64,000 bases of DNA from Caldifarciminota bacterium (GTDB lineage: Bacteria > Hydrothermota > Hydrothermia > LBFQ01 > DSFT01). The DNA lies in NCBI GenBank assembly GCA_025060695.1, contig JANXBH010000008.1, positions 1 to 64,000 on the forward strand, written 5' to 3'. Made by a program: the position numbers and the translations under genes. Each line of letters begins with the position of its first letter. Position 1 is the stretch's first letter. Positions 1-64,000 of the stretch are shown here, piece by piece. The notes under the pieces are model-generated. The model made no database searches and was not told the DNA's origin. It worked only from the letters and a program-made list of their open reading frames with translations.

Positions 1-1058
1 GAGGAGAGCTGGCACTATTTATATATATTTTGAACTTAATACTATCTTTCACATCATCGTTTTATGGAAGTTTTTCTTATTTAGTTGGAAGTTTAAAATA
101 TAAAATTGATAATTTAATTAGTGTAGCTTTTATTTTAACACTATTTTTTGTAGTATTACTTTTTTTACTAAATGTGTTTTTTAAATATCCTTATTTCCAA
201 TTTTTAATACTTGCTTTTGTTTTTGCAAATATTATATACTATTTCAAAGGTATTGCGTATGGTGTAGACGAATTTAAATTGGTTAATATCATAATCAATT
301 TCCCGTCTATCTTAACATTTATCATTACTTACCTTTTTCTCATATATAAAAAGGATATAAATTTAGCAATTGTTTCGCAAGTTCTTGGTTTCATAGTAGT
401 ATTCATATATACTTTTCCTAAGTTTGCAAAATATTTTAGATGGAATTTTAGTATAGATGTTTTAAGAAAAATATTTTCACACGGTATATTTATTGGTCTT
501 TCAACCGCTACAACTTATTTACTATATAGAATAGACTTTTTTATATTGGAAAGATTTCTTTCTAAAGCAGAAATTGGGATATATTCAATCGCTATTAGTA
601 TTGGTGAGATAAACTTTATAGTACTTTCATTTATTTTATCCGCTATTACTGGTAAGTTTTTTTCAGAAGATAGTAAAAGAATTTTAAAGCAGTCAATTTT
701 TATAATTTGGGCATTTCAGATAGTGGTAATTTCTTTATTTTTGGTTTTTGGTAAGTTTTTCATTGAGCTTGTTTTTGGAAGAGAATTTTTAATGGCTTAT
801 ATTCCAAGCTTATTTATTCTTATATCAACTGCAATATATAATCCATCCTCCATTATAGCGGTTTATATAAATGTGAAAATCGGTAAGTCTTATATTCCTT
901 TCTTAATAGCCTTGTTTTCACTTATTTTTAAGTCCATTATTGCCTTTTTTCTTATAAAATCATTTTCAATTGTGGGAGCATCAATTTCTTGTCTTATTTC
1001 GTATACTTTAACATTTTCTATTTATGCTCTTGTCTATTTCAAACTTATTAAAAATTAG
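1..1058 (+). CDS. Polysaccharide flippase (Wzx/MATE-like), 5' partial
   Basis: A very hydrophobic protein with repeated membrane segments and short basic loops, typical of the lipid-linked oligosaccharide flippases (MOP superfamily). Such proteins move undecaprenyl-linked glycans across the inner membrane. The frame stays open to the left edge of the window, so the true start lies outside; a TTG at 30 is internal. About 350 residues are visible against 400-500 for the family. It overlaps the next gene, a Wzy/ligase-like protein, by 35 nt, which supports a role in surface polysaccharide assembly. The substrate cannot be read from sequence. Confidence 0.72.
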   Translation, partial: GELALFIYILNLILSFTSSFYGSFSYLVGSLKYKIDNLISVAFILTLFFVVLLFLLNVFFKYPYFQFLILAFVFANIIYYFKGIAYGVDEFKLVNIIINFPSILTFIITYLFLIYKKDINLAIVSQVLGFIVVFIYTFPKFAKYFRWNFSIDVLRKIFSHGIFIGLSTATTYLLYRIDFFILERFLSKAEIGIYSIAISIGEINFIVLSFILSAITGKFFSEDSKRILKQSIFIIWAFQIVVISLFLVFGKFFIELVFGREFLMAYIPSLFILISTAIYNPSSIIAVYINVKIGKSYIPFLIALFSLIFKSIIAFFLIKSFSIVGASISCLISYTLTFSIYALVYFKLIKN

Positions 1059-2313
1059 TTATTTTCTTACATTTTTCTTTGGCTTTATTGGTCAAGCTAT
1101 ATCTATTAAATTAGGTATAGCAATATTTCCATTTAGGGTTTTTTTTGTTATAACAATAATTCTCTTAATTTTGAAATTTTTAATAGAACAAGGTAGTTTT
1201 TACAATTTTATCAGAAATTCCATAAAATATGGTTGGTTTCTTGTTATTCTTTTTATTTGGTCGTATGTTAGTCTCATGTGGGTAGTTGATTTTAAATATG
1301 TTCCAAATGAACTTTTTAATTTAAGTGTATATATTATATTTTCCCTTATTTCTCTATCCATAATAGAAGATAAAAAGGACTTATTTATACTTGTAAAAAT
1401 TTGGATTTTTGTATTTTTTCTATCTATTCTTGTAGCATTTTGGGAAATTATGACCGCCCAGCACTTAATTACCTCTCAATATCATAGGGAAAATTATGTT
1501 CATAATAAGTATGAAACATTTATTGTATTAAGTAAAGTTTATATTCCTACAAGTTTCTATGGAAATCAAAACGACTTTTCAACTTACATTATTTTGTCAA
1601 TTCCTATAATTTTCTTTCTGCTGAGAAATTACTTAATAAGTATTCCGCTAATATTTACAGGTATCTTTATTATTGTTTATGTAATGTCAAGAGCTAACCT
1701 TATAGGTTTGTTCTTTCAGTCTATTATTTTACCATTTTTTATGAGTAAAAGGTTTAATTTAATATATGTTCCATTGCTTATTTTAACAATTTTTTCTTCA
1801 ATATATGCGATTTGGTATTTGGCTAATACTTCTTATCCATCCTTTATTAAGGATGACAGATTACTTAGATTTTACGCAAATATAAGGAACAAAGTTATCC
1901 AAACTGCGAAAGCAGGTAGAGATTTTTCTACAATTATTAGGGAGAATTTATATAAATCAAGTGTTGAATATTTCTTAGAATCAAAAGGACTTGGAGTTGG
2001 TGTTGGTCAGCTAAGATATCTTTTAGAGGAAAGTCCGAAGTATTATGTATTTTATTTTAGAGACCCTCATAATTTTTATTTAGAAATACTTACTAAGTTT
2101 GGTATTTTTGTATTTATAGCTTATATTCTCTACTTAATTTACATTATAGTTAATTGTTTAGTTTCAATCAAAAATCCATTTTCAAGAGCAATACTCCTTA
2201 GTATCGTTGGTTTTCTCTTTGGTTCAATTAGTCCATATAGCTTAGTTTTGTTTTATCCATTTTGGGCTTTTCTTGTATTAGTTATGAATTATTTTAAGGT
2301 AGAACTAAAATAA
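1024..2313 (+). CDS. O-antigen ligase / polysaccharide polymerase-like membrane protein
   Basis: A 429-residue integral membrane protein with about ten hydrophobic segments and one large extracytoplasmic loop (roughly residues 275-345). The loop ends in a D-P-H-N-F motif followed by Y-L-E, characteristic of the Wzy_C / WaaL family that polymerises or ligates lipid-linked glycans in the periplasm. The ATG at 1024 lies inside the end of the flippase gene, so the two are translationally coupled. The 3' end overlaps the convergent small secreted-protein gene by 20 bp. Polymerase versus ligase activity cannot be separated from the sequence. Confidence 0.72.
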   Translation: MLLSISNLLKISYFLTFFFGFIGQAISIKLGIAIFPFRVFFVITIILLILKFLIEQGSFYNFIRNSIKYGWFLVILFIWSYVSLMWVVDFKYVPNELFNLSVYIIFSLISLSIIEDKKDLFILVKIWIFVFFLSILVAFWEIMTAQHLITSQYHRENYVHNKYETFIVLSKVYIPTSFYGNQNDFSTYIILSIPIIFFLLRNYLISIPLIFTGIFIIVYVMSRANLIGLFFQSIILPFFMSKRFNLIYVPLLILTIFSSIYAIWYLANTSYPSFIKDDRLLRFYANIRNKVIQTAKAGRDFSTIIRENLYKSSVEYFLESKGLGVGVGQLRYLLEESPKYYVFYFRDPHNFYLEILTKFGIFVFIAYILYLIYIIVNCLVSIKNPFSRAILLSIVGFLFGSISPYSLVLFYPFWAFLVLVMNYFKVELK

Positions 2314-2587
2314 CTCTTTTTAATTGGCTTGTTTCTTGCTCCTTTAAGATAATTATATATATCCCCTTTTTTTGAAGTTGAACTTTATACACATTATTCC
2401 CTATATTAATTGCACTGAATGTAATTTTTCCTGTATTATCGTAAATACTTAGTATAGATGGCTTATCGCTTTGTGCATATATTATGGCACTTTGGTTTTT
2501 TCTAATAACTGTGGATTCTACTTCAAGATTTATCTTTGCATTTGCTATACCTAAAAGAATTAGAAATATTAAAGCAAGTTTTTTCAT
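2294..2587 (-). CDS. Small secreted protein resembling a free-standing C-terminal sorting domain
   Basis: A 97-residue protein: signal peptide (MKK, hydrophobic stretch, cleavage near A-N-A-K at about residue 17), then a single beta-rich domain. That domain has the layout of type-IX-like C-terminal domains: a Y-D-x-x-G-K strand, N-V-Y-K-V, K-K-G-I-Y-I-I-I-L and a basic-hydrophobic end. Such domains normally sit at the end of much larger proteins, as at 12961-14121, so a solitary copy with its own signal peptide is odd. It could be an intact mini-protein or the surviving end of a larger gene. It has its own promoter-like element just upstream of the ATG. Function unknown. Confidence 0.55.
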   Translation of the reverse strand: MKKLALIFLILLGIANAKINLEVESTVIRKNQSAIIYAQSDKPSILSIYDNTGKITFSAINIGNNVYKVQLQKKGIYIIILKEQETSQLKRVILVLP

Positions 2588-2596
2588 AGCTCTTAA

Positions 2597-2602
2597 ATTT
2601 TA
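2597..2602 (-). promoter_or_regulatory. Predicted leaderless -10 element for the 2294-2587 gene
   Basis: On the minus strand CTTTAAAATTT places TAAAAT 9 nt before the ATG at 2587. It matches the motif found before most operon-leading genes here; no Shine-Dalgarno is visible. Confidence 0.6.
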
Positions 2603-2621
2603 AAGGATAAAATAAAAATTT

Positions 2622-3766
2622 TCAACTTTTTAACCTTTGAATTTTATCTTTGTATAATTGAGCTATTAGGAGTATTTCAAATGGTAAAACATATAATTTA
2701 AATCTTGCCTGGTCAAAAAGTCCATATGGATTATACATTGCATATATTATTACCATAGATATGTAGGATAAAGGAATAAACCAATCTTTTTTAAAGTAGA
2801 AGATAAGACCTATTATAGTCAGAATTCCAAAAATTATAGAGATAGGAAATAGAAGATTAAAAAGTCTTACTTTTGGCACTATACTAAGAAAGAATATATT
2901 TTCTGCAATATATTTTGCTACTTTATCTATTTCCCACCTTATTTTCACCTTTTCCTTCCAACAGTCTGAATTATATTTTGAAAAAGGGTATACCATTAGC
3001 ATATGACGTTCTATATCGTTTATGCCAGCTTTATTGAGTACGCAATTTTTTATATCAGTCCTAACTTTTTCTAAATTAAAGTTTTTTTCTACGTTTGTTG
3101 TATAAGCTCTAAGTGTCCAATAGTAAAAATTAGTTTGGTCTCCGCATATATTTTGCAATGAAATTGCAAATATTGGAGGAATTAGTAGGAAAGATAGACT
3201 TAATTTACGAATTTTTAGAATATATAACAATCCTACGATAGAAAACTCAGGTCTAATTAATGATGCAAAAAATAGGACTATTGCAGAAGGAAGAATTCTG
3301 CCTTTTATGTATAATGCAAGTGATATTGCTAATAGTGAAAAAGTCGGAGGTTCTAAAAGTAATCTAGGTGCATAGTAGAAGGAATTAGGCTTAAGCCTAT
3401 ACTTCTTAATAAGTATGCTGTAGAAATGTAGGTTAGTATTGAAAATATTAGTATTCCGAATATTGGAAAGTATTCACGAAATAGGAACATAAGTGGTGTA
3501 AAAACTAAGGATGAATTTAGTCTAAAACATACAAAATGCTTCTTTTCTTGATATTCTATTATGGGTATAAAATTTTTAAATACCGCGTAGGAGGCAAAAA
3601 GATATGGTTTTGTATCATCAGTGGAACCTACCACATTAGTTTTTAGTAAACTTTCTACTGAAGAGATATCTATTGTGCGAGGTCTTTTGTCAGTATATAG
3701 TTTTATACCAAAAGCAAGGATAGCTAAAATTAATGCAAAAACATAAATTTTATTTTGTCCTAACAT
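2622..3766 (-). pseudogene. GT-C type membrane glycosyltransferase, frameshifted
   Basis: Two adjacent minus-strand reading frames form one protein. The first (ATG 3766, stop at 3353) has an N-terminal membrane anchor, a periplasmic stretch and more membrane helices. The second frame is open from about 3412 down to 2622 and carries P-R-L-L-L-E-P-P-T-F-S-L-L followed by more membrane helices, a layout typical of GT39/GT83-like glycosyltransferases. Joined, the product would be about 380 residues. The switch maps near 3408-3415 in a T-rich stretch (revcomp CTTATTAAG), where one extra base would restore the frame. It is either a real inactivating indel or an assembly error. It overlaps the permease gene upstream by 17 bp. 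Confidence 0.6.
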
Positions 3767-5105
3767 ATGTTAGCTTTAGTAAAAAGTAAATTAAAAGACC
3801 TAAAGCTAACCATACTAAAAACCTTATCCAAGTAATAGTTGGAAGACTGAGCATTAAGATAAGACAGCTTATAATACCAAAAACCTGAATAATTGGAAAG
3901 AATGGAGTTTTAAATACTGGTCTAAATTCTCCTCTTAATCTTGAATACATAGAACCTACATTAATAATAAGAAAAACAAAGAGTGTCCCAATATTTGTAA
4001 GCTCAGCAACTACACTAATATCTACAAGTGCAGAAAAAACAGCTACAATAAGACCGCATAGTATTATTGAGATATACGGAGTTTTAAATTTTGGGTGAAT
4101 ATAGGCAAAAAAATTAGGAAGAAGACCATCTCTTGCCATAGAATAGAAAATTCTTGGTTGTCCTGCTTGAAATACTAACAATACTGTTGTAGTGGAAATA
4201 AGTGCTCCAATTGCTAAAATCGAACTTGCCCACTCTAAATTTATATAGTTCAATGCCCTTGCTAATGGGTCTGCTACATTTAGCTGTTTGTAGTTAGATA
4301 TGCCGAGTAAAACAAAACAAACCGCAATATACAAGATAGTAGATATTAACAGAGAGCCAATAATACCAATTGGTAAGTCTCGTTTTGGATTTTTAACTTC
4401 TTCTGCAGTTGTTGAAACTGCATCAAAACCAATATATGCAAAGAATATAAGTGCTGAACCTGTTAATATTCCACTAATACCATAAGGAGCAAAGGGCTGA
4501 AAATTATTAAAGTTTATAAATGGTAATCCAATCAAAATAAAAAATAACAAAATTAGAATTTTTGTAATTACTAAGATATTGTTAAATCTTGCGGTTTCTT
4601 TAATACCTAACAAAATTATAAATGAAACAAATAAAGAAATAGAAAATGCAAAAAAGTCAAAATTATTTCCAAAATCTACATTTATATTTAAATTACTTAG
4701 TAAAGTTTTAAAATAACTTGACCAACTTATGGCAACTACCATATTTCCTACCAAATATTCTAAAATTAAGTTCCATCCTACTAAAAAAGCAATAAATTCA
4801 CCAAGTGCTACAAAAGCATACGAATATGCACTACCACTTATTGGTATTGAAGATGAAAATTCCGCATAACTTAGAGCGGTAAATAAGCAAGCAATACTTG
4901 CAATTATAAAAGATATAATAACTGCAGGACCACTATAACTACTTGCAGTTCCTACAAGAGCAAAAATACCTGCCCCAACAATAGCACCAATACCAAACCA
5001 TGTTAAATCCAAAGCATTCAAAACTTTCTTTAAATTACTTCTCTCACTTTCTAAAATAATTTCTTCAATAGACTTTCTTCTAAAAAAACTACTAAACAAT
5101 ATCAA
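3750..5105 (-). CDS. APC-family amino-acid permease
   Basis: A 451-residue integral membrane transporter with about twelve helices. Near residues 36-52 it has G-I-G-A-I-V-G-A-G-I-F, the first-helix signature of the amino acid-polyamine-organocation family. Further on are the S-G-P-A and G-S-A-Y-S-Y-A-F motifs and the F-I-G-F-D-A-V-like sixth-helix region with N-P-K-R-D-L-P-I-G-I. The layout is closest to cationic/branched amino-acid transporters of the YfnA/CAT type. The 5' end overlaps the upstream gene by 4 bp and the 3' end overlaps the broken glycosyltransferase, so these form one operon. Substrate is not determinable. Confidence 0.85.
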   Translation of the reverse strand: MILFSSFFRRKSIEEIILESERSNLKKVLNALDLTWFGIGAIVGAGIFALVGTASSYSGPAVIISFIIASIACLFTALSYAEFSSSIPISGSAYSYAFVALGEFIAFLVGWNLILEYLVGNMVVAISWSSYFKTLLSNLNINVDFGNNFDFFAFSISLFVSFIILLGIKETARFNNILVITKILILLFFILIGLPFINFNNFQPFAPYGISGILTGSALIFFAYIGFDAVSTTAEEVKNPKRDLPIGIIGSLLISTILYIAVCFVLLGISNYKQLNVADPLARALNYINLEWASSILAIGALISTTTVLLVFQAGQPRIFYSMARDGLLPNFFAYIHPKFKTPYISIILCGLIVAVFSALVDISVVAELTNIGTLFVFLIINVGSMYSRLRGEFRPVFKTPFFPIIQVFGIISCLILMLSLPTITWIRFLVWLALGLLIYFLLKLTYVRTK

Positions 5106-6205
5106 AGTTTAAAGTTTAAGTATTTAGATATGGCATAGCTCATCCAAGCGATAGACCATCTCATATATGGAATTTTGTTTTTAAAAAATTTATATTCTTG
5201 AAAATAAAAGTATTGCTTTTTTATATCAAACATTCTATCTATTGCATTATCTAAGATTTTTTTTGCAATTTCTTTTTCTCCAAACTCTACAAATAAAACT
5301 ATGGCGGTTGCATATGAGTGAATATCAAGAGGATATAGCTTATTATGGTAGTACTTTGGTAGATAGTTCTCTGTAAATAGGTGTTTCTTATAAAATTCAT
5401 ATCCTTTTTCTATCGCCTCATTTATTCTTTTATCTTCTGTTGCTTTATATATCCACTTTAAAGAAAGTAAATTATACGCACTATGGAAATTATCAATATA
5501 CTTTATGTTTGGAGCATAGAACCAACTTCCATCTTTATTTTGAAATTTATATGCAAACATGCCACATTTTAAAGCAATGTCTCTTAGTTTTTCATCACGA
5601 TTTATCAAATAAACTCTTGAAATTAAAGACCCTCCTAAAAGACTTGCATTAAATACCATAAGTTTATCAATAGGAGTGTAGGAAAATACTAAAAAATCAT
5701 CTTCTTGATAGATATTTAAATCATTTAGTATAAAATCAATACAAGATGTAGCAACTTTTAAATCATTAGTGTTCTCAAAACTTTCATAGGCATCTAAAAA
5801 TGCATGCCCAATAAATGAAGTGTTAACAATAGTAGGGCTATACGGTTTTAAATAAAAAACTCTACTTTGCCAAGGGAAGTTATAACCCCAACAATAACCA
5901 CTATAACCCTTTGAACTTAGATTTAAGAGTAGATTTCTTAAAATATAATAATTTTCAATATCCTGAAGTTTAGAAAAAACTGAAAGGAAAAGACCAATAC
6001 CTTTCGGATTATAGTCTTTTTTTATTAAAAGTAATTTCCTTAGATTAAATGGCAAGTGCTTTATTGTCTGAGTAAATAGTATACGAAGATACTTATTAAA
6101 TCCTAAGAATTTTAGTATTGGACTATTTAGTGCATCGTATGGATCATATCCTTTAAAACCCTCTAATTTTGCATATTTTAAGAGTAGTTTTAATACTTGT
6201 TCCAT
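5102..6205 (-). CDS. Alpha/alpha-barrel-like protein of polysaccharide clusters, function unknown
   Basis: A 367-residue soluble protein with no signal peptide. Its repeated helical pairs with aromatic residues (Y-S-G-Y-C-W-G-Y-N-F-P-W, N-T-S-F-I-G-H-A, Q-N-K-D-G-S-W-F-Y, F-H-S-A-Y-N) look like an (alpha/alpha)6 toroid, the fold of glycan-acting and prenyltransferase-like proteins. The Q-x-D-G-S-W motif resembles the QW repeat of terpene cyclases. Similar proteins occur next to glycosyltransferases. It is first in a minus-strand operon with the permease and broken GT-C gene. No catalytic residues are assigned with confidence. Confidence 0.5.
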   Translation of the reverse strand: MEQVLKLLLKYAKLEGFKGYDPYDALNSPILKFLGFNKYLRILFTQTIKHLPFNLRKLLLIKKDYNPKGIGLFLSVFSKLQDIENYYILRNLLLNLSSKGYSGYCWGYNFPWQSRVFYLKPYSPTIVNTSFIGHAFLDAYESFENTNDLKVATSCIDFILNDLNIYQEDDFLVFSYTPIDKLMVFNASLLGGSLISRVYLINRDEKLRDIALKCGMFAYKFQNKDGSWFYAPNIKYIDNFHSAYNLLSLKWIYKATEDKRINEAIEKGYEFYKKHLFTENYLPKYYHNKLYPLDIHSYATAIVLFVEFGEKEIAKKILDNAIDRMFDIKKQYFYFQEYKFFKNKIPYMRWSIAWMSYAISKYLNFKL

Positions 6206-6253
6206 AGTCCTGAGAAGGAGTTAAAATTTAAAGGATATTAGGAGTGAAAACTT

Positions 6254-6259
6254 TAAAAT
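6254..6259 (+). promoter_or_regulatory. Predicted leaderless -10 element for murA
   Basis: CTTTAAAATTTTATACAATG places TAAAAT 8 nt before the ATG at 6268. This decides the murA start: a GTG at 6244 is upstream of the promoter element and unlikely to be used. Confidence 0.65.
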
Positions 6260-6267
6260 TTTATACA

Positions 6268-7521
6268 ATGAAGTTTTATATAGAAGGACAAAAAACATTA
6301 AAAGGGGAGCTTTATATTAGTGGTGCAAAGAATTCTGCACTTGCAATAATGCCTGCTACAATTTTATTAGAAAAACCAGTAATTTTAAAAAATATTCCTG
6401 ATGTAGAAGACATTAGAACTATGTCAGAACTTTTAAAAATTCTTGGTGTTAAGGTAAAAAAAATAAATAAAAATACATTGGAAATTGATCCAAGAGATAT
6501 TAATAAGTATCAGGCTCCATATGAACTTGTAAGTAAAATGAGAGCAAGTATTTATGTTTTAGGACCGTTGCTTGTAAGATTTAAAAAGGCAATTGTATAC
6601 ATGCCTGGTGGTTGTTCATTTGGTCCAAGACCTATTGATTTTCATATTGAAGGATTAAAAAAATTAGGTGCTAATATTAAAATTGAACATGGAAATATTG
6701 TAGCAATAGTAGATGAATTTAAATCAGCACATATTCAATTACCCTTTAAAAGTGTTGGTGCAACTATACACCTAATTATGACAAGTGCTTTGTTAAAAGA
6801 TAAAAAAATAACAATTTCAAATTGTGCACTTGAGCCTGAAGTAGTTGATTTAGCACATTTCTTGAATAAAGCAGGTGCGAAAATATATGGTGTGGGTTAT
6901 GATGAAGTTATAATTGAAGGAGTAAATAAGCTTGAAATTGACGAATATGAAATTATACCTGATAGAATAGAAGCAGGGACTTATTTAGTTGCAGGTTCAT
7001 TTAAAAATAATAAAATTCTACTAAGAAATGTTATAGTAGAGCATTTAGAGCCTGTAATAGATAAACTACTCTCTATTGGTGTGAAGCTAAAAATATATAA
7101 AAATGAAATACTTGTAGAGGGTATAGAAAAGCCAAGGTCTATAGAAATACAAACTCAGCCTTTTCCGGGTTTCCCAACTGATATGCAAGCTCAATTTATG
7201 ACATTACTATCGATAGCTGATGGTGTTAGTATTATTAAGGAAAATATATATCCAAATAGGTTTGCACATGCATACGAGCTTATGCGAATGTCCGCAGATA
7301 TCAAGATAGTAGAAAATGTTGCTATAGTAAAAGGAGTAAATGAACTTACTTCTGCTATAGTTAATGCTACTGATCTTAGAGCGAGTGCAAGTCTGGTCCT
7401 TGCTGGCTTGATAGCCAATGGAAATACAATAATTGAAAATATTGAACATATAGATAGAGGATATGAGGATATTGAGATTAAGTTTAATAAACTTGGTGCT
7501 AAGATAGAAAGAATTATATGA
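6268..7521 (+). CDS. murA: UDP-N-acetylglucosamine 1-carboxyvinyltransferase
   Basis: Transfers enolpyruvate from PEP to UDP-GlcNAc, the first committed step of peptidoglycan synthesis, in the cytosol. The protein (417 residues from ATG 6268) begins M-K-F-Y-I-E-G and continues S-G-A-K-N-S-A-L, the EPT-family start that includes the conserved Lys-Asn pair. The P-G-G-C-S-F-G-P-R-P loop contains the PEP-attacking, fosfomycin-target Cys. The C-terminal D-L-R-A-S-A-S-L and G-Y-E motifs are also present. The start was set by these N-terminal matches and the promoter. It overlaps tatC by 4 bp. Identity is clear. Confidence 0.95.
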   Translation: MKFYIEGQKTLKGELYISGAKNSALAIMPATILLEKPVILKNIPDVEDIRTMSELLKILGVKVKKINKNTLEIDPRDINKYQAPYELVSKMRASIYVLGPLLVRFKKAIVYMPGGCSFGPRPIDFHIEGLKKLGANIKIEHGNIVAIVDEFKSAHIQLPFKSVGATIHLIMTSALLKDKKITISNCALEPEVVDLAHFLNKAGAKIYGVGYDEVIIEGVNKLEIDEYEIIPDRIEAGTYLVAGSFKNNKILLRNVIVEHLEPVIDKLLSIGVKLKIYKNEILVEGIEKPRSIEIQTQPFPGFPTDMQAQFMTLLSIADGVSIIKENIYPNRFAHAYELMRMSADIKIVENVAIVKGVNELTSAIVNATDLRASASLVLAGLIANGNTIIENIEHIDRGYEDIEIKFNKLGAKIERII

Positions 7522-8213
7522 GAGAGCAAACATTTTGGGAGCATGTAGGTGAACTAAGAAAAAGGATTATTTACATTGTTATTTTTTTGATACCAGTATT
7601 TATAGCTTGTTTTGTTTTCTCGAATAAGATTTTACAAATAGTTTCTAAGCCTATTGGGACACTATACTTTTTCTCACCTATAGAAGCATTTAGTGTGAAG
7701 TTAAAGTTGGCATTTTTATCCTCAATCTTTATGTCTTTTCCATTTATAGCATTTCAAATTTGGAAGTTTATAGAACCTGCACTATTTTCAAATGAAAAAC
7801 TTATCCTAATCTTCGGTCTTCTATCTTCTATACTTTTGTTTTACTTAGGCTCTTCACTTTCTATCTTTATAATAACTCCAATTGGAGTGAAATTTCTAAT
7901 GAGTTTTTCAGAGGAAAATCTAAGAGCACTAATTAGAGCAGATGATTATTTAAATTTTTTGCTTTTTATGACACTTTCATTTGGTTTGCTATTTCAAATT
8001 CCTATTGTTATGACAATCCTATCCGCACTTAAAGTTGTAGAACCATCTTTATATTCAAAACACAGGAAAATTATAATTTTACTAATTTTTATTGGTTCTG
8101 CAATAATTACCCCTACCGTAGATGCATTTAGCATGCTGCTTTTAGCAATTCCACTAATTATTATTTATGAAATTGGCATAATTTTTTCTAAAATTTTTTA
8201 CAAAAGTTCTTGA
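7518..8213 (+). CDS. tatC: Sec-independent protein translocase subunit TatC
   Basis: A 231-residue membrane protein with six hydrophobic segments. It starts F-W-E-H-V-G-E-L-R-K-R, the cytosolic N-terminal TatC motif that contacts the twin-arginine signal (conserved E and R). The F-x-P-I-E-A-F and S-x-P-F-I-A-F-Q-I-W-K-F loops are also conserved. TatC recognises folded twin-arginine substrates; the Rieske protein at 40619 has a matching N-terminus (M-D-R-R-K-F). It follows murA with an ATGA overlap, and its end overlaps the convergent glycosyltransferase by 16 bp. No tatA gene is in the window. Confidence 0.94.
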   Translation: MREQTFWEHVGELRKRIIYIVIFLIPVFIACFVFSNKILQIVSKPIGTLYFFSPIEAFSVKLKLAFLSSIFMSFPFIAFQIWKFIEPALFSNEKLILIFGLLSSILLFYLGSSLSIFIITPIGVKFLMSFSEENLRALIRADDYLNFLLFMTLSFGLLFQIPIVMTILSALKVVEPSLYSKHRKIIILLIFIGSAIITPTVDAFSMLLLAIPLIIIYEIGIIFSKIFYKSS

Positions 8214-9244
8214 TAGACTTTTTCATATTTACTTACCATCAATTCTAAACTGTACTCTTTTAAAAGCTTTTTATATCCATTTTCTCCTAGGCTCTTTCTT
8301 AAATTTTGATTATACACCAATTCTACTATTTTTTTAGAAAGCTCTACACTATTTCCAAGTTCAAACAAAATTCCATCTTCATAGTTGGATATTAAACTTC
8401 TTATTCCTACTACGTTGCTTGCTAATACAGGTTTTTTGTGTTTCCATGCTTCTAATATTACAAGTGGAAGTCCTTCCCATCTTGAAGATAAAATAAAAAT
8501 GTCGCAATTTTTTATATAATTTTCAGCATTTTCAATAAATCCTAAAAATACTACTTTATCTTCCAATTTTAATTCCTTCGTCATATTTTCCAATTTCTCC
8601 CTTTCTGGTCCATCTCCAATAATATAAAGGACAATATCCAATTCTCTTATAAGAGAAATTGATTTAATAAGTGTTGTAATATCCTTTTGATAATGAAGTC
8701 TTGAAATTGTAAGCAAAGTTATCTTTTCATTTTTCATTGTATTTTCTATAAAGTTTTCTACTTCAATTCCGTTTTGTATTAAAATAATTTTATTTGAATA
8801 TTTTTTTAAAAACTCAAAATCGTCTTTACCCACGCATACTATTTTTTCAACTAAAAATTTATTTGAAATAGTCTCACATAAGTGCATAATCTTATTTAAT
8901 GGGAATTTTCTGTGTAAATAGTGAATTCCGTGAATAGTATATATATGCTTTATTTTTGGCTTTAGGATTTTTATAATTTTTCCCCAAAAACCTGCCCTAA
9001 TTCCATGAGAATGAATTAATTTTATATTCTCATTATCTATTACTTTTAATGCTTCAAATATAATGCTTTTTTTTGCATAGTAAAATTTAAAGTTTTCTAT
9101 TTTCCTTAGTAAACTTTCTTTTGGTATTTTTGGAATAAAAAATATAAATTCAAACTTATTTTTTAAAGCTTTAGCAACTTCAATTGCTACTTTTTCACCA
9201 CCCGAAAAATTGTTATTACTTAGAATGACGAGAATTTTTTCCAT
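8198..9244 (-). CDS. GT4-family glycosyltransferase
   Basis: A 348-residue GT-B fold protein. The N-terminal half has the G-G-E-K-V-A acceptor-side loop and L-I-H-S-H-G. The C-terminal half has the T-I-S-R-L-H-Y-Q-K-D stretch and the retaining-transferase E-x7-E motif in S-S-R-W-E-G-L-P-L-V-I-L-E-A, which binds the nucleotide sugar. No signal or membrane segments, so it is probably a cytosolic enzyme extending a lipid-linked glycan. It is the last gene of the purC operon, with a 29-bp overlap on the GT2 gene. Donor and acceptor are not predictable. Confidence 0.85.
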   Translation of the reverse strand: MEKILVILSNNNFSGGEKVAIEVAKALKNKFEFIFFIPKIPKESLLRKIENFKFYYAKKSIIFEALKVIDNENIKLIHSHGIRAGFWGKIIKILKPKIKHIYTIHGIHYLHRKFPLNKIMHLCETISNKFLVEKIVCVGKDDFEFLKKYSNKIILIQNGIEVENFIENTMKNEKITLLTISRLHYQKDITTLIKSISLIRELDIVLYIIGDGPEREKLENMTKELKLEDKVVFLGFIENAENYIKNCDIFILSSRWEGLPLVILEAWKHKKPVLASNVVGIRSLISNYEDGILFELGNSVELSKKIVELVYNQNLRKSLGENGYKKLLKEYSLELMVSKYEKVYQELL

Positions 9245-10076
9245 ATTCTAAAAATCCTTTCCATCTTCCAATAAGACTGTAGTAGTTCTTTAAAATACCA
9301 AACTTGTTAAATTTTAAAAAGTTAACAACTATTCCTCCAATTGGTCTAATAATTAGATTTTCAAGAGCTGGAAATATTAGCAAGATATCGTTTCTAATAT
9401 GTTTTCTAAGAAATGCTCCTATGCCAGTTCCATAATAGTAAAATCTATCTAATGGTTTATTTTCTACTATTGGATGATATACGAATAACTCTCTACTAAA
9501 ATATCCCTTAAGACCACTTTTTATTAGTCTATATACAAAGTCTACATCTTCAGCTGGATACTTAGCACCAACACCAAACTCTTCATCAAAGAATATACTA
9601 TCTTTTACATTCGATAATTTTATGAAAATTCCCAATGATGTAATAGTCCTTAGTATGTTTAATGAGTTTATTTGGGATGATTTTTTCAACCACCTTGTAG
9701 TTGTCTCCTTTTGTTTTTCCTTATCAACTAAGTAAATTGATAATATGTCGTAGTTTTTAGTTTCAAAAAACTCCTTTACTTTATATAGTAAATTACTTGG
9801 ATATTCGCAGTCGTCGTCAGGAAAAGCTAATATATCTCCCTCTATATATTTTATTCCATAATTTCTTGCTTTTGAAAGTCCAGTAAAATTAACCCTAAAA
9901 TATTTTATTAAAAACTCATTTTCAAAATTCTTAACTATATTATAAACTCTATCATCTTCATTCTGGTCTACCATAATAAGTTCAAAATTCTTATAGATTT
10001 GATGTTTTAGTGAATTTAAAAAAATTTCTAATTCTTTATCTCTTTTATATGTTGCACATATGAGAGAAAATTTCAT
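9216..10076 (-). CDS. GT2-family glycosyltransferase
   Basis: A 286-residue GT-A fold protein. It starts S-L-I-C-A-T-Y-K-R-D, then has V-D-Q-N-E-D-D for the nucleotide and the metal-binding acidic motif F-P-D-D-D-C. The R-N-Y-G-I-K-Y substrate loop and the E-D-V-D-F-V-Y-R catalytic region follow. This is the inverting family 2 layout used to build surface glycans from nucleotide sugars. It overlaps ribH by 4 bp and the GT4 gene by 29 bp, an unusual mix of cell-surface and vitamin/purine genes in one operon. The specific sugar is unknown. Confidence 0.85.
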   Translation of the reverse strand: MKFSLICATYKRDKELEIFLNSLKHQIYKNFELIMVDQNEDDRVYNIVKNFENEFLIKYFRVNFTGLSKARNYGIKYIEGDILAFPDDDCEYPSNLLYKVKEFFETKNYDILSIYLVDKEKQKETTTRWLKKSSQINSLNILRTITSLGIFIKLSNVKDSIFFDEEFGVGAKYPAEDVDFVYRLIKSGLKGYFSRELFVYHPIVENKPLDRFYYYGTGIGAFLRKHIRNDILLIFPALENLIIRPIGGIVVNFLKFNKFGILKNYYSLIGRWKGFLEYGKNSRHSK

Positions 10077-10483
10077 TTTTTAAGGTTTTCCAATATACTA
10101 ATTAATGCTCTTGCACTTTCCTCTCCCTTATTTCCATATTTTCCCCCAGCCCTGTCTAAAGCTTGTGTTATATCTTTTGCAGTAATAATACCAAATGTTA
10201 TTGGAATTTCTAATTCTAAGGATAACTTCATAATACCATAGATAAGTGCTTTTGCTATATACTTATCGTGTTCAGTTTCACCTTTTATAATGCATCCAAT
10301 TGCAATAAAACCGTCAAATTTTTTCAATTTAGATAGTAGCTTTATCATAATGGGAATTTCAAATGAACCATTTACGAAGTAAATTTCATAGCTCAAACCA
10401 TTTTTCTTCAATACGCTCTCTGCACCTTCTAATAGATTTTTTGTAATTAAACTATTAAAAGAGGATGCTACTATCCCTATCAT
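10073..10483 (-). CDS. ribH: 6,7-dimethyl-8-ribityllumazine synthase
   Basis: Condenses 5-amino-6-ribitylaminouracil with dihydroxybutanone phosphate, the penultimate step of riboflavin synthesis. The 136-residue protein has the family order: S-S-F-N near the start, the V-N-G-S-F-E-I-P loop, A-I-G-C-I-I-K-G-E-T-E-H-D with the catalytic His, and F-G-I-I-T with an A-G-G-K-x-G-N-K-G end. It is slightly shorter than the usual 150 residues because the N-terminus is trimmed. It lies between purC and the GT2 gene with 4-bp overlaps on both sides. No other rib genes are in the window. Confidence 0.93.
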   Translation of the reverse strand: MIGIVASSFNSLITKNLLEGAESVLKKNGLSYEIYFVNGSFEIPIMIKLLSKLKKFDGFIAIGCIIKGETEHDKYIAKALIYGIMKLSLELEIPITFGIITAKDITQALDRAGGKYGNKGEESARALISILENLKK

Positions 10484-11166
10484 ATATTTATTATCTCTGA
10501 AAGTTTTCTATATGCTTCAATTAAATTACCTTTATCAAATCTAAAAACATCTTTATCATAGCTATTTCCATTTTCATCCCAGACCCTAAATATATCTGGG
10601 CTTATCTCATCTCCAAGCAGTATCTCATCGTTATATTTTCCAAACTCAAACTTAATATCTACAAGTTTTAAACTGTAAGATTTAAAAAATTCTAAAAGTA
10701 TACTATTTGCTTTCATTGCCATATCCTCTATGACTCTTAGTTCTTCTTCATTTGCAAGATTTAAACTATATATGTGCTCTCTACAAATCAAAGGATCATT
10801 TAGTTCATCATTTTTATAGAAGAATTCCAATATAGGTTTTTTAAATTCATATTTATTTTCTATACCAAGCCTTTTTACTATTGAACCTGTTGCAATGTTC
10901 CTTACTACAATCTCCATTTTAAACATATTTAGCTTTTTACAATAAATCCTATTATTCTCTCTCTTTATGTAATGATTCTTTAGTCCACTTTTACTTAATA
11001 GTTCAAAGAAAAAACTTGAAAATTTTGCATTTAGGACACCCTTTCCCTCAAAAGTTTGGAATTTTTTTCCATTAAATGCACTTGCATAATCGCTAAATTC
11101 TATTATCACAATATCATCTGAAAATCTATATACGCTTTTTATTTTACCCTTATGTAGAATTTCCAA
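10480..11166 (-). CDS. purC: Phosphoribosylaminoimidazole-succinocarboxamide synthase
   Basis: Ligates aspartate to CAIR in purine biosynthesis using ATP. The 228-residue protein opens H-K-G-K-I-K-S-V-Y (ATP grip) and contains G-K-G-V-L-N-A, E-I-V-V-R-N-I-A-T-G-S, L-V-D-I-K-F-E-F-G and D-E-I-S-P-D-I-F-R, all SAICAR synthetase signatures. The start is TTG at 11166, chosen because the protein begins where the family does and a TAAAAT element sits 10 nt upstream. It heads a minus-strand operon with ribH and two glycosyltransferases. Confidence 0.94.
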   Translation of the reverse strand: MEILHKGKIKSVYRFSDDIVIIEFSDYASAFNGKKFQTFEGKGVLNAKFSSFFFELLSKSGLKNHYIKRENNRIYCKKLNMFKMEIVVRNIATGSIVKRLGIENKYEFKKPILEFFYKNDELNDPLICREHIYSLNLANEEELRVIEDMAMKANSILLEFFKSYSLKLVDIKFEFGKYNDEILLGDEISPDIFRVWDENGNSYDKDVFRFDKGNLIEAYRKLSEIINI

Positions 11167-11176
11167 GTTTTCTATA

Positions 11177-11182
11177 ATTTTA
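11177..11182 (-). promoter_or_regulatory. Predicted -10 element for purC
   Basis: On the minus strand CTTTAAAATTATAG places TAAAAT 10 nt before the TTG start. It sits back to back with the element of the divergent flavin reductase gene inside one 34-bp intergenic region. Confidence 0.5.
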
Positions 11183-11188
11183 AAGCTT

Positions 11189-11194
11189 TAAAAT
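11189..11194 (+). promoter_or_regulatory. Predicted leaderless -10 element for the flavin reductase operon
   Basis: CTTTAAAATTTCATTGTG places TAAAAT exactly 6 nt before the GTG start at 11201. Confidence 0.6.
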
Positions 11195-11200
11195 TTCATT

Positions 11201-11767
11201 GTGAAATATTTAACTTCGTTTAATTTTAAAAGAGGTTATATAATATATCCTACTCTCGTTGTAGTTGTAGGAGTTTTTGATAAAAATAAAAGGGCAAATT
11301 TTATGTCGTGCGTTTGGAATACTGCTTTATCATTTGAACCTCCACTATATGGTGTATCAATTGCACCTACAAGAGCAACGCATGACTTAATTTTACAAAG
11401 TAGAAGTTTCTCGGTTTGCTTTTATCCATTTATTAAAGCGCAAGATGTAGAATTTTTTGGTACCCGTAGCTATAGAGATACAGATAAGTCAAAAAATGTA
11501 AATTTATTAAAGAGTATAAAGCTTGAAGTTCCTATTCCTGATAGTGCATATGCGGTACTTGAATGTGGTTTATACGATTTTAATAGATATGGCGACCATA
11601 CACTATTCGTAGGCAAAATTGAAGTTATTCATTATGACGAAAATGTTACATATGAGCTTTTTAACATGCCAGTTATTAACTTAGATAAGGTAAAACCAGT
11701 TTTATATCTTGGAAATGGGGTTTATCTTACAACTGATAGTAATAGTATCTTAAATTTAAGAGCGTGA
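11201..11767 (+). CDS. Flavin reductase / flavoredoxin-family FMN-binding protein
   Basis: A 188-residue protein of the flavin-reductase-like split-barrel family. It shows the N-terminal P-T-L-V-V-V-V-G strand, then N-F-M-S-C-V-W-N-T-A-L-S-F-E-P-P and V-S-I-A-P-T-R-A-T-H, which form the FMN phosphate and isoalloxazine site. An N-rich-free A-V-L-E-C-G-L core and the late L-F-V-G-K-I-E-V strand follow. These proteins bind FMN and pass electrons to, or from, NAD(P)H-dependent partners. The GTG start is leaderless. It is first in a six-gene forward operon; no obvious partner enzyme is adjacent. Confidence 0.8.
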   Translation: MKYLTSFNFKRGYIIYPTLVVVVGVFDKNKRANFMSCVWNTALSFEPPLYGVSIAPTRATHDLILQSRSFSVCFYPFIKAQDVEFFGTRSYRDTDKSKNVNLLKSIKLEVPIPDSAYAVLECGLYDFNRYGDHTLFVGKIEVIHYDENVTYELFNMPVINLDKVKPVLYLGNGVYLTTDSNSILNLRA

Positions 11768-12948
11768 AATTTATTAGAGACCCACTTTATGAGGACTTTA
11801 TAGTAATAGACGGTTTGTTATTGAAAGTTTTAGAGCACTATTCATTTCAAAGATTAAGAAGAATATCTCAACTTGGGCTTGTGAGCTATGTATATCCCGG
11901 TGCTACTCATACGAGATTTTCCCATTCACTTGGAGCTATGCACCTTATGGATGAAGTAATAAAGAATTTAGAAATGAAGGGTTTTAGTTTTACTAAAGAA
12001 TTGAAGTTAGCTATGAAATTTTGTGCACTTGTCCATGATATTGGTCATTGTTCATTTTCACATGCATTGGAATTTACACTATTAGATATAAACCATGAAG
12101 AAATCACTAAGATTATTATTCAAGAAATACTAAAGGATATAGTTGGAATTGAAATTGCAGAAATTTCAATAGAAATACTAAATCATAAATTTAATATGAA
12201 GTTTGTAAATGAGCTAATTAGTAGTCAATTAGATGTTGATAGATTGGACTATATTAGAAGGGATGCATTTTATTGTGGTGTTGATTATGGACTTATTGAT
12301 GTTTCAAGAATTTTAAGAACTTTAACAATACATAATAATAAACTTGTAGTAGAGGAAAAGGGAAAACATGCGGTTGAAGGGTATTTAGTAGCAAGATATT
12401 TAATGTATTGGTCAGTATATTTTCATAAAACTAACTTAGCAATTCAAGCAATGCTATATTCTCTCTTTAAAAGAGCAAGGGACTTAGTTGAAAATAAAAT
12501 AGAAATACCACTTATAGATAGTTTGAAAATTCTAATAGAACATGGAATAAATACTAAATTAGGTTTAAATGCGTTCTTAACACTTGATGATAGCGATATA
12601 TTCTATGTCCTTAAGTTATGGACAAGCTCAAACGACAAAATTCTTTCTGACCTTTCAAGAAGAATACTAAATAGAGAAATATTTAAGACTTACGAAGAAC
12701 TTTCTATTGAAGAAATAGATGTAATGAGGAAAAAACTCATAAATGAAGGACTTGACCCTAATTACTATTTAATAGAGAGGTCAGTTTCAGATGTCGCTTA
12801 TGAACTAAACGATTTAGATACAAGTATTAAGGTTTTATCTAAGAACAATGAACTTTTAGAAATATCCCAGGCACTTCCTACTGATACGCTGAGAGCTCTT
12901 TCAAGACCAATTAAGAAAAAACTTATATTTTCTCCTTTAAAATTTTAA
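11764..12948 (+). CDS. HD-domain phosphohydrolase (YdhJ/SAMHD1-like)
   Basis: A 394-residue member of the HD phosphohydrolase superfamily close to dGTPase/SAMHD1-like proteins. It starts with the typical R-D-P-L-Y-E-D-F-I and contains T-H-T-R-F-S-H-S-L-G (first metal His), L-V-H-D-I-G-H (HD pair) and Q-L-D-V-D-R-L-D-Y-I-R-R-D (final Asp), a complete H-HD-D metal site. Likely substrate is a (deoxy)nucleotide or other phosphomonoester. It overlaps the flavin reductase gene by 4 bp (GTG start). A promoter-like TAAAAT occurs at its extreme 3' end. Confidence 0.85.
   Translation: MKFIRDPLYEDFIVIDGLLLKVLEHYSFQRLRRISQLGLVSYVYPGATHTRFSHSLGAMHLMDEVIKNLEMKGFSFTKELKLAMKFCALVHDIGHCSFSHALEFTLLDINHEEITKIIIQEILKDIVGIEIAEISIEILNHKFNMKFVNELISSQLDVDRLDYIRRDAFYCGVDYGLIDVSRILRTLTIHNNKLVVEEKGKHAVEGYLVARYLMYWSVYFHKTNLAIQAMLYSLFKRARDLVENKIEIPLIDSLKILIEHGINTKLGLNAFLTLDDSDIFYVLKLWTSSNDKILSDLSRRILNREIFKTYEELSIEEIDVMRKKLINEGLDPNYYLIERSVSDVAYELNDLDTSIKVLSKNNELLEISQALPTDTLRALSRPIKKKLIFSPLKF
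12938..12943 (+). promoter_or_regulatory. Possible internal -10 element before the secreted propeller-like gene
   Basis: CCTTTAAAATTTTAAAC at the end of the HD gene. It is 9 nt before an ATG at 12953, which opens only a five-codon frame, and 17 nt before the annotated ATG at 12961. Confidence 0.4.
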
Positions 12949-12960
12949 ACTAATGATTAT

Positions 12961-14121
12961 ATGGGTTTAGTTGTTTGGAGTTTGTGGGTTAATACAAAAA
13001 CTTGGAACTTTAGTGCGAACTTTATAAATATTGCATACTATAACAAGGATAAAGTTATACTTATTGACGGTGCAATTTTAAGAAGGGATGGAAAAGACAG
13101 TTTTCTAACTTCAATTAGTAATATAAAAAGAATATACATAGATTATCCTATAGTCTATATCCTAAGTAGAAACGTAGATACACCATTTTTAAGCTATAAC
13201 CTAAAAACAAGAGAAAAGACTTACTATAGGGTTTCTGGTGCATTTTCCGATTTCTCTATAAATTCAAAAACCTTACTTGCCCTATCAAATTACTCTAATA
13301 CTAAAAGTTATAATTTAAAGGATAGTGTTGTTATGGAAAAGTATGGATTTAGAATTTTAGATTTCAATGGGACACAGTTTTATATAGATAGGCAAAACAA
13401 TTTAAGAAATCTAAAGACTGACCAAGTTATTTTTGAAAATGTAAAAAATATATCTTCATCACTGAATTATCTTTTGGTTTTCAAGAACGATAGATTAGTT
13501 GTTTTAGATGAAGGTATGACAAAAAAGACTGAAATTTTAGGGGAATTTGTAGATGGTTTTGCGATAGATGTAGATGGAGATGAAAAAATTGAGTTAATAG
13601 TGTATGACAATAACAAGATTTATCTTTTTAAAGAAAGAGACATGGAAATTATATTTCATCAGAAAGACAGTATTACCTGTGTAATACCTTTGGACTACAA
13701 TAACGATGGGAGTTATGACCTGTTAGTTTCTACTAAGAGAGAAATGAAGTTGTTTGAGCAAATTCCTAAAATACTATTAGAATTTAAAAAATTAGACCAA
13801 GATGTATTAAATACTAAGTGCGGTTGCTTGTATGGCATGGTTTTAGTATCTCAAAGACCCATAAAAGATGAGCCATTTTCTATAAAAATTAATTACAAAG
13901 CTGATGGCATTGAGTTAAAAGTAGATAATAAGTATGGTGAATTTGTTATAATTAACCTTCTTGATGCACGTGGTTCAATAATAAAAACTGTATACTCTGG
14001 TGCATTTAAGGGTGTAAATACATTTAACATAAGTAATCTACAAAATGCTGGACTTTACATTATAAGTATAAAAGGGGAGAGAAATTCTCAAAAAGTATCA
14101 TTTATATGGAACAAAAGATAG
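12961..14121 (+). CDS. Secreted beta-rich (FG-GAP-like) protein with C-terminal sorting-like domain
   Basis: A 386-residue protein made of short beta repeats, including D-V-D-G-D-E-K-I-E-L-I and D-Y-N-N-D-G-S-Y-D-L-L. These are the calcium-binding-like D-x-D/N-x-D/N-G motifs of FG-GAP/VCBS propellers. The last 80 residues (I-E-L-K-V-D-N, I-N-L-L-D-A-R-G, N-T-F-N-I-S-N-L, A-G-L-Y-I-I-S-I) match type-IX-like C-terminal domains. That predicts export and surface attachment, yet the N-terminus from ATG 12961 is a weak signal peptide without basic residues, so the true start is uncertain. It sits between the HD gene and the CCA enzyme gene in the operon. Specific function unknown. Confidence 0.6.
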   Translation: MGLVVWSLWVNTKTWNFSANFINIAYYNKDKVILIDGAILRRDGKDSFLTSISNIKRIYIDYPIVYILSRNVDTPFLSYNLKTREKTYYRVSGAFSDFSINSKTLLALSNYSNTKSYNLKDSVVMEKYGFRILDFNGTQFYIDRQNNLRNLKTDQVIFENVKNISSSLNYLLVFKNDRLVVLDEGMTKKTEILGEFVDGFAIDVDGDEKIELIVYDNNKIYLFKERDMEIIFHQKDSITCVIPLDYNNDGSYDLLVSTKREMKLFEQIPKILLEFKKLDQDVLNTKCGCLYGMVLVSQRPIKDEPFSIKINYKADGIELKVDNKYGEFVIINLLDARGSIIKTVYSGAFKGVNTFNISNLQNAGLYIISIKGERNSQKVSFIWNKR

Positions 14122-15503
14122 AGTTATACTTAAAGCAGTTTCCTATATACGAACTTTTAAAAGAAACCAATAGTTTTATTGTAGGCGGGACAATAAGAAG
14201 TTTAATCTTGAATGAAGAAATTTTAGATATTGACATACTTACATTTGATGATATAAATGTTATAGCAAAGCAAATTGCAAAAATTACAAGTGGTACAATT
14301 GTAAAGTTAGATGAAAATACTATTAGAGTTGCAAGCGATATTAATTACGATATAAGTACTCCAAGAGGAAATAATATTTTTGAAGATTTAAGCAAAAGAG
14401 ATTTTACAATAAATTCCATAGCATACGATATTAGAAATAAAATTATTCTTGATCCAATGTATGGAAAAAATGACATAAGCGGAAAAATTATTAGAATTTC
14501 ATATTTAGACGCATTTAAAGATGACCCTTTAAGACTACTTAGAGCTATAAGGTTTTCCGCCATTTACGACTTTGATTTTGAAATGAATACTTATAATCAA
14601 ATGATAAAAGATGCTTATTTAATAAAGAATGTATCAGGTGAAAGAATACACTACGAACTAATTAAGATGTTCTCAAGTAATAATCCCTATAAGGCGTTAA
14701 AAACTTTAATAGATACTAATATTGGATTTTATTTGTTTCCCGAACTTAGTGATTTAAAAAAACCACTTCCTTTTCTTGAGCAAAACATATTGGAGCATAC
14801 GTTGAAAGTTGTAGAGTTTTTGGATTTCTATTTGAAGTATTTAGATAAAAGTCCATTTCACTACTATTTGCATAGATTTAAAGTTTTAGAAAAACCTGAA
14901 AATAGGGCAATTTTAGTAATTGCAGCAATATTTCATGATATAGCAAAACCAAAGACACATAGTTATGAAAATGGAGAAGTGCACTTTTATGGTCATGATG
15001 TAGAAGGTGCGAAAATATTTAAAGAAATTGCAAAAAGATTAAGTTTTTCAAGACGCGAAATTAAAATAATTAGCAATCTTATTTTAAACCATATGCACCC
15101 ACACTATCTTTCCTCCCCCGAAACTACGAAAAAGGCTATTAATAGATTTTTAAATAGAGTAGAGGATATTTCAAAAGGAGAGGAAGGATGGACTTTTCCC
15201 TTAATACTTATAGCATTTTGCGATGCACTTGCAACGAAACTATCTCATTATGGAGTTTCAGGACACTTAAAAATAGCAAGGATTTTAGAAGATATATTAC
15301 AAGAAAAAGAAGCAAATCAAAATAAACCACCAAGACTTGTTACAGGTTATGACATTATGGAAAGAGGAATTAGTCCATCACCCATTTATAAGAAAATACT
15401 TCAAGAAATTGAAGATTTAGTAGTTGAAGGTGTAATAAAAACAAGGGAACAAGCATTATCTGTTCTTGACGAGATTATAAAAAAGTATAAAGAACAATCT
15501 TGA
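14106..15503 (+). CDS. CCA-adding enzyme / poly(A) polymerase-family nucleotidyltransferase with HD domain
   Basis: A 465-residue class II nucleotidyltransferase. The head has F-I-V-G-G-T-I-R (nucleotide grip) and D-I-D-I-L-T (metal-binding D-x-D). Then come K-R-D-F-T-I-N-S-I-A-Y-D and D-P-L-R-L-L-R-A-I-R-F, the NTP-selecting neck motifs. The C-terminal half holds an HD domain with I-F-H-D-I-A-K-P-K and H-G-H-D-V-E-G-A, as in the tRNA-repair type. It probably adds or repairs the tRNA 3' CCA end, but poly(A) polymerases share this layout. It overlaps the upstream gene by 16 bp and the next gene by 4 bp. Confidence 0.85.
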   Translation: MEQKIELYLKQFPIYELLKETNSFIVGGTIRSLILNEEILDIDILTFDDINVIAKQIAKITSGTIVKLDENTIRVASDINYDISTPRGNNIFEDLSKRDFTINSIAYDIRNKIILDPMYGKNDISGKIIRISYLDAFKDDPLRLLRAIRFSAIYDFDFEMNTYNQMIKDAYLIKNVSGERIHYELIKMFSSNNPYKALKTLIDTNIGFYLFPELSDLKKPLPFLEQNILEHTLKVVEFLDFYLKYLDKSPFHYYLHRFKVLEKPENRAILVIAAIFHDIAKPKTHSYENGEVHFYGHDVEGAKIFKEIAKRLSFSRREIKIISNLILNHMHPHYLSSPETTKKAINRFLNRVEDISKGEEGWTFPLILIAFCDALATKLSHYGVSGHLKIARILEDILQEKEANQNKPPRLVTGYDIMERGISPSPIYKKILQEIEDLVVEGVIKTREQALSVLDEIIKKYKEQS

Positions 15504-16069
15504 AAGAAAAACTAAGAAAGATATTTCTCTATGGTATTGTGGATATTTTAGTAAGGAATAGAGTAAATCCGAATTTCATAACTATATTTGCTTTTCTTTT
15601 AAATTTCATTCCATTTTACTTTTATATAAACAAGCAATTTATATTAGGTGGTCTTAGTTTGTTATTAGTTAGTTTGCTTGATGCAATAGATGGAGAAGTA
15701 GCAAGAAAGTCAAATATGACTTCAAATTTTGGTGCTCTACTTGATTCTACGTTAGATAGGTTTTCTGAGGCACTAATATTTTTAGCCTTTATTATTGCAT
15801 TTAATAATAATTTTACTATTCAATTGCTACTTATTTTATGTGCCTTTGGTTCATTTTTTATTAGCTATATTAGAGCAAGGGGTGAAGGTTTAAGTATTTT
15901 GATAAAAGTTGGACCGATGGAAAGACCAGAAAGGATAGGATTTATTTTTATAATGAGTTTTTTTGTAGACTTTATAATTTATTTTCTCATTGCATTTACA
16001 GTTTTGATATACTTAACTATTATTCTAAGAATATACCATGGATATAGAAAGCTTACTTTAAAATTATGA
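15500..16069 (+). CDS. CDP-alcohol phosphatidyltransferase-family membrane protein
   Basis: A 189-residue membrane enzyme with about six hydrophobic segments. It carries the full family signature D-x2-D-G-x2-A-R-x8-G-x3-D-x3-D, read here as D-A-I-D-G-E-V-A-R, then G-A-L-L-D-S-T-L-D. The enzyme replaces CMP of a CDP-lipid or CDP-alcohol with another alcohol to form phospholipid head groups (PgsA, phosphatidylinositol phosphate or similar). The acceptor is not predictable. The start is TTG overlapping the upstream stop. Confidence 0.82.
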   Translation: MKEKLRKIFLYGIVDILVRNRVNPNFITIFAFLLNFIPFYFYINKQFILGGLSLLLVSLLDAIDGEVARKSNMTSNFGALLDSTLDRFSEALIFLAFIIAFNNNFTIQLLLILCAFGSFFISYIRARGEGLSILIKVGPMERPERIGFIFIMSFFVDFIIYFLIAFTVLIYLTIILRIYHGYRKLTLKL

Positions 16070-16581
16070 ACATGTTTTTAATAGATGAGGAAACTATTAA
16101 GCAAAAAGTAAAAGAGTTAGCACAAAAAATATCAAAAGATTATGAAAACAGCGACAATTTAGTAGTTATAGGAGTGTTAAAGGGGGCATTTATATTTTTG
16201 GCTGATTTAGTAAGAGAACTTAAAATTCCTTGTAAAGTTGACTTTATAAAAGTTTCGTCATATGGACAGTCTACGCAAAGTTCAGGTATTGTAAGGATAG
16301 AATTAGATACAAGTATAGATATCGCAAATAGCGATGTTCTCATAGTTGAAGATATTTTAGATACGGGTTTAACTTTAAAATACATAAAGGAGCTTATTTT
16401 ATCAAGAAATCCAAGGTCCTTAAAAATTGCAGTTTTGCTCGATAAAGTTGAGAGGAGAAAAATAGATATAAGTGCGGACTACGTTGGCTTTGTAGTTCCT
16501 GATAAATTCTTAGTAGGTTATGGTTTAGACTTTTCCGAAAACTATAGAAATATACCTTATATCAAAGAGCTTGAGACATAG
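16066..16581 (+). CDS. hpt: Hypoxanthine phosphoribosyltransferase
   Basis: Salvages hypoxanthine or guanine with PRPP. The 171-residue protein shows V-V-I-G-V-L-K-G-A-F-I-F (pyrophosphate loop), V-D-F-I-K-V-S-S-Y-G (flexible loop), V-L-I-V-E-D-I-L-D-T-G-L-T (PRPP-binding motif) and F-V-V-P-D-K-F-L-V-G-Y-G-L-D, the purine-specificity hood typical of Hpt. It is the last gene of the forward operon, joined by an ATGA overlap. Only 3 bp separate its stop from the convergent vWA-like gene. Confidence 0.93.
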   Translation: MNMFLIDEETIKQKVKELAQKISKDYENSDNLVVIGVLKGAFIFLADLVRELKIPCKVDFIKVSSYGQSTQSSGIVRIELDTSIDIANSDVLIVEDILDTGLTLKYIKELILSRNPRSLKIAVLLDKVERRKIDISADYVGFVVPDKFLVGYGLDFSENYRNIPYIKELET

Positions 16582-16584
16582 CTT

Positions 16585-18111
16585 TTATCTATAACCATAA
16601 ATCCTTCTTAAACTTAAATCTAACAAAATCAAAAATATTACAACAAAACCAAAAAACAAATTATTAAAAATTTCCTTTTGAACCCTTACTTTTTCACTTT
16701 CTATCTCATCTAAATTTTTAACAAACTTCCCTCCCGTTTTATTAGTTAAATTAGATAATGTAATAGTATCAATACCTTCCTCATTTTCAAAGCCTAAACT
16801 ATCAACCTTCAAAAATATTTCTTTTTCATAAACTTTTCTATTTTCTAAATAACCCTCTATATTCAAAGTTTCCTCTTTTTTAATATTAATCGTTAAGTAA
16901 TTTGGAATTTCCTTTCCATTTGAAAAAAATTTTATTTTTTGATTATTTGAAGTGATTTTTATATATGCCTTATTGTAAACTATACGATATTCTAAATTTA
17001 CTATGGGTTTTAGATTTATTGCGGTATTTACTATTGGAATAATAATATTTTTATATTCCGAAAAGTCGTATCTTCCAATCTTCCAAAGCTCGTCAGTTAG
17101 AACGAAAACTCTCATTTTACTAATTCCTGAAAATGGACTAATTATATACTCATCTATGGGGAAATTTACCAGACTATCAAACTCTAAGTTATTTACTCTA
17201 AACTTATAAAACTTTTTATTTTTACTTAAAAAAACTAAGTCCTCTCCTTTATCTTCTCCATATCCAATTTTCAAAAGAAAGTCCTTCTTAAATTTTTCAT
17301 TCTTTAAATTTACTATTACTTCATATCCCATATCCTTTAAAGCCCTGTTTAAAATTCCAATCTCAGGATTTATTATATGAGCATTTATTAAAATGGACTT
17401 ACTAAAATTTTGAACTTGAATTGGATAAAATAATTTTCTATTTAAAAAATTTAGTTCTATTTTATAAAAGCCCTCTATATTTGGTGCTTTTAGTATAAAG
17501 GTAAAACTATTTTGACCTTTTTTTATTTGCCATTGTCTATATAGCTTTATAGTATCAAGTTTAATTTCAATTTTTATTGTAGTATCTCTATTTGAAAAAA
17601 CTTCAAGATAATTTTGAAATATTTCTAATGGTTGAACAGTTTGTGGATATATGTAGTTTTTTATAAAAATATCATTAGTTTTGATATTTGGATATATCAC
17701 ATAAATAGGGACATGAAATTCGTCGTAGTTAATATCAGAAGGATAATTATGCCAACCATCTCCAATATACACTATTTTATCGTAGTTTTTTAGATAACTC
17801 AATGCATTTAAATTAGTGATATTGTATTTAAAGCGAAAACCTTTAAATCTATAAATACTATCTCCTAGTTCAAATTTATCATAATTTTTTGTATCTATGC
17901 TCTTGTAAAAATCAATTAGCCATGATGAACTTCTTGATAGGTCAAATACAACTGCAATTTTATCATTCTTTTGCTCAAAATAACTAATCTTTGGATTTAA
18001 TACCATAAGTATTAGAATGAAAATTGCTAAACCTCTAAGGATTTTGGAAAATAAAGGTTTTGTTAGAATTATTATCAACAAAAGGAGAATTAATAAGATA
18101 AAAATTGTCAA
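16585..18111 (-). CDS. Membrane-anchored vWA-like protein (Bat-like)
   Basis: A 508-residue protein with two N-terminal membrane helices (about residues 2-18 and 25-40), a long extracytoplasmic region and a C-terminal helix (about 482-500). Right after the second helix is [10 protein letters not shown], a D-x-S-x-S metal-ion-dependent adhesion motif of von Willebrand A domains, followed by a Rossmann-like stretch (I-V-Y-I-G-D-G). The two-helix plus vWA layout resembles BatA/BatB-type or amidotransferase-like membrane proteins of FCB bacteria. It overlaps accB by 4 bp. Function unknown; the vWA reading is moderately supported. Confidence 0.5.
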
Positions 18112-18572
18112 GAACTTACTTTAATCCAAAATAGTTCTTGTCCATATTCTACTGGTTTTCCATTTTCTACTAATATCTTTTCAACTATACCATCAACATC
18201 ACTCTCAATTTCATTCATTACTTTCATAGCTTCAACAATACACAAAACTTGTCCTTTTTTTACAAAATCTCCTTCCTTCACAAATGGTTCTGCACCTGGC
18301 GAAGGCGCTCTATAGAATGTTCCTACAAGTGGAGATTTTATAACATGATAGTTTTTCTTGTCTTCTTCTGTTTCTTCCTTCTTTTCTTGAATAATAGGTT
18401 GATTTGTAGTTTGGACCTGTATTGGAGTTGTTGGTTGGACTATAACTTGACCTTGAGTATTACTTTTTGAAAGCTTCATTCTAAGCTTTGGTTTATCCAT
18501 TTCAATCTCAAGTTCACCTAAATTACTCTTTTGAAAAATATCTATAATTTTCATTATAAACTTGTAGTTCAT
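18108..18572 (-). CDS. accB: Biotin carboxyl carrier protein of acetyl-CoA carboxylase
   Basis: Carries biotin between carboxylase and carboxyltransferase in fatty-acid synthesis. The 154-residue protein has the N-terminal [12 protein letters not shown] segment, a Gln/Thr-rich flexible linker (about residues 38-70) and a C-terminal lipoyl-like domain with P-L-V-G-T-F-Y and the biotinylation motif E-A-M-K-V-M-N-E. It lies between efp and the vWA gene; efp-accB is a common bacterial pair. The accC gene that often follows is absent here. Confidence 0.93.
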
Positions 18573-19129
18573 TTCTTCCCAACCCTTTCTATGTATTTAT
18601 CTTCCCTTGTATCTACTTTTATAATATCTCCTACTTCTATAAAATATGGAACTTTTATTACTTTATTTGTTTCAAGCTTTGCAGGCTTTCCTGCACCTGC
18701 TACTGTATCACCTTTAAAGTTAGGCTCAGTTTCTATTACTTCAAGTTCTACGAAGTTTGGAAGTTCAATACCTATAGGCTTTTTGTCTATATACAAAATC
18801 GTAACTTCAAGTCCTTCTTTTAAATATCCAAGACTATCCTCAATATCTTCTTTACTAAAATGAATTTCTTCGTAATTTTGATTGTCAAAAAATACATAAG
18901 TATTATCGTTTAGCTTATATGAAAATATACCTGAGTTTCTTTCTAATTCAATTTCCTCAATGGGTTCATCTCTTTTAACTGTTAGATTATATACATTACC
19001 TGTTTTTAAATGCTTTACTTTTAAAGAATATGTAGTTATATCATTTGCCTTGTGCACATGCTTGAAGTCCAAAACCAAGTATGGTTCATTTCTATATTTA
19101 ATTGCTGTCCCCTTTTTTACTTCTGCCAT
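18569..19129 (-). CDS. efp: Elongation factor P with non-canonical domain-I loop tip
   Basis: Relieves ribosome stalling at polyproline stretches. The 186-residue protein has the three-domain EF-P layout, including the C-terminal [15 protein letters not shown] and [12 protein letters not shown] signatures, closer to EF-P than to YeiP. Aligned without gaps to the E. coli protein, the domain-I tip P-G-K-G is K-A-N-D (residues 27-30), so the modified Lys34 position is Asn29 and the flanking Pro-Gly is gone. It is first in the efp-accB-vWA operon with a leaderless-type promoter. Confidence 0.9.
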
Positions 19130-19135
19130 ATTTAA

Positions 19136-19141
19136 ATTTTA
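19136..19141 (-). promoter_or_regulatory. Predicted leaderless -10 element for efp
   Basis: Minus-strand CCTTTAAAATTTAAATATG places TAAAAT exactly 6 nt before the ATG at 19129. Confidence 0.62.
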
Positions 19142-19159
19142 AAGGATTTACATTAGCTT

Positions 19160-19165
19160 TAAAAT
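19160..19165 (+). promoter_or_regulatory. Predicted -10 element for rpsE (leadered)
   Basis: CTTTAAAATTTTCAG occurs 31 nt before the rpsE ATG, so this transcript would have a leader, unlike most units here. Confidence 0.55.
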
Positions 19166-19180
19166 TTTCAGAAATTTTTT

Positions 19181-19187
19181 AGGGAGG
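19181..19187 (+). promoter_or_regulatory. Strong Shine-Dalgarno site of rpsE
   Basis: AGGGAGG lies 9 nt before the ATG at 19197. It is one of the few clear ribosome binding sites in the window and contrasts with the leaderless starts of neighbouring genes. Confidence 0.75.
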
Positions 19188-19196
19188 TTAAAGTTT

Positions 19197-19664
19197 ATGG
19201 AAAGTTTGATAGAAAATATAGTGGTAATAAAAAGAACTGCAAAGATGAGAGCGGGAGGTAGGACTTTTAGGATGCACGTTTGGGTTGTTGTGGGTGATGG
19301 TCAAGGTAAGGTTGGTATCGGTCATGGAAGAGCAGCTGAAACTCCTGAAGCCGTCTCAAAAGCATTGAGACAAGCAAGAAAAAATCTAAAGAGTGTTGTA
19401 ATAAAAAATGGAACACTACCTCATCCTGTGTATATAAAATTTGGTGCAATTAAGTTGATATTAAAGCCTGCTGCGCCCGGTACAGGTATAATCGCAAGCC
19501 AGCCAGTAAGAGCAATATTAGAAGCAGCAGGGTATAAAAATGTTCTAACAAAAGTTCTTGGTAAGTCAACAAATCCTGTAAATCTCTTGAAAGCTACTAT
19601 GCTCGCACTTGAAGGTTTAAAAGACCCTGAATTTGTCCTATCGTATAGATACTCAAGCAAATGA
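19197..19664 (+). CDS. rpsE: 30S ribosomal protein S5
   Basis: A 155-residue ribosomal protein. The N-terminal double-stranded-RNA-binding domain shows K-R-T-A-K-M-R-A-G-G-R and V-V-V-G-D-G-Q-G-K-V-G-I-G-H-G-R-A. The C-terminal domain has L-K-P-A-A-P-G-T-G-I-I-A and L-G-K-S-T-N-P-V-N-L-L-K-A-T. It normally lies in the spc operon between L18 and L30, but here it stands alone, divergent from efp and coupled to an ammonia-lyase by ATGA. It has its own promoter and a strong ribosome binding site. Whether a second copy exists elsewhere cannot be seen. Confidence 0.95.
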   Translation: MESLIENIVVIKRTAKMRAGGRTFRMHVWVVVGDGQGKVGIGHGRAAETPEAVSKALRQARKNLKSVVIKNGTLPHPVYIKFGAIKLILKPAAPGTGIIASQPVRAILEAAGYKNVLTKVLGKSTNPVNLLKATMLALEGLKDPEFVLSYRYSSK

Positions 19665-21124
19665 TAGTATTAGACCAAAAAATTGACTATAAACTTATTT
19701 ATAAAATTGCTTATTCAGAAGAAGAAATAGAGATTAGTGATGATTTAAAAAGAAGAATTTTAAATAGTCGCAAGGTTTTAGAGGAAAAAATAAAGAATAA
19801 TAAAACTATATATGGTGTAAATACAGGTTTTGGAAAGCTTTATAATGTAAAAGTAGAGGAGCTTGAAAAATTACAGCTAAATTTAGTTAGGTCGCATGCA
19901 GTAGGTACTGGTGAAGAATTAGAGAGAGAAATTTCAAGGGCTATATTATTTTTAAAACTTTTTAATCTCAGCTTAGGATACTCAGGTATTAGATATGAAG
20001 TTATAGAAAGGCTGATATTTTTTTTAAATAATAAAGTATATCCCGTAATTCCTAAGTATGGTTCAGTTGGTTCAAGTGGGGACTTAGTCCCACTCTCACA
20101 TATGGCATTAACACTAATCGGAGAAGGTTTTGTATATTTAGATAAATCATTTTATCCGTCATTAATTGCACACAAAATTTTAGAAATAGAGCCATTGAAA
20201 TTAAAAGAAAAGGAAGGTCTTTCACTTATAAATGGTTTAGAATATAGCAAATCAATTTTATCGCTTAGCGTATATGAGTTTGAAAAGTTAATGCACCAGT
20301 TTATAACTGTATTTTTATTTTCCGCATATGCCTTTGAATCTAACAAAAGTCATTTTGACATAAAACTTTCAAAGTTGAGCAAAAGTGAAGGGTTTTCTAC
20401 TATTATAAATATCCTTTATGATTTCTCAAAAAATCTTGAAAACAAAAGAATACAAGACCCATATTCTTTTAGAACCTTTCCACATATATTCTCTGCAGTT
20501 TATGACAATTTTAAATATATTTCTCAAAAATTGAATGAAGAAATAAATACTCCATCAGATAATCCAATAGTTATAGAAGATGAAGTTATATCTAGTGGCT
20601 TTTTTCAAGGTCAGCAAATTTCATTTTTAAGTGATTTTTTAAACATGAACCTTATAAAAATGTGCCATCTTTCTGAAAGAATTACTTTTCAACTTTTAAA
20701 AGAATATAACTTTTTAATACCTAATCCAGGTATAAATACAGGACTTATGATAATGCAAGTAAGTCAAGCAAGTTTATTAAATAGCATGAATTTTTATCCA
20801 TATTCTATAGACAATCTTATAACAAGTGAGTTTCAAGAAGATATTGTATCCTTTAGTTCAAATTCCGCTTTAAATCTATATGAAAATATTAAAAAAGCAT
20901 ACTACATTCTCTCATATCATCTAATAGCTGCGATTCAAGCCCTTTATATTACTAATAACTTTCAAAAACTTCCTTTAAAACTAAGTGAAATTTATCATAA
21001 TTTAAGATTTCATAAAACCAATCCTCTTAGAGAAATACAGGAAGATAGGAATTTTACACAAGATATAGAAAATGCTATTTATCATCTAAAAAATGGAAAT
21101 TTACTAATTTATAGTCTTTCGTAA
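19661..21124 (+). CDS. hutH: Histidine ammonia-lyase-like (aromatic amino-acid lyase) enzyme
   Basis: MIO-dependent ammonia-lyase that probably deaminates histidine to urocanate. Visible active-site motifs: Y-G-V-N-T-G-F-G, S-H-A-V-G-T-G (His79, substrate selection), G-S-V-G-S-S-G-D-L (Ser138-Ser139-Gly140, MIO precursor, Ser in place of the usual first Ala), L-I-N-G, Q-D-P-Y-S-F-R and Q-E-D. The Glu in Q-E-D favours a histidine over a phenylalanine substrate, though a tyrosine lyase is not excluded. It is 487 residues, slightly shorter than typical HutH. It is coupled to rpsE by ATGA; no other hut genes are nearby. Confidence 0.82.
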   Translation: MIVLDQKIDYKLIYKIAYSEEEIEISDDLKRRILNSRKVLEEKIKNNKTIYGVNTGFGKLYNVKVEELEKLQLNLVRSHAVGTGEELEREISRAILFLKLFNLSLGYSGIRYEVIERLIFFLNNKVYPVIPKYGSVGSSGDLVPLSHMALTLIGEGFVYLDKSFYPSLIAHKILEIEPLKLKEKEGLSLINGLEYSKSILSLSVYEFEKLMHQFITVFLFSAYAFESNKSHFDIKLSKLSKSEGFSTIINILYDFSKNLENKRIQDPYSFRTFPHIFSAVYDNFKYISQKLNEEINTPSDNPIVIEDEVISSGFFQGQQISFLSDFLNMNLIKMCHLSERITFQLLKEYNFLIPNPGINTGLMIMQVSQASLLNSMNFYPYSIDNLITSEFQEDIVSFSSNSALNLYENIKKAYYILSYHLIAAIQALYITNNFQKLPLKLSEIYHNLRFHKTNPLREIQEDRNFTQDIENAIYHLKNGNLLIYSLS

Positions 21125-22146
21125 TAGTTTCCAACTTGCTTAATTAAGCCCTTTATTTCTAATGAAGTAAGCGTAGAAATTAAAAGTGAATAGTCCTTAA
21201 AAATCTCAATTAGTTCATCTAAGCTAACTTTACCTACAATCTTTTCATAAACTTCTCTCTCAATTTCACTTAGTTCAACATCTTTCTTTATATTTATTCT
21301 CCCAAGACCAAGCTCTAAAAGTATATCCTCTGGTGTTTCTACAACTTGTGCTATGTGAGATTTTATTAGTTTAATTGGACCTTTTGCTTGTGGAATATCT
21401 ATCCTATTTGGAATAGTAAAAACCTCTTTGTTTAGGTCAAATGCATATCTTGCTGTAATTAGTGCTCCTGAGTCTTCATTTCCTTCTACTATCAAAACTC
21501 CTATACTTAAAGATGCTATTGTAAAGTTTCTAATAGGAAATGTTTCTTTTGAGGGTGGAAAATCTATGGGGAATTGTGAAATAATTAGCCCCCCTTCATT
21601 GTATATCTTTTTAAAAAGTTTTTCGTTTGACTTTGGATGTAAAATATTTATACCACTTCCTAAAACTACTATTGTATTGGGTGTTGCTCCAAGATGAGCA
21701 TAGCTATCAATTCCAATAGCTCCTCCTGAAACTATTGTTAGTTTTTCTGAGAGAATCTTTGAAAACTTATATGCAATGTTTTTTCCATAATCCGTCGGTT
21801 TTCTTGTCCCTACTATTGCAAATTTTAGTCTTTTTAGTAATTCTAAATTACCCCAAGCATAAATTATTGCAGTTGTATTTTCAATGTGTTTAAGTTCATA
21901 GGGAAACAAATCGTCATCTAATAAAATTATCTTAATGTTTAATTTATTTGCTTTTTCTACTTCCTCTTTTGCTCTTTTTATATCAAGCTGTTTTACTTTT
22001 CTCGCTACTTCTAATGGTAAAATTTCCATTAATTCGCTTATGTTAGCATTTACTATATTTTCAATATTTTTAAACTTATTTATTAATCTTCTGTATCTAA
22101 CTGGACCTATTCCTTCAGTTAGTATTAATGCAAGTTTTTCAATCAT
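21109..22146 (-). CDS. dprA: DNA processing protein DprA
   Basis: Loads RecA on incoming single-stranded DNA during natural transformation. The 345-residue protein has an N-terminal helical (HhH-like) region (L-T-E-G-I-G-P-V-R-Y-R-R-L). The Rossmann-like core shows A-I-V-G-T-R-K-P-T-D-Y-G, I-V-S-G-G-A-I-G-I-D-S-Y-A-H, V-V-L-G-S-G-I-N-I-L-H-P, S-Q-F-P and V-E-G-N-E-D-S-G-A-L-I-T-A-R-Y-A. A C-terminal winged-helix tail follows. It overlaps lpxA by 8 bp and the end of hutH by 16 bp. Presence of dprA suggests DNA uptake ability, but no com genes are visible here. Confidence 0.94.
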   Translation of the reverse strand: MIEKLALILTEGIGPVRYRRLINKFKNIENIVNANISELMEILPLEVARKVKQLDIKRAKEEVEKANKLNIKIILLDDDLFPYELKHIENTTAIIYAWGNLELLKRLKFAIVGTRKPTDYGKNIAYKFSKILSEKLTIVSGGAIGIDSYAHLGATPNTIVVLGSGINILHPKSNEKLFKKIYNEGGLIISQFPIDFPPSKETFPIRNFTIASLSIGVLIVEGNEDSGALITARYAFDLNKEVFTIPNRIDIPQAKGPIKLIKSHIAQVVETPEDILLELGLGRINIKKDVELSEIEREVYEKIVGKVSLDELIEIFKDYSLLISTLTSLEIKGLIKQVGNYYERL

Positions 22147-22912
22147 CTTCTAATCTTGTTCTTTTTATTATACCCCTTTGTGAGGTTTTAATAAAATTTA
22201 TAAGAAATTCAATGTCTTCATTTCTTGGTAGTTTTTCAAGCTCCTTTAGTGCATCACTTAAGTTTAAATTTGGATTTTTTATGATTTTAAAAGCTTCTGA
22301 AATTAAGTTTATTCTTTCTTCTGTAAACCCTCTTCTTTTAAGTCCAACTATATTTATTCCTATCAAGTAAGCAGGATTTCCCTCAACCATGGAAAATGGT
22401 AAAATATCTTGATTTACTCTTGACATACCACTGACTATGCTATATGCTCCAATCCTTGTAAATTGATGAACTCCAACTAATCCTGAAACATATGCATAGT
22501 CTCCTACTTCTACATGTCCTGCAAGTTGAACTGCATTTACTATAATTGTCCCATTTCCAATTTTACAGTTATGAGCTATATGTGCATATGCCATAATGTA
22601 ATTGTCATTTCCTATAATAGTCTTACTTCCTTCCCCAGTAGACCTGTGTATGCTTACAAATTCCCTAATTATATTATTATCACCAATCTCTACATATGTA
22701 TTTTCTCCCTTATATTTTACATCTTGAGGTTCCAAACCTATTACTACATTATGAAAAATTTTATTATTTTTACCAATTTTTACATATCCTTCTATTACAA
22801 CATTGTTTCCAATAATCGTATTATCTTCTACTATAACATTCTCACCAATATATGTATTTTCTCCAATTTTTACATTTCTGCCTATCTTAGCAGTTGGGTG
22901 AATGAACTTCAA
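22139..22912 (-). CDS. lpxA: Acyl-ACP--UDP-N-acetylglucosamine O-acyltransferase
   Basis: First step of lipid A synthesis, adding an acyl chain to UDP-GlcNAc in the cytosol. The 257-residue protein is a left-handed parallel beta helix of hexapeptide repeats ([IV]-G-x-N-x). It contains the LpxA-specific L-E-P-Q-D-V-K-Y, E-F-V-S-I-H-R-S-T, the A-H-I-A-H-N motif with the catalytic-base His114 (E. coli His125), and the G-V-H-Q-F and V-E-G-N-P-A segments. This is the clearest evidence for an LPS-bearing outer membrane. It lies between the PIN/TRAM gene and dprA with small overlaps. Confidence 0.95.
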   Translation of the reverse strand: MKFIHPTAKIGRNVKIGENTYIGENVIVEDNTIIGNNVVIEGYVKIGKNNKIFHNVVIGLEPQDVKYKGENTYVEIGDNNIIREFVSIHRSTGEGSKTIIGNDNYIMAYAHIAHNCKIGNGTIIVNAVQLAGHVEVGDYAYVSGLVGVHQFTRIGAYSIVSGMSRVNQDILPFSMVEGNPAYLIGINIVGLKRRGFTEERINLISEAFKIIKNPNLNLSDALKELEKLPRNEDIEFLINFIKTSQRGIIKRTRLEDD

Positions 22913-23904
22913 ACTTTTATTTCTTCCTGTTTTCTTCCAAATATTATTCTTCCCGTTTCACTTTGATATATTGAAACAATTTCAATTTCTATTTCTCTCC
23001 CCATATCCCTTTTAGCATGATCTACTACTACCATAGTTCCATCTTCAAGATATCCAAGACCCTGGTCAGGTTCTTTACCTTCCCTAATAATTCTAATTTT
23101 CATTTTATCACCAGGCATAACAGGTAGTGATAGCGCTTTTGTAATTTTATTTATGTTTATTACCTCAACACCTTGAATTTCGGCTAATTTTTGTAAATTG
23201 TAATCGGTTGTTATAATAGGAATTTTCCTATTTCTTGCAATATTAATTAGTCTATGATCTACCTCTCTATTTCTTGGACTATCGGAAATAATTTCTACTT
23301 TTATGATTTTTCCTGATAGTTGCTTTAATCCTTCTAAAACAGAAAGTCCTCTTCTTCCCTTTTCTCTTCTTAGTGGATCTGTAGAGTCCGCAATATGCTG
23401 AACTTCACCAATTACAAATCTTGGGACTAATAGCTCACCTTCTAATATTCCTTCTTTTGCTATTTCAAGTATTCTCCCGTCTATTAAAGCACTTGTGTCT
23501 ATGAGTTTTGGTCTTCCAAGCACATCTGTGAAGTCTCTCTGGAAGAAACTAACGATTTCTCCGAATTTTAGGTCTTTCCTCTTGACATAAGAGAATAGCA
23601 CAAATATATAAATCACAATTAGATTCAGTACGAGGTATATATAACTATGAACTATTGAAGGTGTAAATTTTGCAACTATAGAAGATAGAAGATTTCCTAT
23701 TATCAGTGCAATTGCTAAGGAAACTGAGAAAGTGATAACAGATTTTATTTTTCTGTTAGCTATGAAATTAGAGATAAGATAGGAAATGGCGGAAACTATG
23801 ATAGCTGGTATTAAGGACACGTACCAAGTAAATCCAAAGTTTATAAAACCAAAAAATACACTTAAAGCTATAAGTATCGTAAAAATTATATTTATAACAC
23901 TCAT
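22909..23904 (-). CDS. Membrane PIN/TRAM-domain protein (YacL-like)
   Basis: A 331-residue protein with four N-terminal membrane helices (about residues 1-115). A PIN nuclease domain follows (L-I-D-T-S-A-L-I-D-G-R, F-V-I-G-E-V-Q, D-H-R-L-I, T-T-D-Y-N-L), with the acidic residues of the family. A TRAM domain (M-P-G-D-K-M-K-I-R-I, Q-G-L-G-Y-L-E-D-G-T-M-V-V-V) ends the protein. This is the YacL architecture of uncertain role, probably RNA cleavage at the membrane. The ATG is preceded by GAGGTG (23912-23917) at good spacing, so it is a leadered gene. First in the operon with lpxA and dprA. Confidence 0.85.
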   Translation of the reverse strand: MSVINIIFTILIALSVFFGFINFGFTWYVSLIPAIIVSAISYLISNFIANRKIKSVITFSVSLAIALIIGNLLSSIVAKFTPSIVHSYIYLVLNLIVIYIFVLFSYVKRKDLKFGEIVSFFQRDFTDVLGRPKLIDTSALIDGRILEIAKEGILEGELLVPRFVIGEVQHIADSTDPLRREKGRRGLSVLEGLKQLSGKIIKVEIISDSPRNREVDHRLINIARNRKIPIITTDYNLQKLAEIQGVEVININKITKALSLPVMPGDKMKIRIIREGKEPDQGLGYLEDGTMVVVDHAKRDMGREIEIEIVSIYQSETGRIIFGRKQEEIKV

Positions 23905-23930
23905 ACAATTTCACCTCGTCTTCTTTGATA

Positions 23931-23936
23931 ATTTTA
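23931..23936 (-). promoter_or_regulatory. Predicted -10 element for the PIN/TRAM-lpxA-dprA operon
   Basis: Minus-strand CTTTAAAATTATC places TAAAAT 26 nt upstream of the ATG, leaving space for the GAGGTG ribosome binding site. Confidence 0.5.
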
Positions 23937-23950
23937 AAGCACAGAATATG

Positions 23951-24928
23951 CTATCTGTTTTCTAAGTAATTTTTAAGAAAGTTGAATGTAAGTTCTATAT
24001 CTTTTTTGTGAGCGATTTGAAGTGGAGTATGTATATATCTACATGGGACTGATATTACAATAGTTGGAAACTTTTGATGTAAAATTCCTGCATCTGTTGA
24101 ACCTATCATAGGTCTTTTAACTTGAAATGGTATTTTGTATTTTTCAAAGTGGAAGATAAATTCCTTTAAGATATGTGGCTTTACAATAAAACTCTTATCC
24201 GCAATGGTTATACATGGACCTTTAGATAAAAATGAAGATTGTTCTTCTTCTTTAATATATGGACTTTCAGCACTCGTAGTTTCTATGACAATTGCAAGAT
24301 CTACATTTATATGTTCCAATATTGCCTTTGCTCCTCTCATTCCTACTTCCTCTTCAACACAAAAACAGAAATAAGTATCAAAATAATTGTTTACATTTTT
24401 TATAAGTTCAATTGCTATAAACGTTCCAATTCTATTATCAAAAGCCTTTCCCATAATAATATTTTCTGAAATTTCTCTATAGCTGTAGTCTATAAGAGCA
24501 AAGTCTCCAATATTTACTTTTTCATAATTTTCCACAACATCTACGAAAAGTGAGAATACACTATCTAATTCTATTTTATAGTTTTCAAGATGCGGAGGAA
24601 TAGTTGAAAATACTCCATAGACAAAATCTTCTTTTGTTTTTATTTTTACTAAGTGAGAGGGAAGTATTTTCGCATCCCAACTACCAAGTGGAGAAAGTTT
24701 TATAAATCCTTTACTTTTAGATGCAACTATAAATCCTATTTCATCAATATGACATTCTATTAGAATTTTTTTTGAACTACTTTTTCCTTTTTTATAAAAT
24801 ATTAAGTTTCCATATGTATCTTCGTATATATCATCTCCTAATTCACTCCTTATGATTTCCTTGACCTCTATTTCAAATCCTGATGGACCAAATGCATTAC
24901 TAAGTTTTTCAAGTAATTTAAAGTCCAT
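23951..24928 (-). CDS. M42-family aminopeptidase
   Basis: A 325-residue dinuclear-metal peptidase of the M42 (TET/FrvX) family, which trims peptides in the cytosol as large tetrahedral particles. Motifs in order: G-P-S-G-F-E near the start, L-I-E-C-H-I-D-E-I-G-F (first metal His-Asp), G-K-A-F-D-N-R-I-G (bridging Asp), C-V-E-E-E-V-G-M-R-G-A (catalytic Glu pair) and I-G-S-T-D-A-G with V-P-C-R-Y-I-H-T at the end. Single-gene unit with a leaderless-type promoter divergent from the 24967 gene. Confidence 0.9.
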   Translation of the reverse strand: MDFKLLEKLSNAFGPSGFEIEVKEIIRSELGDDIYEDTYGNLIFYKKGKSSSKKILIECHIDEIGFIVASKSKGFIKLSPLGSWDAKILPSHLVKIKTKEDFVYGVFSTIPPHLENYKIELDSVFSLFVDVVENYEKVNIGDFALIDYSYREISENIIMGKAFDNRIGTFIAIELIKNVNNYFDTYFCFCVEEEVGMRGAKAILEHINVDLAIVIETTSAESPYIKEEEQSSFLSKGPCITIADKSFIVKPHILKEFIFHFEKYKIPFQVKRPMIGSTDAGILHQKFPTIVISVPCRYIHTPLQIAHKKDIELTFNFLKNYLENR

Positions 24929-24934
24929 ATTAAA

Positions 24935-24940
24935 ATTTTA
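24935..24940 (-). promoter_or_regulatory. Predicted leaderless -10 element for the M42 peptidase
   Basis: Minus-strand TTTAAAATTTTAATATG places TAAAAT exactly 6 nt before the ATG at 24928. Confidence 0.6.
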
Positions 24941-24954
24941 AATCTTCAATACCA

Positions 24955-24960
24955 TAAAAT
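24955..24960 (+). promoter_or_regulatory. Predicted leaderless -10 element for the 24967 gene
   Basis: CATAAAATTTCAAAATG places TAAAAT exactly 6 nt before the first of two tandem ATGs at 24967. Confidence 0.58.
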
Positions 24961-24966
24961 TTCAAA

Positions 24967-26343
24967 ATGATGATTTATATTCTTTCTACAATAAATTTTT
25001 TATTTAAAGAACCATCCTTATATGAACTTGTCTTTCCCATAAAAAATCCATACTTATTTAAAAATTTCTATTTTACTTTTTCTCTAAATTCTGAAGAAAG
25101 TTCGACTTTAGATATAGGATTGTTTTATAAGCAAAATGGTGTTTTGGATGATAGTTTTTATATGGAGCAAAAACAAGTGTTTGGTAAAAGGGGAGGTATA
25201 AATAGTATTGGTGTTGGTTATAAAATTGGTAATCTCCAATTTAATTTTAAGTATTACTTAAATGAACTATTTTATATTGAAACGTCTGATAATTATCAAA
25301 TAAAGAGGTGGGACATGGTATTTGGTAAAATTAGAGATACTTTGTATCCAAGTGATATAAAGAATTTAGATAGAAGTATTATAGTTGAATATGACTTTGA
25401 CTCTCTCTATAGGAATTTAAATCTAAATTCATCGGGAAAGTTTTCTATATATGCTAATCCTATTGTTTTTGAACTTGGTTATAAAAATTTTTTGATAGGT
25501 TCGGAAATGAGATTTCTATATCAATTAGGAAATAGTATAGAGTATAGTGCAAGAAACTATTATCTTTCGTATACGCCGAAAGTAAAGATTTTAAACTATA
25601 ATAATTATTTATGGCAAGCATACTTAAGAGCTGTTGCAAATATGCCCGATCCTTTCAAAATAAAAAGAACATTTCAATTAGAAAAGCAAAATCACTTTAG
25701 TTTTTATTTTGCATATTTTAACAATAATACATTATTTAAAGTTGGCTACTCCCCTTCTTTAAAAATAAATCTTGAAACCTTGGATGATATATCTTATATA
25801 GTTTTTGTTTCAAATAATATAGACTCAGTAAAATTAAATCCAGGTTCTAACTATCTTTATGTAATAAAGGAAGGAGATACTTTTAAAATTTTGAATTTTT
25901 CAGAAGTTTATCTATTTTTTAGTTATAAAGATACAAGTTTTAAAAATGTAAGTTATGTTTATTATGAAATTCCCTCAAGTCTTATTTTTGAGCTATATTA
26001 CAGCTTCAAGTTAAAGAATTTCAATTTTACTATCTTTTCAGGTCAAAAGTCATTAAAAAGGCTTTATTTGGGTTTATCCAATACACATAAACTTTATGGG
26101 AAGGTAATTTCTAACTATGGATATGTTTTCAATAAAAATGCATTTTTTGATTACCAGACATTTTTCTTCAATGCACTTGTCCCAACAGGAAGATTTTTAT
26201 TTAGTTTCGGTGGAAAGTTAGATTTTCATAATAAGTTTCAACATTTTATTCTTAATAATTTACTCAAAGATTATCTAAATTTCTACAAGTCATCCTCCTT
26301 ACCTTCTATTGGTTTTAATTTTCAAGTAAGTTATATAAGATAA
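24967..26343 (+). CDS. Probable outer-membrane beta-barrel protein, function unknown
   Basis: A 458-residue protein with a short hydrophobic N-terminus (M-M-I-Y-I-L-S-T-I-N-F-L-F), then alternating aromatic/hydrophobic beta strands throughout (for example F-Y-F-T-F-S-L-N, L-Q-F-N-F-K-Y-Y, F-S-F-Y-F-A-Y-F). It ends in F-N-F-Q-V-S-Y-I-R, the aromatic last strand expected of outer-membrane barrels. No enzyme motif was recognised. It is a single gene between two leaderless-type promoters and abuts the convergent methyltransferase gene by one base. The cell location is inferred from pattern, not homology. Confidence 0.5.
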   Translation: MMIYILSTINFLFKEPSLYELVFPIKNPYLFKNFYFTFSLNSEESSTLDIGLFYKQNGVLDDSFYMEQKQVFGKRGGINSIGVGYKIGNLQFNFKYYLNELFYIETSDNYQIKRWDMVFGKIRDTLYPSDIKNLDRSIIVEYDFDSLYRNLNLNSSGKFSIYANPIVFELGYKNFLIGSEMRFLYQLGNSIEYSARNYYLSYTPKVKILNYNNYLWQAYLRAVANMPDPFKIKRTFQLEKQNHFSFYFAYFNNNTLFKVGYSPSLKINLETLDDISYIVFVSNNIDSVKLNPGSNYLYVIKEGDTFKILNFSEVYLFFSYKDTSFKNVSYVYYEIPSSLIFELYYSFKLKNFNFTIFSGQKSLKRLYLGLSNTHKLYGKVISNYGYVFNKNAFFDYQTFFFNALVPTGRFLFSFGGKLDFHNKFQHFILNNLLKDYLNFYKSSSLPSIGFNFQVSYIR

Positions 26344-26344
26344 T

Positions 26345-27166
26345 TTATTTATTTTTTATTCTTTTGTCCCAAAGACCCATTTTTTTTCTTTTCTCAAAAG
26401 TTAGTTCTACGATATGTTTATTTATCTCTGAAATAACTCTCGGTTTTTCACTTTCTGCATTCTCAAGCCTTTTAATTGCATATTGCACGTATTCTTGAGA
26501 TATGTCTATACCAATAAAGTCTTTATTTAAAAGTTTTGATGCAACAAGGGTAGTGCCAGTACCACAAAAAGGGTCTATAACTGTACCCGGTTTATCTTCA
26601 AGAACTGAGTAAATTATTCTTGTTGGAAGTTCTATAGGAAAAACAGCTGGATGGTCTTTATGACTTTGTTCTGGTCTTATTTCCCATACTGATGTAAGCT
26701 TTGCATGCCTTGGTTTTAATTCTTCTGGTTTTCCCTTTACAAGCCAGTATATACGCTCTTCTACCTGCCAAAATCTCCAGCCTCTTATGTTACCCGCTAT
26801 TTTCCTGTGCCATATTATCTCCTGCCATATAGTCCATTTAGTTTTTACTAACCAGCTTATAGGATGTATCATTTTCCTATTTTCATATCTAACTTTGTGG
26901 TTATAAAAAAAGCTACCCCCTTCTTTGGTTATTCTATATAGTTCATCAAGCACTTCAACTTGCCAGCTTTGGTAGTCTTCCTCTTCTCTTTTGTCCTTAG
27001 CACCTGTATATACAACTTTTGGAACGAGCCATCCACCGTGCTTTTCTTTTTTATTGTATGGCGGAGAGGTAATGCCAAGGTCTATACAGGAATTAGGTAT
27101 TTGTGAAAGCACTTCCAATACATCCCCACATATAACTTTGTTTATAAACTCTTCAATGGGTTTCAT
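26345..27166 (-). CDS. Site-specific DNA methyltransferase (beta class, N4/N6 type)
   Basis: A 273-residue DNA methyltransferase. The catalytic motif IV is S-P-P-Y (residues 34-37), a form common in N4-cytosine enzymes, and comes before the SAM-binding motif I (D-P-F-C-G-T-G-T-T). The order IV then I defines the beta class. A target-recognition segment lies between (K-W-T-I-W-Q-E-I-I-W-H-R, R-G-W-R-F-W). The start codon is 7 bp downstream of a small gene with nuclease-like motifs, so this is likely the protecting half of a type II restriction-modification system. Recognition sequence unknown. Confidence 0.85.
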   Translation of the reverse strand: MKPIEEFINKVICGDVLEVLSQIPNSCIDLGITSPPYNKKEKHGGWLVPKVVYTGAKDKREEEDYQSWQVEVLDELYRITKEGGSFFYNHKVRYENRKMIHPISWLVKTKWTIWQEIIWHRKIAGNIRGWRFWQVEERIYWLVKGKPEELKPRHAKLTSVWEIRPEQSHKDHPAVFPIELPTRIIYSVLEDKPGTVIDPFCGTGTTLVASKLLNKDFIGIDISQEYVQYAIKRLENAESEKPRVISEINKHIVELTFEKRKKMGLWDKRIKNK

Positions 27167-27173
27167 TGGATAT

Positions 27174-27713
27174 TTAATCTTTAAAGCTGAAAGTTGCAGA
27201 CCTCAAATACTGACCTTTCTTCCTTATTAAATCATCTCCGAAGAATGATTTTAAGGCTTTTTCTATCTTGCTTTTTAAACAATGAAAGTCAAACTCAAGT
27301 ATGTATATAAGATGCCCTTTTACATATCCGCAAGCTAATACCTTTGGTTTATTAGACAGATCTTTCTTAAACCTCTCTGGCGTATAATCATTAAAGCTAC
27401 CACTACCGTTTAACTTTTTTTTCTCTTTGTCAGTATTTTGAGGCTTTACTTCACAAAATTCTAATCTATCGCTATCTACAGCTTGCTTGTATTCGTCATA
27501 TCCCAACTTTTTCTGTGTAGGCTCGTATCCAGCAATGTACAGAGCTACCAATTCTCTCAGCTTTGAGGAATTTTTGTCGTTGAAATACATAGTTAGTATT
27601 TCAATAAGAAGGTCTTTGATAATAGGCTTTGAAAGTTTGTTCAAAAACTTTCTAAAATCTATCTCTTTATCCTTAGCATAGAGTATAAGGCTCCTTTTAA
27701 GATTTTCATTCAT
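27174..27713 (-). CDS. Putative type II restriction endonuclease
   Basis: A 179-residue protein of no familiar family. It contains a D...E-x-K pattern: Asp73 in L-G-Y-D-E-Y and Glu88-Val-Lys90 in E-F-C-E-V-K-P, 15 residues apart, as in the metal site of PD-(D/E)XK nucleases. The N-terminal helices and C-terminal basic part (K-K-G-Q-Y-L-R) fit a small endonuclease. It lies just upstream of a DNA methyltransferase on the same strand with a 7-bp gap, the main reason for the call. Upstream is TATTAT, 5 nt before the ATG. Confidence 0.5.
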   Translation of the reverse strand: MNENLKRSLILYAKDKEIDFRKFLNKLSKPIIKDLLIEILTMYFNDKNSSKLRELVALYIAGYEPTQKKLGYDEYKQAVDSDRLEFCEVKPQNTDKEKKKLNGSGSFNDYTPERFKKDLSNKPKVLACGYVKGHLIYILEFDFHCLKSKIEKALKSFFGDDLIRKKGQYLRSATFSFKD

Positions 27714-27728
27714 TTACCATAATACAAT

Positions 27729-27968
27729 TTAATAATTTCTTCTGTTGTTTTTTTCCCTTCTAAGGGCTTTCCTTGTTATTACCACATTTATAGCTTTTGG
27801 ACCTTTTTCAGTATTTTCTATTTCAAATGTTACTTCATCGCCTTCGTTTAGTGTTCTATATTCATTTGATTGAATGCTCGTGTAATGGACAAATATACTC
27901 TTTCCATCTTCGCTATCTATGAACCCATATCCTTTCTTTGGGTTGAACCATTTTACTTTACCTTTCAT
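27729..27968 (-). CDS. Cold-shock domain protein
   Basis: A 79-residue single-stranded nucleic-acid-binding protein with the CSD RNP motifs G-K-V-K-W-F-N-P-K-K-G-Y-G-F-I and D-S-E-D-G-K-S-I-F-V-H-Y (Tyr in place of the usual second His) plus L-N-E-G-D-E-V-T-F. It has an extra basic tail (about residues 64-79, R-K-A-L-R-R-E-K) beyond the 66-residue CspA core. A strong AAGGAGG ribosome site (27974-27980) precedes the ATG, and the TAAAAT element is 33 nt upstream, so the message has a leader. Confidence 0.92.
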   Translation of the reverse strand: MKGKVKWFNPKKGYGFIDSEDGKSIFVHYTSIQSNEYRTLNEGDEVTFEIENTEKGPKAINVVITRKALRREKNNRRNY

Positions 27969-27973
27969 CTTTT

Positions 27974-27980
27974 CCTCCTT
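27974..27980 (-). promoter_or_regulatory. Strong Shine-Dalgarno site of the cold-shock gene
   Basis: Minus-strand AAGGAGG sits 5 nt before the ATG at 27968. Confidence 0.78.
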
Positions 27981-28001
27981 ATAAATTATAAAATTGTAGA
28001 A

Positions 28002-28007
28002 ATTTTA
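28002..28007 (-). promoter_or_regulatory. Predicted -10 element for the cold-shock gene (leadered)
   Basis: Minus-strand CTTTAAAATTTC, 33 nt upstream of the ATG. A second possible TATAAT lies closer to the start, so the exact transcription start is uncertain. Confidence 0.5.
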
Positions 28008-28021
28008 AAGCATAAAATTTT

Positions 28022-29050
28022 TTAATTCAATAACCTATTAAAATAGTTTAGATATTTCAAAGCGACTTCTTTTGAAAAGATAATAATAACATTTTCGTCA
28101 TTTTCATTGTCTGCGTTGGATGAAAAGTTATATGAACCTGTTATAACTATAGAACTATCAACAATAATTACCTTGTTGTGCATATTCTTTGGATTTTTGT
28201 CTAATATTACATTCATGCCTTTTTCTTTTAGTTTTTCATACTCGGAAAATTTACTAACTTGACGAGTTTCAAATATTCCACTTACCTTTACGCCTCTGCT
28301 ATGTGCTCTAATCATAGCACTTGCAATTTTATCGTGTGTAAACGAAAATGCCATAAAGTCAATAGTTTTTTGAGATTGATCAATTATTTCAATAATTCTT
28401 CTGCTTGGTTTTTCTTCTGGTGAGAAATAGTTTTCAATCCTAATATCATCTAACATTATTATGTTATTGCCAATTTTTTCTTTAGCTCTTGAAAATTTCT
28501 TTTCGTAGAACATTTGATTAAATTCTTTTAAATAGTTCCCTGCGAGGGCTTTTGACCTAATTATTAAAATATTGTTGTCATTCTTGTAAATATCATTGTC
28601 TGTCCAGTTCATAGACCCTGTAATAACTATTTCTTCATCAATTATAGCAAATTTATGATGCATATAGCTATTATCTTCTTGAAATACAACTTCAATATTA
28701 CTATTTAAAACTTTTTGTAATTCTGGATAATCTAAGTTATCCTTGTCAGTTATTATTTTTACATCAATACCTCTGTTTTTTGCGTCCATTAGACCTTGTA
28801 TTAATTCCCTATTTCCAATTTCAAAAACCGCAATATAAATACTTTTCTTTGCATTATCTAAATAGGACTTAATTTTAGGTACTACATCATCGTATCTTGT
28901 AAATAGCACTAAAATGGACTTATCGGAGTGAATTGTTTGATAATTCTCCTCAAAATAACAACTTCTAAATATAGAAGAACTTGATATAACTAAGAGAAGA
29001 ACTATAGCTGAAATAAGTCTAATGTTTAAAATTTTTCTATATCTTCTCAT
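28022..29050 (-). CDS. Phospholipase D-like protein with two HKD motifs
   Basis: A 342-residue protein with an N-terminal membrane segment ending in F-R-S-C (signal anchor or lipoprotein signal, about residues 10-31). Two PLD domains follow. Each has the catalytic H-x-K-x4-D motif: M-H-H-K-F-A-I-I-D with I-T-G-S-M-N-W, and M-H-N-K-V-I-I-V-D with I-T-G-S-Y-N-F. Such proteins act on phosphodiesters in lipids or DNA; the anchor suggests the cell envelope. It overlaps the TatD gene by 4 bp and is last in the argF operon. Substrate unknown. Confidence 0.85.
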   Translation of the reverse strand: MRRYRKILNIRLISAIVLLLVISSSSIFRSCYFEENYQTIHSDKSILVLFTRYDDVVPKIKSYLDNAKKSIYIAVFEIGNRELIQGLMDAKNRGIDVKIITDKDNLDYPELQKVLNSNIEVVFQEDNSYMHHKFAIIDEEIVITGSMNWTDNDIYKNDNNILIIRSKALAGNYLKEFNQMFYEKKFSRAKEKIGNNIIMLDDIRIENYFSPEEKPSRRIIEIIDQSQKTIDFMAFSFTHDKIASAMIRAHSRGVKVSGIFETRQVSKFSEYEKLKEKGMNVILDKNPKNMHNKVIIVDSSIVITGSYNFSSNADNENDENVIIIFSKEVALKYLNYFNRLLN

Positions 29051-30003
29051 TTATTTTTTATTTTGTTTAAAACCGATTGTTTTATCTCAGAAATCAATAT
29101 ACCATCTTTATATGCTTTCTCTATATCGTTTTCTATATCTTTTAAAAACTTTCTTGCGCTTTCGTCATCCATATTTTCTGTAATTGTCTCATTGTCGTAT
29201 AACCATTCATAAAGCATTCTTTTTTCTCTTTCTCTCAAATTAAAACACTTATCAATATTTTCAAATACTTCTATCATTAGATTATCTACATCCACGTTTA
29301 AAATTTCACTTGCCTTTTGATATATAAGCTTTACATTTTTGGGTTCATTTATTGTTTTTCCTAATTGAGGTGGTGTAAGATATGGACTGTCAGTTTCAAA
29401 AAATGTATTTCTTAAATTGGTGTACTTCAATGCTTCTATAATGTAAGGATTTTTGTAAGTAATCATTCCCGAAAATGATAAAAAGTAATTTTTATCTAAA
29501 ATTTTCCTTGCAATTTCCTTATCTCCACTAAATGAGTGAAATACTACTTTTTTTAAATCGTAGCCATCTAAAATTCCAATTGCAAGTTCAAAAACTTTAT
29601 AAGAATCCTTTTGGTCTCTTAAGTGCAAAACGACTGGAAGATTATACTTTATAGCAAGTTCTATTTGCTTTTTAAAACCTTCAATTTGAACTTCTTTATC
29701 GAATTTATTCCAGTAAAAGTCTAAACCAATTTCCCCAATTGCAATAACTTTATGGTGTTCTAATAAGTTTTCCAATTCTTCTATCTTATTAATTTCATTA
29801 ATGCTATTTGGATGTATTCCCAATATTGCATAAACTATCTCGTATTTTTCTGAGATTTCTAAAGCTTTTTTAGAGGATGCTATATCATAGCCCACGCAAA
29901 ATATTCTTTTTACATTCTCTTTTTTAGCATTTTCTACAATATTGTCTAAATTATTATATTCTTCGCTATTTAAATGAGCATGCGTATCTATGTAAATTTT
30001 CAC
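29047..30003 (-). CDS. tatD: TatD-family metal-dependent hydrolase (DNase)
   Basis: A 318-residue TIM-barrel hydrolase. The first 260 residues carry the family motifs: D-T-H-A-H-L (metal His pair), I-G-E-I-G-L-D-F-Y (bridging Glu), V-L-H-L-R (His), H-S-F-S-G (His) and E-T-D-S-P-Y (Asp). TatD proteins are 3'-5' exonucleases active on DNA and RNA ends. A charged C-terminal extension of about 55 residues, with E-R-E-K-R and helical repeats, is beyond the usual family length. It sits between argF and the PLD gene with 4-bp overlaps. Confidence 0.9.
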   Translation of the reverse strand: MKIYIDTHAHLNSEEYNNLDNIVENAKKENVKRIFCVGYDIASSKKALEISEKYEIVYAILGIHPNSINEINKIEELENLLEHHKVIAIGEIGLDFYWNKFDKEVQIEGFKKQIELAIKYNLPVVLHLRDQKDSYKVFELAIGILDGYDLKKVVFHSFSGDKEIARKILDKNYFLSFSGMITYKNPYIIEALKYTNLRNTFFETDSPYLTPPQLGKTINEPKNVKLIYQKASEILNVDVDNLMIEVFENIDKCFNLREREKRMLYEWLYDNETITENMDDESARKFLKDIENDIEKAYKDGILISEIKQSVLNKIKNK

Positions 30004-30929
30004 TTTGAGTATAAAAATGCAATTAGACCTTTTTGTGCATGTAGTCTATTTTCCGCTTGTTGAAATACTATGGAGTTTTCACTTTCTATTACTTCATCTG
30101 TTATTTCTTCATCCCTATGTGCAGGTAGACAATGCATGATTTTATATCCCTTTGGTGCATACTTTAGAATCTCACTATTTATTTGATATTCTCTAAATAT
30201 TCTTTTTCTTTCTTCCGCTTCACTTTCTTGACCCATACTTGCCCACACGTCTGTATAAATAAAATCGCTATTTTTTATTGCATATACGATGTCATTAGTA
30301 ATTTCAATTTTAGCTCCAGTTTTTTTAGAAATCTCAATTGATTTATTATATATCTCTCTATTTGGCTCGTATCCATTTGGTCCAGCCCATATAAATCTAT
30401 TTCCTATATATGAAGATATTAACATAAGTGAATGTGAGACATTATTTCCATCTCCAATAAATGTAAGTGTAAAATCCTTTGAAAAATTAGTTATTTCAAA
30501 TATTGTAAGTGTATCCGCAAGTGCTTGACAAGGATGTTCCAAGTCTGATAGTGCATTTATTACGGGAATTGTTGTATATTTTGCTAATTCAATTAAAGTT
30601 TGATGCGAGTATACTCTTGAAACTATGCCATTTACCCATTTGTCTAAATTCCTTGCTACATCCTTTACGGGTTCTCTTTGACCCATCCTTACACTTTGAT
30701 GCTCCAAGTTTAAAGCATATCCTCCAAGTTGAGTAATTGCTATTTGGAATGTTGCTATTGTTCTAAGTGAAGGCTTTTCAAATATTAAAGCAATAGTCCT
30801 ATTATTTAGTACATTCTCAAGGAATTTTCCCTTTTTAAATTCCATTTTGTAGTGAAAGCCAAGATTTATAACCTCTCTTGTTTCCTCAATAGAAAGGTCT
30901 AAAATAGAAAGATAATCTCTTTTTTGCAT
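30000..30929 (-). CDS. argF: Ornithine carbamoyltransferase
   Basis: Makes citrulline from ornithine and carbamoyl phosphate in arginine metabolism. The 309-residue protein has the carbamoyl-phosphate motif F-E-K-P-S-L-R-T (S-x-R-T), then L-E-H-Q-S-V-R-M-G-Q-R-E, H-P-C-Q-A-L-A-D-T-L-T and the ornithine-specific H-C-L-P-A-H-R. The D-V-W-A-S-M-G-Q motif also separates it from aspartate transcarbamoylases. First gene of an operon with tatD and PLD, leaderless-type start. It may act in synthesis or degradation of arginine. Confidence 0.94.
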   Translation of the reverse strand: MQKRDYLSILDLSIEETREVINLGFHYKMEFKKGKFLENVLNNRTIALIFEKPSLRTIATFQIAITQLGGYALNLEHQSVRMGQREPVKDVARNLDKWVNGIVSRVYSHQTLIELAKYTTIPVINALSDLEHPCQALADTLTIFEITNFSKDFTLTFIGDGNNVSHSLMLISSYIGNRFIWAGPNGYEPNREIYNKSIEISKKTGAKIEITNDIVYAIKNSDFIYTDVWASMGQESEAEERKRIFREYQINSEILKYAPKGYKIMHCLPAHRDEEITDEVIESENSIVFQQAENRLHAQKGLIAFLYSK

Positions 30930-30935
30930 GCAGAA

Positions 30936-30941
30936 ATTTTA
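30936..30941 (-). promoter_or_regulatory. Predicted leaderless -10 element for argF
   Basis: Minus-strand CTTTAAAATTTCTGCATG places TAAAAT exactly 6 nt before the ATG at 30929. Confidence 0.62.
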
Positions 30942-30947
30942 AAGTTT

Positions 30948-31879
30948 TTAGAAAACTAAAAAGCTTTTTGTATAAGTTTGATTATATAAATAAATCTTCA
31001 ATATATATGTTCCTGAATTTATGTCTATATTGTAGCTATATTTCCCTGGTTCTAATTCCCCTATCTTTTTATTTCATACCTTACATTTCTTTTATTTATC
31101 AAGTGTAAATTTATTGAATTGGAGATAATGTAAAACTTATCTCCGGGAAGTTTTACACTTTCATCCTGTAATACAGGTGTGAACGTTCCACAAATCCCAA
31201 GAGCTAACCATCTTGCAATTCTTCCAAGATAACTGTTATCTCCCGGATCAACACAACTATAACTAAAACAGTGATCTGTATATGCCAACCTACCATTTCC
31301 GTAGTTTCCTACCATAAGAGTAGGATCATTTGGTCCATTTGTAGTATCAACTATAAGAACTGACCAGTTATTACTATAAGGACCTTGAATATCATAATCT
31401 CCTGAAGTCAAATCCTTATTTAAACCTGATGTTATAGGATGTAATGGTGCAAGAGGTGTAAATTCTTGGCAATTTGAATTTCCGCAGTTCCACCATGCGG
31501 AACTTATATTTATTGAAAAAGTAGGTGGCAAAGTAGGAACATTATCCGCTTGGTTTGGTTGATTTATCCAGTATCCACCTCCCATAAGGACGTAATTTTG
31601 TAAGCTTGGTCCTAAATTCACTACATTAGAGTGCCATATAGCTCCAACATCTACTAAAACTAAATCGTATTTACATAGAGAGTCAGCTGAAATATTCCCA
31701 AGGCTACTGACTTGAACTTGGAAAACGCTTGCACCAAGAGATTGAAGTCTAAGTGGTGTATCATATAAACCTAAATAAATGTATAGTACTTTTACCCCTG
31801 AGAGTGAATGTATGAAGTTATTTAGACTTCCATTAATTTCACGATTTATGTTTCCGATACCTACTCGACCATTTTCCAG
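30948..31879 (-). pseudogene. Decayed secreted protein: GATase1/ThuA-like domain plus C-terminal sorting-like domain
   Basis: One continuous minus-strand frame runs from an in-frame stop at 31880-31882 to 31061. It encodes a Rossmann-like region (V-K-V-L-Y-I-Y-L-G, Y-D-L-V-L-V-D-V-G-A-I-W, Y-V-L-M-G-G-G-Y-W, H-P-I-T-S-G-L) resembling class I glutamine-amidotransferase/ThuA-like folds. A second frame down to 30948 encodes a sorting-like C-terminal domain (G-E-L-E-P-G-K-Y-S-Y-N-I-D, S-G-T-Y-I-L-K-I-Y). The frames join if one base is added in the T5 run at 31066-31070. The 5' end, with start codon and signal peptide, is missing, so this looks like a truncated and frameshifted relic. It fills the only long interval here without an intact gene. 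Confidence 0.6.
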
Positions 31880-31898
31880 CTACTTTGTTCTCAAGCCT

Positions 31899-31904
31899 TA
31901 AAAT
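31899..31904 (+). promoter_or_regulatory. Predicted leaderless -10 element for the zinc-ribbon operon
   Basis: CCTTAAAATTTTGGATATG places TAAAAT 7 nt before the ATG at 31912 and decides that start over an in-frame upstream codon. Confidence 0.6.
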
Positions 31905-31911
31905 TTTGGAT

Positions 31912-32157
31912 ATGAAAAAATGTCCAAATTGCAATTTAGTTATGAACGAAGTTATAAAAGTGAATGTATTAGTGGATGTTTGTCCTCAATGTGGTGGTGT
32001 ATGGTTGGATAGAGGAGAGTTAGAAAAGATAATTTACAGAATTAAAGATGTGGAAAAAGATTGGGAAGAAGACTATAGGAGATTTGGTCATTATGATGAT
32101 GATTATTATAAGAAAAAGAAAAAAAAGTGGTTTGATATCTTTGAAATTTTTGACTAA
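31912..32157 (+). CDS. TFIIB-type zinc-ribbon protein
   Basis: An 81-residue protein with one four-cysteine zinc ribbon (C-P-N-C-N, then C-P-Q-C-G-G-V-W-L-D-R-G-E-L). This is the zf-TFIIB signature of small bacterial proteins of unknown role. The C-terminal part is very charged (D-D-D-Y-Y-K-K-K-K-K-K). The start at 31912 is chosen because the promoter element lies just before it and the family begins with M-K-K-C-P. Two bases separate it from the AIRS-like gene. Confidence 0.82.
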   Translation: MKKCPNCNLVMNEVIKVNVLVDVCPQCGGVWLDRGELEKIIYRIKDVEKDWEEDYRRFGHYDDDYYKKKKKKWFDIFEIFD

Positions 32158-32159
32158 TC

Positions 32160-33224
32160 ATGGGTATTAAATTTCCAGATATAGGGAAAATTAGTGAGGA
32201 GTTTTTTAATAATTATATATTTCCTAAGTTAGGCTCAAAAAGGGAAGAAGTTATTGTTCCTCCTCAGCATGGTGTAGATGTAGGTATAGTTAAGATATCT
32301 GAAAGTAAAGTAATGGCATTTACAACCGATCCAATATATATAGTTCCTCAATATGGATGGGAAAGGGCAGCTTGGTTTGCATTCCACATATTAGCAAGTG
32401 ATATCTCCACTACGGGTTTTCCTCCAAGTTATGCTATATTTGATTTTAATTTGCCTATGAGTATTAAGGAGGATGAGTTTGAAATTATTTGGGATGTAAT
32501 AGATAGGGAATGTAAAAAATATGGGACTGCAATTGTGACAGGGCATACCGCAAGGTATACAGGGACAGATTATCCTATGGTAGGTGGAGCAACATTTGTG
32601 GCTATATGCGATTATGATAAGTATTTAATTCCGAAAATGGCTATGGAAGGTGATTTGGTAGTAATTACAAAAGGACCTGCAATTGAAACAGTTGGTATTA
32701 TTTCAAACACATTCCCAAATTATATAAAAAGACATTTAGGTGAGGAGATACTTAAAAAAGCACAAGATTTATTTTATAAGATGAGCACGATAGATGACGC
32801 ACTATTAGCGGTAAAAGTAGGGGTAAGAGAAAATGGTGTAACCTCTATGCACGATGCTACCGAGTGTGGTGTGATAGGCGGTGTATATGAAGTTGCTCAG
32901 GCAAGCAATAAGGGTATTATTATCTATAAAGATGAGATTCCTATACTTAACGAAGTTAAGTTAGTTTGCGATTTATTTAATATAGACCCATATATTTCCA
33001 TAAGTGAAGGGACATTAGTAATTACAGTAAGGCCAAATAAAGCAAATGAGTTAATAAAAATTCTAAATGACAATAACATAATTGCTAAAGTAATAGGTGA
33101 AATTTTGCCATTAGATGAAGGAAGATGGATATACGAAAATGGTGAAAAAAGAGTTCTAACTCATCCAAGAGTAGACCCATTTTGGAATGCGATGAAATTC
33201 GGTTTTGAAAATGGTCTAAATTAA
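32160..33224 (+). CDS. AIR synthase / HypE-like ATP-binding protein
   Basis: A 354-residue protein of the PurM/HypE/SelD superfamily. It has an N-terminal G-K-I domain with V-D-V-G-I-V and T-D-P-I-Y-I-V-P, the A-S-D-I-S-T-T-G-F-P-P segment, the G-H-T-A-R-Y and M-V-G-G-A-T-F core, and a C-terminal S-M-H-D-A-T-E-C-G-V-I-G-G glycine-rich loop. HypE proteins end with a Cys that becomes thiocyanate; this one ends in N-G-L-N without Cys, and there are no hydrogenase genes nearby. An ATP-using enzyme of unknown substrate is the safest call. Confidence 0.72.
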   Translation: MGIKFPDIGKISEEFFNNYIFPKLGSKREEVIVPPQHGVDVGIVKISESKVMAFTTDPIYIVPQYGWERAAWFAFHILASDISTTGFPPSYAIFDFNLPMSIKEDEFEIIWDVIDRECKKYGTAIVTGHTARYTGTDYPMVGGATFVAICDYDKYLIPKMAMEGDLVVITKGPAIETVGIISNTFPNYIKRHLGEEILKKAQDLFYKMSTIDDALLAVKVGVRENGVTSMHDATECGVIGGVYEVAQASNKGIIIYKDEIPILNEVKLVCDLFNIDPYISISEGTLVITVRPNKANELIKILNDNNIIAKVIGEILPLDEGRWIYENGEKRVLTHPRVDPFWNAMKFGFENGLN

Positions 33225-33578
33225 ATGAGATTTATAAATCTATTTCTTGGGACTACATTCTTGAGTCTTGGATTTGTTGGTCTTTTTGTTCCCCTCTTAC
33301 CCTCTACTATATTTTTTATTCTATCCGCATTTTTCTATGCAAGAAGCTCAAAAAAACTATATAATTATGTCGTTAATCATCCAAAAATTTCAAAACATAT
33401 AAGAATATGGCAAGAAAAAAGAGCTATGCCTAAAAAGGCTAAAATTATAGCTATTAGTTCGGTTTTAATAAGCATAGCTTTAACAGTTATTTTAAATAGT
33501 TCTATTTATGTTAGGTTAGCCTCAATTATTCTTGGTATATCTCTCATAGTAATACTTCTGAAAATTAGAACCTATTAA
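33225..33578 (+). CDS. DUF454-family (YbaN-like) inner-membrane protein
   Basis: A 117-residue membrane protein with the DUF454 pattern. There is an N-terminal G-x-x-F-L-S-L-G-F-V-G hydrophobic pair, P-L-L-P-S-T-I-F-F-I-L-S-A-F-F-Y-A-R-S-S, then H-P-K-I-S-K-H-I-R-x-W and two further helices. Function is unknown in the family. It follows the AIRS-like gene with no gap and its stop overlaps the convergent gene by 4 bp. Confidence 0.85.
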   Translation: MRFINLFLGTTFLSLGFVGLFVPLLPSTIFFILSAFFYARSSKKLYNYVVNHPKISKHIRIWQEKRAMPKKAKIIAISSVLISIALTVILNSSIYVRLASIILGISLIVILLKIRTY

Positions 33579-34366
33579 ATATATAAGCTAACGAAATCTT
33601 CGGGTATAACATTTTTCATTACATTCATTAGTTGCTTCGAAAATCTTTTGAAACTATTAGATATTGCATGTGCTCTTACTATTGAAAGATGATACCGATA
33701 AAACCACTTATCCTTGAATTTTTCAACTATTTTCTTAATTTGCTCTTTATTTGAATAAAGAATATCAACTGTGGATTTTAATATAGAAAATTCAATAAAT
33801 TGGGGAAATTTTGGTAAAATGAATGGTCTTTGATAACTAAAAAGTTCATAGAATGTATGGTAATTTCCGAAACTTTCGTCTTTATATGCAAGAACAAATA
33901 TGGAAGCCTCTTGAGGATCGTTTACTATTTCGTAATTACTTTTTATATAATCTATAATTTCTTCATCATTGCATTCTTCAGGTAAAAAAATCTTAATATC
34001 AGATGGTGGATTTATAAACCTCTTATATTCAATAGGATAATCTAAATGGATAATATAAGTGCTGTTTATGTATTTGCTTAAAAGAATTTCTTTTTGAAAC
34101 CTATGATGAACTATAACTCTATCTACAACTTCAAGAATATCGTATATATAATCAAAACTATCGTGTAAAATGGCTATCTTCCCAATCTTTTCAAACTTAT
34201 AGCTTTTAAAAATTTCTATATCATCTATAGTTTCAATATGTCCAAGAAGGATAAAAAAATCATTATCATCAATTGTAATATTTTCTTTCATTAAGTAGTT
34301 TTTTAGCTTTTCATCGTAGTCCTTTAGTTTTCTATGTTGTAGAATATTGATTCTCAACTTTATCAT
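33575..34366 (-). CDS. Hypothetical protein, possibly glycosyltransferase-like
   Basis: A 263-residue soluble protein of alternating alpha/beta segments (R-I-N-I-L-Q-H, F-F-I-L-L-G-H, I-A-I-L-H-D-S, V-I-V-H-H-R-F). The second half has E-A-S-I-F-V-L-A-Y and Y-Q-R-P-F-I-L-P-K-F-P-Q-F-I-E-F. The layout is loosely like a GT-B glycosyltransferase, but no diagnostic motif was found, so no function is assigned. It follows ftsH with a 35-bp overlap, and the 3' end meets DUF454 head on. Confidence 0.4.
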   Translation of the reverse strand: MIKLRINILQHRKLKDYDEKLKNYLMKENITIDDNDFFILLGHIETIDDIEIFKSYKFEKIGKIAILHDSFDYIYDILEVVDRVIVHHRFQKEILLSKYINSTYIIHLDYPIEYKRFINPPSDIKIFLPEECNDEEIIDYIKSNYEIVNDPQEASIFVLAYKDESFGNYHTFYELFSYQRPFILPKFPQFIEFSILKSTVDILYSNKEQIKKIVEKFKDKWFYRYHLSIVRAHAISNSFKRFSKQLMNVMKNVIPEDFVSLYI

Positions 34367-36167
34367 GTTTTAGAATCTGGTCTAATTCTTCCCCTGTAAT
34401 TGTTTCTTTTTCTAATAGCATTCTTGCTATTAAGTGTAGTTTGTCTATATTTTCAGTTAAAATTTTAAATGCGGTATTTTCCGCTTCTTCCAAAATTCTC
34501 TTTGTTTCTTCATCCGCTATTTTTAAGAAATCTTCAGATGTCCCATTTTTCTTTGCTATTTCTTTACCTATGAATATTTGTCCATCCGTTGATATGTGAA
34601 TAGGACCTATAGCTTTACTCATTCCCCACTCCATTACCATTTTTCTTGCTATTTGAGTTGATCTTTCTAAGTCATTTGCTGCTCCTGAACTAACTTCATT
34701 AAAAACTATTTTCTCCGCAACTCTTCCTCCCATCAGTATTGCAAGCTGATTCTTTAAATAGCTTTCCTCATATAAATATTTATCTTTTTCAGGTAAAGGC
34801 ACAGTTACTCCTAATGCCATACCTCTTGGTATTATACTTACTTTTTGTATTTTATCAGTGTTTGGAAGCATTCTTGATACTAATGCATGGCCTGCTTCAT
34901 GGTATGCAACTCTTCTTTTTTCGTCTTCTGAAAGAACAAGATTTCTCTTTGCAGCACCCATTATTATCTTATCTTTCGCTTCTTCTAAGTCCTTTAGTGT
35001 AATTTTATCCCTTCCCGCTCTTGCAGCAAGTAAAGCTGCTTCATTTATAAGATTTGCTAAATCTGCACCAGAAAAACCCGGTGTAGTTTGTGCAATTTTT
35101 TCTAAATCTACATCTTCAGAAAGTGGTTTGTCCTTTGCATGTATTTTCAATATTTCTAATCTTCCTTTAACGTCAGGTAAGTTTATAAATACCTTTCTAT
35201 CAAATCTTCCAGGTCTTAATAGTGCAGGGTCCAATATATCTGGTCTATTAGTTGCTGCAAGAATAACTATTCCTTCCTTTCCTTCAAATCCATCCATCTC
35301 TACTAAAAGTTGATTTAATGTCTGCTCTCTTTCATCATGACCTCCTCCTATTCCACTTCCCCTCATCCTTCCTACCGCATCAATTTCATCTATAAATATA
35401 ATTGCAGGAGCTAATTGCTTTGCCTTTTGGAATAAATCTCTTACTCTTGCTGCACCAACACCTACAAACATTTCTACAAAGTCAGAACCAGATATAGATA
35501 AAAATGGTACTCCTGCTTCACCTGCTACCGCCTTTGCTAATAAAGTCTTTCCAACACCTGGTGGTCCTACAAGTAATATGCCTTTTGGTATTTTTGCACC
35601 AAGTTTGGTATATTTTTCCCTATTTTTTAGAAATTCAACAACTTCCTTTAAATCTTCCTTTGCTTCTTCTGCATCAGCAACATCATCAAACCTTACATTA
35701 GGCTTATTGTCAACATATATCTTTGCTCTACTTTGTGAAAATTCTATAGCTCTTGATGCTCCATTTGAAATACTTCTAAGAAATATAAACCAAAATATTA
35801 TAAACAAAACTATCCAAGGCAAGTAGCTAAGAAAAATCTCCCAAAACACATTTCTATTTTTAGTCTTTATAATAATGCCTTTTTGAATAACTTCACGCAT
35901 AAGCTGTTCGTCCTTATATGGTAAGATTATTTTAAAATATTTATATTGCTTATCTCCAATTTTTAATGCCTCTTTAAATTCTCCCTCCAGCTCATTTTCA
36001 ATAATGGTAATTGAGGCTATTTTATTTTCATTTACGAAGTTGATAAACTGATTATATGTAATTTCAAGCTTTAAATTATTATTTGGATTGAAAAGTGTAA
36101 AAACGATAAGAAACGAACCTATAATTACTATCCAAATTAAGAGAGTATTAAATATATTTTTCTGCAT
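34332..36167 (-). CDS. ftsH: ATP-dependent zinc metalloprotease FtsH
   Basis: Membrane AAA+ protease that removes misfolded membrane and regulatory proteins. The 611-residue protein has two membrane helices (about residues 8-26 and 111-131) flanking a periplasmic domain. The AAA module has Walker A G-P-P-G-V-G-K-T (201-208), Walker B I-I-F-I-D-E-I-D, and the SRH with T-N-R-P-D and R-P-G-R-F-D-R. The zinc-protease motif H-E-A-G-H is at 423-427. All catalytic residues are intact. First gene of its unit with a leaderless-type start. Confidence 0.96.
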
Positions 36168-36174
36168 CTATAAA

Positions 36175-36180
36175 ATTTTA
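36175..36180 (-). promoter_or_regulatory. Predicted leaderless -10 element for ftsH
   Basis: Minus-strand CTTTAAAATTTTATAGATG places TAAAAT 7 nt before the ATG at 36167. Confidence 0.62.
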
Positions 36181-36191
36181 AAGCTTTTGCC

Positions 36192-36758
36192 TTATTTTGG
36201 ATGAAATAGAATTCTTTCTATAATTCTTGGATAGTAGTAGTGTTCAAGTTCATGAATTTTGCTTTCAAGTGTTTCTAAATTATCATTTTCCTCTATTCTA
36301 ATGCATACTTGTTCAATTATTTCACCTTCGTCTACAAACTCATTTACCCAATGTATAGTAATACCGGTAATTTTAACACCATAATTATATGCCCTTTCAA
36401 TTGCTCTAAGACCTTTGAATGCAGGAAGTAGAGAAGGATGTATATTTATAATTTTCTTCCAATACTTTTTTACTATAAACTCAGGTATTATGCGCATATA
36501 ACCTGCTAACACTATTAAATTGAAAGGTTCAAGAGAAGATAAAACTTTTAAAAGCTCCTCATTATATTTTTCCTTTCCCATACTTTTATAGTCCAAAACA
36601 ACTGACCTTACATTTAATAACCTTGCCCTTTCTATAATGTATGCTCTTGGATTATCGCTAATTAAAGCTTTTATAGTTAATGGTTTATCTTTGAAATACT
36701 CATAAATTGCTTGAAAATTGCTACCATATCCTGAACCCATTACTATAATTTCTTTCAT
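36192..36758 (-). CDS. purN: Phosphoribosylglycinamide formyltransferase
   Basis: Formylates GAR with 10-formyl-THF in purine synthesis. The 188-residue protein shows the GAR-phosphate loop G-S-G-Y-G-S-N-F-Q-A, then L-A-G-Y-M-R-I, the catalytic N-I-H-P-S-L-L-P-A-F-K-G (Asn and His) and V-D-E-G-E-I-I with the catalytic Asp. It overlaps the OmpA-like gene by 4 bp and is last in the metE operon. Confidence 0.93.
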   Translation of the reverse strand: MKEIIVMGSGYGSNFQAIYEYFKDKPLTIKALISDNPRAYIIERARLLNVRSVVLDYKSMGKEKYNEELLKVLSSLEPFNLIVLAGYMRIIPEFIVKKYWKKIINIHPSLLPAFKGLRAIERAYNYGVKITGITIHWVNEFVDEGEIIEQVCIRIEENDNLETLESKIHELEHYYYPRIIERILFHPK

Positions 36759-37282
36759 TGAAATATCACTATCTCAATCCTTCTATTTTGTTTTCTTCCT
36801 TCTTCGGTAGAATTGCTTGAAATTGGTCTTGTATCTCCATATGAAACCGCATAGATTTTATCGTGTTCGATTCCCATATTTATAAAATATCTTACAATAA
36901 CTGTTGCTCTATGTGCAGCTAACTCCCAATTTGTAGGATAAATATGCTTATTAGTTTGAATTGGAATAGAGTCAGTATGACTTTCTACTGAAATTTTACT
37001 ATAGCCTTTTTGTTTTATCTTTTGTATTATATCGTCTAAATATCTCTTTCCTTCTTCAGTTAGTTCATCGCTACCCGGCTTAAAAATTCTATCAGTTTGT
37101 ATTATTACTTTTGTAAAATTTTCATTATTTGAATACCCTGAGAACTTTATTAGCTTTTTATTTTCCTCTTCTACGTCAAAAAATGCTTTTTTAAGTGGTA
37201 AATATTCAAAGTAATAAAAATATAAGTTAAAACCAAGAAGTAATAAAACTATTAGTATTAAAAACCAACTAAAAAATCTCAT
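36755..37282 (-). CDS. OmpA-domain (peptidoglycan-binding) membrane-anchored protein
   Basis: A 175-residue protein with one N-terminal membrane helix (about residues 5-25), a short coiled stretch, and a C-terminal OmpA-like domain: K-P-G-S-D-E-L-T-E-E-G, V-E-S-H-T-D-S-I-P, N-W-E-L-A-A-H-R-A and R-K-Q-N-R-R-I-E. The N-W-E-L-S/A-x-x-R-A form is shared with MotB-like proteins. It probably links the inner membrane to peptidoglycan. No flagellar genes are nearby. Joined to metE and purN by overlaps. Confidence 0.8.
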   Translation of the reverse strand: MRFFSWFLILIVLLLLGFNLYFYYFEYLPLKKAFFDVEEENKKLIKFSGYSNNENFTKVIIQTDRIFKPGSDELTEEGKRYLDDIIQKIKQKGYSKISVESHTDSIPIQTNKHIYPTNWELAAHRATVIVRYFINMGIEHDKIYAVSYGDTRPISSNSTEEGRKQNRRIEIVIFQ

Positions 37283-38421
37283 GTTATTGAGTTTATAGCT
37301 AATACCATATTTCTTAGTTTTTCATATGCAACTTTCCAACTTCTTGTTCTTAATCCACAATCGGGTGCGACGAAAATCCTATTTATATCTTTTATAATTT
37401 CTAACGCATATAAAATTCTATCGCGTATAAGTTCAACAGGTTCTATATAGTCATCGTGAACATCAATTACTCCAAGTCCCACAACGAATTTATAATCCTT
37501 TAGTTTTTTTAAAATCTCATATCCTCTTCTTACTTTTTCATTTACCCCAAGCTCCCTACTGTCCCTGTTCGCATACTCAAAATGAAATTCATTTATAATT
37601 CCTTCAAGTTTTTGAATATAAGGAAATAGTAAGTTATAATCCGAAAAGCAAATATGTACTGAGAAAAATACTTTTCCCTTTAAATCTCCAATTGCACTAA
37701 TTAGACCGTCTACAAATAAGTCAATTTCATTTCTCTTTGTAGTTGCAGCAGGTTCATCAATTTGTATAAATCTAATAGAATTTTCATATAAGACTTTCAA
37801 GTTTTCATAAATTATATTCTTTGCCATGTCTTCTATAAATTTTCTTCTTGCTTCTTTTCTTTTTAAAATACCGTCTCTTGTCCCAATTTCCGCTTCTTTT
37901 AAATAAAATTCATCAAATGACCAATCAACAAGAGTATACGGGCCAGTAATGGGTATCTTTATAGGCTTGCTTGCATATTTTTGTATAGTCTTTAATTCAT
38001 CAATGTAAAAGTATTCCTTTAATTGTGGTTTTTTATATACTGCTGCTTTTTTATAGTATTTATTATCAAAGCTTCTTACATGTCCATAGAATCTAAATCC
38101 GTCTATTTTTCTAATTGGGTGTTCGTACATTTCAATTCTATGTTGTTCTCCATCGTATACCACATCTAATCCTGCCTTTTCCAAAAGTTTTATGGCAAAT
38201 AATGAAGAATACTCTACTATTTTTTCCTTTTCTTCTTGTGTAAAGTTTTCCTTTTTGTTTATTATATCAATTAGTTCTTGTGCATCTATATTTAGAAATT
38301 TTATCCAATACTTTGCATCTTCAATGTCTTCCTCACTTAATGGTATGTTATTTAATGCTTTTACTCTCCAATTTGGTTTTGCAAGTGAACCAATTTCGTG
38401 TGCTAATAGTGGTTTTAACAT
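37279..38421 (-). CDS. Core MetE-type cobalamin-independent methionine synthase domain protein
   Basis: A 380-residue TIM-barrel protein equal to the C-terminal catalytic half of MetE, without the N-terminal half. Zinc ligands are visible as H-I-C in V-H-I-C-F-S-D-Y, a Glu in F-E-Y-A and the Cys in P-D-C-G-L-R-T-R. I-Q-I-D-E-P-A forms the homocysteine site. In archaea, core-MetE proteins use methyl-corrinoid donors rather than methyl-THF. The substrate here is inferred as homocysteine. First gene of an operon with the OmpA-like gene and purN. Confidence 0.82.
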   Translation of the reverse strand: MLKPLLAHEIGSLAKPNWRVKALNNIPLSEEDIEDAKYWIKFLNIDAQELIDIINKKENFTQEEKEKIVEYSSLFAIKLLEKAGLDVVYDGEQHRIEMYEHPIRKIDGFRFYGHVRSFDNKYYKKAAVYKKPQLKEYFYIDELKTIQKYASKPIKIPITGPYTLVDWSFDEFYLKEAEIGTRDGILKRKEARRKFIEDMAKNIIYENLKVLYENSIRFIQIDEPAATTKRNEIDLFVDGLISAIGDLKGKVFFSVHICFSDYNLLFPYIQKLEGIINEFHFEYANRDSRELGVNEKVRRGYEILKKLKDYKFVVGLGVIDVHDDYIEPVELIRDRILYALEIIKDINRIFVAPDCGLRTRSWKVAYEKLRNMVLAINSIT

Positions 38422-38427
38422 TTTGAA

Positions 38428-38433
38428 ATTTTA
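38428..38433 (-). promoter_or_regulatory. Predicted leaderless -10 element for core metE, overlapping the gatB stop codon
   Basis: Minus-strand CTTTAAAATTTCAAAATG places TAAAAT 6 nt before the ATG at 38421. The gatB stop TAA (38431-38433) is part of the element. Confidence 0.6.
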
Positions 38434-39786
38434 AAGTAAATTTATGTTTTGACTAATTTTTTCAAAAACCTCTCTAAATGCTTTTGGGTCAATTTTGGAA
38501 TTTATTTTCTTTGCTTCACCTATGAAAAATCCAATAAGTCCCTGTTTTCCTGATTTATATTCAAAAAACTTCTCTGGATATCTCTCTATTAAAGACTTTA
38601 CAATATTTTCAATTTCACTTTCACTAATTACTTCAATATTTTTTAATATCTCGTCTACATTTAAATTTTCCTTCATTTCTAATAATTTTTGTCTTGCAAT
38701 GTGAGGAGGAATTTTATTTTCTTTCATAAAAAAACTTAACTTTGCAAATTCTCTTACACTTGGAAGTGTATCAAAAGACTTAAGAATATTGACTAATAAA
38801 TTACTTCCAACTACTGCGTCCCCTGAGTTTTCCAAAAACTCATAAAAATAATTACATAGTCTCATATCCCTAACTATAATTTCCGCATATTCTCTATTTA
38901 CATTCAAGCTTATAAGTTCATTATATACATCAAATGGTGTTTTAACTAAAAACCTATATTCACTAATATCAATTGATGGTATATCGGGTTCTGGAAAATA
39001 TCTATAATCTTCTTCACTTTCTTTTCTTCTCATTTCTCTTGTAATTTTTAAATAATCATCCCACATTTTTGTAGTCCTTTTAATTCTTCTTCCTTTCTTT
39101 ATTTCCTCAATTTGATAGTTTATCTCATATTCAAGTGCATTTTCTACTTCTCTTATAGAATTAACGTTCTTTATCTCTACTCTTTCATTATTTTCAACAG
39201 AAACATTTATATCTACTCGCATATGACCTTTTTCCATGTTTGCATCTGATATTTTAAGATATTGAACTGTTAATCTTAGGTTTTCTAAAAACTTAACTGC
39301 TTCCTTTGAACTTTCCATATCAGGTTTAGTTACTATTTCAATTAGTGGAATGCCTGCTCTATTAAAGTCAAGTAAAACTTCATTTTCCATCTGAATACTT
39401 CTTGCAGTATCTTCTTCAAGACTAACTCTATCTATTGCTATTTTCTTTCCACCATATAACTCTGTATATAAATAACCATTGTATCCAACTGAACCTAATT
39501 TATACTGAGATATTTGATAACCTTTTGGAAGATCAGGATAGTAGTAATTTTTTCTATAAAATTGTATGCTACTATTTATATTGCAATTTAACGCTTGAGA
39601 TAACATTATTGCATATTCTATTGCTTTTCTGTTTACACTTGGTAATGTCCCAGGATAGCCTAAACAAATAGGACATATATTTGTATTTGCATCATCTTCT
39701 TGGTTATAGTCATTTTTGCAACTGCAGAACATTTTACTCTTCGTTTTTAGTTCAAGATGTATTTCAAGTCCAATCTTTGTTTTCAT
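38431..39786 (-). CDS. gatB: Asp-tRNA(Asn)/Glu-tRNA(Gln) amidotransferase subunit B
   Basis: Binds the mischarged tRNA and phosphorylates its acyl group. The 451-residue protein has G-L-E-I-H-L-E-L-K-T-K-S-K-M-F-C-x-C (substrate motif and first zinc Cys pair), N-I-C-P-I-C-L-G-Y-P-G (second zinc pair), D-R-V-S-L-E-E-D-T-A, F-N-R-A-G-I-P-L-I-E-I-V-T and the C-terminal YqeY-like helical domain. gatA and gatC are not in the window. Single-gene unit. Confidence 0.95.
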   Translation of the reverse strand: MKTKIGLEIHLELKTKSKMFCSCKNDYNQEDDANTNICPICLGYPGTLPSVNRKAIEYAIMLSQALNCNINSSIQFYRKNYYYPDLPKGYQISQYKLGSVGYNGYLYTELYGGKKIAIDRVSLEEDTARSIQMENEVLLDFNRAGIPLIEIVTKPDMESSKEAVKFLENLRLTVQYLKISDANMEKGHMRVDINVSVENNERVEIKNVNSIREVENALEYEINYQIEEIKKGRRIKRTTKMWDDYLKITREMRRKESEEDYRYFPEPDIPSIDISEYRFLVKTPFDVYNELISLNVNREYAEIIVRDMRLCNYFYEFLENSGDAVVGSNLLVNILKSFDTLPSVREFAKLSFFMKENKIPPHIARQKLLEMKENLNVDEILKNIEVISESEIENIVKSLIERYPEKFFEYKSGKQGLIGFFIGEAKKINSKIDPKAFREVFEKISQNINLL

Positions 39787-39795
39787 AAGCCCAAA

Positions 39796-39801
39796 ATTAT
39801 A
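39796..39801 (-). promoter_or_regulatory. Predicted leaderless -10 element for gatB
   Basis: Minus-strand CTTATAATTTTGGGC contains a consensus TATAAT 9 nt before the ATG at 39786. Confidence 0.58.
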
Positions 39802-39813
39802 AGGTATTTATAC

Positions 39814-39819
39814 TAAAAA
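39814..39819 (+). promoter_or_regulatory. Possible leaderless -10 element for ispE
   Basis: ACTAAAAAATTTTAGGATG has TAAAAA 8 nt before the ATG at 39828; a weaker match to the common element. Confidence 0.45.
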
Positions 39820-39827
39820 ATTTTAGG

Positions 39828-40640
39828 ATGTTTATAAGGTTAAAGTCATCTGCTAAAATAAATTTTGGACTTTTTATTCTTGGTAAGTTGGATGATAATT
39901 ATCACGAGATACTTACAATTTTTCAAAAAATACCATTTTACGATGAGATAGAAATTTTTGAAAGTAGAAAATTAGAAGTTGAATTTATTGAAAGTGAAAA
40001 AGTTCTTTATATCCAAAATAATACAATTTTAAGGGCAATAAATGAAATCTCAAAAGCAATAGGCAAAGAATTTAAGCTTAAAATAAGAGTATATAAAAAA
40101 ATTCCAATAGGTGGGGGTCTTGGTGGTGGCTCTTCAAATGCAGGGACTATTTTAAAATTCTTAAATACTTTTTATAGTTTAGGACTTAGTAAAAGTGATT
40201 TGATTGAAATTTCAAAAAGAGTAGGTTCAGATGTGCCATTTTTTGTAATTGATGAGAATTGTGCTATTGGAATGAATAGAGGAGATGTATTAGAACCATT
40301 TAAAAGTAATCTAAAATGCTATGTTAATTTATTTTTTCCAGAAGAAAGACTTTCTACTTCAGAGATGTATAGTAAAATATATTATTATGATTCGGCAGAT
40401 ATAGCTAAAGAAAAAATCTCTAATATAAAACTTGCACTTGAAACTAATAACTTAGAACTTCTAAAAGAAAACATGTATAATGCTTTTGAAAATGTTTTAG
40501 ATGAAAAATTTTTGGAATATAAAAAAAATTTAGAAAAATTGAATTTTGATATTGTTTTCTTAAGTGGGAGTGGTTCAACCTTTGTAGCTATTAGTAAAAG
40601 CTTTAAAATTTCAAGCTTATGGATAGAAGAAAATTCATAG
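39828..40640 (+). CDS. ispE: 4-diphosphocytidyl-2-C-methyl-D-erythritol kinase
   Basis: GHMP-family kinase of the MEP isoprenoid pathway. The 270-residue protein starts S-S-A-K-I-N-F-G-L-F-I-L-G, with the conserved Lys. It has the ATP loop P-I-G-G-G-L-G-G-G-S-S-N-A-G, the V-G-S-D-V-P-F-F catalytic Asp, and an F-L-S-G-S-G-S-T-F late loop. Isoprenoid supply matches the menaquinone/UbiE gene at the end of the cluster. Its 3' end contains the Rieske promoter and overlaps the Rieske start by 22 bp. Confidence 0.92.
   Translation: MFIRLKSSAKINFGLFILGKLDDNYHEILTIFQKIPFYDEIEIFESRKLEVEFIESEKVLYIQNNTILRAINEISKAIGKEFKLKIRVYKKIPIGGGLGGGSSNAGTILKFLNTFYSLGLSKSDLIEISKRVGSDVPFFVIDENCAIGMNRGDVLEPFKSNLKCYVNLFFPEERLSTSEMYSKIYYYDSADIAKEKISNIKLALETNNLELLKENMYNAFENVLDEKFLEYKKNLEKLNFDIVFLSGSGSTFVAISKSFKISSLWIEENS
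40604..40609 (+). promoter_or_regulatory. Predicted leaderless -10 element for the Rieske/cytochrome operon, inside ispE
   Basis: GCTTTAAAATTTCAAGC within the last codons of ispE places TAAAAT 9 nt before the ATG at 40619, so the respiratory operon may be transcribed independently of ispE. Confidence 0.58.
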
Positions 40641-41119
40641 CTTATCTTGGAAGAACAGCTGTGGTTTTAACATTCTTAGGTCAGGGATTTGCATACTTTA
40701 GGTCTTTAATTCCAAATACTCTTTATGAGCCACCTAAGAAGTTTAAACTTGGTTATCCAAAGGACTATCCAGAAGGTATAACTTTTGTTGCAAAGTATAG
40801 GATATTTCTTGTTAGGGAAGGAAAAAGCTTCTGGGTGATATCTGCAATTTGCCAGCACTTAGGTTGCACGGTAAATATAGTTCCTCCTAAGACCGAGGTG
40901 GTAAAGATAAAGGGAGAGGAGTTTAGACAAAAGTGGGAGTTTTTCTGTCCTTGTCATGGTTCTGCATATTATGGCGATGGGACGTTTTATGGAGGACCTG
41001 CACCAAAGTCATTACCTTGGTATAAATTAGATATTGGACCTGACGGTCAGCTTGTTGTTGATACGAATACAGAAGTTGATCATAAGTTTAGATTAGTTGT
41101 TGAAGACTTAGGAGGATAA
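40619..41119 (+). CDS. Rieske iron-sulfur protein of a cytochrome bc-type complex
   Basis: A 166-residue protein with the twin-arginine-like start M-D-R-R-K-F and one membrane anchor (about residues 8-26). The 2Fe-2S ligands are Cys78-x-His80-x2-Cys83 in C-Q-H-L-G-C and Cys110-Pro-Cys112-His113. The disulfide cysteines are the outer two, as in respiratory Rieske proteins. It passes quinol electrons to the c-type haems. Tat export by the tatC product at 7518 is likely. First subunit of the three-gene complex, 3 bp before the cytochrome b gene. Confidence 0.9.
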   Translation: MDRRKFIAYLGRTAVVLTFLGQGFAYFRSLIPNTLYEPPKKFKLGYPKDYPEGITFVAKYRIFLVREGKSFWVISAICQHLGCTVNIVPPKTEVVKIKGEEFRQKWEFFCPCHGSAYYGDGTFYGGPAPKSLPWYKLDIGPDGQLVVDTNTEVDHKFRLVVEDLGG

Positions 41120-41122
41120 TCT

Positions 41123-42373
41123 ATGGAGAAAATAAAGCAAATATGGAGAAGTTTAATTTGGTCGTATGACCCAAAGGATAAAATAGAAGCAACGAAAGCA
41201 ACTAGTAAGAATTTTTGGCTTCACTGGTTTCCTGCAAGAACTACATATAAAAGTATGTCAATTACTTATTCTTTCTGGTTAGGGACTGTTTTATTTTCTC
41301 TTTTTATCATTCTTACTATAACAGGTGTTATATTGATGTTTCTATACATTCCTTCTACTGAAAGGGCATACTGGACAATTAAGGACTTAGAAAACTCAGT
41401 AAGTTTTGGGTGGTTTTTAAGAAATGCTCACAGATGGGCAGCACATTTGATGGTAACTGCAGTTTTTTTACATATGGCAAGGGTTTTCTTTACAGGAGCA
41501 TATAAAAATGGAGGAAATCCGGAAGCAAACAGACCTTTAAATTGGATAGTTGGAGTTATATTGCTTATTTTAACACTTGCTCTTTCATATACAGGATATT
41601 TACTTCCGTGGGATCAACTTGCACTATGGGCAATCGTAATAGGTGCAAATATAGCAAAGTCGGTTCCACCTGAGAATATAGTAGGAGAGAGTCTTTATTT
41701 CTTTCTTGCAGGCGGAACTCAAATAGACCAAAATACCTTAATTAGATTTTATGTTTTACATTGTATATTCTTACCTATATTACTTTTAGTTTTATCATCT
41801 TACCATATGTGGAGAATTAGAAAAGATGGGGGTTTAGCGGTAAGTGAGCAGTATAAAATTGAAGCGAAGAAACAAAATAAGAGGCTAATACAGGATGAAT
41901 ATACTACATTTACTATACCATTCTTATTTAGAAGAGTTTTTATGATATTCCTTGTAACTACAGCAATTGTTCTGTTCTTTTCAGTATTTGCAAAAGCACC
42001 TTTAGAAGAGCCTGCTGATCCGTCTTGGACACCTAATCCTGCAAAAGCTCCTTGGTATTTCCTTTGGATACAAGAGTTGATAACTATTACAACTGTAAAA
42101 ATTGGAGATTTTACTATAAATGGTGGATTCTTAGGTGGAGCACTCATACCTGCTTTATTATTTTTACTTTGGGCGGTTTGGCCATATCTTGATAAAAGTC
42201 CTGATGAAGCAACAGGCGTATGGTTCCACAAAAGCAGGATAGTTCATAATATAATCTTTGCAATAATTCTGATTATACTTATAGCTGTTACGATTTTTGC
42301 AATGTACTTTAGAGGTCCATATTGGCAAGTATATTGGCCTTGGAGATGGCCAGAAATACCACACATGTTCTAA
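41123..42373 (+). CDS. Cytochrome b (b6-type plus subunit IV fused) of a quinol-oxidising complex
   Basis: A 416-residue membrane protein with about eight helices. Haem ligands are His103/His117 in helix B and His213/His228 in helix D; the 14-residue gap between the latter matches b6-type rather than mitochondrial cytochrome b. The subunit IV part is fused (from about residue 255). The quinol-site P-E-W-Y motif reads A-P-W-Y (K-A-P-W-Y-F-L-W), so the catalytic Glu is absent. A clear Shine-Dalgarno GGAGG (41111-41115) precedes the ATG. Confidence 0.9.
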   Translation: MEKIKQIWRSLIWSYDPKDKIEATKATSKNFWLHWFPARTTYKSMSITYSFWLGTVLFSLFIILTITGVILMFLYIPSTERAYWTIKDLENSVSFGWFLRNAHRWAAHLMVTAVFLHMARVFFTGAYKNGGNPEANRPLNWIVGVILLILTLALSYTGYLLPWDQLALWAIVIGANIAKSVPPENIVGESLYFFLAGGTQIDQNTLIRFYVLHCIFLPILLLVLSSYHMWRIRKDGGLAVSEQYKIEAKKQNKRLIQDEYTTFTIPFLFRRVFMIFLVTTAIVLFFSVFAKAPLEEPADPSWTPNPAKAPWYFLWIQELITITTVKIGDFTINGGFLGGALIPALLFLLWAVWPYLDKSPDEATGVWFHKSRIVHNIIFAIILIILIAVTIFAMYFRGPYWQVYWPWRWPEIPHMF

Positions 42374-42385
42374 AAGGAGGGAACT

Positions 42386-43714
42386 ATGGAAGAGAGAAAG
42401 GATTTTGTTCAAGATAAATATTGGTATGACTCTTTATGGATATATGCCTTTGGCTTTATTATTCTTATATTTTTAGGTATTGTATTTCATCGTTCAATAA
42501 ACCCTGAGTGGAAAAAATATCAATCTGAATTTAAGAAAGTAGTAGAGAAGAAGCTTGGTCCCGAGGTTGCAAGAAAAATTGATTTTGGTATTAAGCAAAT
42601 ATGGAATCCTGATATTATGGGTTCAAATGTTGCAGACAGGTGTATAACCTGTCATATGGGTGTTGAAATAAAAGGTCTTGAAGGTGAGGATGTTCCTGTT
42701 GTATTTAGGACTCATCCTAATCCTGATGGTATAATGGATAAGCATCCAATTGAAAAATTCGGATGTGTTAGCTGTCATGGAGGACAGCCTCCTGCATTAA
42801 CTACGAAACAGGCTCATGCAGGAAAAGGAGTAAGATGGTTATGGCCTGTATATACAAGAGAAATGCAAAAGCATTACAAAATTGAAGAAGACAGATTAGT
42901 AATGGTTCAGATAAATTGTAATCATTGCCATAGATTTGATAAGGAAACTCCCGGAATGGACTATATAAATCTTGCAAAACAAATTATTCAGGAAAAAAAT
43001 TGTAGGCAGTGTCATGTTATTGATGGATATGGTGGGAATATTGGTCCTGCCTTGACTTATGAAGGTGATAAATCGCATGAAATGTTCGACTTTACACATA
43101 TTGAGGATCAACTTGCGGAAAGAGAAATGCCTAAAACTGTATTTACATGGCATATACTACACTTTGAAAATCCGCAAAAAGTTGTTCCAAGTAGTATAAT
43201 GCCAAATTATGGATTTACACATAAAGAAAATGTTGCACTCGCTATGCTTGTAATGTCTTGGAGAAAAATGAAATATCCTATAGAATATCTGTCAAATCCT
43301 GACAAATACTATACACTAAAGTTAATAGATGAAGGAAGAATTAAGGCACAAGAAATAGAACTTGTTTCAAGAACAGATAGAAATATAAATTTAAAGCCTT
43401 CCAATGGACAACAATTAAAAGAAGTAAAAGACATATCTGAGTTAGGAAAGCAACTTTTTGCATCCAAAGGTTGTAATACTTGTCATCACATTACTGAGCA
43501 AAAATTAGTAGGACCGGGTCTAAAGGGTGTTGCACAAAGAAGGACAAAAGAATGGATAATAGCCATCACTATAAATCCTGATTCCATGCTAAATAATGAT
43601 CCAATAGCAAAGCAACTATTAAAAGAATACAATAATGTAAGGATGGTTCTTGTTCAGCCTGTAAATAAGCAAGAAGCAGAAGCCATATACGAATACTTAA
43701 AAACACTAAAATAA
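42386..43714 (+). CDS. Pentahaem membrane-anchored cytochrome c subunit
   Basis: A 442-residue protein with one N-terminal membrane helix (about residues 15-36), without a cleavable signal. Five C-x-x-C-H haem motifs are at residues 86-90, 127-131, 178-182, 206-210 and 363-367. The last motif lies in a mono-haem domain with a following G-P-G-L-K-G. A possible Met ligand is in S-I-M-P-N-Y (269-274). It is the haem-c subunit taking electrons from the Rieske protein. AAGGAGG (42374-42380) precedes the ATG; its stop overlaps the next ATG. Confidence 0.9.
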   Translation: MEERKDFVQDKYWYDSLWIYAFGFIILIFLGIVFHRSINPEWKKYQSEFKKVVEKKLGPEVARKIDFGIKQIWNPDIMGSNVADRCITCHMGVEIKGLEGEDVPVVFRTHPNPDGIMDKHPIEKFGCVSCHGGQPPALTTKQAHAGKGVRWLWPVYTREMQKHYKIEEDRLVMVQINCNHCHRFDKETPGMDYINLAKQIIQEKNCRQCHVIDGYGGNIGPALTYEGDKSHEMFDFTHIEDQLAEREMPKTVFTWHILHFENPQKVVPSSIMPNYGFTHKENVALAMLVMSWRKMKYPIEYLSNPDKYYTLKLIDEGRIKAQEIELVSRTDRNINLKPSNGQQLKEVKDISELGKQLFASKGCNTCHHITEQKLVGPGLKGVAQRRTKEWIIAITINPDSMLNNDPIAKQLLKEYNNVRMVLVQPVNKQEAEAIYEYLKTLK

Positions 43715-44382
43715 TGGGGGATTTTTCTATCCCCCACATGTTTGATAAAATTGTAGATAAGTATGAACTTTTAAACCACATACTATCTTTTAATTTGGAT
43801 AGAATTTGGAGGAAAAGAGCGGTAAAGTTTTTAAACGGTAGAATTTTAGATGTAGCAACTGGGACAGGAGAGATAGTAGAAGTTGTTGTAAATACTATAA
43901 AATATGACTTTATTGTAGGTATTGATATATCAAAGCTAATGTTAAAATATGCAATTAAAAATAGAAAGTACGAAAGGGTTTTTTATTTATTTGCGGATGG
44001 AGAAAAACTTCCATTTAAAAATAACTCATTTGATAGTATAGTTGTTGCATTTGGAATTAGAAATTTTAAAAATAAGGAAATCGCACTTAGTGAGTTTTAT
44101 AGAGTATTGAAGGACAATGGAATTTTAGTAATTCTTGAAATGCTTGGTCCAGAAAATTTTCTATCTTATCCATATAGATTTTATCTTCGCTTTATTATGC
44201 CACTAATTGTAAGTGTATTTACAAAAGAAGTAAATGCATACTACTATTTATATAAGTCTATTATTAGCTTTCCAAGAAGAAGTAAATTTAAAAGTATGAT
44301 TGAAGATGTTGGCTTCAAGGACGTTAAAGTATTGGATTTAACATTTGGTGCTTGTAGTATGTTTCTTGCTAAGAAATATTAA
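43714..44382 (+). CDS. menG: Demethylmenaquinone methyltransferase (UbiE/MenG family)
   Basis: SAM-dependent C-methyltransferase for the final step of menaquinone synthesis. The 222-residue protein has M-F-D-K-I-V-D-K-Y-E-L-L-N-H-I-L-S-F, then D-V-A-T-G-T-G-E-I (SAM loop), D-G-E-K-L-P-F, V-A-F-G-I-R-N-F and the Y-x-Y-L-Y-K-S-I-I-S-F-P segment of the family. Annotated from ATG 43714 (TAATG overlap with the cytochrome gene); the ATG at 43738 is an equally plausible start because family members begin near M-F-D. The presence of a short GGGGGA/TCCCCC hairpin between them may tune expression. Confidence 0.85.
   Translation: MGDFSIPHMFDKIVDKYELLNHILSFNLDRIWRKRAVKFLNGRILDVATGTGEIVEVVVNTIKYDFIVGIDISKLMLKYAIKNRKYERVFYLFADGEKLPFKNNSFDSIVVAFGIRNFKNKEIALSEFYRVLKDNGILVILEMLGPENFLSYPYRFYLRFIMPLIVSVFTKEVNAYYYLYKSIISFPRRSKFKSMIEDVGFKDVKVLDLTFGACSMFLAKKY
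43716..43735 (+). other. Short GC hairpin at the cytochrome c / menG junction
   Basis: GGGGGA (43716-43721) pairs with TCCCCC (43730-43735) around an 8-nt T-rich loop. It begins inside the menG ATG at 43714, in an otherwise AT-rich region. There is no trailing U-tract, so it is not a standard terminator. Confidence 0.5.
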
Positions 44383-45010
44383 GGAAATTTTTAAGAGCTA
44401 AAATTTCATCTTCACTCATATATCTATATTCTGTAGGTTTTAAGTCTTGAGGAAGAGTTATTGGTTCAGTTTCTATTCTTTTTAATAATTTAATAGTAGG
44501 AATGACTTTTCTTAACTTGTTTGCACTTAGTTTAATAGTTGTAATAATTGCTTCATATCTTGATATCTGTGATATTTTTATATTTTCATGTTTTGGAATT
44601 GTCTCAAATGGGACTGATAAGTAAGCTAAATATCTATTTTTTATAGATTTTCTATGGTAGATTCTATGAATCTCTCCATCGTTTGTCATTATAATCAGTC
44701 CTTCATCAGGTTTTGGAAGATTTTCCAAAGGAATAAGATGTCTAATTTCCTTGGGAAAAAATACTTTATCTCTTGGTTTATAGTATATAATGAACTCTTT
44801 TTTCTTAGCTTTTCTTATTTCAAATCCTTTAAAAGTTATCCTATCATTTGAGTCAATTATATACCATGGCTCTTTTATAGTCTTTCCATTTACCTTAATA
44901 AGTCCATATTTAATAGCTCTAATAGCACTTCTTCTTGAAAAATATCCTGTTTCTTGTAAAAATTTAAATAGTTTATAATTCCCTTCCATGCTTGTAAATC
45001 TTTCCCTCAA
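44369..45010 (-). CDS. RsuA/RluB-family pseudouridine synthase homologue without catalytic Asp
   Basis: A 213-residue protein with an N-terminal S4 RNA-binding domain (L-F-K-F-L-Q-E-T-G-Y-F-S-R-R-S-A-I, V-N-G-K-T-I) followed by the RsuA-type fold. The motif G-R-L-D-x-D-T-E-G-L-L-L-L-T-N-D-G aligns without gaps to E-N-L-P-K-P-D-E-G-L-I-I-M-T-N-D-G (residues 96-112), so the catalytic Asp is Pro99. It should not isomerise uridine and may only bind rRNA. It overlaps phoU by 38 bp; an in-frame ATG at 44989 is an alternative start. Confidence 0.7.
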   Translation of the reverse strand: MRERFTSMEGNYKLFKFLQETGYFSRRSAIRAIKYGLIKVNGKTIKEPWYIIDSNDRITFKGFEIRKAKKKEFIIYYKPRDKVFFPKEIRHLIPLENLPKPDEGLIIMTNDGEIHRIYHRKSIKNRYLAYLSVPFETIPKHENIKISQISRYEAIITTIKLSANKLRKVIPTIKLLKRIETEPITLPQDLKPTEYRYMSEDEILALKNFLNIS

Positions 45011-45593
45011 CTAAAAATATTACATCTTCACATATATTGGTAGACAAGTCCGCTATTCTTTCTAAATTTTGAATTATACTTAAGTTTTTTAATGCTATGT
45101 ATGTATCTTTAGGATATTGCATGATGTGTTCTACTATTTGCCTTATTAAATTATCTCTTTGAATATCAATATTTTGGTCGCACTTCATGGTTTCCTTTGC
45201 TAATTTAGAGTTTCTATTTTTATAAGCATCTATAGAATTTTTATATGCATCCATTACTTTTTCAATTAGTGAAGTTAAATCCACAATAGTTTCTCCTCTT
45301 ACTAAGTGTAAATCTCTTGAGATATTTTCTATATGGTCTGCAATTCTCTCTAAGTCATTATTTACTTTTATTGCTGTAATAATTCTTCTTAAGTCTATTG
45401 CTTCAGGCTGATAGAGTGCCAAAATTTTTATAGCAAATAGCTCTATATCCATTTCTGTTCGATTTACTATGTCTTCAAGCTTTAAAACTTCTTCGTAATT
45501 ATTATAAATTAATATCATATTGTTTATAATATTTGCCATTTCAAAGACTTTGTTTTCTAATTCATTTATCTCATCAATAAGTGATTTTCTCAT
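44973..45593 (-). CDS. phoU: Phosphate-signalling regulator PhoU
   Basis: A 206-residue all-helical protein with two PhoU repeats, each with the D-L-R-R-I[16 protein letters not shown] type motif (D-L-R-R-I-I-T-A-I and D-L-E-R-I-A-D-H; later [12 protein letters not shown]). PhoU dampens phosphate-transporter activity and PhoR signalling in response to phosphate. It is joined to pstB by a 4-bp overlap, as usual. No phoB or phoR is nearby. Confidence 0.92.
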
Positions 45594-46348
45594 CCAAACC
45601 TCCCTGTAATATAATCTTCTGTTAGTTTTTGCTTAGGTCTTGTAAAAATGTCATCAGTTTTTCCAAATTCAATAATTTCACCTAAATACATAAATGCGGT
45701 ATAGTCTGAAACTCTTGCAGCTTGTTGCATATTATGCGTAACTATTACTATTGTTATTCTATTTCCGAGCTCCCTTATTAGTTCTTCTATTTTTGCAGTT
45801 GATATTGGATCTAACGCGCTTGTAGGTTCATCAAATAGTAAAACTTCTGGTTCCATGGCTATTGCTCTTGCGATGCATAGTCTTTGCTGTTGTCCACCAG
45901 ATAAAGAAAGTGCATTTTTATGTAGTCTATCTTTTACTTCGTCAAATAGAAAAGCATCTTTTAAAGCTTTCTCTACTCTTTCCTTTAAATCTAATTTATT
46001 TTTTATTCCCTTAATTTTTAGCCCAAATGCAATATTTTCAAAAATTGACATGTTAAATGGTGTAGGTTTTTGAAATACCATTCCAATTCTTTGTCTAATT
46101 AACATTAAGTTTGTCCCATTTTTTAAAATATTTTCATTATCAAAAATTATCTCTCCTTCATATCTATTATTAGGATATAAATCGTGCATTCTATTTAGAC
46201 ATCTTAAAAGTGTTGTTTTTCCGCACCCTGAAGGACCAATTAATGCGGTAATCTTTTTTTCATAAATATCTAAGTTTATGTTCTTTAAAACTTTTATATC
46301 TCCATAGTAAAAATTTAAATTTTTTATTTTTATCTTTATACCTTCCAT
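45590..46348 (-). CDS. pstB: Phosphate ABC transporter ATP-binding protein
   Basis: A 252-residue ABC ATPase with the PstB features: L-N-F-Y-Y-G start, Walker [13 protein letters not shown], the C-L-N-R-M-H-D-L loop specific to PstB, signature L-S-G-G-Q-Q-Q-R, Walker [13 protein letters not shown] and T-H-N-M-Q-Q-A. It powers high-affinity phosphate uptake with PstSCA, none of which lie in this window. First gene of the unit with phoU and the RsuA-like gene. Confidence 0.93.
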
Positions 46349-46356
46349 TTTCTGAA

Positions 46357-46362
46357 ATTTTA
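46357..46362 (-). promoter_or_regulatory. Predicted leaderless -10 element for pstB
   Basis: Minus-strand CCTTAAAATTTCAG places TAAAAT 8 nt before the ATG at 46348; it is divergent to the tyrosine phenol-lyase promoter. No Pho-box repeats were seen. Confidence 0.58.
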
Positions 46363-46379
46363 AGGTTTATTCAAAACTT

Positions 46380-46385
46380 TAAAAT
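46380..46385 (+). promoter_or_regulatory. Predicted leaderless -10 element for the tyrosine phenol-lyase operon
   Basis: CTTTAAAATTTTCGTATG places TAAAAT exactly 6 nt before the ATG at 46392. Confidence 0.62.
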
Positions 46386-46391
46386 TTTCGT

Positions 46392-48887
46392 ATGGTTTCA
46401 GAAAGTTATAAAGCAAAAATTATTCAATTTATCAAGAAAATGGACTATGAAGAAAGGCTAAATTTAGCAAAAGCTTACAAATACAACATTCATAAAATAT
46501 CATCTGAATATTTTATAATAGATTTCCATGCTCATATAAATGCACTAAGTGAAGAGCAGTATAGTGCACTTTTTGTGGGTGATGAAGCATATGCAGGCAG
46601 TGAAAATTTCCTAAATATACAAAAGAGAGTAAAGGATATATTTAAAAGAGAATTTTTAATACCAGTGCATAATTTAAGAGGTGCGGAGCATTTAATATTT
46701 AAAGTATTTGAAGGAGACTTTTTATCAAATAAACCAACCGACTCATTTCTTGTGCTTTCAAAATACTTCAAAAGAAAGATCTCAGAAAACAACGCAAATG
46801 TAGGATACTTTACCATAGAAAGCAACTTTGAAAAATTCTTAGATATTAAAAAGAACTTAAAAAAAGTTTCAATATTAAATGCAAGTAATATATTTTCTCA
46901 AATAGTATTTTGGAAAATTGAGAATAAATTAAGTGGAAGTTTAAAGGAATTAGTTTACGAATTTACCAAGGATTTTGATATACTATTAATTAGTGCGGAG
47001 CAGGACTTAATGGGTCATGTAGGTGCAATTATTTTATTAAATAACAAGGAGTATTATAATAAGTTTTGTGAATGGCTTGTTTCATTCGAAGGACTTCATA
47101 CATATGGTGGTCTTTCAGGTAGAGACATGGAACTTATAGCAGTTAGTTTGGACCAAGCATTAAATGAGGAATATTGGAGATATAGATATTACGAGCTAAA
47201 GGATTTATTTGATAAACTAATGGACATTGGGTATGAAGTGTTTGATTTAACAGGAGATGGATTTTATATTAAACTTGAAAATGCAATAGGATTTAATCTT
47301 GTGCTATTTCTCTCATCTCAAAGCAGAATAAGGGCATATGATAATATTGCATATGTAAGAGTTCCAAAAAGGGTTTATTTTAGAGAACATTTTGAATATT
47401 TTTTAGATGCAATGAAATATATGAAAAGGCAGGAATTACCAAGGCTTTCAAAACTTTCAGATACTATATTTTATGAAGTAGAGGTAATGGACTATGAACT
47501 GACTGAGCCTTTAAGAAGATATGAAGAAATAAAATTTAGTGGATTTAACTATAAGATGAAAGGTATTGAAATTATATCAAATAAGTCTAAAGAGTATAGA
47601 ATGGACGCTATAGAAGAAGCTGGATATAATACATTTTTACTTAAAAGCGAGGATGTATATATTGATTTACTAACTGATTCGGGAACTTCATCTCAAAGTG
47701 ATGAGCAGTTTTTTGAAGGTTTAAAATACGATGGAAGAGATGCATATAAGATATTAAAAGAGAAAGTTTATGAAATTTTTGGTTTTGACTATTTTGTACC
47801 TACACATCAAGGAAGACAAGCTGAACACTTCTTATCTCAGCATCTAATAAAAAAGGGTCAATATGTATTAAATAATATGTATTTTACAACCACAAGGTTT
47901 CATCAGGAATATGCAGGTGGTATATTTGTGGACTTAATAATTCCATATGCGAATATTCCAGAACATCCCTATCCATTTAAAGGAGATTTTGATATTGAAG
48001 CGGTAGAAAACTTTATAAAGGAAAAAGGTCCTGAAAACGTTGCATATATTTGTATTGAAACTAATGTAAATATGGCGGGTGGTCAACCAGTTTCTATGAG
48101 AAATATAAAACAACTAAGAGAAATAGCTGATGAATATAAAATACCTGTGGTTTTTGATGCAACAAGAATTGCAGAAAATGCATATTTTATAAAGCAAAGG
48201 GAAGAAGGATATAAAGACAAAACTATAAAGGAAATTATTAGGGAAATTTTGAGTTATGGAGATTTTGCTACTATTTCTGCAAAAAAAGACCCATTAACTA
48301 ATATAAGTGGTTTGTTATTAATTAGAAATGAGGAATTATATAGAAAAATATACGAATTTGCAAGTGCTTTTGATGGTAGTCCATATAATGGTGGTCTTGC
48401 AGACAGAGACCTTATAATGCTATCTATTGGATTAGAGGAGATGACTAACTACGAATATTTAAAAACTAGAATAAGTCAAGTTGAATATCTTGGGAAAAAA
48501 CTATTAGAAAATAACATTCCAATTGTAGAGCCGATTGGAGGACATGCGGTATATATTGATGCTAAGAGATTTTTAGAACATTTAGAACAAGATGACCTTC
48601 CTGCACAAGCATTGGCAGGTGAGATATTTATAGAGGGTGGTGTAAGAACTATGGAGAGAGGGACAGTTTCCGCAGGAAGAGATCCGATAACTAAAGAAAA
48701 CAGAAAACCAAAATTGGAACTTGTAAGAATTACTATTCCAAGAAGGGTTTATTCAAATAGTCATATGGACCATGTAGTTGAAACTATAGTAAATGTATAT
48801 AAAAGAAGAGAGAGCATTAGAGGACTTGAGTTTGTATACGAGCCTCCATTTTTAAGATTTTTTACTGCAAGATTTAAAGTTAAATGA
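46392..48887 (+). CDS. tpl: Tandem-fused tyrosine phenol-lyase with complementary half-active sites
   Basis: An 831-residue protein made of two beta-eliminating-lyase copies. The C-terminal copy (about 396-831) is a PLP enzyme of the tyrosine phenol-lyase type: T-H-Q-G-R (471-475), F-T-T-T-R (498-502), D-A-T-R (Asp589), S-A-K-K-D with the PLP Lys632, M-E-R (754-756) and R-F-F-T-A-R-F at the end. T-T-T and M-E-R match tyrosine phenol-lyase rather than tryptophanase. The N-terminal copy (about 1-395) has S-A-E-Q-D (201-205) in place of S-A-K-K-D but keeps G-D-E-A-Y-A-G-S-E-N-F (63-73) and T-Y-G-G-L-S-G-R-D (237-245). The C-terminal copy lacks the first loop and has P-Y-N-G-G for the second. Expected reaction: tyrosine to phenol, pyruvate and ammonia. 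Followed by an overlapping CtaB-fusion gene. Confidence 0.85.
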   Translation: MVSESYKAKIIQFIKKMDYEERLNLAKAYKYNIHKISSEYFIIDFHAHINALSEEQYSALFVGDEAYAGSENFLNIQKRVKDIFKREFLIPVHNLRGAEHLIFKVFEGDFLSNKPTDSFLVLSKYFKRKISENNANVGYFTIESNFEKFLDIKKNLKKVSILNASNIFSQIVFWKIENKLSGSLKELVYEFTKDFDILLISAEQDLMGHVGAIILLNNKEYYNKFCEWLVSFEGLHTYGGLSGRDMELIAVSLDQALNEEYWRYRYYELKDLFDKLMDIGYEVFDLTGDGFYIKLENAIGFNLVLFLSSQSRIRAYDNIAYVRVPKRVYFREHFEYFLDAMKYMKRQELPRLSKLSDTIFYEVEVMDYELTEPLRRYEEIKFSGFNYKMKGIEIISNKSKEYRMDAIEEAGYNTFLLKSEDVYIDLLTDSGTSSQSDEQFFEGLKYDGRDAYKILKEKVYEIFGFDYFVPTHQGRQAEHFLSQHLIKKGQYVLNNMYFTTTRFHQEYAGGIFVDLIIPYANIPEHPYPFKGDFDIEAVENFIKEKGPENVAYICIETNVNMAGGQPVSMRNIKQLREIADEYKIPVVFDATRIAENAYFIKQREEGYKDKTIKEIIREILSYGDFATISAKKDPLTNISGLLLIRNEELYRKIYEFASAFDGSPYNGGLADRDLIMLSIGLEEMTNYEYLKTRISQVEYLGKKLLENNIPIVEPIGGHAVYIDAKRFLEHLEQDDLPAQALAGEIFIEGGVRTMERGTVSAGRDPITKENRKPKLELVRITIPRRVYSNSHMDHVVETIVNVYKRRESIRGLEFVYEPPFLRFFTARFKVK

Positions 48888-50719
48888 TAAAGGACTATAT
48901 TAATATAATTAAGCCTAGTATAAGTTTATGGGTAAGTATTACCGCATTTAGTGGTTCTCTTATTGCGCAAGATAGCTTAGATATAGCAAAGTCGTTATTA
49001 ATTAGTCTTTTTGTTTTTCTATCCGCAGGAGGTGCATCTGTATTAAATAATTATTTTGATAGAGAATTAGATAAATCTATGGAAAGAACCAAAAATAGAC
49101 CCATTCCAAGTGGTAGGGTAAGTCCAAAATTTGCAGTAGTATATGGTATTTTACTATCTCTTATTGGTCTTTTTGGAATATATTATTTTAGTATAAAAGC
49201 GTTTATCTTAGACCTAATTGCAATTATTTCTTATTCTTTTCTTTATACTTTCTTAAAGAGAAGGCATAGTATTTCTCTAATTGTTGGTTCAATTCCAGGG
49301 GCTCTACCTCCTTCTATCGGTTATGTTGCAATTAGAAATGAATTTGACATTACGGCATTCATTTTATTTTCAATTCTATTTCTATGGCAACCTGCGCATT
49401 TTATTTATCTTTCAATCTTCTTAAAAAAGGACTATAGTAGTGTAAATATTCCAGTAATTTCAGTAGTTTATGGTGAAAAATATGCAAAATTTTTAAGTTT
49501 CATATATTCTATAAGTCTAATTCCTATAACAATTATTCTTTTTTTTGTAGGCAGATTTAGTAATGCGTTCTTTATTTTTATTTTATTCATAAATTTTTTG
49601 TGGCTTTTTGCTAATTCACTATATTATAAGAACTTATTAAGAGAAAAAGCTATGTTTTTACTTTCTAACTTCTATGTTTTACTTATATTTTTAACCATGG
49701 CTTTAGATAGGGTGATAGTAAGAGATGCTCCTCAAAAGGTTAGAGATAGGATAGTAGAACCAAATGTAAAGGTTGAAATTTTTGCACAAAATCTTGAAAT
49801 TCCGTGGGAATTAGCGTTCTTTAATAGAAATAAAGCGATAGTTTCTGAAAGAGTAGGTAGAATAAGACTTATAAAAGATGGTAAGTTAGTAGATAAACCT
49901 TACTATTCTTTTAATGATGTTAAGCACGTAGGTGAAGGTGGTCTTCTTGGTATCGCAATAAGAGATAGTTTCATATATGCATACTATACCTATGAAGATA
50001 GAGGTAAAATTTTCAATAAAGTTGTAAGATTGAAGGATAGGGGAGATAGTGCTATTTTTGACAAAGTTATATTAGATAAAATCCCCGGTGCTATGTATCA
50101 CAATGGAGGTAGGATTAAATTTGGTCCTGATGGATATTTATATATTACTACTGGAGATATATTCCAAGGAAATTTGGCACAAGATTTAAACTCACTTGCA
50201 GGTAAAATATTAAGAGTAGATATGGATGGCAAAATTCCAAAAGACAATCCCTTTAAGAACTCTCCTATATATTCTTATGGACATAGAAATCCACAAGGTT
50301 TAGCTTGGCATTCTAAAACTAAAACTCTGTATTCTTCTGAACATGGGCCGAGTGGTGAATTTGGATTAACTGGATACGATAGAGTTAATAAAATTATAAA
50401 AGGATATAATTATGGATGGCCAAAAATTGTTGGTGCAGTAGATAATACAATAATTGTATGGAAAGAAACTACTCCTCCTTCAGGAATGGATTTTTTAGGT
50501 GATAGTTTATTTATTGCAACGTTAGCAAGTAAGTGCTTAATTATGGTAGAGATTAAAAACAATTTAGTAAAGAATATCGAAAGATGGTTTTGTAATAAAT
50601 ATGGTAGGATAAGAAGTGTGGTAGTTTTTGAAGGTTATATATATTTTTTAACAAGCAATAGAGATGGAAGAGGAATACCATATGAAAATGACGACAAGAT
50701 ATATAGATTTAAACTATGA
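48884..50719 (+). CDS. Haem O synthase (CtaB) fused to a PQQ-type aldose dehydrogenase domain
   Basis: A 611-residue fusion. Residues 1-280 are a UbiA-family prenyltransferase of the CtaB/CyoE type: N-N-Y-F-D-R-E-L-D (first metal site), N-R-P-I-P-S-G-R, Y-T-F-L-K-R-R-H-S, G-A-L-P-P-S-I-G-Y and L-W-Q-P-A-H-F with K-K-D-Y-x-x-x-x-I-P. Residues 290-611 are a soluble-glucose-dehydrogenase-like six-bladed propeller: I-P-W-E-L-A-F, S-E-R-V-G-R-I-R, E-G-G-L-L-G-I-A, H-N-G-G-R-I-K-F-G-P-D-G and G-H-R-N-P-Q-G-L-A-W-H. With nine helices, the CtaB C-terminus would face the periplasm, where such dehydrogenases act. There is one continuous frame with no internal ribosome site; 4-bp overlaps join it to both neighbours. 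Confidence 0.75.
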   Translation: MIKDYINIIKPSISLWVSITAFSGSLIAQDSLDIAKSLLISLFVFLSAGGASVLNNYFDRELDKSMERTKNRPIPSGRVSPKFAVVYGILLSLIGLFGIYYFSIKAFILDLIAIISYSFLYTFLKRRHSISLIVGSIPGALPPSIGYVAIRNEFDITAFILFSILFLWQPAHFIYLSIFLKKDYSSVNIPVISVVYGEKYAKFLSFIYSISLIPITIILFFVGRFSNAFFIFILFINFLWLFANSLYYKNLLREKAMFLLSNFYVLLIFLTMALDRVIVRDAPQKVRDRIVEPNVKVEIFAQNLEIPWELAFFNRNKAIVSERVGRIRLIKDGKLVDKPYYSFNDVKHVGEGGLLGIAIRDSFIYAYYTYEDRGKIFNKVVRLKDRGDSAIFDKVILDKIPGAMYHNGGRIKFGPDGYLYITTGDIFQGNLAQDLNSLAGKILRVDMDGKIPKDNPFKNSPIYSYGHRNPQGLAWHSKTKTLYSSEHGPSGEFGLTGYDRVNKIIKGYNYGWPKIVGAVDNTIIVWKETTPPSGMDFLGDSLFIATLASKCLIMVEIKNNLVKNIERWFCNKYGRIRSVVVFEGYIYFLTSNRDGRGIPYENDDKIYRFKL

Positions 50720-51792
50720 AAATATTAATGGTATGCGATTTTTTCCCTAATAGATATAAACCTTATGAAGGAGTATTTTTTAAAAACCATGCAAAAGTAT
50801 TAAAAAAACTTGGAAAATTGAAAGTTCAAACTTTAATAAGAGTTAATAATCTAAGATTTGGCTATGAAAGATGGAATATTGAAGATATTGAAGTTGAGGC
50901 AATTGTATTCTTTTATAAACCAAAATTTGGTATTTTATTTTTCCCACTTTCAATTGTTTTCCATTTTTTTCTTATTTTTAAAAATTTAATAACATTTAAG
51001 CCAGATAGAATTATCTTGCAAATGTCTTTACCACATGGTTTATCCTTAATTCCACTTAGTATTTTCAAAAAATATATTGTTTTGGAGCATTCAAGGAGGG
51101 TTTTGTTTGGAGTAAATAAATTCCTTTCAAAATTGGTTTATAGATTTTCATCGGGAGTGTTTGTTGTAAGCTCATTTCAAAAGGAAGAATTAGAAAATAA
51201 ATTAAAAGTTAAAGTAAATGGTATTATTCCGAATCCTATATTTACAAGAAAAATGGAAGAAAATAAAAATATAAAGAATAAAGTAATATTTGTTGGCACT
51301 ATTACAGATGGAAAAAATCCTATATTAGTATTAGAAGTTGCAAAATTATTGTCTGAAATTAATTTTGTAATAGTTGGAAGGCACTTTAATGATAGTTATT
51401 ATAAAAAATTTTATGAGATATCAAAAACATTAAAAAATGTTTCTTACTTAGGACCATTGGATAATGAAAATACTATAAATGAAATAATAGACAGCGACTT
51501 TTTAATATCAACCAGTAGTTATGAAACTTTTGGATATGCGATAGCTGAAGCACTTAGTCTTGGAAAGCCTGTTATTTGGACTGATAGTGGAGGTCCAAGA
51601 GATTTTCTAAATGAAAGGAATTCAATATTGGTAAAAGAAAGAACTCCACATGCACTAAAGGAAGCCATTTTGGAGGCTTATGAGAAATTAAAGATAGGTT
51701 TTTTTAATAGCAAGGAGATTAGTGATAGTATTTTAAGTTATTGTAGTGAAGATAAAGTTCTTGAATTTTATAAAAAAGCCTTAGAATCTTAA
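50716..51792 (+). CDS. GT4-family glycosyltransferase
   Basis: A 358-residue GT-B protein. The start M-K-I-L-M-V-C-D-F-F-P-N-R-Y-x-P-Y-E-G-V-F resembles enzymes acting on lipid-linked glycans. The second half has V-G-T-I-T-D-G-K-N-P, then S-S-Y-E-T-F-G-Y-A-I-A-E-A-L-S, the E-x7-E donor-binding motif, and D-S-G-G-P-R. A hydrophobic segment near residues 75-95 may attach it to the membrane. Last gene of the tpl operon; the 3' end overlaps tamB by 12 bp. Sugar unknown. Confidence 0.82.
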   Translation: MKILMVCDFFPNRYKPYEGVFFKNHAKVLKKLGKLKVQTLIRVNNLRFGYERWNIEDIEVEAIVFFYKPKFGILFFPLSIVFHFFLIFKNLITFKPDRIILQMSLPHGLSLIPLSIFKKYIVLEHSRRVLFGVNKFLSKLVYRFSSGVFVVSSFQKEELENKLKVKVNGIIPNPIFTRKMEENKNIKNKVIFVGTITDGKNPILVLEVAKLLSEINFVIVGRHFNDSYYKKFYEISKTLKNVSYLGPLDNENTINEIIDSDFLISTSSYETFGYAIAEALSLGKPVIWTDSGGPRDFLNERNSILVKERTPHALKEAILEAYEKLKIGFFNSKEISDSILSYCSEDKVLEFYKKALES

Positions 51793-54700
51793 CCTATAAC
51801 CTATTCCTACGGTATAGCTGTTATTATCCCTTTTTCCAAATAGAGACAAATTTCTTCTTATAAAGTATTGAACTTTTAAGTCTGAATTTGCAGGGTTTTG
51901 AATGTCAGTAGAAAGCTTTAAATAGATATTCTCTGTAATATAGCTACCAAGAGTTAATAGTGCACCATTTCCTATAGTTCCAAAAGTTAATTCATCTATT
52001 CTGAACCTTTTTCTTATGTTTCTTGTAAATATCTGCTGTGCTAAGTTAATACCTCTTTCACTAATACTACCGCTTAAAACCATATTTAATAATTCCAATT
52101 GACTCTTTCCTTTAACCGAACTTAGCTCAAAAATAGGATTTTCAAGTGTTCCTGTAACTTGGGCTATTATTGTATCATCGTATAAAGTTGCTTCTCCCTT
52201 TATATTAAAGTTGATATTGTTTCTTATGACATTTATCTTTCCATCAGTAATATTGAAATCAGAATTTAAACTATATAGATAAAACTTTCCTTTAATAATT
52301 TCAAAAGAACCTTCGAAATATTGGTCAAAATCTGAGTTTTTTTGTAATATTAAGTTAGCTGACAGTTCTGCATCTACAAGTTCATTGCTAAAAAATATTC
52401 TCCTATCTGCCCTTATGTTAATATAATATCTTATTGGATTTGGTGAAGGTGTTGAATTCCTTGCTTTATAGCCAATAGGATAACTAATATATCCTTCATC
52501 AATATTTATATTTCCCTCTACATATATATTAGGAATTTTTCCTAAAATTCTTATCATTCCACTTGCGTAAAACTCCGTATAGTCATCAAGTGATAGATAG
52601 ATTTTAGTAAAATCTATGGATAAATCTACATTTATATCCTTAAACCTATTTGAAATGAGAATATACCCATTTACAATAGCTCTACCTATTCTAAAACCTT
52701 CTAATGTAAAATTATCTATCCTTATGGTATTTTTATAAAAGCTAATTTTCCCTTCCGATTTTCTAAACTCTATCTCAATAGGCACAAATGCTACATCTTT
52801 TGAATAAACTATTGCACCTCCTGAAAGCGTTGGCGAAGCTACAGATCCTGATATATTTACATTACCTTGAATATATCCATCTTCAACTACAAAGTTTGGA
52901 AATAATATTGGTTCAATAATATCTAATGGAAATGCGGTAAATTTTAAATTACCATTTACTATTCCTTCTTCAAGTGTTATGGAAAATGGTTTTAATTTTA
53001 TCAGTGATGATAAAACTATATGTCCCTCAAAAATACCATTTTTTGATACTAAATTTATATTGTCCACGTTAATGTTCCTATCATAGTAATATATAGTTGA
53101 GTTCAATTTTTCTAAGAAGAATTGTTTCATTTTTACATTATTTAGGTCTAAATATAAATAAGCCTTTGGGTCATCTATTTTATTTGTGATTCTCAGAACA
53201 ATATCTCCACCGAAACTAATACTATCTATTTTAAAAATACTTAAAATCTTAGAAAAGTCGTAGTTAGAGCTAAGAAGATAAAAGTCTATATTGTTTGAAT
53301 CAAGTGTTGCCTCAAGTATAATATTATCATTTTTTAGCTTCAAGTAGTAGTAGTTTTTATAGTTTTCTAAAATAACATTATCCGATTTAAAAATTGTATC
53401 GGTATTTAAAAATGTAAGTGAAAAATTTGACTTTATTGTGTCTTTTAAAATTAGGTCTCCGTTGGAAATGATATTTCCATAATCTAAAAATGCGAGGACA
53501 GAAAATATTGCCTTATTTTTAATCTGCTCGTAATCTACTTTTGCACTATCTAAAATTAGACTATCATTTACTTTTCCATTTAAAAGATTTAAACTAAACT
53601 TTAGTAAACTATCTCTGAAATAAACACTATAATTACCACTATCTAACTTATAGTTTTCGTATTTTAAGCTATACAAATTACCTATCCCTAAAATTTCTAA
53701 ACTTTTCTTTTTTAAATTTATCTCTCCATAAAAGCTCGCACTGCCACTAATAAAATTGTTTAGCTTTTCAATTGCTATATAATCAACAGATAAGTTTATT
53801 TTCCCTTCTTGTCTCTCTATATTGTATTTCCCATTTAGTTTAATTTTTGCATCATTGTTATTAAGAGAAACACCTAATATATCAAAATTCTTTAGTTCTT
53901 TAGAGTAAATACTGCCATTTATATTGCTAAATCTCAATGTATCGTAAATAAGTTCAACTGAATCAAAATTTGCATATAGATTCCCGCTAAAATATCCACT
54001 TAAGTAAAAATTTCCACTAATTTTTGACTTTTCAAACTTTAAGTTTTTTACCTTAGTTTTTAAGTTATAACTTGTATCAATAACCATACCATAAACTGAA
54101 ATATCCCCATCCAATAATCTAAAGCTTGCATAATTTATAAGTAATGTATCACTTTTTATTCTTATTTCTGTTATTAGATGCTTAATACTATTTGTATTGA
54201 ATGCTAAACTTTCGCAATTAGCGAATATTTTTAAACTCTCAATTTCAATCCTTGCACTAAAATTTTTCAATCCTATAGTTTTAAATCTTGCGTAGCTTGA
54301 ATTAAGTGTTAAGTATCTCTCCTCTGGAAAAATACTTAAACCTAAGTTTTTTGAAAATATACTATCAGAATATATTGAAGAGGAAATTAAAATACTATCT
54401 GAAAATACTTTGATTTTTGAAAATATGCTATCTATTTTTTGGCGAATAGTTTGGTTTTCACTTGCATTTACTATCTTGGTTTCAATTTTTATATATTCTC
54501 CATATGAAATAACATTTGCAAAAACTTCATTAGATACCACATTTACATTACCTACCTTGATATTCACATTATAGAAATTTATATTTCTTATTGAAAATGT
54601 TTGGAATTTTTTTGATTTAGGTGTATTAACTTCAGTTCTCCTAATACTATTGTTAAAGCTATCTACATTAAAGTAAATATTATATCCCAAAATCCTATAT

Positions 54701-54969
54701 ATTGAACGATGATTTATGACATCAAGAGGAGATAGTAAAATTTTTAGTGAATCTCCACTTAGAACATTAGGCATATAAAATTTATGGAGTTTTATTTCAT
54801 TGAATTTGATTTCCAATTTTTTATAAATAAGAGGCTTTGTAAAACTTCGCTCTATGAACGATTTTATAAATATATCTATATTACTTAAAAAGTAAACTAT
54901 TATTGCACTTATAACAACTAAAGTAATAGTTAAGAGGGCAATTATGCCCTTTGCAATTTTCTTAACCAC
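51781..54969 (-). CDS. tamB: TamB/AsmA-type translocation and assembly module protein
   Basis: A 1062-residue protein with one N-terminal inner-membrane helix (about residues 6-30) and a very long region of short amphipathic beta strands. It ends in a DUF490-type C-terminal domain (about 700-1062) with the I-S-Y-P-I-G and L-R-F final segment. TamB-like proteins form a lipid-conducting beta-taco groove between the inner and outer membranes. No TamA/BamA partner is in the window. The GTG start lies in the end of rpmB, a 28-bp overlap. The 3' end overlaps the convergent glycosyltransferase. Confidence 0.8.
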   Translation of the reverse strand: MVKKIAKGIIALLTITLVVISAIIVYFLSNIDIFIKSFIERSFTKPLIYKKLEIKFNEIKLHKFYMPNVLSGDSLKILLSPLDVINHRSIYRILGYNIYFNVDSFNNSIRRTEVNTPKSKKFQTFSIRNINFYNVNIKVGNVNVVSNEVFANVISYGEYIKIETKIVNASENQTIRQKIDSIFSKIKVFSDSILISSSIYSDSIFSKNLGLSIFPEERYLTLNSSYARFKTIGLKNFSARIEIESLKIFANCESLAFNTNSIKHLITEIRIKSDTLLINYASFRLLDGDISVYGMVIDTSYNLKTKVKNLKFEKSKISGNFYLSGYFSGNLYANFDSVELIYDTLRFSNINGSIYSKELKNFDILGVSLNNNDAKIKLNGKYNIERQEGKINLSVDYIAIEKLNNFISGSASFYGEINLKKKSLEILGIGNLYSLKYENYKLDSGNYSVYFRDSLLKFSLNLLNGKVNDSLILDSAKVDYEQIKNKAIFSVLAFLDYGNIISNGDLILKDTIKSNFSLTFLNTDTIFKSDNVILENYKNYYYLKLKNDNIILEATLDSNNIDFYLLSSNYDFSKILSIFKIDSISFGGDIVLRITNKIDDPKAYLYLDLNNVKMKQFFLEKLNSTIYYYDRNINVDNINLVSKNGIFEGHIVLSSLIKLKPFSITLEEGIVNGNLKFTAFPLDIIEPILFPNFVVEDGYIQGNVNISGSVASPTLSGGAIVYSKDVAFVPIEIEFRKSEGKISFYKNTIRIDNFTLEGFRIGRAIVNGYILISNRFKDINVDLSIDFTKIYLSLDDYTEFYASGMIRILGKIPNIYVEGNINIDEGYISYPIGYKARNSTPSPNPIRYYINIRADRRIFFSNELVDAELSANLILQKNSDFDQYFEGSFEIIKGKFYLYSLNSDFNITDGKINVIRNNINFNIKGEATLYDDTIIAQVTGTLENPIFELSSVKGKSQLELLNMVLSGSISERGINLAQQIFTRNIRKRFRIDELTFGTIGNGALLTLGSYITENIYLKLSTDIQNPANSDLKVQYFIRRNLSLFGKRDNNSYTVGIGYRLRF

Positions 54970-55124
54970 TTAGTGCTCACTTTAACCCTTCTTTTCCTTC
55001 CATTTATAATCACAGTAACTTTATGTAAATTCGGTTTAAATTTCCTACTTGACTTTTTATTTGAATGACTTACTTTGTTTCCGAATATAGTTTTTTTACC
55101 TGATATATAACATTTTCTTGCCAT
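54942..55124 (-). CDS. rpmB: 50S ribosomal protein L28
   Basis: A 60-residue ribosomal protein: M-A-R-K-C-Y-I-S-G-K-K-T-I-F-G-N-K-V-S-H-S-N-K-K-S, the typical C-x-x-x-G and H-S family opening, then K-F-K-P-N-L-H-K-V. It is unusual in being joined to a tamB gene rather than rpmG. It uses a leaderless-type start, in contrast to rpsE. Confidence 0.93.
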   Translation of the reverse strand: MARKCYISGKKTIFGNKVSHSNKKSSRKFKPNLHKVTVIINGRKRRVKVSTKWLRKLQRA

Positions 55125-55130
55125 ACGAAA

Positions 55131-55136
55131 ATTTTA
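55131..55136 (-). promoter_or_regulatory. Predicted leaderless -10 element for rpmB-tamB
   Basis: Minus-strand CCTTAAAATTTTCGTATG places TAAAAT exactly 6 nt before the ATG at 55124; the last 12 nt before the ATG are the same as for tpl. Confidence 0.62.
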
Positions 55137-55147
55137 AGGCTAAAATA

Positions 55148-56332
55148 TCATAGCTTTTTAACTTTCAATGTTAATCCGTCTATCTCTAAAACTTGAACCT
55201 TATCACCTTTTTTAATATTGTCATTGCTTTGTGCAAACCAGATTTCACCTAATAGCATTACCCTTCCTTCCATATTTTCAAAATCTTCAATAGCAGTTGC
55301 AATTTTACCTACCAGTGATTCTGAACCTGTCTGGGGTTTTTGTTTCAGTGCCTTTATTGCAAATGCGACTAATATAAAGAAGAAGATTAGTGTCAATATC
55401 GTTGCGGTAATTATACTAAAGATAGATATTCTAATTTGAGGGTTAGAAATATCAAATAGCATTAATGAACCTATAATGAAAGCAATTGTGCCACCAACTC
55501 CTAAGAGTCCTCCTGTTTGCAATTTAACTTCCGCAAAAAACATTATAAATGCAATAACTATTAGCAATAAACCTACAAGATTAGCACTTAGAACTTGAAG
55601 AGCAAACAGTGCCAAGAGTAATGAAATAACTCCTATTGTTCCAGATATACCCCATCCAGGACTTGCAAGTTCAAATATTATTCCATATAGTCCAATTATA
55701 AGCAAAAAGTATGCAATATTTGGATCAGCAATCTTTTCTAAAATTTTTTCCCTTAGTGTCATATCAAGATTATCTATCCTTTTATCTTTTATTCCAACGC
55801 TATCAAGTAGTGCATCTATATCATCCGCAATATAGTCTATTAGTCCGAATTTCTTTAATTCAGTTGAAGAATAGGATTTTGCATACAATACAAAACTATC
55901 TGCCCATAATTCGTCTTTGTTTCTTGCTTTCAATATGCTTCTTAAGAATGCATTTGCATCGTTCATTACTTTCTTTTGCATAATTGTATCCATTCCACCA
56001 GTTAATGAAACAGGACTTGCTGAACCCATATTGGTTCCGCTTGCCATTGCAGTGATATTTGCGGAGAGTGTTATAAATACACCTGCTGACGCAGCCCTTG
56101 AACCACTTGGATATACATATGCAATAGTTTTAACTTTTGAGTTTAATATTTCCTTTACTATATCTCGCATTGCACTTTCAAGACCTCCTGGTGTATTTAT
56201 TATTATTAGAAGGTAATTATAATTTTTTTCATTTGCTACTTTTATTGCTCTTTTAACATAATTTGAGGTAATAGGAGTAATTGGACCATTTATATCTATT
56301 CTTAAAATAGAAGATGCAAGTAATATAAGCAC
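55148..56332 (-). CDS. nfeD: NfeD-family ClpP-class membrane serine protease
   Basis: A 394-residue membrane protein. An N-terminal hydrophobic stretch is followed by a ClpP-like protease domain with N-T-P-G-G-L and the nucleophile Ser82 in S-R-A-A-S-A-G-V-F, then M-G-S-A-S-P-V. Four or five membrane helices (about residues 205-320) and a C-terminal OB-fold NfeD domain (G-K-I-A-T-A-I, G-E-I-W-F-A-Q-S) follow. This is the long 1510-N type architecture linked to stomatin partners, none nearby. The GTG at 56332 is chosen because the divergent promoter leaves 6 nt before it. Confidence 0.87.
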   Translation of the reverse strand: MLILLASSILRIDINGPITPITSNYVKRAIKVANEKNYNYLLIIINTPGGLESAMRDIVKEILNSKVKTIAYVYPSGSRAASAGVFITLSANITAMASGTNMGSASPVSLTGGMDTIMQKKVMNDANAFLRSILKARNKDELWADSFVLYAKSYSSTELKKFGLIDYIADDIDALLDSVGIKDKRIDNLDMTLREKILEKIADPNIAYFLLIIGLYGIIFELASPGWGISGTIGVISLLLALFALQVLSANLVGLLLIVIAFIMFFAEVKLQTGGLLGVGGTIAFIIGSLMLFDISNPQIRISIFSIITATILTLIFFFILVAFAIKALKQKPQTGSESLVGKIATAIEDFENMEGRVMLLGEIWFAQSNDNIKKGDKVQVLEIDGLTLKVKKL

Positions 56333-56349
56333 TTTAAAATTTTAAAGCT
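56333..56349. promoter_or_regulatory. 17-bp bidirectional palindromic promoter for nfeD and dppA
   Basis: The whole intergenic region holds TTTAAAATTTTAAA, a perfect palindrome. It provides TAAAAT on the plus strand (56335-56340, 9 nt before ATG 56350) and on the minus strand (56339-56344, 6 nt before GTG 56332). The two -10 boxes overlap by 2 bp. Confidence 0.62.
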
Positions 56350-57165
56350 ATGAGGATTTATATATCAATTGATATGGAAGGCTTAACTGGCATTTCTTCT
56401 GTAAATCAAACTGACCCATCTCACAGAAGGTACGAAGAAGGAATATTCTTTATGAAGAGTGAACTTAGGTTTATTTTAGAATACTTAAGAACAAAAAATG
56501 TAAAAAAGGTATTAGTAAATGATGCTCATTGGAATATGGATAATCTGAATTTAAAGGATTTAAATTTTGAGTTTTTGGAGCTTATTAGTGGAAGTCCTAA
56601 AATATTATCTATGATGCATGGAATAAATGAAGGTTTTGACTATGCAATGTTTATAGGTTATCATTCTATGGCTAATACTATAAATGGCTTTTTAGAGCAC
56701 ACTTATAGTTCATATACAATTTCTGAAATTAAAATAAATGGAAAAAAATCAAGTGAAGCATATATAAATGGCTTAATAGCAAGTTACTATAATGTTCCTG
56801 TTGGACTAATTAGTGGAGATGATAAACTAATTGAAGACTGCAAAGATATATTTCCTAATAGCGAGTTTGTAATAACAAAATACTCAATTTCAAGAAATTC
56901 TGTAAAGCTGAGGAATATAGAAAGCGTGTATAATGAATATAAAAGTGCAATCGATAGAATGTTAAGTAAAAACATAAGACCAATAGAATTACCAAAGGAA
57001 TTTACTATAGAAATTACATTTAGAAGAACTGATATGGCGGATATTGTAGAAATATTGCCTATTATTGAAAGAATAGACGGAAATAAAGTGTTATTTAAAG
57101 AGACGGATTTTCTTAGAGCTTTTAGATATATTAGAGTAGTTATAAATCTTGCAAGAAATGTATAG
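56350..57165 (+). CDS. dppA: M55-family D-aminopeptidase (DppA-like)
   Basis: A 271-residue zinc peptidase. The start S-I-D-M-E-G gives metal ligands Asp8 and Glu10; then N-D-A-H-W-N-M with His60 and G-Y-H-S-M with His105 follow, the DppA metal-binding order. L-I-S-G-D-D is also conserved. Family members hydrolyse D-amino-acid peptides, possibly from cell-wall turnover. It is leaderless-type and divergent from nfeD; followed by gpsA with a short overlap. Confidence 0.88.
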   Translation: MRIYISIDMEGLTGISSVNQTDPSHRRYEEGIFFMKSELRFILEYLRTKNVKKVLVNDAHWNMDNLNLKDLNFEFLELISGSPKILSMMHGINEGFDYAMFIGYHSMANTINGFLEHTYSSYTISEIKINGKKSSEAYINGLIASYYNVPVGLISGDDKLIEDCKDIFPNSEFVITKYSISRNSVKLRNIESVYNEYKSAIDRMLSKNIRPIELPKEFTIEITFRRTDMADIVEILPIIERIDGNKVLFKETDFLRAFRYIRVVINLARNV

Positions 57166-58138
57166 ATTTTTTACTATTGGTTCAGGTTCTTGGGGATTAG
57201 TCCTATCAAAAATTTTATGTGAAAATGGTCATAAAGTAAAGGTATTTTTAAGGTCAGAAGAAAAATTAAGAAGACTTGAAAGTGAAAGGATAGAAAAGAA
57301 TATAGAAATTCCAAAGGAGATAGAATTTACATTAGACTTAGAAAGCTCAAAAGACTATGATTTTATAATTATTGCAGTTCCTTCGTTTGCATTTTCACAA
57401 ACGCTGAAAAGTATAGATTTTTTAAAAAATAAACTATTTTTAATCGGGACAAAAGGACTAACACCTGAACTAAAATTTAAAAGTGAAATATTTGAAGAAA
57501 TTATGGGAAATAGAAATTTTGCAATTATTTCTGGACCGAATATAGCTATAGAACTTTCAAGAAAAAAGCCTGCTTCAAGTGTTATAGTAAGTTATAACTA
57601 TGAAATTGCAAAGCTTTTTCAAGAGATTTTATTTAACGACTACTTTAGACCTTATATTTGGGATGATGTAATAGGTGTTGAGATTGGTGGTTCATTAAAA
57701 AATATATATGCTATTGCAAGTGGTATAGTTGACGCTTTAAATTTAGGGTTAAATGCAAAATCAAGCTTACTAACAAGAGCCCTTTCGGAAATGGTAAGGT
57801 TTGGGGTAGCTTTTGGTGCAAGAAAAAGAACATTTTCAGGACTAAGTGGTATAGGTGATTTAATAACCACTTCCTTTTCCAAAGATTCAAGAAATTATTT
57901 CGTAGGATATATGCTCGGTCTTGGATATAAATTATCATATATAAAAGAAGAATTGAAAGAGAAAAATATGGTAGCAGAAGGTATTGATACTACAATACTT
58001 GTAAACGAAATATCAAAAAACAAAAACATAGATATGCCCATAGCAAAAATCGTAAAAAAAATATTATTAGAAGAGATAGATGTTAAAGAGGGAATAGGAT
58101 TATTAGTTAAAAGACCTTTGAAGAAGGAATTTGAATAA
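57158..58138 (+). CDS. gpsA: Glycerol-3-phosphate dehydrogenase (NAD(P)+)
   Basis: Makes sn-glycerol-3-phosphate from DHAP for phospholipid synthesis. The protein begins M-Y-R-F-F-T-I-G-S-G-S-W-G, a Rossmann dinucleotide loop. It has L-I-G-T-K-G-L, I-S-G-P-N-I-A, E-I-G-G-S-L-K-N with the catalytic Lys, L-G-L-N-A-K-S-S-L and F-S-G-L-S-G-I-G-D-L. The ATG at 57158 is preferred to a TTG at 57149 because the family starts three or four residues before the dinucleotide loop. It overlaps dppA by 8 bp and the convergent gene by 32 bp. Confidence 0.93.
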   Translation: MYRFFTIGSGSWGLVLSKILCENGHKVKVFLRSEEKLRRLESERIEKNIEIPKEIEFTLDLESSKDYDFIIIAVPSFAFSQTLKSIDFLKNKLFLIGTKGLTPELKFKSEIFEEIMGNRNFAIISGPNIAIELSRKKPASSVIVSYNYEIAKLFQEILFNDYFRPYIWDDVIGVEIGGSLKNIYAIASGIVDALNLGLNAKSSLLTRALSEMVRFGVAFGARKRTFSGLSGIGDLITTSFSKDSRNYFVGYMLGLGYKLSYIKEELKEKNMVAEGIDTTILVNEISKNKNIDMPIAKIVKKILLEEIDVKEGIGLLVKRPLKKEFE

Positions 58139-58769
58139 CTTTATTTAAAGTCCTTCCATATTCACTAATTAATTCAACGTTGCTTTGGTCTTTTACTAAA
58201 AGCTCTATTTCATCGTTTTCATAAGCAATAATATCTCCTATATAAAGTTTATTAAAGAATTTTTTTGCTATATTATAAATACTTTCAGGCTCAATATTGC
58301 TAAAATCAAATTCAAAAATGTCTTTATCTATTTTGATTTTAAATTTCGGGAAAAAATCCCTCGCCATAAATTCACTAAATGGACTATAGGTATCAAGTGC
58401 ATAATCCCTTGCATCGTTAAAATACTTACTATAAAAACTTAAGATTATCAAAAATGAAAAAATTCTGTCTTTACCAACTACCAGTCCAATCTGAGGAGTT
58501 AAATATAGTTTATCTAAAAATGTTAATATATTTGCACTTGGGTTGACTACTGAGTTATTCGCTCTAATGTATTTAAATTTAAAATTCTTGTTTATTGTTA
58601 TAATTTTTGAAGGCTTAATAGGTGATAGCATTTTTTTAAGGTCATAAACAAGCAAAAACTCACTTTCATTTAATTCTTCAATATTAGCACCATGTAAAAT
58701 TCTTAAAAATCCATCTTCATACTTTACAAATTTGGACTTGTTTTTATAATTTATTCTGGAAATTTTCAC
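58107..58769 (-). CDS. Degenerate fumarylacetoacetate-hydrolase-fold protein
   Basis: A 220-residue protein whose order of motifs follows the FAH superfamily: P-I-K-P-S-K-I-I-T-I-N-K-N-F, then P-S-A-N-I, then L-V-V-G-K, then L-D-T-Y-S-P-F-S-E and finally G-D-I-I-A. The metal site E-x-E that normally precedes the V-V-I-G-K strand is missing (T-P-Q-I-G-L-V-V-G-K), so hydrolase activity is unlikely. GTG start overlaps the ppiD stop by 1 bp; the 3' end overlaps gpsA by 32 bp. Family assignment rests on pattern only. Confidence 0.5.
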   Translation of the reverse strand: MKISRINYKNKSKFVKYEDGFLRILHGANIEELNESEFLLVYDLKKMLSPIKPSKIITINKNFKFKYIRANNSVVNPSANILTFLDKLYLTPQIGLVVGKDRIFSFLIILSFYSKYFNDARDYALDTYSPFSEFMARDFFPKFKIKIDKDIFEFDFSNIEPESIYNIAKKFFNKLYIGDIIAYENDEIELLVKDQSNVELISEYGRTLNKVIQIPSSKVF

Positions 58770-60556
58770 TAATTAATTTCAAAATGCTCTATATAGCTCT
58801 CTAAGGGATATTTTTTTCTAATTTCTCTTTCAAATTCACTTATTAAGTTCTGGAAATTTCTTTGATATAGTTGTGCTCTTAATATAAGCTTTTGTGCATT
58901 AAATTGGTTTAAATCTGGTAAAATATCTTCAAGCTTTTTATATACTATAAATCCTAAATCGTGTTCAAAAACATTTACTTTATTTATCTTTTCCTTAAAC
59001 AGCTTTGTAAAAAATTCCTCTTTTTGATTAAATGGAATACCTGGAGGAAACATATCTGCTGTAATATAACCAGTCTCCATAATAATTACCCTTTCGTCAT
59101 TTAACAACTTCCTTATAGCATTAGTATCACTTTTATCTAAATAACTTACTACTTTTGCAATAGTATCCCTTAGAAGTTCCTTTTTCTTTTTTACTACAAG
59201 TCTTGCTTCTAATATGGACTTTAATTCACTATAATCCATATATCCCTTTTTCTTCTTATCTAATATACCAAATGCTACTAAGGTGTTTCCTACATCGAAT
59301 ACTTTAGAATATTGACCAATTTTCCCTTTAATTAAAAAATTTCTTAGTTCTTCACTTTCACCAACAATTGGAAAAAATTCCAAGTCTAAGTTTAAATATG
59401 CTGAGGTATCTACTCTAAAACCACTTAAGTTTTTGCTCTTTATTGCATTTTGCATGCTATCAACAAGGAACTTTTTTGTTTCATTTGAAGTCCTTATTTT
59501 AACTAATATCTGACTATAGTCAATAGTATCTTTATTTATTCTATCTACTCTATAGAGATAATATCCAAGTGGAGTAAGAATTGGACCAATAATATCACCC
59601 TCCTTTGCTTTTAAAAAGCTATCTCTTATTTCAGGAGAAAATATGCTTAGTAGAAATTTCCTTATTTTACCTGAGTCAGCTTTTGAGTTTAAGTCTTCTG
59701 AAAATAAATACGCCATTTTATTAAAGTTTTCACCATTTCTAATTTGCTCTTTTATACTTTCAATTTTATCTCTTGCCAAAATAGTGTCGTTATATGAAGG
59801 ATATTTGAATGCACGAATAACTATTAGCTTTACTCTTTCTGGTGCTTTAAACTCTTCTTTTATCTCATTATAGTAGCTTCTTTTTTCTTCTTCACTTGTT
59901 TTTACCAAAGTATCAGCAATAAGATTAGCAGGCACATTTACATATATCAATTTTACTCTTCTGTTTTTATAGATAAATTCCTGCTTTGCTTCTTCGTCTG
60001 AAGGAAGTGCTAGAACTGATAAATAGTATCTTACAATATCTCTTGGGATATCTCTTTTTAGTCTATTTTCGTAGTCTACAAAAAACGGGATAGCTCTTTG
60101 GTCTCTTAATAGTGCAGCATACTTTCCGTAGTCAAACTTTCCATCTGTATAAAATATAGTATCATTAAATATTTCAGGTGGTGGAAATAAAGTTATTATC
60201 TTTATTATTGCATTAGGTGATAGTGAAATTTTTAAATCTTGTAAAAGTAGTTTCCATCTTGTATTTTCAACAACCTCGTCAAATACTTTCATTCTTAAGT
60301 TTTCTATTTCATCAATTGTTAGCTCTCTATTTAATTTTCTCGTAGTATCTAAAATTACTCTTTGAAGTTCGTTGTGGTATTCATTATAAGTAATTTCGTA
60401 ATTTCCAACCTTAGCAATAATTCCTCTTTCCCATGGTTGATAAACTCTATAGCCTACTATATTTGCTCCAAGTTCAAGACCTATCCATCCAATAAATGCA
60501 AGTATTAAAAGCCAAAGAATAACAACAGCTAATTTCCTCATTTTTTGCATTATCAT
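58769..60556 (-). CDS. PpiD/SurA-like periplasmic foldase with parvulin domain
   Basis: A 595-residue protein with one N-terminal membrane anchor (about residues 8-32). A SurA_N-like chaperone region follows (N-Y-E-I-T-Y-N-E-Y, L-T-I-D-E-I-E-N-L-R). A parvulin-type domain (about residues 240-365: F-N-K-M-A-Y-L-F-S-E-D, G-P-I-L-T-P-L-G-Y-Y-L-Y-R-V) and a C-terminal helical part complete it. This is the PpiD architecture, helping export and fold outer-membrane proteins. It is first in the unit with the FAH-like gene. A weaker promoter element (TAAACT) lies 10 nt upstream. Confidence 0.78.
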   Translation of the reverse strand: MIMQKMRKLAVVILWLLILAFIGWIGLELGANIVGYRVYQPWERGIIAKVGNYEITYNEYHNELQRVILDTTRKLNRELTIDEIENLRMKVFDEVVENTRWKLLLQDLKISLSPNAIIKIITLFPPPEIFNDTIFYTDGKFDYGKYAALLRDQRAIPFFVDYENRLKRDIPRDIVRYYLSVLALPSDEEAKQEFIYKNRRVKLIYVNVPANLIADTLVKTSEEEKRSYYNEIKEEFKAPERVKLIVIRAFKYPSYNDTILARDKIESIKEQIRNGENFNKMAYLFSEDLNSKADSGKIRKFLLSIFSPEIRDSFLKAKEGDIIGPILTPLGYYLYRVDRINKDTIDYSQILVKIRTSNETKKFLVDSMQNAIKSKNLSGFRVDTSAYLNLDLEFFPIVGESEELRNFLIKGKIGQYSKVFDVGNTLVAFGILDKKKKGYMDYSELKSILEARLVVKKKKELLRDTIAKVVSYLDKSDTNAIRKLLNDERVIIMETGYITADMFPPGIPFNQKEEFFTKLFKEKINKVNVFEHDLGFIVYKKLEDILPDLNQFNAQKLILRAQLYQRNFQNLISEFEREIRKKYPLESYIEHFEIN

Positions 60557-60566
60557 AAGTCCTAAA

Positions 60567-60572
60567 AGTTTA
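60567..60572 (-). promoter_or_regulatory. Possible -10 element for ppiD
   Basis: Minus-strand ACTTTAAACTTTTAGG gives TAAACT 10 nt before the ATG at 60556; weaker than other copies. Confidence 0.4.
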
Positions 60573-60586
60573 AAGTAATTCCACTT

Positions 60587-60592
60587 TAAAAT
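60587..60592 (+). promoter_or_regulatory. Predicted leaderless -10 element for the DUF4388 gene
   Basis: CTTTAAAATTTTTATATG places TAAAAT exactly 6 nt before the ATG at 60599. Confidence 0.62.
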
Positions 60593-60598
60593 TTTTAT

Positions 60599-61378
60599 AT
60601 GAAAATTTTACCTATTGAGTTAGCTAAATTAATTTCCAATAAAGAAACTGGGATTTTTATATTTTTAAATTCAAAAGGAGAATTCGTTAGAGTATTTTTA
60701 AAAAATGGAGAGATTCTAAAAATTGATGGATTATATGGAGAAGGTGAGAATGAAATAGCAAGACTATTTTTATGGGGAGAAGGAACAATTATGAGAAAAG
60801 ATTTACCAAGGGAATTTCTTAGCTATGTTCCTCAAAAGAAATACAATATTAATGGTTTTTTAAAAATTCTCGTAGAGAATATTTCAAAGGAGTTAGAGTT
60901 TAAGAGTTCTTCAATAAACAATATCATATTTGACGCATATTTAAGCTACCTTGAGTCAGTTGTTCCATTTTTAGAATACAAGAGTGAGGAGTGGATAGGT
61001 TTTTCATTTCTTTTGGAAAGACTTTCAAAAAGCATAAAAAATTCAATAATCTTAGTTTCAAAAAGGTATATTCTATTTTTTGGAGCAAAAGTAGATATAA
61101 TATTGTCAAGAGATGGTTTTATAGAGTTAGAGAAAATTGAGAATGAAAATTTGTTAGAACCATTTGATTATAGAGTAATTGTGTTTAGTTTCCAAGAATA
61201 TCAAAGGTTTCTCATGCCATTAACAAAGAGAGCAAGTTATAGTGGAAAAATGGAAAAGATAAATATAGATGACTATGAAATTGGAATAATTTTTCAAAAT
61301 AAAAACCCTCTTTTATATGTTAAAGATATGGTTTATCCGAAGTTTGATAATAGTGCTAATTGCATACTATGGAAGTAG
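60599..61378 (+). CDS. DUF4388-like protein, function unknown
   Basis: A 259-residue soluble protein. The N-terminal 75 residues (L-I-S-N-K-E-T-G-I-F-I-F, E-F-V-R-V-F-L-K-N-G-E-I-L, G-E-N-E-I-A-R-L-F-L-W-G-E-G-T) match the PATAN/DUF4388 domain found in response-regulator and GTPase-associated proteins. The rest is mixed alpha/beta without a recognised motif. It leads an operon with a CYTH protein. Specific role unknown. Confidence 0.6.
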   Translation: MKILPIELAKLISNKETGIFIFLNSKGEFVRVFLKNGEILKIDGLYGEGENEIARLFLWGEGTIMRKDLPREFLSYVPQKKYNINGFLKILVENISKELEFKSSSINNIIFDAYLSYLESVVPFLEYKSEEWIGFSFLLERLSKSIKNSIILVSKRYILFFGAKVDIILSRDGFIELEKIENENLLEPFDYRVIVFSFQEYQRFLMPLTKRASYSGKMEKINIDDYEIGIIFQNKNPLLYVKDMVYPKFDNSANCILWK

Positions 61379-61932
61379 AGCTAAAATTTTTAATTGAAGA
61401 AACAAGTAAATTAGAGGAATACTTAAAAAGTTTATCAAAAACTCAACTATTGGAAATTTTAGATATATATTTTGATGATGAAAATTTTCACCTACTTAAT
61501 TTATATAACTTTGCCCTTAGATTAAGGAAAGAAAACTCAAAGTTCTTTATTACAATGAAGAGAAAATTGAATGAATCTAAAGAGGTGTTTAAAAGGATAG
61601 AAATTGAAAAGGAAATAACACATAGCTTATATGAGAAAATGAAAAGAAGTAGTTTTTATTTTTGCTTTGAGGATATAAAATTGAAAGTGTTTCCAAGAAT
61701 TAGTGTTTTTTCAAAGAGAAAACTATTTACAATTGAGGATATGAAAGTTAGTATTGATAGAGTAATTTTCAATGATAGTGTCTTTATGGATTTTTTAGAA
61801 ATTGAGGGAGATGAAGAGAAAATTTTAAATTTTTCTAAGGAACTTAAATTAAAGTTCAATCTATTAAAATGGGACTTATCTAAGCTTGACACTGCTTTAA
61901 AATTTTCACATGTTAAGACCATTTCAACCTGA
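61369..61932 (+). CDS. CYTH-domain phosphohydrolase (class IV cyclase / thiamine triphosphatase-like)
   Basis: A small protein opening M-E-V-E-L-K-F-L-I, the E-x-E-x-K metal/triphosphate motif of the CYTH tunnel fold. D-I-Y-F-D-D, A-L-R-L-R-K-E and T-M-K-R-K follow, completing the basic lining. Family members hydrolyse triphosphates or make cAMP. The ATG at 61369 is preferred to a TTG at 61360 because family members begin with the E-x-E motif. It overlaps the DUF4388 gene by 10 bp, and the P5C dehydrogenase promoter lies inside its 3' end. Confidence 0.75.
   Translation: MEVELKFLIEETSKLEEYLKSLSKTQLLEILDIYFDDENFHLLNLYNFALRLRKENSKFFITMKRKLNESKEVFKRIEIEKEITHSLYEKMKRSSFYFCFEDIKLKVFPRISVFSKRKLFTIEDMKVSIDRVIFNDSVFMDFLEIEGDEEKILNFSKELKLKFNLLKWDLSKLDTALKFSHVKTIST
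61898..61903 (+). promoter_or_regulatory. Predicted leaderless -10 element for P5C dehydrogenase, inside the CYTH gene
   Basis: GCTTTAAAATTTTCACATG places TAAAAT exactly 6 nt before the ATG at 61910, within the last codons of the preceding gene. Confidence 0.6.
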
Positions 61933-63469
61933 ACCCTATATTGACTACACAAAAGAGGAAAACAAAAATGCACTAAAAAATTGGATAGAGAGATATAAAA
62001 ATGAGTTTCCTTTAAGAATACCTTTATTTATAGACGGAAAGGAGATATATAAGAATGAAACTTTTAAGAGTATAAGTCCAAACGATAGAAATTTAGTAGT
62101 TGCTGAAGTTTCATCCGCAAGTGTAGAAGATGTAGAAAAAGCTATAAATAGTGCACACAGAGCATTTAAAAGCTGGGCAAATTTATCTGTTGAAGAGAGA
62201 GTAAACCTTATATTGAAAGCTGCAAAGAGACTAAGAGAAAGAAGATTTGAAATTGTATCACTTATGAGTCATGAAGTTTCAAAAAATTGGCTTGAAGCGG
62301 ATGCAGATATTGCAGAAGCAATTGATTTTTGCGAATATTATTCAAGAGAAATGTTAGATATTCAAAGACATATAAAAGGTGGTTTGTATTACTTACAAAA
62401 TGAACATAATACATACTTTTATATACCACTTGGAGTAGTTGCGGTAATTCCACCATGGAATTTTCCACTTGCTATTTTAACTGGAATGACAATTGCTGCA
62501 CTTGTTACAGGTAATACTGTAGTTCTAAAGCCTGCAAGCGATGCACCTGCGGTAGGATATAAACTTATAGAGGTTTTAAAGGAAGTTGGTATTCCCGATG
62601 GAGTTATAAACTACGTGCCCGGTCCTGGTGGAATAATAGGCGACTATTTAGTAGAGCATCCATTAGTAAGAATGATTGCATTTACTGGTTCAAAAGAAGT
62701 AGGCTCAAGGATATACGAACTTGCAAGTAAGGTAAGACCTAATCAAAAATTCCTAAAGAGGGTAATTGCCGAGATGGGAGGAAAGGATCCAATCATAGTA
62801 GATAGTTCTGCCAAGTTAGATGATTACTTGTATAGTCAGATAGTAATAAGTGCATTTGGCTTTCAGGGTCAAAAATGCTCTGCTGCAAGTAGACTAATTG
62901 TAGTTGAGGATATTTATGATGAAGTAATAGAAGGAGTAGTGGAATATACTAAAAAACTAACGATAGGTCCATCAACTGAAAATTATAACTTTAATGCAGT
63001 TATAAATGCAGGTGCAGAAAAGAAGATATTGCAATATATTGAAATTGGAAAGAGTGAAGGAAAACTAATTTTAGGTGGTGAGAAGGCAAATATAGGAATA
63101 GATGGATTTTATGTTATGCCTACGATTTTTAAGGATGTAAGCCCAAAAGCAAAAATTGCTCAAGAGGAAATATTTGGACCAGTTCTTTCTATAATAAAAG
63201 CAAAGGACTTTGATGAAGCTATTGCAATTGCAAATGATAGTGAATATGGACTAACAGGTGCTGTATTTGCAAGAGATAGATATAAGATTGAGAAGGCTAA
63301 AAGAGAGTTAATGATAGGAAATCTCTATATAAATAGAAAGTGTACGGGTGCAATAGTAGGAGTTCATCCATTTGGTGGATTTAATATGAGCGGTACTGAT
63401 GCAAAGGCTGGAGGTCCTGACTACCTACTCTATTTCTTGCAAGGAAAGAGTATTTCAGAAGTTATTTAA
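61910..63469 (+). CDS. 1-pyrroline-5-carboxylate dehydrogenase
   Basis: Aldehyde dehydrogenase oxidising P5C (glutamate semialdehyde) to glutamate in proline and arginine degradation. The 519-residue protein has the P5CDH-like long N-terminus (F-Q-P-E-P-Y-I-D-Y), P-P-W-N-F-P-L-A-I-L, G-N-T-V-V-L-K-P-A, F-T-G-S-K-E-V-G, the catalytic Glu288 in A-E-M-G-G-K-D and Cys323 in G-Q-K-C-S-A-A-S. A C-terminal G-G-F-N-M-S-G-T-D-A-K-A-G-G-P-D motif is typical of PutA/RocA enzymes. No proline dehydrogenase is adjacent. The stop is 4 bp from the convergent mltG. Confidence 0.9.
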   Translation: MLRPFQPEPYIDYTKEENKNALKNWIERYKNEFPLRIPLFIDGKEIYKNETFKSISPNDRNLVVAEVSSASVEDVEKAINSAHRAFKSWANLSVEERVNLILKAAKRLRERRFEIVSLMSHEVSKNWLEADADIAEAIDFCEYYSREMLDIQRHIKGGLYYLQNEHNTYFYIPLGVVAVIPPWNFPLAILTGMTIAALVTGNTVVLKPASDAPAVGYKLIEVLKEVGIPDGVINYVPGPGGIIGDYLVEHPLVRMIAFTGSKEVGSRIYELASKVRPNQKFLKRVIAEMGGKDPIIVDSSAKLDDYLYSQIVISAFGFQGQKCSAASRLIVVEDIYDEVIEGVVEYTKKLTIGPSTENYNFNAVINAGAEKKILQYIEIGKSEGKLILGGEKANIGIDGFYVMPTIFKDVSPKAKIAQEEIFGPVLSIIKAKDFDEAIAIANDSEYGLTGAVFARDRYKIEKAKRELMIGNLYINRKCTGAIVGVHPFGGFNMSGTDAKAGGPDYLLYFLQGKSISEVI

Positions 63470-63473
63470 AAGT

Positions 63474-64000
63474 TTATCTAACTTTTTTAATATTTTTTAG
63501 GTGCTCAGAATAGGTTTTTGCAAATAGGTGTTTTTTATCTTTATTCGCTACAAAATATAAGTAGTCAGTTTTTTTAGGTTTTAATACCGCAATAATTGAA
63601 CTAAGAGATGGAGAACATATAGGAGTTGGTGGAAGACCTAAGTTTATATAGGTATTATAGGGTGAGTTGAATTTTATTTCTTCTTCACTTAGCCAATAGC
63701 TATTTGTTTTTAAAACATATGCAATTGTAGGATTTGCCTGAAGAGGCATATTTATCCTTAGTCTATTTAAAAATACACTCGCTATAGTTGGTTTTTCTTC
63801 CTCATAGTATGCTTCTTTTTCTATAATAGATGCAAGTTTTATAACATCATAAAAGCTTAGATTCGTTATATTGAACAAACTATCTATTTTCTCTATTTTA
63901 TCAAAGAAATTATCAACAAGCTTCTCAATTATAAACTTTTCTTCCTCACTTTCAGAAAATATGTATGTATCAGGAAATAAAAATCCTTCAAGACTTTTTA
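63474..64000 (-). CDS. mltG: Endolytic murein transglycosylase MltG, 5' partial
   Basis: The minus-strand frame is open to the right window edge, so the N-terminus with its membrane anchor is missing. The visible C-terminal 175 residues show L-E-G-F-L-F-P-D-T-Y, the catalytic-Glu motif A-S-I-I-E-K-E-A, V-F-L-N-R-L-R-I-N-M-P-L-Q-A-N-P-T-I-A-Y, and F-N-S-P-Y-N-T-Y-x-x-L-G-L-P-P-T-P-I, all YceG/MltG signatures. It cleaves nascent peptidoglycan strands, setting their length. Confidence 0.92.
   Translation of the reverse strand, partial: KSLEGFLFPDTYIFSESEEEKFIIEKLVDNFFDKIEKIDSLFNITNLSFYDVIKLASIIEKEAYYEEEKPTIASVFLNRLRINMPLQANPTIAYVLKTNSYWLSEEEIKFNSPYNTYINLGLPPTPICSPSLSSIIAVLKPKKTDYLYFVANKDKKHLFAKTYSEHLKNIKKVR

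Follow-up and report, generated by a model that had tools for sequence, protein, structure and literature searches.

A fused tyrosine phenol-lyase from a WOR-3 lineage bacterium with two oppositely degenerate halves and a predicted composite active site

Tyrosine phenol-lyase (TPL; EC 4.1.99.2; PF01212, TIGR02618) is known as a homotetramer of subunits of about 456 residues, each with its own active site. In tryptophanase (TnaA) of E. coli, a member of the same family, the hydroxyl groups of Tyr74 and Tyr307 bond to the pyridoxal phosphate (PLP) phosphate of the neighbouring subunit in the catalytic dimer, and the Y74F variant has negligible activity (PMC2770544). The non-catalytic interface of the same enzyme contains a four-strand sheet, to which subunits A and C contribute residues 12-17 and 58-60 (PMC2770544). 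In the P. vulgaris enzyme, the leaving group receives its proton from Tyr72*, a residue of the opposite chain (PMC11301627). The TPL equivalent is Tyr71, while Arg381 and Thr124 act on the substrate hydroxyl (PMC9262865). In the initial annotation of the locus described here, the loop tyrosine (Tyr71) was likewise said to be supplied by the neighbouring subunit. Five positions are said to separate TPL from tryptophanase (PMC5805759).

Active sites shared between two unequal partners have precedents. The closest functional parallel is a set of hybrid dimers that combine the H463F and Y74F variants of E. coli tryptophanase (Phillips 2002, cited in PMC11301627); as far as the citing article describes them, one good site is obtained from two oppositely damaged subunits, but the mutants were mixed in vitro and are neither natural nor fused. 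Glycine decarboxylase P-protein (GcvP) has two fold-type I halves in one polypeptide, and its N half has no PLP lysine but Gln instead (PMC7259800), as in the protein described here; it belongs to another family, catalyses another reaction, and is fused or, in some bacteria, split into alpha and beta chains. For serine palmitoyltransferase, a homologous pair (LCB1/LCB2) in which one partner is without the PLP lysine, a single active site was proposed (PMC3794620); here the genes are separate, and family and reaction again differ. By its sequence, the present protein appears to follow the same pseudo-dimer principle of fold-type I enzymes, two homologous halves of which one is without the PLP lysine. 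With one working site per chain, it would be the counterpart in nature of the tryptophanase hybrids made in the laboratory. The design is thus known in other fold-type I PLP enzymes, and its fused form in the TPL/tryptophanase family appears to be undescribed: no report of a natural fused TPL or tryptophanase was found in literature searches that covered few subscription journals, in line with the initial annotation, which knew of no such enzyme. Annotated plasmids, searched as a source of a known name, held ordinary TPLs only, among the matches listed.

The window analysed is a stretch of 64,000 nucleotides; all coordinates given below are on its plus strand. Positions 46392-48887 form a single uninterrupted open reading frame of 831 codons plus stop codon, which encodes two TPL copies in tandem and has homologues of the same architecture. 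The host, whose genome measures 1.5 Mb in 77 contigs and is 95% complete, is a member of a WOR-3 lineage. The Pfam family PF01212 (Beta_elim_lyase) matches the whole protein with an E-value of 4.3e-77, and also matches the halves separately (N half 4.6e-12, C half 2.4e-64). The C half shares about 53% identity over its length with the TPL structures 1c7g/2ez1 (Erwinia herbicola, Citrobacter freundii; E 1.5e-153), and the N half aligns with the same enzymes in two matching stretches (E 3.8e-34). Both halves are thus TPL/tryptophanase homologues, as expected from the initial reading of two copies of one fold. The score of the whole protein against TIGR02618, the NCBIfam TPL equivalog, exceeds the cut-off (721.2 vs 720.7) only through the sum of both halves; the C half alone scores 593.7, under that cut-off. 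The GDC-P family gave no match in the fused protein in a Pfam search that considered E-values up to 1. No fused pseudo-dimer such as GcvP occurred among the structure matches listed, a result that carries no weight in either direction, since the C half fills the lists.

Residues 382-831 of the predicted structure superpose on residues 1-456 of TPL (7tcs_A, Z 58.7, rmsd 1.2 Å, 450 aligned residues). This places the joint near 382/383 and not between residues 395 and 396, where the initial annotation had divided the protein. Together with the linker lengths, it delimits a joint region of residues 365-386 (47484-47549).

The C half (residues 383-831; 47538-48884) is a full TPL copy by sequence matches and predicted fold, and is taken as the catalytic one. 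The catalytic residues that act in cis (K257, T124, R381, R404 and F448/F449 in Citrobacter TPL numbering) are all present in it. The PLP-lysine motif SAKKD (629-633; 48276-48290) has both lysines, as in 27/27 C halves of the fused proteins compared below, with Lys632 at the position of TPL Lys257. DATR (589-592; 48156-48167) supplies the equivalents of TPL Asp214 and Arg217, likewise in 27/27 C halves. In the alignment, Arg756 of MER (754-756; 48651-48659) corresponds to TPL Arg381, the contact of the substrate hydroxyl (PMC9262865), Arg779 (48726-48728) to Arg404, which binds the substrate carboxylate, and Phe823-Phe824 (48858-48863) to Phe448-Phe449. The two loops that TPL subunits donate to each other are degenerate here. 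In loop 1 (439-449; 47706-47738), four residues are missing opposite TPL 67-70 and the motif is gone, as had been proposed; Tyr446 adjoins the gap, and the loss of Tyr71 is therefore not quite clean in this C half, which is one of four with a tyrosine beside the deleted loop. Loop 2 reads PYNGG (664-668; 48381-48395), with Asn666 at the position of Tyr291, a tyrosine found in 0/27 C halves.

The N half (residues 1-382; 46392-47537), recognised as a degenerate TPL copy by Pfam, TIGR02618, TPL matches and alignment, shows the opposite picture. Its PLP-lysine motif is dead, SAEQD (201-205; 46992-47006) standing where SAKKD is expected. The cis catalytic residues listed above are missing from it, and the stretches opposite TPL 140-170 and 182-194 are deleted. 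The two donor loops are retained. Donor loop 1, GDEAYAGS (63-70; 46578-46601), has Glu65 and Tyr67 at the positions of TPL Glu69 and Tyr71, both of them kept in 27/27 N halves. In TPL, the potassium ion that activates the enzyme is bound by Glu69 of the adjacent subunit. Donor loop 2, EGLHTYGG (233-240; 47088-47111), has Leu235 and Tyr238 at the positions of TPL Met288 and Tyr291, again in 27/27 N halves. The tyrosines kept by the N half and lost by the C half, Tyr71 and Tyr291 in TPL, are those that correspond to Tyr74 and Tyr307 of E. coli tryptophanase. All motifs named in the initial annotation, in the N copy (GDEAYAGS 63-70, SAEQD 201-205, TYGG 237-240) as well as in the C copy (DATR, SAKKD, PYNGG and MER), were located at the places quoted. 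The genus-mate L006 has SADAD and the family-mate L141 has SATED at the SAKKD position of the N half, and both donor loops are intact in each.

The losses were compared in an alignment that combined 27 halves of each kind with 94 single-domain relatives and took its numbering from a Citrobacter TPL. Glu69, Tyr71, Leu288, Thr290 and Tyr291 are kept in 27/27 N halves. None of these halves has Lys256, Asn185, Arg404 or Phe449, and 25 of them have lost the PLP lysine Lys257; Asp214 and Arg100 are retained in some. All 27 C halves keep K256, K257, R100, F123, T124, N185, D214, R217, S254, N262, R381, R404, F448 and F449, and all have lost the Tyr71 loop motif. The same pattern emerged from an unbiased scan, made without reference to residues already known. 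Of 104 columns at least 90% conserved in the 94 single-domain proteins, the only ones kept in N halves and lost in C halves are D68, Y71, G73 and Y291; the converse class has 27 columns, including T49, S51, F123, N185, S254, K257, R404 and F449. When partly weakened columns are included and the loop boundaries are set by the analyst, seven of the nine columns kept in N halves and weakened in C halves fall in the two donor loops, vs 10/104 overall (Fisher p = 1.9e-7). N halves diverge faster than C halves (mean distance 0.65 vs 0.42), and the donor loops are their best-conserved part (0.90 vs 0.49 elsewhere in the N half); in C halves the loops have decayed (0.54 vs 0.70 in the remaining C half). 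The loss pattern is far above chance. The 27 fused proteins, all being homologous, count as one evolutionary event.

Such complementary losses very probably reflect a beta-eliminating lyase of TPL type whose ancestral pair of identical subunits has turned into two specialised halves, with one composite site per chain. The C half would hold the whole cis part of the site (Lys632, Asp589/Arg592, Asn560, Thr499, Arg756, Arg779 and Phe823/824). The catalytically dead N half would donate the trans part, with Tyr67 protonating the leaving group, Tyr238 as the ligand of the PLP phosphate, and Glu65 in addition. Each chain would thus have one working and one dead site. In known TPL the subunits are equal, whereas the copies fused here are unequal and, judged by residue content, the site is incomplete in each of them: the half with the PLP lysine is without the Tyr71 motif and Tyr291, and both occur in 27/27 N halves. 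The opposite losses and the single composite site per chain that had been proposed for the window protein are in this sense borne out by the pattern across the 27 fused proteins.

If the N half were a scaffold or regulator only, its loops would be conserved for folding or dimer contact and not for catalysis. The rapid divergence of the remaining N half and the deletion of parts of it speak for such a role. The conserved side chains, however, are the known trans-acting Y71 and Y291, exactly those that the C half has lost, and a C half without Y71 and Y291 would have no proton donor unless the N half supplied it; the scaffold role is therefore improbable. Even more improbable is an N half with a second PLP site or another chemistry, which would give the protein two different active sites. 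It draws on the Asp214 and Arg100 retained in some N halves and on L003 and L004, whose N halves have a lysine (codon AAG) at the PLP-lysine position, in DASKD and DATKD; against it stand the loss of Lys256, Asn185, Arg404 and Phe449 in 27/27 N halves and the stretches opposite TPL 140-170 and 182-194 that are absent from the window protein. L003 and L004 are a sister pair, and their neighbours carry Q, E or Y at that position. Their N halves have neither Lys256, Asn185 and Arg404 nor Phe448/449, and the lysine looks like a regain in a half where the rest of the site is missing. Homologues with two intact lysines, which the initial annotation had named as evidence against a shared site, were thus encountered in a weak form, in these two proteins only.

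The composite TPL-type site is also expected to have TPL specificity. The C half is TPL-like at four of the five positions that distinguish TPL from tryptophanase (Thr124, Met379, Arg381 and Phe448). The remaining position, Met288, belongs to the trans loop, where the N half contributes Leu, as in many single TPLs. Asp137, Ile396 and His463 of tryptophanase are absent from the C half, and Thr499 and Phe823 occupy the positions of Asp137 and His463 (list from PMC5805759). On the basis of these TPL-type residues, tyrosine phenol-lyase activity is predicted. The likely reaction is the cleavage of L-tyrosine, with phenol, pyruvate and ammonia as products, or its reversal. The host also encodes a separate single-domain relative (L002, 449 aa) with intact motifs and tryptophanase-type specificity residues, a TnaA-like protein.

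Composite sites could be assembled in two ways, and the residue evidence fits both. According to the initial annotation, the halves complement each other in cis; the same composite site would then form inside one polypeptide, the two halves making up the catalytic dimer. This is the simplest reading of the fusion and the natural expectation from the fused glycine decarboxylase, which is a precedent only. A first one-chain model (pLDDT 81.8, pTM 0.71) offered a hint in the same direction, as three aminotransferase alignments started at N-half residues 221-226, next to a donor loop. That weaker model was replaced by one from a deeper alignment of 28 sequences (mean pLDDT 90.6, pTM 0.89), in which the hint is gone. 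Two equal domains freely placed would be expected to give a pTM of about 0.5, and the value of 0.89 suggests that the placement of the halves is predicted with confidence.

The second model has strands in the arms of both halves, at residues 6-13 (46407-46430) and 387-394 (47550-47573), as well as in the short segments 52-53 and 435-436. These four strands correspond to the non-catalytic sheet of tryptophanase, in which residues 6-13 have their counterpart in the interface arm (PMC2770544), and most simply the two eight-residue arm strands pair with each other. The blocks of lowest confidence in the model are 231-240 (61), 61-70 (66) and 661-670 (75), which are the N-half donor loops and one C-half counterpart, though the alignment shows the N-half loops to be nearly invariant. 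The donor loops are least confident as if their partner were absent, which makes a site between chains more likely. With the interface chosen in this way, from the secondary structure and local confidence of a one-chain model, assembly in cis becomes unlikely though far from negligible, and the earlier claim of complementation in cis is not upheld by the model. A composite site between two chains, and not within one, is fairly likely. The joint is short, and in that arrangement the non-catalytic interface would be used inside each chain, while the N half of one chain would complete the C half of another, giving a homodimer with the shape of the normal tetramer.

At least 27 complete or nearly complete fused proteins were found in genome searches, so that the domain pair sought in other genomes recurs across many phyla. 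Among the matches listed, they occur in WOR-3 lineages, Myxococcota, Bacteroidota, Acidobacteriota, Gemmatimonadota, Chloroflexota and Thermodesulfobacteriota. Among 150 relatives, G002, G006, G011, G014, G016, G021, G055, G109, G128 and G143 contain the full fused frame; the fused gene of G001 and G003 is in pieces, cut by contig ends, and G004, G005 and G010 contain short fragments, mostly at contig ends. Contig ends that cut the gene in several WOR-3 genomes might suggest an assembly artefact, or the gene might be a decaying pseudogene. Such explanations are refuted by homologues of the same architecture, with uninterrupted frames in many phyla, including one in a record whose title calls it a chromosome (CP070722, L041), and by the sharply selective conservation; they deserve next to no credence. 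No free-standing N half was seen among the WOR-3 genomes.

In phylogenetic trees, all N halves group in a single clade (support 98), and the C halves form another (97), which is placed inside TPL. The root and attachment point of the N-half clade are uncertain owing to long branches. The two sub-trees are parallel (Mantel rho 0.89, 0/2000 permutations). Single, parallel clades of both halves indicate that the fusion probably took place once and was followed by joint inheritance. A protein from Myxococcota (L034) branches among WOR-3 proteins, which fits some transfer between phyla. The shortest N halves, 382-401 aa, are those of the window's own order, while N halves elsewhere reach 460 aa; the dead N half seems to have been trimmed in this order. 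A slightly better than even chance is given to the full reading of the fused proteins as a widespread, undescribed TPL class, in which chains swap halves to form two composite sites between them and the N half is trimmed while its loops stay fixed.

The composite-site enzyme would represent complementary degeneration as it occurs in nature, maintained in many lineages, by which a symmetric enzyme with identical composite sites became asymmetric, with a single site per pair. It preserves a record of the residues each half could lose, and it allows cis and trans residues of the TPL/tryptophanase family to be mapped from sequence. It may serve as a test bed for the question what leads an enzyme to abandon half of its sites, and as a scaffold for mutating the two sides of one site separately, in a family used for the production of L-DOPA and tyrosine derivatives.

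A split pseudo-dimer encoded by two genes was considered as well. Sixteen loci have tnaA-like and tpl-like genes nearby, both intact in each case, and do not represent unfused halves. Adjacent intact pairs of this kind recur in Bacteroidota, Bacillota, Actinomycetota and Pseudomonadota (L038, L039, L040, L043, L044, L069, L070, L074, L079, L083, L101, L105 and others). In WOR-3 genomes, the single-domain proteins L017, L024, L027 and L028 have both lysines and Arg404 but no Tyr71 or Tyr291; by their residues they may perform different chemistry or pair with another subunit.

As a functional clue, no conserved gene neighbourhood was found, save for an ornithine cyclodeaminase-family gene in four WOR-3 genomes. 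In these genomes (L011, L012, L013 and L014), a gene for 328 aa lies closely downstream of the fused gene, and the L011 copy, which was scanned, belongs to the ornithine cyclodeaminase/mu-crystallin family. In the window, the downstream gene (48884-50719) overlaps the stop codon of the fused TPL gene by four bases. Its product is itself a fusion, of a UbiA-type prenyltransferase (aa 19-250) and a glucose/sorbosone dehydrogenase (aa 304-596); in the relatives searched, these two domains are encoded in separate frames.
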